This document shows positions 1-32,045 of a DNA stretch of 32,045 nt, one piece after another. The translations under genes were made by a program, and so were the position numbers. Origin of the DNA: Burkholderiales bacterium (GTDB lineage: Bacteria > Pseudomonadota > Gammaproteobacteria > Burkholderiales > Casimicrobiaceae); assembly GCA_025981645.1 (NCBI GenBank), contig JAICXH010000024.1, positions 1 through 32,045 of the forward strand, written 5' to 3'. How positions within the stretch are numbered: position 1 is the first letter of the stretch; every line of letters starts with the position of its first letter. Under the pieces are notes generated by a model. That model ran no database searches, was not told the DNA's origin, and saw nothing but the letters and a program-made list of their open reading frames with translations.

Positions 1-35
1 GACTCCCTCTCCCGGCACCAAAGGGTTGACGGCTC

Positions 36-45
36 CACGATCGTG
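36..45. promoter_or_regulatory. perfect 10-bp palindrome, possible enhancer-protein site
   Basis: CACGATCGTG is a perfect palindrome centred about 125 bases upstream of the start site predicted from the sigma-54 promoter at 139-154. Activators of sigma-54 normally bind dyads 80-150 bases upstream, so the position fits an upstream activating site. A single 10-bp palindrome can easily occur by chance in GC-rich DNA. A weaker TTAC...GTAA pair lies at 83-105. Confidence 0.25.
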
Positions 46-138
46 ACCCAGCCGCGGCGCTCGATTGCGATGTCGACAATTCTTACACTGGTCCTTATAG
101 GGTAATCGTAACGCGCTGTTTTACTGAATAAAAATTTC

Positions 139-154
139 TGGCCCGCGGATTGCT
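139..154 (+). promoter_or_regulatory. sigma-54 (RpoN) -24/-12 promoter of the PEP-CTERM gene
   Basis: The sequence TGGCCCGCGGATTGCT matches the RpoN consensus TGGCAC-N5-TTGCW. The GG (140-141) and GC (152-153) elements have the required spacing. Transcription would start near 165, about 31 bases before the ATG at 196 and ahead of the GGAG ribosome site. PEP-CTERM genes in other betaproteobacteria are known to depend on RpoN and the PrsK/PrsR two-component pair, so promoter and gene agree. No rpoN, prsK or prsR gene lies in this window. Confidence 0.85.
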
Positions 155-195
155 GTCTACCCATCAGCGAACCGGCTGAACTGGAGAAAGCAAAC

Positions 196-978
196 ATGCT
201 ACGCCTCGCGCAACGCAGCCTTCCCGCCGTCGCGGCGGCCCTAATGATGATCGCCGGCACGCCGGCGCAAGCGGACATCATCTTCACTACCAGCGGAACC
301 ACGACCGGTGGGTCGGTTGCCGGGACCGCCGACTTCAACATCGGCGCGACGACGATGACCCTGACGCTGACAAACACCACCACGTCGATTACTTCGATTG
401 CGCAAGTTCTGGACGCGCTCTCGTTCACCCTCGTGGGTGGTTCCGGGCTCAGCTTGACGAGCGTCGCAGCGAGCGGGTTCGTCGACTGTACCAGCGGCAC
501 GTGCGTCAGCGCGGCTTCGTTCCTCGACTACACGAACACGCCGCCGAACAGTCCGTCGACGCTGACGTCGCCGTACGACTGGTCGTACGCGTCGGGTCTG
601 CTCGCCGCGGGCAACGGCTCGTTCAAACCTGCCGGGGTAGTGAACAGCGGCATCAGCAGCGCCGATGGCCTTCCGAACAACCAGCACAACGACTATCTGC
701 TCGGTCCCGTCACGTTCACGTTCGGCTTCACGACCGCCCCGACGAACATCGCGGCCGCAACGTTTTACTGGGGTACGACGCCCGAAACGACGGTGGGCTC
801 GAGCTCGTCCAGCAGTTCCAGTTCGTCCAGCAGTTCCAGTTCGTCCAGCAGCTCGAGTTCGGGCGGCGGCGGCGCCAGCAATGGCGGCAACATTCCGGAA
901 CCCGCGACGCTCGCGCTCCTCGGCCTTGGTCTCGCAGCGATGGGCATCGCGCGTCGGCGCCGCGCCGGGCGCGCCTGA
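196..978 (+). CDS. PEP-CTERM sorting domain surface protein with poly-serine linker
   Basis: A 260-residue secreted protein. Residues 1-26 form a signal peptide ending in an Ala-x-Ala-type site (TPAQA). The body to about residue 198 is Thr/Ser/Gly-rich with no motif I recognise. A run of 21 serines (202-222) and a Gly stretch lead to the C-terminal sorting signal: Pro-Glu-Pro at 234-236, a hydrophobic helix, then an Arg-rich tail. In this family an exosortase (EpsH/XrtA type) cuts near the PEP motif, and the proteins are usually tied to exopolysaccharide and floc or biofilm matrix. The ATG at 196 follows GGAGAAAG at a good distance. The sigma-54 promoter upstream and the terminator at 1057 suggest a single-gene transcript. 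The exosortase must be encoded elsewhere. The exact function is unknown. Confidence 0.93.
   Translation: MLRLAQRSLPAVAAALMMIAGTPAQADIIFTTSGTTTGGSVAGTADFNIGATTMTLTLTNTTTSITSIAQVLDALSFTLVGGSGLSLTSVAASGFVDCTSGTCVSAASFLDYTNTPPNSPSTLTSPYDWSYASGLLAAGNGSFKPAGVVNSGISSADGLPNNQHNDYLLGPVTFTFGFTTAPTNIAAATFYWGTTPETTVGSSSSSSSSSSSSSSSSSSSSSGGGGASNGGNIPEPATLALLGLGLAAMGIARRRRAGRA
805..858 (+). repeat. 18-bp tandem repeat, three copies, coding poly-serine
   Basis: Three consecutive 18-base units (805-822, 823-840, 841-858) encode six serines each. The first two are identical and the third differs at two positions. The unit is a multiple of three, so slippage would lengthen or shorten the serine linker before the PEP-CTERM anchor without breaking the frame. 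Confidence 0.9.
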
Positions 979-1056
979 CCGGCAGGGACTTCGCGTAAAC
1001 TTCGGAGCGTGCGCCCTACCCCGCTCCGGACTTGAAACCCTTCAGTAACATCGACC

Positions 1057-1086
1057 CGGGGCCCCGCATGGGGCCCCGTTCGTTTC
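1057..1086 (+). terminator. rho-independent terminator after the PEP-CTERM gene
   Basis: CGGGGCCCC (1057-1065), loop GCAT and GGGGCCCCG (1070-1078) form a perfect 9-bp stem, followed by TTCGTTTC. It lies 79 bases after the PEP-CTERM stop and only a few bases before the next start codon at 1091. It therefore separates the sigma-54-driven gene from its downstream neighbour. The T-tract is interrupted. Confidence 0.75.
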
Positions 1087-1090
1087 ATCG

Positions 1091-2434
1091 ATGACCCCGT
1101 CCGAACACCCGCCGCAGGCGGTTCTCGATATGCCTGCGGCCAGGGGCGCCCACGCAGCGCCACAAGCGCCCGCGTCGGCGACCTTCGCGTTGACGGCGCT
1201 TGCGGGCTTCATCGCGTACATCGCGAGCCTTGCCGTCCTTACCCTGTACAGGCCGTTCGCGGATGATGCGGTGTCGGGGGCGATGTTCGTCGTCGGCGTG
1301 ACGACGGCCGCGATCTTCGCAGTCGACCTCGTGTGGTATCGAGTATGGCGGCGCGCGACGACCGGTCTCGATCTTCGCGCGTCGGATGCGTCGGTGTCGC
1401 GAACGGCGGTCAAGTACGTCGGCCTCGTGGCGTCCGTAGCGCTGGTCGGCCTGGCGTACTGGCTGTTCCCCGAGTATCGCGACCCAAAGTACGCGCCCTA
1501 CTTCGAGCTGCTGCGTCGAACGGTCGTGCCCTGGCTCGTTCTCGCGATTCCCTATTTCTACCTGATCGACGGCCGGATGCGCGAGCCGCGCGACGGGTAC
1601 TGGCACCTTGGCATGGCGGTATTGCTGAAATGGGATCGAGTCGACCGCGCGGTCCTCGTCCAGCATCTGCTCGGCTGGACGATCAAGGGCTTCTTCCTGG
1701 CGCTGATGGTGACCTTTTTCTGCGGCGACCTCAGGTGGCTGTCGCTCATCGACTTCGGGGCCATGTCATCGTTCAGGCTCCTCTACGACTTCCTCTATCG
1801 GGGCGTCTACCTCGTCGACGTCGGCATCGCCACCCTGGGCTACGTGATGGCGTTCCGTATAACCGACACGCATCTGCGCTCGGCCGAGCCGACGATGCTG
1901 GGCTGGCTCGTCGCGATCGTCTGCTACGAGCCGTTCTGGTCGGTCATCGACCGCAGCTATCTGCCGTACGGGACCGGCCATCCGTGGGGTGCGTGGCTGG
2001 CGATGCATTCCACGCTGTACGCGGTCTGGGGTACCGGAATCCTGATCCTGAGCGCGATCTACGTCTGGGCCACGGTCTCCTTCGGTGCGCGCTTCTCCAA
2101 CCTCACACACCGCGGGATCATCACGAGCGGTCCGTACCGCTACACGAAGCACCCGGCCTATCTCGCGAAGAACCTCTCGTGGTGGATGATCTCGGTGCCG
2201 TTCCTGCCACGCGGAACCCTCACAGACACGGTCGCACGCTGCGCGATGCTGCTGCTCGTCAACCTGATCTATTTCATGCGGGCGCGAACCGAGGAATGGC
2301 ACCTCTCGCGTGATCCGACGTACGTCGCGTACGCGCTGTGGATCGAGCGGCGCGGAGTTCTTCGCTTCATTCGGCGGATCCCCCTCCTGCGCTTCGCGGG
2401 CTACCGGCCACCGCTGGCGCCGACCGTCGCCTGA
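1091..2434 (+). CDS. polytopic membrane protein, isoprenylcysteine/phospholipid methyltransferase-like
   Basis: A 447-residue protein with roughly ten hydrophobic segments. The C-terminal part carries GPYRYTKHPAYL (347-358), and an acidic pair in RTEEW lies near residue 400. Both are typical of the ICMT/PEMT superfamily, integral membrane methyltransferases that use S-adenosylmethionine on lipid or prenyl-type substrates. The family part is only the last third. The N-terminal 250 residues are an unusual membrane extension I cannot assign. The start is uncertain: the ATG at 1091 follows the terminator stem directly with no clear ribosome site, and the ATG at 1130 is an alternative. The substrate is unknown. 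Confidence 0.75.
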   Translation: MTPSEHPPQAVLDMPAARGAHAAPQAPASATFALTALAGFIAYIASLAVLTLYRPFADDAVSGAMFVVGVTTAAIFAVDLVWYRVWRRATTGLDLRASDASVSRTAVKYVGLVASVALVGLAYWLFPEYRDPKYAPYFELLRRTVVPWLVLAIPYFYLIDGRMREPRDGYWHLGMAVLLKWDRVDRAVLVQHLLGWTIKGFFLALMVTFFCGDLRWLSLIDFGAMSSFRLLYDFLYRGVYLVDVGIATLGYVMAFRITDTHLRSAEPTMLGWLVAIVCYEPFWSVIDRSYLPYGTGHPWGAWLAMHSTLYAVWGTGILILSAIYVWATVSFGARFSNLTHRGIITSGPYRYTKHPAYLAKNLSWWMISVPFLPRGTLTDTVARCAMLLLVNLIYFMRARTEEWHLSRDPTYVAYALWIERRGVLRFIRRIPLLRFAGYRPPLAPTVA

Positions 2435-2458
2435 GGGAGGCGCCGAAAACGCGACGGA

Positions 2459-2474
2459 GCGGCATACCTGCCGC
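2459..2474. terminator. short hairpin between convergent genes, possible weak terminator
   Basis: GCGGCA, loop TACC and TGCCGC form a 6-bp stem in the 72-base gap between the convergent methyltransferase-like and protease genes. There is no T-tract on either side, so a termination role is only a guess from position. Confidence 0.25.
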
Positions 2475-2506
2475 CCCGCCCCGATCGGGAACTCCGTAGC
2501 CGATTC

Positions 2507-4672
2507 CTACCTGGTCACCTGAATCTGCGTCGACGCCACGTTCCCGGCTGCGTCGGTCGCAGTGACCTTGATCGTGTGGGTGCCGGACGCGACCTTTTTC
2601 ACGTTCCAGGTGTAGCCGAGCGATCCGCCCGTCACCGTGGTTCTCAACCCGCCGTCGATGTAAAGCTTCTGCGTGATCCCCGCTGCGCCCGAGTTGTCGG
2701 TCGCGCTCGCGGTGATCGAGACGTTTCTCGTACCGATTACGCTTCCGTTGGCCGGACTCGTGATCTTGACAACCGGTGGCGTCGTGTCAGCCGCGACCGC
2801 AGCGCTCGTCCCGTTCGAGACGTTCACGGACACCGGTGCCGAGACCGTCGAGTTGCCAGCCGCGTCATAGGCCTTCGCCGTCAGCGACACGGTTCCGTTC
2901 CCCGCCGTCGTCGTGTTCCACGCGAGACCGTACGGTGCCGTATTGCCGCTGGCGACGATCGCGCCATTGACCATCAGGCTGACCTGCGTCACGCCGACGT
3001 TGTCTGAAGCGTTCACGCTGACGGTCACCGTACCCGACACGGTACCGCCGGTCGGCGATGCGATCGACACGGTCGGTGGCGTCGTATCGACCGACGACGT
3101 CGTCACATTGGAGACGTTCACCGTCACTACGGCCGAAGTCGCCGTGTTGCCGGCTGCATCCGACGCGATCGCCGCGAGCTTGACCGAGCCGTTCGGAACG
3201 CTGGTCGAATTCCAGGTGAACTGGTACGGAGCCGTCGAGTCGGCGGCGATCACCGTTCCATTCACCGCGAGGCTTACCTTGGCCACGCCGACGTTGTCGG
3301 AAGCGTTGACGCTGATCGTCACACTGCCCGAGACGGTGCCCCCGGTCGGCGACGCGATCGAAACCGTCGGAGGGGTCGTGTCGGCGACGGTCTTGGGAGC
3401 AGCGATCGCGGCCTCCACGGCTCCGGCAGCGTTGACCTCGCCATAGCCGTAGTAGATGTCGAGGCCCGGTGCGCCGAGGTCCTTCGCCGTCGACTCGAGC
3501 GTCGAATCGACCTGGTTCGCGGTGAAGTCGGGTCGCGCCGACAGAATCAGTGCCGCCGTGGCGGCGACGATCGGCGTCGCAAAGGACGTCCCCCAGCAGT
3601 TCCAGTAGCCGCCGGTCCACGCAGTCGAGATGATGTTGTTGCCCGGGGCCGAGATGTCGACGAACGAGCCGTAGGTCGAGAAGCTTGCAAGCGTATCGCC
3701 CTGCTGCAGCGCCGACACGACCATCATCAAATTGGTTGGCGTCGTGTTGTCGATCGCCCCTGTATTGCCCGCCGCGACGTAGAGCACGCCACCCTTCGAG
3801 CGCAGGTAGCTCGCCGCGCTCTGGATTGTCGAGCTCGCCGATGCGCCGACGTAGCTCAGGTTCTCGACGCGCGCGCCATGGTCGGCCGCCCAGGTGATCC
3901 CTTGTGCGACGGTGCTCCAGTACGCATAGGCGCTCGGATTGGCGATCACGACAGGCATGATCTTCGCGCCGCCGGCGACGGACGCGACGCCGATCGAATT
4001 GTTCGTCGCCGCGGCTGCGGTTCCGGCCACCGCGGTACCGTGACCGTTGGTGTCGGCGGTATTGCTGCTGTTCGCGTAGAAGTTCCATCCCGGAACCATC
4101 TGCGTCGCGAGGTCCGGATGGCTGCCGTCGACGCCGGTATCGAGAATCGCGATCACGACGCCCTTGCCCGTCGAATAGTTCCATGCGGTCGGCGCGCCGA
4201 CGTCGGGGAGGTGCCACTCGCTCGAATAATACGTATCGTTCGCCGTTCCGGCGGCCTGGACGACGCCGTCGACCTCGGCGAACTTGATCTTCGGGTTGTT
4301 CTGCAGGCGCTTCACCATCGCCTGCTCGTTCCCCGGGGGAACGTTGACGACGTGCACCGTGGTCCCGTTCAGCTTGCCGATCGTATGACCGCCGCTGGCG
4401 GCGAAGATCGCCTCGGCGTCCGCGTCGCTCACGTCGCTTTTCGGCGCGACAAGAATGTGGCCGCGGGCGAACGCGGCCCCGTGCGCGAGACCCGTCGCGC
4501 TCTGCGCGCCGGCGCTCATGCTCCACGCGAAGGCCACGACCGCCATCAGGATCACCATGGCGAAGCGGAGCGACTGCGACGGCACGGCCGTCATCGCCGC
4601 GCGCTGCAACGGCTGCAGCCGACCGGCGACGGAGCCCCTCGCGGAACGTGTCGGGAATACCTGCGAATGCAT
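2507..4672 (-). CDS. secreted subtilisin-like (S8) serine protease with three Ig-like domains
   Basis: A 721-residue exported protease. An unusually long N-terminus precedes a signal peptide (about 27-57, ending near SAGAQS). An inhibitor-I9/thermitase-like propeptide follows (about 70-140), then the S8 domain with Asp178 (LDTG), His211 (NGHGT), Asn303 (oxyanion hole) and Ser363 (GTSFATP), so the catalytic set is complete. The C-terminus has three tandem repeats of about 90 residues starting with DTTPP (431, 529, 630), resembling bacterial Ig-like (Big) domains used in surface or matrix binding. There is no PEP-CTERM tail. The ATG at 4672 was chosen because GGAGG lies 7 bases upstream (4680-4684). 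The frame stays open further upstream, and a start at 4594 would give a shorter leader but lacks a ribosome site. A cyclic-di-GMP riboswitch lies in the leader. Confidence 0.93.
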   Translation of the reverse strand: MHSQVFPTRSARGSVAGRLQPLQRAAMTAVPSQSLRFAMVILMAVVAFAWSMSAGAQSATGLAHGAAFARGHILVAPKSDVSDADAEAIFAASGGHTIGKLNGTTVHVVNVPPGNEQAMVKRLQNNPKIKFAEVDGVVQAAGTANDTYYSSEWHLPDVGAPTAWNYSTGKGVVIAILDTGVDGSHPDLATQMVPGWNFYANSSNTADTNGHGTAVAGTAAAATNNSIGVASVAGGAKIMPVVIANPSAYAYWSTVAQGITWAADHGARVENLSYVGASASSTIQSAASYLRSKGGVLYVAAGNTGAIDNTTPTNLMMVVSALQQGDTLASFSTYGSFVDISAPGNNIISTAWTGGYWNCWGTSFATPIVAATAALILSARPDFTANQVDSTLESTAKDLGAPGLDIYYGYGEVNAAGAVEAAIAAPKTVADTTPPTVSIASPTGGTVSGSVTISVNASDNVGVAKVSLAVNGTVIAADSTAPYQFTWNSTSVPNGSVKLAAIASDAAGNTATSAVVTVNVSNVTTSSVDTTPPTVSIASPTGGTVSGTVTVSVNASDNVGVTQVSLMVNGAIVASGNTAPYGLAWNTTTAGNGTVSLTAKAYDAAGNSTVSAPVSVNVSNGTSAAVAADTTPPVVKITSPANGSVIGTRNVSITASATDNSGAAGITQKLYIDGGLRTTVTGGSLGYTWNVKKVASGTHTIKVTATDAAGNVASTQIQVTR
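2510..3382 (-). repeat. three tandem Ig-like domain repeats within the protease gene
   Basis: Units run approximately 3382-3110, 3088-2815 and 2785-2510. The first two are very similar at DNA level, for instance around the shared SDNVG coding stretch, while the third is diverged. This points to a relatively recent duplication of the first two units and gives scope for copy-number change by recombination. Confidence 0.8.
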
Positions 4673-4814
4673 GAGACTGCCTCCAGAGCGGTGATCGGGC
4701 TCCGCAGGCCTGCGACGACGAGCGGACCGCATCGCGAACTGCGCGATGGAATCCGTACCGCCGGGATTGAACGCTGCACGCACCGCCGAAGCATCGGGTC
4801 GGCGCAGTGAGCTA

Positions 4815-4912
4815 CCAGTCCGGCAGTCCCGCTGTCGTAGAACCCGTAGGGTCCGTTAGACCGGAAACTTTGCGTCCCCGGCTTTCGCCGGGTTTGCCCT
4901 TGTACAGACCAA
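4815..4912 (-). promoter_or_regulatory. cyclic-di-GMP-I (GEMM-I) riboswitch in the protease leader
   Basis: Read on the minus strand, the segment contains the GEMM-I hallmarks in order: AGGGCAAACC, a CCCGGC-GAAA-GCCGGG stem with the GNRA tetraloop, GGGACGCAAAG, then TCCGG and CTAA of the tetraloop receptor, and AGCGGG near the 3' end. A second hairpin, GGACCC-TAC-GGGTTC, fills the P3 position. TTGGTC (4912-4907) can pair with GACTGG (4820-4815) as P1. This aptamer class binds cyclic-di-GMP in the nascent RNA. It starts just after a -10 box and lies about 140 bases upstream of the protease ATG, so it should control the protease. The expression platform is unclear: a CGCCGA/TCGGCG hairpin follows without a T-tract. 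Whether it switches on or off cannot be told. Confidence 0.93.
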
Positions 4913-4931
4913 CTTCCGATATGACGCTGGC

Positions 4932-4962
4932 ATTGTAACGCGAGAACCGGAGTCGGACGCAA
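4932..4962 (-). promoter_or_regulatory. sigma-70-type promoter of the riboswitch-protease transcript
   Basis: On the minus strand TACAAT (4937-4932) is a 5/6 match to the -10 box. TTGCGT (4962-4957) is a 4/6 match to the -35 box with a long 19-base spacer. The start site would fall near 4925, a dozen bases before the riboswitch P1 helix. This is the arrangement expected for a riboswitch transcript, and that placement is the main support. Confidence 0.6.
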
Positions 4963-5049
4963 GCATCGCGGTGCGACCGAATGATAATGGCGACGAACGG
5001 TCGTTGCGCATCTGCAACTGCGAAATAATTCGCAGGAATTGCCATTGCG

Positions 5050-5083
5050 GCATCATTTGCACGATGTGTAGTGCACATGATGC
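5050..5083. promoter_or_regulatory. 13-bp inverted repeat at the 5' end of queA
   Basis: GCATCATTTGCAC (5050-5062) and GTGCACATGATGC (5071-5083) are reverse complements at 12 of 13 positions, with an 8-base spacer. The dyad covers the earliest in-frame start codons of queA (5071, 5077, 5080). It is AT-richer than its surroundings. It could be an operator or an mRNA hairpin, and it argues for a queA start downstream of it. Confidence 0.55.
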
Positions 5084-5124
5084 GCGCTGACACGATGAAC
5101 GCGTACGGAATGAACTCGAACACG

Positions 5125-6285
5125 ATGAACATCAACGAACCGAGCAGGACCTACGCGCTCGCCGATTTCGATTACGCGCTGCCTCCCGAGCTGATCGCGC
5201 AAACTCCTGCGCCGGAGCGCCGCGCAAGTCGGCTCCTCCACGTCGCGCCGCGAAGCGCAGGCGCACCGCAGCTTGACGACCTCACGTTCGCCGACCTGCC
5301 GACGCTGATCGCTCCTGGCGACCTGATTGTGCTCAACGACACCCGCGTCATCCGCGCACGCGTGAGAGGGCGCAAGCCGACGGGCGGTGACGTCGAGATG
5401 CTGGTCGAGCGCGTCATCGGTGACGACACCGCGATCGTGCAGATGCGCGCGAGCCACCTGCCGCGCGCCGGAGGGGTGGTGTTGCTCCCGGCGAACGCGC
5501 GGGCCACGGTGATCCGCCGCGACGAGCGATTCTTCGAGCTCCGCTTCGAAGGCACCGGACCGTTGGCCGCATGGCTCGAGGCGCACGGGGAGGTGCCGCT
5601 TCCCCCCTACATCGAGCACGCCCCCGACGCTGCGGACGCCGAGCGCTACCAGACCGTGTACGCGCGTGCACCGGGGGCCGTCGCGGCGCCCACGGCGGGA
5701 CTTCACTTCGACGCGGCGATGCTCGACACGCTGGGCGCGAAGGGTGTCGGGATCGCCTACGTCACGCTGCACGTCGGCGCCGGAACCTTTCAGCCAGTGT
5801 CGAGCGACGATCTCTCGCGGCACCGGATGCACGCCGAGGTCTACGATATTCCGCGCTCGACCGCCGAGGCGATCGCCGCGACGCGAGCGCGAGGCGGCCG
5901 CGTGATGGCGGTCGGGACGACGACGCTGCGCGCCCTCGAGGCGGCTGCGGTGCCAACTGCGCGCCGTCCCGTCGATGCAAATTCGCTCGGCGTGCAGGCG
6001 CCCGGCGCGGCGGCACCGATTCGCGCGGGCCACGGCGAGACGGCGCTCTTCATCACGCCGGGCTACGTCTTTCGCGTCGTCGATCGCCTGCTGACCAATT
6101 TCCACCTGCCGCGCTCGACGCTCCTGATGCTGGTGAGCGCATTTGCGGGCTATGAGGCGATGCGCGAAGCGTACGCGCATGCGGTCGCCAAACGCTACCG
6201 CTTCATGAGCTACGGCGACGCGAGCCTGCTGGAACGCCCGCACCTCTGTCGGCACGTCCGTGAGGCTGTTCAATTGTCGCCATGA
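5125..6285 (+). CDS. queA: S-adenosylmethionine:tRNA ribosyltransferase-isomerase
   Basis: QueA transfers and rearranges the ribosyl part of S-adenosylmethionine onto 7-aminomethyl-7-deazaguanine at tRNA position 34, making epoxyqueuosine in the cytoplasm. Family motifs are clear: [12 protein letters not shown] at the N-terminus, [54 protein letters not shown] and [19 protein letters not shown]. From 5125 the protein has 386 residues, against about 356 in E. coli. The excess includes an Ala/Pro-rich insert (AAAVPTARR... to GHGET) before the FITPGY segment. The start is uncertain: in-frame ATGs at 5077, 5080, 5095, 5110 and 5125 sit in a small repeated ATGAAC pattern with no clear ribosome site. 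I chose 5125 as closest to the family N-terminus. tgt, the earlier step of the same pathway, lies downstream. Confidence 0.95.
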
Positions 6286-6295
6286 AGCGACAATT
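6272..6295. promoter_or_regulatory. perfect 9-bp dyad spanning the queA stop codon
   Basis: AATTGTCGC (6272-6280), loop CATGAA and GCGACAATT (6287-6295) form a perfect inverted repeat with the queA TGA inside the loop. The AT-rich half-sites stand out in this GC-rich region. There is no T-tract after it, so it may be an operator for the next gene, or a processing or attenuation hairpin, rather than a classic terminator. Confidence 0.5.
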
Positions 6296-6348
6296 TCGGC
6301 GAAACGGAGGCCAACCACAATACAACTGAGATCAAATCGCGCCTTTCG

Positions 6349-6388
6349 GCCAATATAGATTGGCAAAACCTTCACGATCGGCTACTGT
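6349..6388 (+). promoter_or_regulatory. candidate sigma-70 promoter overlapped by a dyad
   Basis: TTGGCA (6360-6365, 5/6 match to -35) and TACTGT (6383-6388, 3/6 match to -10) are 17 bases apart. The dyad GCCAAT-ATAG-ATTGGC (6349-6364) overlaps the -35 box, a position typical of a repressor or regulator site. The -10 box is weak. If real, it would give the secreted-protein gene, and possibly tgt, a promoter separate from queA. Confidence 0.4.
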
Positions 6389-6447
6389 GCGATTCATCCG
6401 TTTTCTGCGGCGCCGGTGCGTGATCGGCTCGACGGCGCCCTTCGATC

Positions 6448-7395
6448 TTGCTTCGTTCAGCGCTGCTCCGCTCGGGCGCAGTGGCGATGGTCGCCCTCGC
6501 GCTCGCACTGCCCGCCCACGCAGCGCGTGTCGGTGTGCTGTCTGACGCGTTCGCCGCCGCGACGGCGGCCAACCTCGCCGTGCAAATCCCGGGTAACACC
6601 TACACGGGCGTCGACGTCTCGCAGACGACGCCCTCGCTCGCGAGCCTCACCGCGAGCTTCGACTTGATCCTGCTGTACGAGGACGGCGTGTTCGGCAACT
6701 CGACGCCGGTCGGTAACGTCGTCGCCCAGTTCGCTCAGGCCGGCCACGCCGTGATTCTGGCGACGTTCTACGACCAGGATCGTTCCGACGCGACCAATGG
6801 CAGCACGGTTCCACACGGCTGGGGTGCGCTCGAGGCGCTCGACCCCGACACGACCGATGGCGTGGGAACGGCCTATGCACTTCGCACGCTCGATCCGACG
6901 AGCATCGTGGCGAGCCCGCTTACCGTCGGCGTGACCTCGCTCGCCGCACTGCGTGGCAACCCGGGACCGTATGCCGGCGGCAATCAGGCGAAGCCGGGAA
7001 CGTTTGTCGTCGCCACTTGGGCGCAGCCCAATGCGCTCGGCCTGCCGGACCCGGCGATCGCCTATCGGATCACCGGCGACGCCTGCGTGATCCAGATCGG
7101 CATCGCCGTCGACTACCCGGTGCTCACGACGTTCAACACGCTCGGCACCGACTTCAGCGGCAACTACTATCAGGTGTGGGCGAATGCGTTCGCCTTCGGC
7201 GCGACCGGTTGTCAGGTCGCGATCGGCCCGGGCAACCCCGCGCAGATCGCCCTCGGCTGGCCGAACCGCGCAAGCCTCGACTACTGGCGCGCAGGCTTCT
7301 CGTTCGCGATCACGCTCGACGGCAAGTCGATCCAGGCCGGATTCGGCCCCTCGCTCGTCCTGCACACCAATCCCGACGGGTCGATCTCGACCTAG
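6448..7395 (+). CDS. putative secreted protein of unknown function between queA and tgt
   Basis: A 315-residue protein I do not recognise with certainty. Residues 1-25 look like a signal peptide (basic start, MVALALALPAHA, cleavage after Ala). The mature part begins RVGVLSDAF and has Rossmann-like alternation, with strands such as FDLILLYEDG and HAVILATFYDQD, perhaps a glutamine-amidotransferase-like fold. Two cysteines, in GDACV and ATGCQ, might form a disulfide outside the cytoplasm. The start is TTG at 6448. An in-frame stop at 6421 limits upstream extension, no good ribosome site is visible, and GTG 6481 or ATG 6487 would spoil the signal peptide. There is no PEP-CTERM or similar tail. 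The stop lies 18 bases before tgt, so the two are probably co-transcribed, although a role in queuosine synthesis is unlikely for an exported protein. Confidence 0.75.
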   Translation: MLRSALLRSGAVAMVALALALPAHAARVGVLSDAFAAATAANLAVQIPGNTYTGVDVSQTTPSLASLTASFDLILLYEDGVFGNSTPVGNVVAQFAQAGHAVILATFYDQDRSDATNGSTVPHGWGALEALDPDTTDGVGTAYALRTLDPTSIVASPLTVGVTSLAALRGNPGPYAGGNQAKPGTFVVATWAQPNALGLPDPAIAYRITGDACVIQIGIAVDYPVLTTFNTLGTDFSGNYYQVWANAFAFGATGCQVAIGPGNPAQIALGWPNRASLDYWRAGFSFAITLDGKSIQAGFGPSLVLHTNPDGSIST

Positions 7396-8519
<1,124 letters not shown>

Positions 8520-8520
<1 letters not shown>

Positions 8521-8534
8521 TCGATTGAATCGAT
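8520..8534. promoter_or_regulatory. 7-bp perfect dyad at the tgt stop codon
   Basis: ATCGATT-G-AATCGAT is a perfect inverted repeat around 8527, overlapping the last base of the tgt stop. It is followed by a CCCCGGGG-rich stretch that can fold weakly. It may be a regulator site for yajC-secDF. Nothing else in the 109-base tgt-yajC gap is recognisable except the yajC ribosome site. Confidence 0.35.
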
Positions 8535-8629
8535 AGCGCCTCCCCGGGGCGCCATCCGTGCGTCCGCGGCCCTCATCCGGCCCGCGCGCGGCCCGATGCA
8601 GTGCTGTCATCGTCACCGGAGACTCCGAC

Positions 8630-8956
8630 GTGCTGATTTCTCCCGCTTACGCGCAGGCGGCCGGCAACGCCACCCAAAGCGACACGCTCCTCACCTTCCT
8701 GCCGATGGTCGCAATCTTCATCGTCTTCTACTTCTTGCTGATCCGTCCGCAGCAGAAGAAGCAGAAGGACGCCCGCGCGATGCTGGCGTCGCTGGAAAAA
8801 GGCAACGAGGTCGTCACGGCCGGCGGCATCCTAGGGCGCATCGTCAAGCTCGACGACCAGTATGCGACCGTCGAGGTCGCGCCGAACACGCAGATGGTGG
8901 TGCAGCGCTCGTCGATCTCGCAGCTCCTGCCCAAAGGGACGCTGAAGGGCCTCTGA
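8630..8956 (+). CDS. yajC: Sec translocon accessory subunit YajC
   Basis: A 108-residue single-span inner-membrane protein that joins SecD and SecF in the accessory complex of the Sec translocon. Features are a short N-terminus (LISPAYAQAAG), one transmembrane helix (about 25-43, LTFLPMVAIFIVFYFLLI), the diagnostic RPQQKKQKD right after it, and a small basic cytosolic domain (GNEVVTAGGILGRIV, ending LPKGTLKGL). GTG at 8630 was chosen because GGAG (8618-8621) lies 8 bases upstream and the length equals that of E. coli YajC (110). A start at 8558 would add an implausible Arg/Pro-rich leader. Confidence 0.95.
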   Translation: MLISPAYAQAAGNATQSDTLLTFLPMVAIFIVFYFLLIRPQQKKQKDARAMLASLEKGNEVVTAGGILGRIVKLDDQYATVEVAPNTQMVVQRSSISQLLPKGTLKGL

Positions 8957-8964
8957 CCGCGACC

Positions 8965-10974
8965 ATGAACCGCTACCCCGCCTGGAAGTACGTCATCATC
9001 GCCATCGCGCTGGTGGTGGGGTTCCTCTACATGCTGCCGAACTTCTTCCCGGAAGTGCCGGCGGTCCAGGTGTCGTCGTCGAAGTCGAACGTCAAGATCG
9101 ACACTGCGCTCCTCGCCACCATCGAGGACACGCTGAAGGCCGCGAAGATCGAGTACCGGGGCGAGGAGCTCGACCCGGTCGGTATCAAGGTCCGCTTCAA
9201 CGACTACGACGCGCAGTTGAAGGCGAAGGACGTCCTGCAGGCGAAGCTCGGCGACAACTACATCGTCGCGCTCAACCTGCTGTCGTCGTCGCCGCACTGG
9301 CTCACCTCGATCGGCGCGCTGCCGATGTACCTCGGCCTCGACCTGCGCGGCGGCGTGCACTTCACGCTGCAGGTCGACATGAACGGGGCGTTGAAGAAGG
9401 CCGCCGACCGTTACACGACCGACATCCGGTCCTTGATGCGCGAGAACCGGATCATCTACTCCGGAGTCGGCCGCGAGGGCAACAGCATCGTGCTGCGCTT
9501 CAACGACGCCGCGCAGCGCCAGAAGGCGCGCTTCGAGATCGCGAAGAACTTCCCGGACCTGCAACTCCAGGAGCAGGATGCCGCCGGCGGCGACCTGCGC
9601 CTCGCCGCGGCGCTGTCGGCTCCTGCGCAGAAGCGCATCCAGGAAGGCGCGGTACAGCAGAACATCACGATCCTCAGGAACCGTGTCAACGAGCTCGGCG
9701 TCGCCGAGCCGATCATCCAGCAGGCGGGCTCGGACCGCGTCGTCGTGCAGCTCCCGGGTGTGCAGGACACGGCGCGCGCGAAGGACATCCTCGGCCGCAC
9801 GGCGACGCTCGAGATCAGGATGGTCAACGAGGATCCGAGCGCGCTCCAGCAGGCGCTCGCCGGCAGCGTTCCGTTCGGCAGCGAGCTCCTCTACGATCGC
9901 AGCGGCCAGCCGGTGCTGGTGAAGAAGCAGGTCGTGCTGACCGGTGACCGCATCAGCGACGCGCAGTCGGGCTTCGATCAGCGTGACGGCTCGCCCGCGG
10001 TCCACGTCGACCTCGACGGCACCGGCGCGCGCATCTTCAAGGAGGTCACGCGCGAGAACGTCGGCAAGCGGATGGCGATCCTGCTGATCGACCGCGGCAA
10101 GGCGGAGGTGATCACGGCGCCGGTGATCCGCGAGGAGATCGGTGGCGGCAAGGTACAAATCAGCGGCCACATGTCGTCGCGCGAGGCCAACGACATCGCC
10201 CTGCTGATGCGCGCCGGTGCGCTCGCCGCGCCGATGGAGATCGTCGAGGAGCGCACGGTCGGACCGTCGCTCGGCAAGGAGAACATCGCCAAGGGCTTCG
10301 ACTCGGTCAAGTACGGCTTCCTCGTGCTGGCCGCGTTCATCTGCGTCTACTACCTGCTGATGGGCGTGATCTCGGCGACCGCGCTCGTCATCAACCTGAT
10401 GCTGCTGGTGGCAATCCTGTCGATGCTGCAGGCAACGTTGACGCTGCCCGGCATGGCTGCGATCGCGCTCACTCTCGGCATGGCGATCGACGCCAACGTG
10501 CTGATCAACGAGCGCATCCGCGAGGAGCTGCGCTGGGGCTCGACCCCGCACGCCGCAATCCAGGCCGGCTACGAGCGCGCGTGGGGAACCATTCTCGACT
10601 CCAACGTCACGACGATGATCGCCGGCATCGCGCTTTTCGCCTTCGGGACCGGGCCGGTCAAGGGCTTCGCCGTCGTTCACGTGCTCGGCATTCTCACGTC
10701 GATGTTCTCGGCGGTGTTCGTGTCGCGCGGAATCGTCGCGCTGATCTACGGGGGTCGGCGCAAGCTCGACAAGATCTCGATCGGGCAGGTGTGGAAGCCA
10801 GCGGTGGCCGGCGCGGCGAACGCGCCGGTTGCAGCGCGCGGCGGGAGCGCTACCACGACCGCGGACATGATCGCCGCAGCGACCCGGGCGGGTCCGGCGA
10901 AAGGGGTGAGCGCGAGCACCGGCGCCAGCGCCAAGGCGGGGCCCGCGAAGGGAACCGCAGCGGCGAAGCCCTGA
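8965..10974 (+). CDS. secD: protein translocase subunit SecD
   Basis: SecD is the RND-family membrane subunit that uses the proton gradient to finish export of proteins through SecYEG. The 669-residue protein starts MNRYPAWKY and has a first transmembrane helix at about 8-27, then a large periplasmic domain. The YLGLDLRGGVHF segment carries the family D-x-R-G-G motif. Five C-terminal helices include AIALTLGMAIDANVLINERIREEL. ATG 8965 lies 8 bases after the yajC stop. Compared with E. coli SecD (615), about 60 extra residues form an Ala/Gly/Thr/Lys-rich tail (609-669) with two AGPAKG units. Confidence 0.97.
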   Translation: MNRYPAWKYVIIAIALVVGFLYMLPNFFPEVPAVQVSSSKSNVKIDTALLATIEDTLKAAKIEYRGEELDPVGIKVRFNDYDAQLKAKDVLQAKLGDNYIVALNLLSSSPHWLTSIGALPMYLGLDLRGGVHFTLQVDMNGALKKAADRYTTDIRSLMRENRIIYSGVGREGNSIVLRFNDAAQRQKARFEIAKNFPDLQLQEQDAAGGDLRLAAALSAPAQKRIQEGAVQQNITILRNRVNELGVAEPIIQQAGSDRVVVQLPGVQDTARAKDILGRTATLEIRMVNEDPSALQQALAGSVPFGSELLYDRSGQPVLVKKQVVLTGDRISDAQSGFDQRDGSPAVHVDLDGTGARIFKEVTRENVGKRMAILLIDRGKAEVITAPVIREEIGGGKVQISGHMSSREANDIALLMRAGALAAPMEIVEERTVGPSLGKENIAKGFDSVKYGFLVLAAFICVYYLLMGVISATALVINLMLLVAILSMLQATLTLPGMAAIALTLGMAIDANVLINERIREELRWGSTPHAAIQAGYERAWGTILDSNVTTMIAGIALFAFGTGPVKGFAVVHVLGILTSMFSAVFVSRGIVALIYGGRRKLDKISIGQVWKPAVAGAANAPVAARGGSATTTADMIAAATRAGPAKGVSASTGASAKAGPAKGTAAAKP

Positions 10975-11012
10975 GCGGATCGCGCAGGCGCTGATCTTAC
11001 CGGACGAAGACG

Positions 11013-11954
11013 ATGGAATTTTTCCGCATCTCGCGTGACATCCCGTTCATGCGCTACGCGCTGATCTTCAACGTGATCTCCGCGGTCACGTTCATCGCCG
11101 CCGTGGTGTTCCTCGCCGTCAGGGGACTGAACTTCGGTGTCGACTTCCGCGGCGGCACGGTGCTCGAGGTTCATTACGCGCACGCCGTCGACTACGCGCG
11201 CGTACGCACGGCACTCGACAAGATGGGGCTCGGCGACTCCACCGCGCAGAGCTTCGGTGCGTCCGACTCGGTGCTGATCCGGCTGCCGGTGCACAAGGGC
11301 GAGTCGAGCGCGAAGCTATCCGACCACGTGATGGCGGGCCTCAAGGCGGACGACCCGACCGCGACACAGCAGCGCGTCGAGTTCGTCGGTCCGCAGGTCG
11401 GCAAGGAGCTCTACCAGAACGGCGCACTCGCGTTGCTCCTGGTGTCGATCGGCATCGTCGTCTATCTCGCGCTGCGCTTCGAATGGCGCTTCGCGGTCGC
11501 GTCGATCGTCGCGAATCTCCACGACGTGGTCATCATCCTCGGCTTCTTCGCATTCTTCCAATGGGAGTTCTCGCTGCCGGTGCTCGCTGCCGTGCTCGCG
11601 GTACTCGGCTACTCGGTCAACGAGTCGGTGGTCATCGCCGACCGGATTCGCGAGAACTTCCGCAAGATGCGCAAGGCGACCGTCACGCACGTCATCGACA
11701 GCGCGATCACCAGCACACTGTCGCGCACGATCATCACCCACGGCTGCACGCTGCTGATGGTGCTGTCCATCTACTTCTTCGGCGGTGACACGCTGCACCA
11801 TTTCTCGCTGGCGCTCGCGATCGGCATCTGCTTCGGCATCTATTCGTCGGCGCTCGTCATGGCATCGCTTGTCATGTGGCTCGGCGTTTCGCGCGAGGAT
11901 CTGGTGAAGCCAGAGCGCAACCGGGGCCTCGCCGGTGACAAGATCCTGCCCTGA
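11013..11954 (+). CDS. secF: protein translocase subunit SecF
   Basis: The partner of SecD. The 313-residue protein has six expected membrane helices: the first at about 13-36, a periplasmic loop carrying FGVDFRGGTVLEV, then helices 2-6 with SVNESVVIADRIRENFRKMRKA, the family signature. It starts at ATG 11013, 38 bases after secD, with GAAGACG as a modest ribosome site. It completes the yajC-secD-secF operon. Length and motifs are normal for the family. Confidence 0.97.
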   Translation: MEFFRISRDIPFMRYALIFNVISAVTFIAAVVFLAVRGLNFGVDFRGGTVLEVHYAHAVDYARVRTALDKMGLGDSTAQSFGASDSVLIRLPVHKGESSAKLSDHVMAGLKADDPTATQQRVEFVGPQVGKELYQNGALALLLVSIGIVVYLALRFEWRFAVASIVANLHDVVIILGFFAFFQWEFSLPVLAAVLAVLGYSVNESVVIADRIRENFRKMRKATVTHVIDSAITSTLSRTIITHGCTLLMVLSIYFFGGDTLHHFSLALAIGICFGIYSSALVMASLVMWLGVSREDLVKPERNRGLAGDKILP

Positions 11955-11965
11955 CCCGCGCTCTT

Positions 11966-11988
11966 CCCGCGCGCGAGCGTCGCGCGGG
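11966..11988 (+). terminator. GC-only hairpin after secF, candidate terminator
   Basis: CCCGCGCG (11966-11973), loop CGAGCGT and CGCGCGGG (11981-11988) form a perfect 8-bp stem 12 bases after the secF stop. Only TT follows, so efficient intrinsic termination is doubtful. It could mark the end of the secDF transcript or protect its 3' end. Confidence 0.45.
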
Positions 11989-12014
11989 TTGCGGACCGCG
12001 CGCGGACGCCAACG

Positions 12015-13229
12015 ATGACGGCGGCGGGCTTCCTGCCGCACTGGCCTCCGGCGGTCAACGGCTTCATGGTGTTCGGGCTGCTGCTGCTCGCCGGACTCTG
12101 CGGCGGCCGCCTCGCCGCGACGACGCGCGTGCTGCCGGCGATCACCGGCTACATCGCCACGGGCTTTCTGCTCGGCCCCGGCGGCCTCGGCTGGCTCGAC
12201 GAGTCAATGCTCGCGCAGGCGCGAGTCATTGCCGAGTTCTCGCTCGGTCTCATCGTCTTCGACCTCGGGCGCCGCCTCGACCTCGACTGGGCGCGCCACG
12301 ACCGCTGGCTGCTGCCGATGGGGCTCGCCGAAAGCGTGATCTCCTTTGTCGCGATGTTCGCGCTGCTGCACCTTCTGGGCGGCATCGACACGCTCGAGGC
12401 GGCCGTGGCGGGAACGGTGGGCATCGCGACGGCACCCGCGGTCGTGCTGCTTGTCACCTATGAGCTCAAGGCCGACGGGCCGGTGACCCGCCGCATGCTG
12501 TGGCACGTCGCGCTCAACAACATCGTCGCGGTGCTCGGCATCACGGTGCTGCTCCCCTTCATCGAGGCGCGCGCCGAAGGGGCGTCGTGGAACCCGGTCG
12601 CGCGCTCGCTGTGGATCGTCGCCGGGTCGTTCCTGCTCGGTTACGTCGCGTTCCGTGTGCTTGCGCTTCTCGCGCGCTGGTTCGGCAAGTCGCCGGGACC
12701 GCAGTTCATTCTCACCGTCGGCGCGATCATCGTCACCGTCGGCGCCGCGCAGGCGGGACGGCTTTCGGTGCTCCTTGCGCTCCTCGTTCTCGGTGTTTGC
12801 GCGCGCAATCTCGATCGTGACCATCGGCTGATCGACGTCGACTTCGGGCGCGCGGCCCAGCTCTTCTTCGTGTTCCTGTTCGTGCTCGCCGGTGCGGCGC
12901 TGCGCACCGACCAGTTCGGGAGCATCGCGTGGCTCGGCCTCGCATTCGTCGTGGCGCGCGCGATCGGCAAGGCGGCGGGGCTCTTCGCGCTCGCCTGGCC
13001 CGCGCACATTTCGCCGCGACAGGCGGCAACTCTGGGCCTCGCGCTGACGCCGATGCTCGGGCTCTCGATCGGCATGACACAGCCGATCTACGCCGTCGCA
13101 CCTGAATTCGGCGCGCGCCTCACCGCGGTCGTTGCATCGGGTGTCGCCATCCTCTATCTGCTGGGTCCGATCGCCACTCGCTATGCGCTGCTGCGCGCAG
13201 GCGAAGGCGAGCCCGCGGCGCGCGACTGA
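12015..13229 (+). CDS. CPA-type cation/proton antiporter-like membrane protein
   Basis: A 404-residue protein with about twelve hydrophobic segments, similar to the membrane part of CPA2 (KefB/NhaP-like) exchangers. Support comes from AITGYIATGFLLGPGGLGWL near the N-terminus, then FSLGLIVFDLGRRLD, GIATAPAVVLLVTYELKADGPVTRRM and FLFVLAGAALRTD. There is no TrkA-N or TrkA-C regulatory domain. Where family members usually carry an ion-binding Asp (ND, DD or QD) on helix 5, this protein reads Asn168-Asn169 (HVALNNIVAV). If the alignment is right, its ion coupling must differ, or it may not be an antiporter. The start at 12015 has only a weak ribosome site. It lies between secF and ybdK on the same strand. 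Confidence 0.82.
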   Translation: MTAAGFLPHWPPAVNGFMVFGLLLLAGLCGGRLAATTRVLPAITGYIATGFLLGPGGLGWLDESMLAQARVIAEFSLGLIVFDLGRRLDLDWARHDRWLLPMGLAESVISFVAMFALLHLLGGIDTLEAAVAGTVGIATAPAVVLLVTYELKADGPVTRRMLWHVALNNIVAVLGITVLLPFIEARAEGASWNPVARSLWIVAGSFLLGYVAFRVLALLARWFGKSPGPQFILTVGAIIVTVGAAQAGRLSVLLALLVLGVCARNLDRDHRLIDVDFGRAAQLFFVFLFVLAGAALRTDQFGSIAWLGLAFVVARAIGKAAGLFALAWPAHISPRQAATLGLALTPMLGLSIGMTQPIYAVAPEFGARLTAVVASGVAILYLLGPIATRYALLRAGEGEPAARD

Positions 13230-13258
13230 CCCGATCGTCGCCGTCGACGACCGAACCG

Positions 13259-14368
13259 ATGCCCGCCCTCGATTTCACCGCCTCCGATGCGCTCACCTTC
13301 GGCGTCGAGCTCGAGCTGCAGCTCGTCAACACGCGCGACTACAACCTCGCCCCCGACGCCGACGACCTGCTGCGCCGCGCGACCCGCGACGCCCCACCCG
13401 GCGAGCTGAAGCCCGAGATCACGCAGAGCATGGTGGAGATCAACACGTCGGTCCACCGCCGCTATGCGGAGCTGCTGACCGAGCTGCACGCGACGCGCGA
13501 CGTGCTCGCTGGGCATGCACGCAAGATGAATGTCGCGATCGCCGGCGGCGGCACGCACCCGTTCCAGAAATGGAGCGAGCGCAAGATCTACCCGACCGAG
13601 CGCTTCCTCTCGGTGTCGGAGAAGTATGGCTTCCTCGCGAAGCAGTTCACCGTGTTCGGCCAGCACGTCCACATCGGCTGCGCGAGCGCCGACGATGCGA
13701 TCTACCTGACGCTCGCGCTCGTCCGCTACGTGCCGCACTTCATCGCGCTCGCCGCCTCGAGTCCTTACTATCAGGGGGTCGACACTGCGTTCGACTCGTC
13801 GCGCCTGTCGGTGGTGAACGCGTTTCCGCTGTCGGGAACCATGCCGTTCGTGCGCTCGTGGCGCGAGTTCAACCACTACTACGACCGCATGTTCGGCCTC
13901 GGTATCGTCGCCAGCATGAAGGATTTCTACTGGGACATCCGGCCCAAGCCGGAGTACGGCACCGTCGAGGTCCGCGTCTGCGACACGCCGCTCACCGTCG
14001 ACCGCGCGGCCGAGATCGCCGCATTCGTACAGGCGCTCGCGAGCTGGCTGTGGGAAGCGCGGCCCGAGGTCACCGCGGACATCTACGTCACACACAGCTA
14101 CAACCGCTTCCAGGCATGCCGCCACGGCTTCGCCGGTACGCTGGTCGATCCGGTGTCGGGCTCCTCGCGCCCGCTCGCCGACGATCTGCGTGAAACCTTC
14201 GACCGTCTCGCGCCGCACATCAGCCTGCTCGGCTCGACCGACGCGTTCGCGGCGCTCGATCGCGTGCTCGCGGAAGGCAACGACGCCACGTGGCTGCGCC
14301 GTCAGTACGCCGCAAGTGGAACGCTTCCCGACGTCGTGCGCCATCAGGCCGCGCTGTGGGCCGCCTGA
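13259..14368 (+). CDS. ybdK: YbdK-type carboxylate-amine ligase (glutamate-cysteine ligase family 2)
   Basis: A 369-residue member of the GCS2 group, ATP-dependent ligases joining a carboxylate to an amine. E. coli YbdK has only weak gamma-glutamylcysteine ligase activity, so the true substrate is open. Motifs are FGVELELQLVNT (start of the active site), PEITQSMVEINT, GGGTHPFQKW, FGQHVHIGC (conserved glutamine/histidine segment) and VEVRVCDTP. The starting ATG at 13259 gives the usual N-terminus just before the FGVE motif. The gene is 29 bases after the antiporter-like gene and 12 bases before dedA, so the three are likely co-transcribed. There is no glutathione synthetase gene nearby. Confidence 0.92.
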   Translation: MPALDFTASDALTFGVELELQLVNTRDYNLAPDADDLLRRATRDAPPGELKPEITQSMVEINTSVHRRYAELLTELHATRDVLAGHARKMNVAIAGGGTHPFQKWSERKIYPTERFLSVSEKYGFLAKQFTVFGQHVHIGCASADDAIYLTLALVRYVPHFIALAASSPYYQGVDTAFDSSRLSVVNAFPLSGTMPFVRSWREFNHYYDRMFGLGIVASMKDFYWDIRPKPEYGTVEVRVCDTPLTVDRAAEIAAFVQALASWLWEARPEVTADIYVTHSYNRFQACRHGFAGTLVDPVSGSSRPLADDLRETFDRLAPHISLLGSTDAFAALDRVLAEGNDATWLRRQYAASGTLPDVVRHQAALWAA

Positions 14369-14380
14369 CGCGCCCCGGCG

Positions 14381-15046
14381 ATGCTGACCACCGCCCTCTA
14401 TTCGCTACTCGCTCTCGACCAGACGGTCGCCGCACTCGCCGGCAGCTACGGGCCGTGGCTCTACGCGATCCTCTTCGCGGTGATCTTCGCCGAGACGGGA
14501 CTGGTCGTGTTCCCGTTCCTGCCCGGTGACTCGATCCTGTTCATCGCCGGGACCGTTGCCGCCGCGGCCGGGCTCGACGTGCACCTGCTCGTGCTGCTGC
14601 TCGCCGCCGCTGCCGTACTCGGCGACTCGGTCAACTACGGCGTCGGTCACTACATCGGTCCGAAGGTCTTCGACGTGCCGCGCACGCGCTGGCTGAAGCG
14701 CGAGCACCTCTTGCGAACGCAGGCGTTCTACGATCGATACGGGGGCGTGACGATCATCATCGGCCGCTTCGTGCCGATCATCCGGACGTTCGCGCCGTTC
14801 CTCGCCGGAGTCGCCGGCATGCCGTATCGGCGTTTCCTGTCGTACAACGTGATCGGCGGCTGCCTGTGGACCTCGTTGCTCGTCTATGCGGGGTACCTGT
14901 TCGGCAACATTCCGTGGGTGAAGGGCAACCTGTCGCTGATCGTGCTCGCCATCGTCGTGGTGTCGCTGGTCCCTGCCGCGATGACGTTCGTGCGCGAGCG
15001 GCGCGCGAGCCGCGGCGACCGCGCGCGAGATTCGCGTTCGCGGTGA
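14381..15046 (+). CDS. DedA family integral membrane protein
   Basis: A 221-residue DedA/SNARE-associated (VTT) protein. This family is required for membrane homeostasis, and members have been shown to flip undecaprenyl phosphate or phospholipids. Key residues are visible: Glu39 in FAETGLVVFPFLPGDS with Asp50, and GRFVPIIRTFAPFLAGVAGMPYRRF with Arg129 and Arg135. The C-terminal NVIGGCLWTSLLVYAGYLFG helix and a basic tail follow. About five hydrophobic segments can be seen. The specific DedA subgroup (YohD, YqjA, UptA and others) cannot be decided. Confidence 0.93.
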   Translation: MLTTALYSLLALDQTVAALAGSYGPWLYAILFAVIFAETGLVVFPFLPGDSILFIAGTVAAAAGLDVHLLVLLLAAAAVLGDSVNYGVGHYIGPKVFDVPRTRWLKREHLLRTQAFYDRYGGVTIIIGRFVPIIRTFAPFLAGVAGMPYRRFLSYNVIGGCLWTSLLVYAGYLFGNIPWVKGNLSLIVLAIVVVSLVPAAMTFVRERRASRGDRARDSRSR

Positions 15047-15087
15047 CGGCGATCGGCCGCGTCGTTCGCGGAGGGTGATTGCGGCAA

Positions 15088-15113
15088 GCGACCGCAGCCG
15101 GCGACCGCAGCCG
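15088..15113. repeat. 13-bp tandem duplication
   Basis: GCGACCGCAGCCG occurs twice head to tail (15088-15100 and 15101-15113), and a third partial copy, GCGATCGCA, follows. It abuts the fold-back element and may be part of it. Confidence 0.75.
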
Positions 15114-15118
15114 GCGAT

Positions 15119-15335
15119 CGCATCGCTCCGGTACGGGGGGCGGGCAGAGTCGGAGCGCCCGCAGGCCGTGTGGGAGTGCCGGCCGTCGCGGGTGGCACGG
15201 CGAGCCTGCACTGATACAACGACCATTCCGGAAGCACACCTCGCGAAGCCGTGCCGGGCACCCGCAGGCCGGCGTTTACGGACTCCATGCCCGGAGGGCG
15301 CTCCGACTCTGCCCGGCCCCCCTACGCCCGATGCG
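15119..15335. repeat. fold-back (inverted-repeat) element filling the dedA-purB gap
   Basis: CGGGCAGAGTCGGAGCGCCC (15141-15160) has an exact reverse complement at 15296-15315. The similarity continues outward: CGCATCG plus a G-run at 15119-15140 matches CCCCCCTACGCCCGATGCG at 15317-15335 with small gaps, giving arms of about 40 bp. Nested pairs occur inside: GCACGGC (15195) with GCCGTGC (15249), and TGCCGGCC with GGCCGGC. The whole 217 bp can fold into one long imperfect hairpin with no coding capacity. Size and shape fit a MITE-like or REP/BIME-type element. It may also end transcription from the convergent dedA and purB genes. No other copy is visible in this window. Confidence 0.75.
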
Positions 15336-15357
15336 GTTCGCGGACGAAAGCCTAGCG

Positions 15358-17377
<2,020 letters not shown>

Positions 17378-17479
17378 ACTGCGCGGCATCGTCACCAGTC
17401 GTGACGCAGTGACGCGCGCAGCATCGACGCGCACCCGGACGCATCTGGTCGCGGGCGCGCGGCGAAGCGCGGTGCGGTC

Positions 17480-19459
<1,980 letters not shown>

Positions 19460-19540
19460 CGCGATACCTCCTGGCAATTTCGCGGCACAGGCACGAGAAT
19501 TCCTCCGGACGATCACGGCGGCCTCCTGCCTCCTGGCCGC

Positions 19541-19569
19541 AGTCTAGCTGACGTGCCGCGCCTCGCCAA
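19541..19569 (-). promoter_or_regulatory. candidate sigma-70 promoter of acs
   Basis: On the minus strand TTGGCG (19569-19564, 4/6) and TAGACT (19546-19541, 4/6) have the ideal 17-base spacer. The start site would be near 19534, leaving a leader of about 75 bases that contains three purine-rich ribosome-site-like boxes. Confidence 0.45.
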
Positions 19570-19610
19570 TGCGGGGGGCTCCGCGCGACACCCGATGGTA
19601 GACTGCCTCG

Positions 19611-21980
19611 ATGAGCGTCACGGCCGGCCCGCCCGACACGGCCCGGCCCGGCACGACGAACCGAAGTGATCTCGCGGCCATGCGACGCGGCACTCGCCAC
19701 GACGGCACACCCCTGACCACCGACACCGGGCGGCCGATCGAACTGCCGCCGGTCAGGACGCGGCTCGCCACCAAGTTCAATCTTCTGTCGATCGGGCTCA
19801 TCGTCCTCACCGCAGTCGCAGTGACGGCGTTCGTGTTCTATCGCCAGTGGGTCGACGCCGAGCGCCAACTTCGCGTGCAGGGCGAGACGCTCGCGCAGAT
19901 GCTTGCCGACCTCTCCGCGCAAGGACTGCGCGAACGCGACGGCGCTGGTCTTGCGCACATCCTCGAAAGTCTTCCCGAAGAGCCGAACTTCGCCTACGTC
20001 TACGTCCTCGACGCCGAACGGCACGCGGTCGCCGTTCGGTACCTCGCGCCGGCGCTACGCGATGGCGTGATCCCCGGGCTCGCCGCCGGCGAGCTACCGC
20101 CCCGAAGCGGCCCGACGCGCATCGTCGACCGCGCGTTCCCCGAAGGCCGATTCCTCGAGTTCGTGACGCCGGTGGTCGCACCGGGTGCCCGACTCGGGAC
20201 GCCCGAGGCCAATGCCAACAATGCGCGCACCGCGGGCCTCGTCAATCGCGCCGCGCTGTTGCAGGCGCCTCTCGGCTACATCCGTCTCGGAATGAGCTTC
20301 GAGACACAGCGTGCGGTGCTGCTCGAGCAGATGCTGGGCGCGCTCGCCGTGGCCGCGGTGCTGATCGTGATGGCAGTCGTCGTCACCGTCATCCTCACGC
20401 GCCGGCTGGTGGCCCCGATGCACCGGCTGATGCGGGCGGCGCGCGCCGTCGGCGCCGGCCGTCTCGACGTGCGCGTACCGGCGCGCTCGTCGGACGAGCT
20501 CGGCCTGCTGACGCATACGTTCAATCACATGACGCAGCGCCTGGCGCGCTCGCAGGAGCAGGTCGCGAACTACCAGCGCACGCTCGAGGACAAGGTCGCG
20601 CAGCGCACGCGCGAGCTCGAGATCGCGACCGCGCACGCGTTCAAGCTCGCGCAGCACGACATCCTCACCGGGCTGCCGAACCGGTCGCTCCTCAACCAGC
20701 GGCTACGGCAGATCATCGCGCAGGCGCACCGCGACGGTACGCTGGTCGGCTGCCTGTTCCTCGACTTCGATCACTTCAAGCGCATCAACGACACGCTCGG
20801 CCACGATGCCGGCGACCAGCTGCTGCGCGCGATCGGCCAGCGACTCGTCGGCGCCACCCGCGAGAGCGACACCGTCGCGCGCCTCGGCGGAGACGAGTTC
20901 GTCGTCATCCTCCCGGGGCTCGACCCCGCGCAGGGCTCGCTCGAGGTGCTGGCGGTGATTCAGCGCATCCGCGAGTCGCTGCTCGCTCCGTTCCGGCTCG
21001 GCGACCAGACACCGACGCTCACCTGTTCGATCGGCGTTGCCATGTACCCGCTCGATGCGCACGACGCGGTCGCGCTGATCAAGCAGGCCGACACCGCGAT
21101 GTACGCGGCGAAGGATGCAGGACGCAATGCCTGGCGCTTCTACGAGGCCGAGATGAACACGCGGCTGCAGCAGCGGCTGCAGCTCGAGACCGACATGCGC
21201 CGCGCGCTGATGGACGACGAGTTCTTCCTCGTCTACCAACCGCAGATCGAGCTGCGCAGCGGCCGCGCGTGCGGCGTCGAAGTGCTGCTGCGCTGGCGCG
21301 ATCCCGAGCGTGGCATCGTCCTGCCGAGCGAATTCATCCCCATCGCCGAGGAATCAGGGATGATCCACGATCTCGGGGCACGCGTGCTCCGCGATGCATG
21401 CCGGCAGGTCGTGCAGTGGCATCGCCAGGACATCCCGCTACGACTCTCGGTCAACCTGTCGGTGCAGCAGCTCGAGCACGACGAGTGGCTGGCGACCCTC
21501 GAGGAAGCGCTGAAGGCGAGCAGCCTCGCACCGCACTACCTCGATCTCGAGATTACCGAGAGCGTGATCATCTCGCACCCCGAGCGCGTCGTGGCGACGC
21601 TGATGCGCCTGAAGCAGATGGGCGTGTCGATCACCATCGACGACTTCGGAACCGGCTATTCGAGCCTGTCCTACCTCGCGCGGCTGCCGATCCAGGGCCT
21701 CAAAATCGACCAGCGTTTCGTGCATGGCCTCGGCAAGCACCGCAACGACGAGGCGATCACGCAGGCGATCATCGCGATGGCGCACTCGCTGTCGCTGCGC
21801 TGCATCGCCGAGGGCGTCGAAACCGCCGCGCAGGCGGAGTACCTGAAAAGCCACGGCTGCGAGGAGGCGCAGGGCTACCTCTACACGCAGCCGCTGCCCG
21901 AGCGCGAGTTCAGGGCATGGTGGCGCGAGCGCGAAGACTCGCTCGCCGAGTCCACCCATCAGCGCGCGCTCTGGCAGTAG
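19611..21980 (+). CDS. membrane GGDEF-EAL protein (diguanylate cyclase/phosphodiesterase)
   Basis: A 789-residue protein. An N-terminal helix (about 55-76), an extracytoplasmic sensor region (to about 240), a second helix (about 242-266) and a HAMP region with a coiled-coil linker (to about 350) precede the catalytic half. The GGDEF domain keeps GGDEF at 426-430 and the inhibitory-site RESD at 417-420, five residues before it. The EAL domain has EVL (557-559) instead of EAL but retains NLS, ITESV, DDFGTGYSSL, LKID and AEGVET, so phosphodiesterase activity is plausible. It probably makes and/or breaks cyclic-di-GMP in response to a periplasmic signal. The net direction cannot be read from sequence. 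The start at 19611 has a weak ribosome site, and ATG 19680 is an alternative. The stop abuts the livF stop directly. Confidence 0.95.
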   Translation: MSVTAGPPDTARPGTTNRSDLAAMRRGTRHDGTPLTTDTGRPIELPPVRTRLATKFNLLSIGLIVLTAVAVTAFVFYRQWVDAERQLRVQGETLAQMLADLSAQGLRERDGAGLAHILESLPEEPNFAYVYVLDAERHAVAVRYLAPALRDGVIPGLAAGELPPRSGPTRIVDRAFPEGRFLEFVTPVVAPGARLGTPEANANNARTAGLVNRAALLQAPLGYIRLGMSFETQRAVLLEQMLGALAVAAVLIVMAVVVTVILTRRLVAPMHRLMRAARAVGAGRLDVRVPARSSDELGLLTHTFNHMTQRLARSQEQVANYQRTLEDKVAQRTRELEIATAHAFKLAQHDILTGLPNRSLLNQRLRQIIAQAHRDGTLVGCLFLDFDHFKRINDTLGHDAGDQLLRAIGQRLVGATRESDTVARLGGDEFVVILPGLDPAQGSLEVLAVIQRIRESLLAPFRLGDQTPTLTCSIGVAMYPLDAHDAVALIKQADTAMYAAKDAGRNAWRFYEAEMNTRLQQRLQLETDMRRALMDDEFFLVYQPQIELRSGRACGVEVLLRWRDPERGIVLPSEFIPIAEESGMIHDLGARVLRDACRQVVQWHRQDIPLRLSVNLSVQQLEHDEWLATLEEALKASSLAPHYLDLEITESVIISHPERVVATLMRLKQMGVSITIDDFGTGYSSLSYLARLPIQGLKIDQRFVHGLGKHRNDEAITQAIIAMAHSLSLRCIAEGVETAAQAEYLKSHGCEEAQGYLYTQPLPEREFRAWWREREDSLAESTHQRALWQ

Positions 21981-22850
21981 TCAGCCGCCGAGGAACAGCC
22001 GCCCTACTTCCGGATCGTCGAGCAGGTCGCGACCGCGTCCTGCGAGCGCCACGCATCCGGCGACGAGCACGTAGCAGAGGTCGGCGAACTCGATCCCCTT
22101 CCTCGCGTTCTGCTCGACCATGACGATCGTCCTGCCGTCACGCCGCTGCAAGTCGCCGAGGATGTCGAACACCATGTCGATGTAGCGCGGCTCGAGACCG
22201 ATCGACGGCTCGTCGATCAGCAGCACCGCAGGATCCATGATCAACGCACGCGCGATTTCGAGCAGCCTGCGCTCGCCTCCCGAGAGCACGCCGGCGCGCT
22301 GCCGGCGCCGGTCGGCAAGCCTCGGGTAGCGCTCGAAGACGCGCTCGGCCGCGCGTCGCGCTGCGGCGTGTGTCGGCAGCAGGTACCCGCCCATCAGCAG
22401 GTTCTCCTCGACCGTCATGCCAGGGAACACCGAGTTGTCCTGCAGGACGTAGGCGACGTGCGCCGACGCGAGCTTGCGGTGGGGAGGAAGCCGGGTCACG
22501 TCGCGGCCGTCGACATGGATGCTTCCTGCCATGATCCGGGTGAAACCGTGGATCGAGTGCAGCACCGTCGACTTGCCGGCGCCGTTGGGGCCGATCAGGC
22601 ACAGCGACTGCCCGCGCCCGACGCGGAGGTCGACGCCGTGCAGGATTTCCATCCGGCCGTAGCCGGCGACGAGTCCGTCGATCGCGACGAGCGGCTCGCC
22701 CGTGCAGAGCGCATCGAGCACGTCCACCCCTGGGCCCGCGCGCGCGAGCTCGTCAGCGGCCTGCTCGACTTCGTCGACCGACAGCACGACGTCGGTCGTA
22801 CCCTCGCCGTAACCGCGGATGCGCGTCGTCGGGACGGACGCGTCGGTCAC
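21981..22850 (-). CDS. livF: HAAT-family ABC transporter ATP-binding protein (LivF type)
   Basis: One of two ATPases of a branched-chain-amino-acid-type importer. The 289-residue reading has Walker A GPNGAGKST (87-95), Q-loop QDNS, signature LSGGERRLLEIARAL (about 189-203), Walker B VLLIDEPS (209-216) and the VEQNA switch typical of LivF. The GTG at 22850 overlaps the livG stop by four bases (GTGA). It gives an N-terminal extension of about 50 residues relative to E. coli LivF. A GTG at 22721, preceded by AGGGG, would give 246 residues, the normal length. I cannot decide between these starts. Confidence 0.93.
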   Translation of the reverse strand: MTDASVPTTRIRGYGEGTTDVVLSVDEVEQAADELARAGPGVDVLDALCTGEPLVAIDGLVAGYGRMEILHGVDLRVGRGQSLCLIGPNGAGKSTVLHSIHGFTRIMAGSIHVDGRDVTRLPPHRKLASAHVAYVLQDNSVFPGMTVEENLLMGGYLLPTHAAARRAAERVFERYPRLADRRRQRAGVLSGGERRLLEIARALIMDPAVLLIDEPSIGLEPRYIDMVFDILGDLQRRDGRTIVMVEQNARKGIEFADLCYVLVAGCVALAGRGRDLLDDPEVGRLFLGG

Positions 22851-23590
22851 GTCGCGCCCAGGTAGGCATCGACGACCCGCGGGTCGTCGCGGATCGTCGC
22901 CGGCGAGCCTTCGGCGAGCATCTCGCCGTGCGCGAGACAGTAGATGCGCGAGGCGAGGTTCATGATGACGCGCATGTTGTGCTCGATGACGAGCAGGGTG
23001 ATACCGAGCTCGGCATTGGCGCGCTTCAGGCGGTCGACGAGACCGTTGATCAGCACCGGATTGACGCCTGCCGTGGGCTCGTCGAGCAGCAGGAGCCGCG
23101 GCGCATTCATCAGTGCCATCGCGAATTCGAGGAGCTTCTGCTGCCCGAACGACAGGTCGCCGGCGGGAAGCATCCGCTTTCCGTAGAGCCCGACGAAATC
23201 CAGGAGCTGCAGCGCGCGCTCCGTCTCCGCCGCTGTCGACTCGCGAAGCATCGAGAGCAGTGTGTCGCCCGAGTGCGGCGTGCTGATCTGCATATTGCGC
23301 ACGCAATCCATGCCACGGTAGACGTGCGTCTGCTGGAACGTGCGCACGATGCCGAGCCGCGCAACCTGCGGCACGCGCAGGCGCGAGATCTCGTGCCCGT
23401 CGAAGCGGATCGACCCCGAGTCGATCGGGTGCGTTCCGGCGATCGAATTGAACAGCGTCGTCTTTCCGGAGCCGTTGGGGCCGATGAGCCCGGTGATCGA
23501 GCCTTCCGGGACGTCGAGCGACACCTCGCGGTTCGCGACCACGCCGCCGAAGCGCTTGCTGACGCCGTGGACCTCGAGAAGCGTGCTCAT
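22847..23590 (-). CDS. livG: HAAT-family ABC transporter ATP-binding protein (LivG type)
   Basis: The second ATPase of the importer. The 247-residue protein has Walker A GPNGSGKTT (37-45), Q-loop RTFQQTHVY, signature LSFGQQKLLEFAMAL, Walker B LLLLDEPTAGVNP, the H-loop in LVIEHNM, and the C-terminal GSPATIRDDPRVVDAYLG typical of LivG. The ATG at 23590 overlaps the livM stop by four bases (ATGA), which indicates translational coupling. Confidence 0.95.
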   Translation of the reverse strand: MSTLLEVHGVSKRFGGVVANREVSLDVPEGSITGLIGPNGSGKTTLFNSIAGTHPIDSGSIRFDGHEISRLRVPQVARLGIVRTFQQTHVYRGMDCVRNMQISTPHSGDTLLSMLRESTAAETERALQLLDFVGLYGKRMLPAGDLSFGQQKLLEFAMALMNAPRLLLLDEPTAGVNPVLINGLVDRLKRANAELGITLLVIEHNMRVIMNLASRIYCLAHGEMLAEGSPATIRDDPRVVDAYLGAT

Positions 23591-24534
23591 GCTGCGGTCG
23601 TGCGCCGGCGCGCGACCCAGCCGAGGATCCCGGTGGGGAAGAACACGACGATGACCACGATCAGGAGTCCCATCGCGACGCGCTGCCAGCCGAGCAGCCA
23701 CGTCCAGAACAGCTCCTGCGTCACGTGGAACACCACGGCGCCGATGACCGGACCCCACAGCGTGCCCTTGCCGCCCAGCACCGCCATCAGCACCATCCAC
23801 ACGCCGAACGTGGCGCCCGCGAATGCGAGGTCGTTGGGGTCGATGAAGCCGACGAGATTGCCGACCGGCCCCCCCGCCGCGCCGAGGAGCAGTGCGGCGA
23901 TCGACCACGCGAAGACCTTGTAGCGCGTCGTGTGCAGGCCCATCGCCTCGGCCTTGTCCTCGTCGTCGCGGATCGCGTTGATCGCGAGGCCGAGCCGCGA
24001 GCGGTACAGCCTGCGCACCAGCAGGAAGGTCAGCACGGCAAGCGCGAAGAGCAGGTAGTAGAAGAACTTCGCGCGGCCGCCGATCGCGCCGGGGAAGAGC
24101 GGCGCCGCAATGCCCGAGGCGGCGCCGATGTACTCCCACGCCGAGGCGACATTGGCGGCGACGATGGACAGACCCAGCGTGGCAATCGCGAAGTAGTGCC
24201 CGCGGATCGCGAGCATCGCCGGACCCAATACCAGCGCCGACAGTGCCGCGGCGAGCGCACCTGCGCCGATGCCTGCGCCGAGTCCCGCGTAGTACGACAG
24301 TCCGGAGTCGCGCTGCACCAGCGCGCAGGCGTAGACGCCGACGCCGAAGAAGAACACGTTGCCGAAGGAGTTGTAACCCATCTGCCCGCCGTTGATGTCC
24401 CAGGTGAGCGAGAACAGGATCATCAGCCACAGGAATGCGGCCTGCGTCGTGATCGACGGAACGATCCAGGGCAGAGCGAGTCCGGTGACAGCAACCGCGA
24501 TCGCAGCGGCGACGCTCCGGCCGGACTTCGTCAT
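23587..24534 (-). CDS. livM: HAAT-family ABC transporter permease (LivM type)
   Basis: A 315-residue inner-membrane permease with about nine or ten hydrophobic segments. Family landmarks are the LTWDINGGQMGYNSFGNVFFFGVGVYACA segment near the N-terminus, LAINAIRDDEDKAEAMGLHTTRYK (the loop that contacts the ATPases) and the C-terminal VIVVFFPTGILGW. The ATG at 24534 overlaps the livH stop by four bases. A longer reading would start with an Arg-rich stretch foreign to the family. Confidence 0.95.
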   Translation of the reverse strand: MTKSGRSVAAAIAVAVTGLALPWIVPSITTQAAFLWLMILFSLTWDINGGQMGYNSFGNVFFFGVGVYACALVQRDSGLSYYAGLGAGIGAGALAAALSALVLGPAMLAIRGHYFAIATLGLSIVAANVASAWEYIGAASGIAAPLFPGAIGGRAKFFYYLLFALAVLTFLLVRRLYRSRLGLAINAIRDDEDKAEAMGLHTTRYKVFAWSIAALLLGAAGGPVGNLVGFIDPNDLAFAGATFGVWMVLMAVLGGKGTLWGPVIGAVVFHVTQELFWTWLLGWQRVAMGLLIVVIVVFFPTGILGWVARRRTTAA

Positions 24535-25430
24535 CGCAACGAGCGGCGCTCGCGCGCGAGCCACAGGTTGCGTCCGACGAGGATCACCACCAGAAGCATG
24601 AACACGAACGCGGTCTGGTATTCCGAACCGAGGACGAAGCCGGCGAGATCCTCGACGACGCCGAGGCCGGCGCCGGCGACGATCACGCCGGAAAGATTGC
24701 CGAGCCCGGCGACGATCACGATCATGAACGACCGCAGCGTATAGGTGAGGCCGAGGTAAGGCTGGATGAACCACGTCATCGCAACGAGGCCTCCGGCAGC
24801 GCCGCAGATGGCGCAGTTGATGGCGAACGTCGTCGCATAGACGCGATCGGTGTCGATGCCGAGCACGCGCGCCGCGCGCGCATTCTGCGCGGTGGCGCGG
24901 ATCGCCTGACCCATCCGCGTGGTGCGGAGAAACGCGACCAGGAGCGCGCCGACGACGACCGCCGCTGCGAAGCCGACCAGATTGACTTCGGGGATGGTGA
25001 TCATCCCGTCGGCGAAGAACAGACTCGGCAATCCGGAGCGCACAGTGCGGATGTCGGCGCTGAAGAGCTGGTTGGCGAGCTGCTGCAGCAGGATGCTGAT
25101 CCCGAACGTCGCGAGAATCGACGTGAACATGTCGCGACCGACGATGCGCCGGATGACCGTGTGATAGAGCGCGACGCCAACGACGTACAGCACGAGCGCC
25201 GCCACCGGAATGCCGAAGACCGGCGCGATGCCGGCCCGATCGAGGAAGAACACGACGTAGCCGCCGAGCATCACGAACTCGCCCTGCGCGATGTTGATGA
25301 TGTTCATGACGCCCCAGACGAGCGCCATGCCATAGGCGACCAGCGCGAAGATCGCACCGACCAGGATGCCGCTCACGACGAGCTGCACCAGAAGGACCGG
25401 CGCGTCGGCGAGGACCGTCAGGTTGGACAT
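24531..25430 (-). CDS. livH: HAAT-family ABC transporter permease (LivH type)
   Basis: A 299-residue inner-membrane permease. The N-terminal LVQLVVSGILVGAIFALVAYGMALVWGVMNIINIAQGEFVMLG is diagnostic of LivH, as is RTTRMGQAIRATAQNARAARVLGID, the ATPase-contact loop. The ATG at 25430 lies 98 bases after the livJ-type gene, and that gap contains a strong hairpin. It is the first of four translationally coupled genes, livH-livM-livG-livF. The substrate is not inferable from permeases alone. Confidence 0.95.
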   Translation of the reverse strand: MSNLTVLADAPVLLVQLVVSGILVGAIFALVAYGMALVWGVMNIINIAQGEFVMLGGYVVFFLDRAGIAPVFGIPVAALVLYVVGVALYHTVIRRIVGRDMFTSILATFGISILLQQLANQLFSADIRTVRSGLPSLFFADGMITIPEVNLVGFAAAVVVGALLVAFLRTTRMGQAIRATAQNARAARVLGIDTDRVYATTFAINCAICGAAGGLVAMTWFIQPYLGLTYTLRSFMIVIVAGLGNLSGVIVAGAGLGVVEDLAGFVLGSEYQTAFVFMLLVVILVGRNLWLARERRSLR

Positions 25431-25478
25431 TGCTGCGTCACCCGGTACGCGACGCCACGCCGAACGCGCAGGCGATGT

Positions 25479-25502
25479 CCCGGCGCCCGCCCGGGCGCCG
25501 GG
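25479..25502 (-). promoter_or_regulatory. 11-bp GC hairpin between livJ-type gene and livH
   Basis: CCCGGCGCCCG and CGGGCGCCGGG are perfect reverse complements separated by only two bases, inside the 98-base gap. There is no T-tract. In binding-protein operons such stem-loops protect the upstream mRNA or partly terminate, so that the periplasmic binding protein is made in excess over the membrane parts. That role is inferred here from position and structure. Confidence 0.65.
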
Positions 25503-25528
25503 TGCAGCTCATGCGCGGACGCGCGCGG

Positions 25529-26764
25529 CTAGCGCTTGTCCCACTGCGGCGCCGGGAAGATCGGCTTGCCGGTCGCCCATTTCGCCGGTGCGACAACGAC
25601 GTATTTCTGGTCCTGCACCTGATACATGACCATCGACTTGGCGATGTTCTTGCCGGTCGCATCGAACTTGATGGGCCCGTAGAACGTCATCATGTCGGTC
25701 GCGGCGATGGCGTCGCGCACCTTCGCGCGGTCGAGCGAGCCTGCGCGTGCGATCGCGTCGGCGAACACCTCGACCGTAGCTGTCGATTCGGCGGCCTGGT
25801 ACGGCGGCTCGTAGTGGAAGGTCGCGTTGAACAGCTCGGCGTATTTCTGCGGATTGCCGAACCACCGGTCGCTGTAGGTCATCCGCGAATCCCATTGCGA
25901 GCCGCAGAACGCGTAGTTCGCATCCTTGCCGAACTTCTCGGTGATTTGGGCCGAATCGCAGTGGGTGAGCGCGAGCATCGGCACGTAGACCCGCTGCGCA
26001 GCGACCTCGCGAATGCCCAGCACGGCGCCCTTCTCATGGCCGGAGATGAACAATGCGTCGGGCTTCAGCGCCTTGACCTTGGTGAGCGTCGCCGTCATGT
26101 CGTTCAGGTCCGCCGGCAGCTTGTCGTCGATGACCACCTGCATGCCGTACTTCTTCGCGTCCTCCTCGACGCCGTCGCGGACGTCCTGCGAGAAGTTGTC
26201 GTTCTCGATCGCGATCGCGATCTTCAGCGACTTCGGATCGCGGCCCTCGCGTTTCGCCTCGTCGGCGAGGATCGAGACCGCCGCGCGAAGGTAGTAGTCG
26301 GACGTGTTCAGCGTGGCGAACAGGTACTTGTAGCCCTTGGTGAACAGCCCCCGATCGGCACCGTTGCCCTCGACCATCGGCACGCCGTATTTCTCGGTGA
26401 TCGGCACGATTGCCTTGGTCAGTGCCGAGCCATAGGGCCCGAGGACGAAATCGACGTGATCCTGGCTGATCAGCCGCTCGACCAGCTGCGCGCCTCGCGC
26501 CGACGTCGATTCGTCGTCGTAATAGACGATCTTGAGCTGGTACGCCTTGCCGCCGACCTTGACCCCGCCGTGCTCGTTGATCACCTTGGCAGCGAGGTTG
26601 TAGCCGTCCTGGGTGTTCTTCCCGTTGACCGAATACTTGCCCGTCAGGGACACGGCAGCGCCAAGCGTGATCGTGTCCTCGGCTGCCGCGGTGCGCACGC
26701 CGGCGCCGACCGCGAGCGCCACCACTGCGCAGGCGGCCGCCAGCGTCTTCACTGAGCGTTGCAT
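25529..26764 (-). CDS. ABC transporter substrate-binding protein (LivJ-like, type 1)
   Basis: A 411-residue periplasmic receptor. The signal peptide is residues 1-28 (ending AAA before EDTI). The mature protein starts TLGAAVSLTGKYSVNGKNTQDGY, the opening of the Peripla_BP_6 family (amino acids, amides, aromatic acids). The two-lobe fold is suggested by VDFVLGPYGSALTKA and the SGHEKGAVLGIREV region. The ATG at 26764 has GAGGAGG about 8 bases upstream, the strongest ribosome site in the cluster, consistent with high expression. It lies immediately upstream of livHMGF. The ligand is unknown. Confidence 0.93.
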   Translation of the reverse strand: MQRSVKTLAAACAVVALAVGAGVRTAAAEDTITLGAAVSLTGKYSVNGKNTQDGYNLAAKVINEHGGVKVGGKAYQLKIVYYDDESTSARGAQLVERLISQDHVDFVLGPYGSALTKAIVPITEKYGVPMVEGNGADRGLFTKGYKYLFATLNTSDYYLRAAVSILADEAKREGRDPKSLKIAIAIENDNFSQDVRDGVEEDAKKYGMQVVIDDKLPADLNDMTATLTKVKALKPDALFISGHEKGAVLGIREVAAQRVYVPMLALTHCDSAQITEKFGKDANYAFCGSQWDSRMTYSDRWFGNPQKYAELFNATFHYEPPYQAAESTATVEVFADAIARAGSLDRAKVRDAIAATDMMTFYGPIKFDATGKNIAKSMVMYQVQDQKYVVVAPAKWATGKPIFPAPQWDKR

Positions 26765-26803
26765 GGGTTCCCCTCCTCAGTCGGGTTTGTTGGAGCCCTG
26801 ATT

Positions 26804-26825
26804 CTGCCACGCGCGCGTGCGGCAG
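26804..26825 (-). promoter_or_regulatory. hairpin between the MobA-like gene and the livJ-type gene
   Basis: CTGCC-ACGCG pairs with CGCGT-GC-GGCAG, a 10-bp stem with a two-base bulge, in the 70-base gap. There is no T-tract in the minus direction. It might attenuate or process the transcript before the binding-protein gene. Confidence 0.35.
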
Positions 26826-26834
26826 GTGTCGATG

Positions 26835-27425
26835 TCAGCGAGGATCGAGGTCGCCGGGGGTGTCGACGTCGCGCAGAATCCCGGCATCGTCGACCTCGAT
26901 GACCGCCACGCGGCCGCGATGGGCAGCGACGATCTCGCGGGCACCGGTGTCGCCGGACAGTGCGGCGAGTGCCGCGTAGTGGCGGCTCGCGAAGCCGACC
27001 GGATGGCCGCGCGTCCCCCGATACGCCGGGGCCGCAATGTCCTCGCCTGCGCCCAGCGCGGCGGCCACCGCGGCGATCGTCGTGCGGGCAACCCACGGCA
27101 TGTCGGCGAGGGCGACGACCCATCCGTCGGCGCCGGCCGCCGCATCGACGCCACAGGCGAGGCTCGCGCCCATGCCAGCGCCGGCGTGCGCGCATTCGAC
27201 GACGCGAAGCGGAAGCCCGGCGAGTGCGGCGGCGAGCACACGGTCACCCGGCCGTACGACGGCGACGACCTCGGTCAACGCCGACGTGAGTCGCAGCGCC
27301 GAAGCGGCGGCGACGCAGGTGCCGGAGGGGATACCCTGCGGAGCCTGCGGCATCACCGCGAGAAGCTTGCCGCCGCCGAATCGCCGAGCCTCGCCCGCGG
27401 CGAGCATGATCCCGACGATGCGCAT
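26835..27425 (-). CDS. MobA/MocA-like nucleotidyltransferase
   Basis: A 196-residue NTP-transferase-3 family protein. IMLAAGEARRFGGGKLLA (7-24) is the nucleotide-binding loop with its conserved Gly, Arg and Lys, and ADMPWV (about 107-112) is the metal-binding Asp segment. This group includes MocA and MobA, which attach CMP or GMP to molybdopterin, but also other nucleotidyltransferases. No molybdoenzyme gene lies nearby. It sits between two substrate-binding protein genes (gaps of 34 and 70 bases), so it is probably co-transcribed with a transporter. One possibility is that the locus serves catabolism by a molybdenum hydroxylase encoded elsewhere. Confidence 0.85.
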   Translation of the reverse strand: MRIVGIMLAAGEARRFGGGKLLAVMPQAPQGIPSGTCVAAASALRLTSALTEVVAVVRPGDRVLAAALAGLPLRVVECAHAGAGMGASLACGVDAAAGADGWVVALADMPWVARTTIAAVAAALGAGEDIAAPAYRGTRGHPVGFASRHYAALAALSGDTGAREIVAAHRGRVAVIEVDDAGILRDVDTPGDLDPR

Positions 27426-27459
27426 CGTAGGCGCCGAGGTTGCGCGGACGCGCCCGGCG

Positions 27460-28602
27460 TCAGTCGGCGAGCAGCCTGAAGCGGCCGCCGCGGATCGTCA
27501 CCAGCACTCGCGCCCGCTCGTCCATGCCGTTGTGGTTGGTCGGCGACATGTCGAACACGCCCTGGCAGCCGACCACCCCCTTCTCGCCTTCGAGCGCGTC
27601 GCGAAGCGCGATGCGGAACGCCTCGGTGGCGGGCTTCGCATGCTTCAGTGCGATCGGGATGGCACGCTCGAGCAGAATTCCCGCATCCCAGACATTGGCG
27701 CCGAACGTCGCGGGCTCGATGCCGAACGTCTTACGGTACTTCTCGATGTAGTCGAGCGCGACCTTCTTCGTCGGATTGGAGTCCGGAATCTCGTCGATGA
27801 CGAGCATCGGACCGGCGGCGAGGATCGATCCTTCGACCTTGCCCTTGCCGAGCTTGATGAAGTCCTGTGTAGCGACCGCGTGCGTCTGGTAGATCGGGCT
27901 CGTGTAGCCCTGCTCGCGAAGCGTTGCCTCGGGGAGCACTGCGGGACCGCCGACCGCAGCAATCAGGATGGCATCCGGTTTGGTGGCGATCAGGCGCAGC
28001 ACCTGCCCGACGACGCTTGCGTCAGTGCGGCCGTAGCGCTCGGCAGCGACGATGTGCACGGCATCCTTCTCGCCCAGCGCGCTGAACACCTTGAGCCAGT
28101 TGTCGCCGTAGGGATCGGAGAAACCGATGAAGCCCACGTTGCGCACGCCGTGCTTCACCATGTGCGCGAGCAGTACCGAGGCGATCAGCTCGTCGTTCTG
28201 CGTCGTTTTGAACACCCAGCGCTTCTTCGCGTCGAGCGGCTCGACGATCGAAGAGCTGCCGACGGTGGCGAGGAGCGGCACCTTGGCCTCGGCGATCACG
28301 TCGAGGATGGCGAACGCGTTGGGCGTCGTCGACGGGCCGATCAGTGCGTCGACGTGATCCTCCTGGATCAGCTTCTTCGCGTTCTGCACCGCGCGTGTCG
28401 GGTCGCCGCCGTCCTCGAGCGAGAAGTAGCGAACCCGCTCGCCACCGATCGTGTGCGGCAGGATCTGCCCGGTATTGCGCTGCGGAATGCCAATCGCCGA
28501 CGTCGGGCCGGTGGCCGACACCATCAATCCGATCCTGATCTCGGCGACCGCGCTCGGTACGGCAAGCGCGAAGGCAAGCGCCGCGATTGCAAATCTAATC
28601 AT
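27460..28602 (-). CDS. ABC transporter substrate-binding protein (type 1), second in the locus
   Basis: A 380-residue periplasmic receptor of the Peripla_BP_6 family. The signal peptide is residues 1-20 (ending SAVA before EIRIG). The mature part has the family pattern RIGLMVSATGPTSAIGIPQRNT, EDGGDPTRAVQNAKKLIQEDHVDALIGPSTTPNA, FVFKTTQND-like and GFSDPYGDNW segments. It is clearly different in sequence from the 411-residue binding protein downstream, so it probably binds another ligand and may share the same permease. The ATG at 28602 follows GAGGTG. It is the first gene of the minus-strand transporter locus. Confidence 0.93.
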   Translation of the reverse strand: MIRFAIAALAFALAVPSAVAEIRIGLMVSATGPTSAIGIPQRNTGQILPHTIGGERVRYFSLEDGGDPTRAVQNAKKLIQEDHVDALIGPSTTPNAFAILDVIAEAKVPLLATVGSSSIVEPLDAKKRWVFKTTQNDELIASVLLAHMVKHGVRNVGFIGFSDPYGDNWLKVFSALGEKDAVHIVAAERYGRTDASVVGQVLRLIATKPDAILIAAVGGPAVLPEATLREQGYTSPIYQTHAVATQDFIKLGKGKVEGSILAAGPMLVIDEIPDSNPTKKVALDYIEKYRKTFGIEPATFGANVWDAGILLERAIPIALKHAKPATEAFRIALRDALEGEKGVVGCQGVFDMSPTNHNGMDERARVLVTIRGGRFRLLAD

Positions 28603-28749
28603 GCTCGTACACCTCGGGTCGCACCGGCGGCCGGATGTCGCCGGTGAGGAACGAATCGTAGCAGGGGCGTGCCCAACGAACCGGGGGACGGGAAAGGCCG
28701 GTTACGGATCCCGTCCGGACTCGAATCGACCTGACGGAGGCACTCGATC

Positions 28750-29262
28750 ATGCGTCGACGACTCTTCTTCGTGATGCCGGACCTCCCGAGCGCACGCAGG
28801 ATGATGGATGACCTCCTGCTCGCCCGCGTGGACGAACGCCATATCCACGTCCTTGCGCGACGCGGGACCTCGATGATGGGCCTGCACGAGGCGAACCTGC
28901 TGCAGAAATCCGACGTCGTTCACGGCGCGCAGCTTGGACTCGGGATCGGCGCCGTCCTCGGCGTCGCGGTCGGCATCGCGCTGGTGACGACGCTGGTGCC
29001 CGACGAGCAGTGGCAGATCGTGACGGTGCTCGGCGCTGCCATCGTCGGCGCGCTGTTCGGGACATGGGTGTCGAGCATGGTCGGCAGCTCGACGCCGAAC
29101 TCGCGCCTGCGCCAGTTCGGCCCGGCGATCGACGCCGGTCGCATCCTCGTGATGGCCGACGTTCCCGATCACCGCTTGAACGAGGTCCGTGATCGGATGC
29201 GCGGGCGCCACCCCGAAGCCGAAGATCGCGGGATCGACCCGCACATCCCCGCGTTCCCCTAA
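28750..29262 (+). CDS. DUF1269-like small membrane protein
   Basis: A 170-residue protein of unknown function resembling DUF1269-type proteins. The N-terminal RRLFFVMPDLPSARRMMDDLLLARVDERHIHVLARRG is a compact soluble region. Two Gly-rich membrane segments follow (about 60-82, LGLGIGAVLGVAVGIALVTTLV, and 90-113, IVTVLGAAIVGALFGTWVSSMVG), then a soluble tail with ILVMADVPDHRLNEVRDRM. The Gly spacing suggests glycine-zipper packing. GGAGG (28736-28740) lies 9 bases before the ATG. Related proteins are often stress-associated, but no role can be given. It is divergent from the transporter locus and convergent with the GST gene. Confidence 0.8.
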   Translation: MRRRLFFVMPDLPSARRMMDDLLLARVDERHIHVLARRGTSMMGLHEANLLQKSDVVHGAQLGLGIGAVLGVAVGIALVTTLVPDEQWQIVTVLGAAIVGALFGTWVSSMVGSSTPNSRLRQFGPAIDAGRILVMADVPDHRLNEVRDRMRGRHPEAEDRGIDPHIPAFP

Positions 29263-29278
29263 TACACCGTACGCCGGA

Positions 29279-29995
29279 CTAGCGGTCGAGCTCGGGATAG
29301 TGGCGAAAGATGCCGTCCTCGCTGTGCGGAACGCGCCGTTCCGACGCGAGATAGGCGGCGACCCGCGGCCGTGATGCGACCTCGGCATGCAACCGCCCGA
29401 GGCCCGACACGCGGCGCGCGATGCGCCGCATCGCCTGCGGGAACGCGTAGCGCAGGCCGTCGATCACCTGGAACATCGACAGATCGACGTAGGTGAGGCT
29501 GCCCCCGACGAGATGGCGCGGGCCGCGCGGGTTGGCGGCAAGCACGCGCTCGAAGTAGCCGAGGTACTTGGGCAGTCGCTCGTCGACGAAGTGGCGCGCG
29601 CGGCGGCGCGCCTCCGAGCGCTGATCCGCGTAGTAGAGCGACGACGCGATCGGGTGATGCGTGTCGTGCACCTCGGCGATGAGGTCGGCGACGGTGAGTT
29701 GAAGCTGGTGGGTCCACAGGCGCCCGGCGTCGGACCGCGGCGCGAGTCCGTGTCGCTCGCCGAGAAAGAGCAGGATGTTCGCGGTCTGGCCGACGATGCG
29801 CGTGCCCGCTTTCAGGAACGGGGGTGCGAACGGCGCGTGCACCTCGCCGTGCGACGCGAGCAGACTCTGCATCCGCGCGACGCCGCCCGCGCCGCGCGCG
29901 ACGTCGACGTACGGTATGGAGGCGGCCTCGAGCGCGAGGCGCACGAATTCGCCGCGCCCCTGGATGCCCGGCCAGTAATGGAGCTCGTAGCGCAC
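29279..29995 (-). CDS. glutathione S-transferase family protein
   Basis: A 238-residue cytosolic protein. The N-terminal thioredoxin-like domain begins YELHYWPGIQGRGEFVRLALE, with a Tyr at the position of the catalytic residue of alpha/mu/pi/sigma-type enzymes. FLKAGTRIVGQTANILLFLGERHGL carries the glutathione-contacting turn. The helical C-terminal domain contains LTYVDLSMFQVIDGLRYAFP, with the conserved Asp of the N-capping box. The start is GTG at 29995, four bases after the dnaJ stop, so it is probably the last gene of a dnaK-dnaJ-gst transcript. The substrate is unknown. Confidence 0.9.
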   Translation of the reverse strand: MRYELHYWPGIQGRGEFVRLALEAASIPYVDVARGAGGVARMQSLLASHGEVHAPFAPPFLKAGTRIVGQTANILLFLGERHGLAPRSDAGRLWTHQLQLTVADLIAEVHDTHHPIASSLYYADQRSEARRRARHFVDERLPKYLGYFERVLAANPRGPRHLVGGSLTYVDLSMFQVIDGLRYAFPQAMRRIARRVSGLGRLHAEVASRPRVAAYLASERRVPHSEDGIFRHYPELDR

Positions 29996-29999
29996 GTTC

Positions 30000-31136
30000 T
30001 CAGGAGCCGAAGAAGTCGCGGACCTTCTCGAAGAACGAGCGTGCGCGAGGGCTGTGTTCTCCGGGATCCTCCTGGTTGATCGCCTCGAACTCGCGCAGGA
30101 TCTCCTTCTGGCGCGCGGTCAGCTTGACCGGCGTTTCCAGAGCGACGTGGCAGTAGAGGTCTCCGGTCACCGAACCGCGCACCGGACGGATGCCCTTGTT
30201 GCGCAGCCTGAACACCTGTCCGGTCTGCGTTTCGGGGGGGATCTTGAGACGTGCGTGCCCGTCGAGCGTCGGGATCTCGAGTTCACCGCCCATTGCCGCA
30301 GTGGCGAAGCTGATCGGCATCTCGCAGTGAAGATCCGCGCCGTCACGCTGAAACACCTGATGCGGCTTGAGGCTGACGACGACGTAGAGATCGCCGGGCG
30401 GTCCTCCGTTGGTCCCTGCCTCGCCCTCGCCGGTGAGGCGCACGCGGTCGTCCTGGTCGACCCCCGCAGGGATCTTGACTGACAGCGTCTTGTGGGTCTT
30501 GATGCGCCCGGCGCCCTGGCAGGTCGCACAGGGGTCCGCGACGATCTTGCCGGTGCCATGGCATTGCGGGCAGGTCTGCTGGATCGAGAAGAATCCCTGC
30601 GAGACACGCACCTCGCCGCGTCCGTGGCAGGCCGGACAGGTCTGCGGGCGCGTCCCCGCTTTCGCGCCACTGCCGTGGCAGGTCGCGCAGGCTTCGAGGG
30701 TCGGGATGCGGATCTTGATCTCGGCGCCCCGCGCGGCCTCTTCGAGCGAGAGCTCGAGGTTGTAACGCAGGTCGGCGCCGCGATAGACACCGTTCCCACG
30801 CCCGCCGCGCGACTGGCCGAAGATCTCGCCGAAGATGTCGCCGAAGGCGTCGGCGAAACCGCCGAATCCCTCCGCACCACGGGCCCCGGCTGCGCCGAAA
30901 CCCATCGACGGATCGACACCCGCGTGGCCGAACTGGTCGTACGCCGCCCGCTTGCGCGAGTCGGTGAGGACCTCGTAGGCCTCCTTCGCTTCCTTGAACT
31001 TCTCCTCGGCGTGATGATCATCCGGATTTCGATCCGGATGATATTTCATCGCGAGCTTGCGATAGGACTTCTTGATTTCGTCTTCGCCAGCGTCTCGATT
31101 GACGCCGAGGACGGTGTAATAGTCGCGTTTAGCCAT
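30000..31136 (-). CDS. dnaJ: chaperone protein DnaJ
   Basis: The co-chaperone that delivers unfolded proteins to DnaK and stimulates its ATPase. The 378-residue protein has a J domain (1-70) with His33-Pro34-Asp35, a Gly/Phe-rich region (about 75-115), and four zinc-finger repeats: CATCHGSG (Cys150/153), CPACHGRG (167/170), CPQCHGTG (189/192) and CATCQGAG (203/206). C-terminal substrate-binding domains follow. ATG 31136 gives the invariant start [13 protein letters not shown] longer reading to 31163 is unlikely. Length and motifs are those of class I DnaJ. Confidence 0.98.
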
Positions 31137-31202
31137 AGACGCCTGGGCGCATCCCCTCGCCACGTTTCCGCATACCGAAACGCCTGCACGAATGCCGGCA
31201 GC

Positions 31203-31230
31203 GCCGCGTCGCGGGACGGCGCGACGCGGC
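31203..31230 (-). promoter_or_regulatory. 11-bp hairpin between dnaK and dnaJ
   Basis: GCCGCGTCGCG (31203-31213) and CGCGACGCGGC (31220-31230) pair perfectly around a 6-base loop, within the 107-base dnaK-dnaJ gap. There is no T-tract in the minus direction. It may stabilise the dnaK mRNA end or attenuate reading into dnaJ, giving the usual DnaK excess. Nothing else is recognisable in the gap. Confidence 0.6.
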
Positions 31231-31243
31231 TACGTGCGGTCCG

Positions 31244-32045
31244 CTACTTGCGGTCCTTGACTTCCGTGTACTCGGCGTCGACGACTTTCTCTTCGCCGGC
31301 CGTGCCCGCGTCACCCGACGAACCGGCGCCCCCGGCGGACCCGCCCTGCCCAGCCTGCGACTGCGCCTGCGACTGCGCGTACATCGCCTCGCCGAGCTTC
31401 TGCGAAGCGGTACCGAGCGACTCGGCCTTCGCCTCCAGCGCTTCCTTCGTCGCGTCCTTGTCCTTCAGGAGCTCTTCGGCATCCTTCAGCGCCGACTCGA
31501 TCGCACCCTTCTGGCTCGCTTCGACTTTGTCGCCGAATTCGGTCAGCGACTTCTTCACGCTGTGGACGAGCGCGTCGAGGCCGTTCCTCGCCTGCACGAC
31601 CTCCATCAGCTTGCGGTCCTCGTCGGCGTGCGCTTCAGCGTCCTTCACCATCCGCTGGATCTCGTCCTCGGACAGGCCCGAGTTCGCCTTGATGGTGATC
31701 TTGTTCTCCTTGCCGGTCGCCTTGTCCTTCGCCGACACGTGGAGGATGCCGTTGGCGTCGATGTCGAAGGTGACCTCGATCTGCGGCAAGCCGCGAGGTG
31801 CGGGCGGAATCCCTTCGAGGTTGAACTGACCGAGGCTCTTGTTGCCGCTCGCGCGCTCGCGTTCTCCCTGCAGCACGTGGATCGTCACCGCGCCCTGGTT
31901 GTCGTCGGCGGTCGAAAATACCTGCTGCGCCTTGGTCGGAATCGTCGTGTTCTTCTGGATGAGCTTGGTCATCACGCCACCCAGCGTCTCGATGCCGAGC
32001 GAGAGCGGCGTGACATCCAGCAGCAGCACGTCCTTCACGTCGCCC
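31244..32045 (-). CDS. dnaK: chaperone protein DnaK, 3' part (cut by window end)
   Basis: The C-terminal 266 residues of the Hsp70 chaperone; the 5' part lies beyond the window. The visible part starts [20 protein letters not shown], the linker between the ATPase and substrate-binding domains. The beta-sandwich follows ([50 protein letters not shown]), then the helical lid and a Gly/Gln/Ser-rich tail ending [13 protein letters not shown], close to the E. coli end. It reads into dnaJ. Confidence 0.98.

Follow-up and report, generated by a model that had tools for sequence, protein, structure and literature searches.

The leader of a gene for a probably secreted subtilisin-like (S8) protease carries a complete c-di-GMP-I (GEMM-I) aptamer in the window, that is, the whole stretch of 32,045 nucleotides that was analysed. 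With a probability of roughly 0.7, this leader acts as a riboswitch that binds c-di-GMP and controls the protease at the level of translation, being OFF at high c-di-GMP.

A cmscan comparison of the 32 kb window with 4227 Rfam families returned a single match at the gathering threshold, c-di-GMP-I (RF01051), with 79.1 bits against a cut-off of 35, an E-value of 3.3e-14 and full coverage of the model (positions 1–87); a second, lower-scoring match from this clan overlapped it and was omitted by cmscan from this output. A first-pass annotation had read a well-preserved GEMM-I aptamer on the minus-strand leader, and the covariance model clearly bears it out. The GAAA-tetraloop P2, the stretch GGGACGCAAAG, the CTAA receptor and the paired P3 that it had described were all found in the RF01051 alignment, with no non-standard pair marked, and the assignment of the element to the c-di-GMP-I class is virtually certain. 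It is the only such aptamer found in the window's genome. The P1 helix closing the three-way junction is absent from the Rfam structure line and was counted separately, giving nine pairs (4913–4905 with 4822–4814, G-U allowed). Among the 10 leaders listed, P1 varies from 4 to 10 pairs and changes on both sides (for example CGGUUCG/CGAACUG in L014).

Table 1. Features of the protease locus and related elements, with positions in the window.
Feature	Position	Strand	Basis or remark
S8 (subtilisin-like) protease, 721 aa	2507..4672	-	Pfam and PDB comparison
Predicted hairpin GCCU-CGGAGC...GCUCUG-AGGC, would hold the Shine-Dalgarno sequence	4679..4709	-	minimum-energy folds, free and aptamer-constrained
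Shine-Dalgarno GGAGG, 7 nt before ATG	4680..4684	-	anti-SD duplex -9.3 kcal/mol for GGAGGC
Candidate switching segment X (CUGCGGAGCCCG)	4696..4707	-	pairs with SD region or aptamer 3' strand
P1 3' strand CGGACUGGU	4814..4822	-	pairs with 4913-4905
c-di-GMP-I (GEMM-I) aptamer, complete	4819..4908	-	RF01051 match
3' strand of the aptamer at the end of P3, CGGGACUGCC; may pair with the anti-SD segment	4822..4831	-	pairing calculation
G at Rfam model position 11	4898	-	RF01051 alignment
P1 5' strand GUUGGUCUG	4905..4913	-	pairs with 4822-4814
-10-like box TACAAT	4932..4937	-	read in sequence
Putative weak -35 element TTGCGT, spaced 19 nt from the -10	4957..4962	-	inferred by eye
queA (queuosine biosynthesis), divergent upstream neighbour	5071..6285	+	PF02547, E 1.3e-121
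HAMP-GGDEF-EAL protein, possible c-di-GMP-turnover enzyme, same contig	19611..21980	+	domain search

c-di-GMP, and not cGAMP, is the predicted ligand, since model position 11 (G4898), which we take to be the equivalent of the ligand-selecting G20 of Vc2, holds a G; the A of the cGAMP type is absent from this position. The other ligand-contact bases of the canonical class in the window are A4871 and C4823, presumably corresponding to A47 and C92 in Vc2 numbering. The equivalence of model position 11 and Vc2 G20 is in line with a passage on G11 of Cd1 in PMC9262584, and PMC6274999 ties Vc2 G20 to the choice of ligand (G20A going with cGAMP) and places cGAMP sensors within GEMM-I. The existence of such sensors, together with the report of the variant family RF03167 (c-di-GMP-I-GGC) for the order-level S8 leaders L200, L201, L206 and L217 and for L011, would allow for an aptamer that senses another dinucleotide, such as cGAMP. 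This is very unlikely for the window aptamer, which is reported as RF01051 with a G at the G20 position and an A in GCAAA; L011 itself, though reported under RF03167, keeps GCAAA, and the window's genome encodes GGDEF and EAL domains (six and five matches, respectively).

The S8 fold of the downstream product is clear from its sequence. The Peptidase S8 profile PF00082 matches with an E-value of 4.2e-48 and an intact triad (D178, H211, S363), and the best PDB match is thermitase (1thm, E 1.1e-53). The architecture comprises a signal-like N terminus, a Fervidolysin-type prodomain, the S8 domain and three Big_7 Ig-like domains, confirming the earlier description of the gene as an S8 protease with Ig-like domains. 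A hydrophobic N-terminal stretch and the prodomain are seen in the sequence, and the protease is probably secreted. Its catalytic domain and prodomain type are shared with the thermitase/fervidolysin-type S8 proteases, from which it differs by the three added Big_7 domains and the riboswitch leader.

The -10 box previously noted in front of the aptamer was read as TACAAT, and transcription is expected to start near 4925. Nine aligned genus-type leaders (window, L010–L016 and L018) have TATAAT or TACAAT at this position; L017 and L020 differ there. A generic promoter scan reported no full sigma-70 site around the leader, the -35 half being weak. The upstream neighbour queA is divergent and therefore the riboswitch leader should belong to a transcript of its own. 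At the other end, 146 nt separate the aptamer from the protease ATG (4672, minus strand).

The association of the aptamer with protease genes extends over the genus, where 8 of 22 genomes carry nine aptamers in all. Eight of these precede proteases (five S8, two M12B, behind the aptamers of L012 and L016, and one M11-like), and the ninth leader (L013) is truncated where its contig ends. An S8 orthologue is present in five genus genomes (the window's own and four at 63–74% identity) and the aptamer lies just upstream in all five. Two more records found by protein alone, L018 and L020, also have the aptamer. The label of L020, Zoogloeaceae, belongs to the Betaproteobacteria, order Rhodocyclales, in NCBI.

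A wider comparison was made over the order, taken as Burkholderiales in the broad sense. This name follows from 16S rRNA: one genome from the family of the window and two from the order had their best matches among plasmid records in Caballeronia, Burkholderia and Cupriavidus (90–92%), and no 16S match was obtained for the window's own genome. When 399 genomes were searched starting from the protease, the aptamer was directly upstream in 16 of 21 readable close relatives (E ≤ 1e-60) and in none of the five weaker ones beyond that value; four of the five close relatives lacking it fall in one genus. Starting from the aptamer, S8 proteases were found behind 15 of 89 sampled aptamers; by comparison, 21 aptamer-bearing genomes scanned in full gave 34 S8 matches, and some of these are fragments of a single gene. 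The sample comes from the 100 best places of a longer list, so that weaker aptamers lie outside it; a few genomes contributed two places, and the 89 remained after 10 places were missed by the orienting motif and one had no ORF. Gene starts were chosen by script at this level and may be wrong; among the 15 S8 loci, Pfam was applied to L103, L116 and L187 and the remainder were assigned by a custom S8 profile. In a tree of 33 S8 domains, which excluded the aptamer-less close kin from the protease-first search, the window's domain falls inside a clade (98/95) made up of 16 rows, each linked to an aptamer. The tie between riboswitch and S8 protease put forward in the first-pass annotation is thus conserved over a long evolutionary distance and is not the accident of one contig, and the aptamer very probably controls this protease. 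That it is a decayed or chance element devoid of regulation is extremely improbable in view of this linkage, of the E-value and standard pairing given above, and of the changes on both sides of P1 among relatives.

Control is probably translational rather than terminator-based, and the sense of the switch is, with similar weight, probably OFF at high c-di-GMP. Terminator-based control is not supported: no terminator-like site was found in 4600–5200 of the window, in keeping with the earlier remark that the expression platform is not a standard terminator, and none of the 15 order-level S8 leaders shows an intrinsic terminator (stem plus T-run, by our own criterion). In the proposed mechanism, at little ligand a segment between the aptamer and the gene would pair with the aptamer 3' strand (P3/P1) and the Shine-Dalgarno (SD) sequence would stay free; the ligand would stabilise P1/P3, and the released segment would pair with the SD. 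The protease would then be made as c-di-GMP falls, either cutting surface or matrix proteins in dispersal or serving to feed on extracellular protein. A role in dispersal is proposed tentatively, at clearly less than even odds.

SD accessibility and direct SD-aptamer pairing were evaluated on 22 leaders, comprising nine near ones (window, L010, L011, L012, L014, L015, L016, L018 and L020) and 13 order-level S8 leaders, with L013 (cut), L103 and L159 (start doubtful) left out. Dual pairing was evaluated on 21, L157 being too short; L103 was later re-read with another start. Segment X of the window pairs at -13.2 kcal/mol with the SD region and at -12.7 kcal/mol with the aptamer, and since p is 0.15 against 100 shuffles this dual pairing is only suggestive. 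A dual-pairing segment stands out at p ≤ 0.03 in four of the 21 leaders (L020, L163, L168 and L177), with p above 0.2 in 14; four of six leaders examined afterwards gave p < 0.10, among them L214 with 0.01. The SD stretch of L168, L177 and L214 repeats CAGGA(C/U) of the aptamer. Such a segment, able to pair with either the SD or the aptamer 3' strand, would represent in some relatives a Vc2-like translational OFF design, for which the window's own leader is only suggestive.

The SD is less accessible than in shuffled sequences (fraction ≤ 0.06) in seven of the 22 leaders. The window leader is not one of them: its value of 0.41 lies above the shuffle mean of 0.24 (fraction 0.85), and the case for the mechanism in this leader is weak. 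Accessibility in the window is about equal with and without the aptamer constraint (0.26 and 0.23); folding of L010, L012 and L018 gave no difference in SD accessibility between bound and free states, and L014 showed a small change in the wrong direction for an OFF switch (0.31 bound, 0.21 free). When the downstream part of the window leader is folded alone, another fold beats the SD hairpin of Table 1. In the genus alignment of six leaders, 81.8% of the hairpin cells pair in register and 30–52% when slid, and covariation on these six is not beyond shuffles (score reached in 170 of 500, paired cells in 192 of 500).

The window folding, with no ligand-dependent change in SD accessibility, would also suit termination by Rho or by another non-intrinsic route downstream of the aptamer and ahead of the ATG, as would the length of this part of the leader and the lack of intrinsic terminators in the window and the 15 S8 leaders. 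Known Rho loading sites are C-rich, G-poor and little structured, whereas the post-aptamer stretch (35% C, 33% G) is predicted to be strongly structured. This, and the finding that SD-reaching dual-pairing designs are commoner than expected among related leaders, makes termination of this kind unlikely as a substitute for the holding of the SD. An ON switch, in which c-di-GMP would raise a protease that serves attached cells in, say, colonisation or predation, appears improbable as well. Both directions are known for GEMM-I switches (PMC9262584), and within the family minor pilin genes, whose induction would be expected, lie behind this type of aptamer in L062 and L067. However, the analysis looked for a dual-pairing geometry of the OFF kind and detected it, and direct pairing of SD and aptamer, the arrangement fitting an ON switch, did not exceed chance (p ≤ 0.05 in one of 22 leaders). 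PPEP-1, a secreted protease behind a known class I switch, is made at low c-di-GMP (PMC11477304). Separately from translational OFF control by a dual-pairing segment, simple competition between the aptamer 3' end and downstream segments in general was rejected: z is below -2 in four of 22 leaders (L016, L118, L157 and L177) with a mean of -0.43, so it is not a general rule alone. A GTCCGGC complement of the P1 strand, present in L010 and L016, is by eye not kept in L015 or L014 and was likewise discarded.

In LapD-LapG control, a membrane protein acts on the activity of a protease, as opposed to an RNA acting on protease synthesis. In Pseudomonas fluorescens, a surface adhesin is lost by proteolysis through this system when c-di-GMP is low (PMC3032545, PMC3032553). 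The role proposed for the window protease would resemble it in linking low c-di-GMP to proteolysis. The target gene of Vc2 is tfoY/VC1722. Vc2 of Vibrio cholerae is a translational OFF switch with P1 central to switching (PMC9262584). The window leader would be like it in having a GEMM-I aptamer with a real P1 and, as we infer, translational control, and differs from Vc2 in the kind of gene controlled and in being GC-rich after the aptamer. Control of a secreted protease by a class I riboswitch is already known: in C. difficile, ppep-1 (zmpI, CD2830) has a class I c-di-GMP riboswitch before a secreted Pro-Pro endopeptidase, which appears as c-di-GMP falls and releases adhesins (PMC11477304). 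The arrangement predicted here, with such a riboswitch directly before a secreted protease, is the same; the differences lie in the phylum, in the enzyme (a metalloprotease there, a serine S8 protease here) and in the expression platform, no terminator having been found in the window leader. A partial literature search found no earlier account of c-di-GMP riboswitch control over a subtilisin-like protease, and an earlier mention is possible.

At a little under even odds, these loci may belong to an order-wide c-di-GMP exoprotease regulon, in which GEMM-I control would have been acquired by an orthologous clade of S8 proteases and, in separate events, by further S8 subfamilies and by M12B and M11-like metalloproteases. 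In part of it the ribosome-binding site would copy the aptamer 3' strand, leaving a single anti-SD segment to choose between aptamer and SD; a fall in c-di-GMP would turn on secreted proteolysis in many genera, independently of C. difficile PPEP-1. If this is true, many bacteria of the order couple secreted proteolysis to the biofilm signal by RNA, without a protein receptor, and a testable general rule follows, with the protease on when c-di-GMP falls. The link between class I c-di-GMP riboswitch and exoprotease would then have arisen repeatedly and would not be a peculiarity of C. difficile.

Among the sampled order-level aptamers, drawn from the best 100 places of the longer list, the S8 proteases rank second; first is a DUF1631 cluster (35 of 89), whose identity was confirmed on one of its 35 members.

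Comparison of the whole window with 4227 Rfam families (cmscan) gave a single match at the gathering threshold, a full-length c-di-GMP-I (GEMM-I, RF01051) aptamer with a score of 79.1 bits and an E-value of 3.3e-14. The first-pass annotation had placed a GEMM-I aptamer behind a -10 box in the minus-strand leader, and the covariance model supports this placement. All the features it named are present, together with a further P1 helix of 9 pairs. Across 10 leaders P1 measures 4–10 pairs (G-U allowed) and varies on both strands (CGGUUCG/CGAACUG in the genus leader L014 versus CGGUCUG/CGGACUG). The leader lies in the divergent gap that separates queA (plus strand) from the protease gene (minus strand), and a generic sigma-70 scan left its promoter unscored. 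A GTCATA element behind the -10 box is identical in all nine genus-type leaders aligned (window, L010–L016 and L018), a conservation that exceeds the needs of a transcription start; the stretch may be bound by a protein or act as an element of the 5' end. The aptamer is the only GEMM-I found in this 2.76 Mb genome (154 contigs, 87% complete), in which 6 GGDEF and 5 EAL matches were counted, a HAMP-GGDEF-EAL protein encoded on the window's contig accounting for one of each.

Features of the protease region and its leader
Feature	Position	Strand	Remark
-10-like box	4937-4932	minus	leader starts behind box
GTCATA element	4920-4925		
c-di-GMP-I aptamer (RF01051)	4908-4819	minus	full length
S8 protease ORF	4672-2507	minus	721 aa
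PEP-CTERM protein (PF07589)	196-978		beside protease region

The downstream gene was correctly recognised as an S8 protease with Ig-like domains. Its product comprises an N terminus that by eye is hydrophobic and signal-like, a Fervidolysin-type prodomain, a Peptidase_S8 domain (E 4.2e-48) with the catalytic triad D178, H211 and S363, and three Big_7 Ig-like domains; by sequence, the closest solved structures are thermitase and the AK.1 protease. There are 2 S8 matches in the genome. The neighbouring PEP-CTERM protein suggests that the organism has an exopolysaccharide-linked sorting system.

The association of aptamer and protease recurs in the genus, where 9 GEMM-I aptamers were found in 8 of 22 genomes. 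One leader (L013) is cut by a contig end, and the other eight all precede proteases, likely all secreted, of three unrelated families: S8 (window, L010, L011, L014, L015), M12B reprolysin-like with BACON domains (L012, L016) and M11 gametolysin-like (L017). The S8 orthologue is present in 5 genus genomes (split over two contigs in G013), each time with the aptamer. In the wider family GEMM-I matches occur in 13 of 64 genomes. Of the six further sites, two precede type IV minor pilin genes and one a gene that looks pilV-like by eye but matches no Pfam family; the others precede an M12B protease gene, an Ig-domain gene truncated at a contig end and a second gene lacking any Pfam match.

A protein search of genome contigs with the window protease yielded 8 loci, with an aptamer directly upstream in the three closest, L018, L019 (taken as the same contig as L015) and L020, the last labelled Zoogloeaceae and encoding a protease only 47% identical; none was seen at L021 and L023, the two scanned of five distant loci (L021–L025). 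The L018 record (DAHUXU010000294.1) is titled Gemmatimonadetes; its protease is 70% identical to that of the window and its leader nearly identical to L013 of genus member G018, and these sequences make a mislabelled bin or a stray contig probable. The order is probably Burkholderiales in the broad sense: 16S rRNA sequences from three genomes, one in the window's family and two elsewhere at order level, had their best matches among Burkholderiales plasmid records, at 90-92%. At order level, with at most 5 candidates scored per genome, 28 protease matches at E <= 1e-30 were obtained in 25 of 399 genomes, and all 27 besides the window were scanned for aptamers. Leaving aside L218, which starts at a contig end, from the 22 matches at E <= 1e-60, an RF01051 or RF03167 aptamer lies just upstream on the same strand in 16 of 21. 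The five lacking it are L209, L210, L211 and L215, all from one genus (g36), and L219, which sits in a 2736-codon frame; none was found at the 5 weaker matches scanned (E between 1e-60 and 1e-30). One genome, G408, has two adjacent such proteases, both preceded by an aptamer (L214, L223).

Starting from the aptamer, GEMM-I matches were found in 149 of the 399 order genomes. From 100 places taken among the matches listed, motif-based orientation succeeded for 90, and 89 of them yielded an ORF. Clustering of these ORFs by blastp gave DUF1631-like (35), S8 (15), ankyrin-repeat cyclases (4) and others (<=3 each), Pfam being run on some cluster representatives; one additional aptamer-linked S8 gene, L075, was taken from the search loci. 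The S8 share greatly exceeds what chance would give at a single gene position, since 20 aptamer-bearing order genomes plus that of the window hold 34 S8 matches in total, a count in which some matches are fragments of the same gene and which includes 3 genomes whose loci were missed by the orienting motif. In a tree of 33 S8 domains the window protease falls in a clade with 16 members, every one aptamer-linked (support 98/95), the other five aptamer-linked genes (L116, L157, L159, L187, L189) lie outside it, and the aptamer label needs 2 changes. As the rows were mostly chosen for having an aptamer and aptamer-less order-level kin were left out, the tree gives no measure of aptamer absence in the clade, which was measured instead by the protease-first survey.

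By our own criterion, a stem with a T-run is absent from all 15 order-level S8 leaders. A dual-pairing test searched the aptamer-gene interval for a 12-nt segment able to pair with both the Shine-Dalgarno (SD) region and the 3' strand of the aptamer. With 100 dinucleotide shuffles in 21 leaders, p was <= 0.03 in four (L020, L163, L168, L177), 0.07 in L118, 0.15 in the window and above 0.2 in 14. Six leaders examined later (200 shuffles) gave 0.06, 0.085, 0.95, 0.755, 0.01 and 0.09, and are not fully independent (L214 is from L168's gene pair, L202 is similar to L203, and L103 with a different start makes up the sixth). The CAGGA(C/U) found in the 3' strand of the aptamer recurs in the SD stretch of L168, L177 and L214, so the anti-SD segment must choose between them. 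Ligand binding would fix P1/P3 and free this segment to cover the SD, repressing the gene at high c-di-GMP. The SD is unusually inaccessible in 7 of 22 leaders (fraction <= 0.06) and not in the window (0.85), for whose leader constrained folding gave essentially the same result in the bound and the free state; the SD hairpin of the genus alignment pairs in register, with covariation not beyond shuffles. On these results we give the proposed translational OFF switch a probability of about 0.65; the leader of the window by itself is no proof of it. Vc2, the Vibrio cholerae GEMM-I riboswitch, is described as a translational OFF switch in PMC9262584.

Some relatives' aptamers were assigned to RF03167 (c-di-GMP-I-GGC), a name that we read as a variant base set; one of these, L011, retains GCAAA. 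In the window aptamer this motif is canonical and the cmscan alignment places a G at model position 11, presumably equivalent to G20 of Vc2. PMC9262584 and PMC6274999 tie the latter position to the choice between dinucleotides.

The predicted arrangement resembles that of PPEP-1, a secreted C. difficile endopeptidase whose gene, according to PMC11477304, lies behind a riboswitch of class I for c-di-GMP; the enzyme is produced under low c-di-GMP and sheds adhesins. Among the papers listed in the literature search, none reports S8 proteases under GEMM-I control. The link to proteases seen here is unusually wide and repeated.

Other genes were also seen behind the sampled aptamers. The DUF1631 cluster (L098, L099, L101 and 32 other order-level loci; PF07793 confirmed on representative L098 only) is the commonest; the literature search found no paper linking it with c-di-GMP, in whose biology it may function. 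The cyclase cluster (L138, L147, L153, L190), whose representative L138 combines a Guanylate_cyc-type domain with ankyrin repeats, raises the possibility of cross-talk in which c-di-GMP acts on another cyclic nucleotide. Genes for type IV minor pilins (ComP/N_methyl) or pilin-like proteins follow GEMM-I at L062, L067 and L135 (Pfam), L065 (by eye) and L166 and L194 (by clustering). At L178/L217 (G153) the aptamer is followed by an S8 gene with matches in separate frames, which is a broken or mis-assembled copy.
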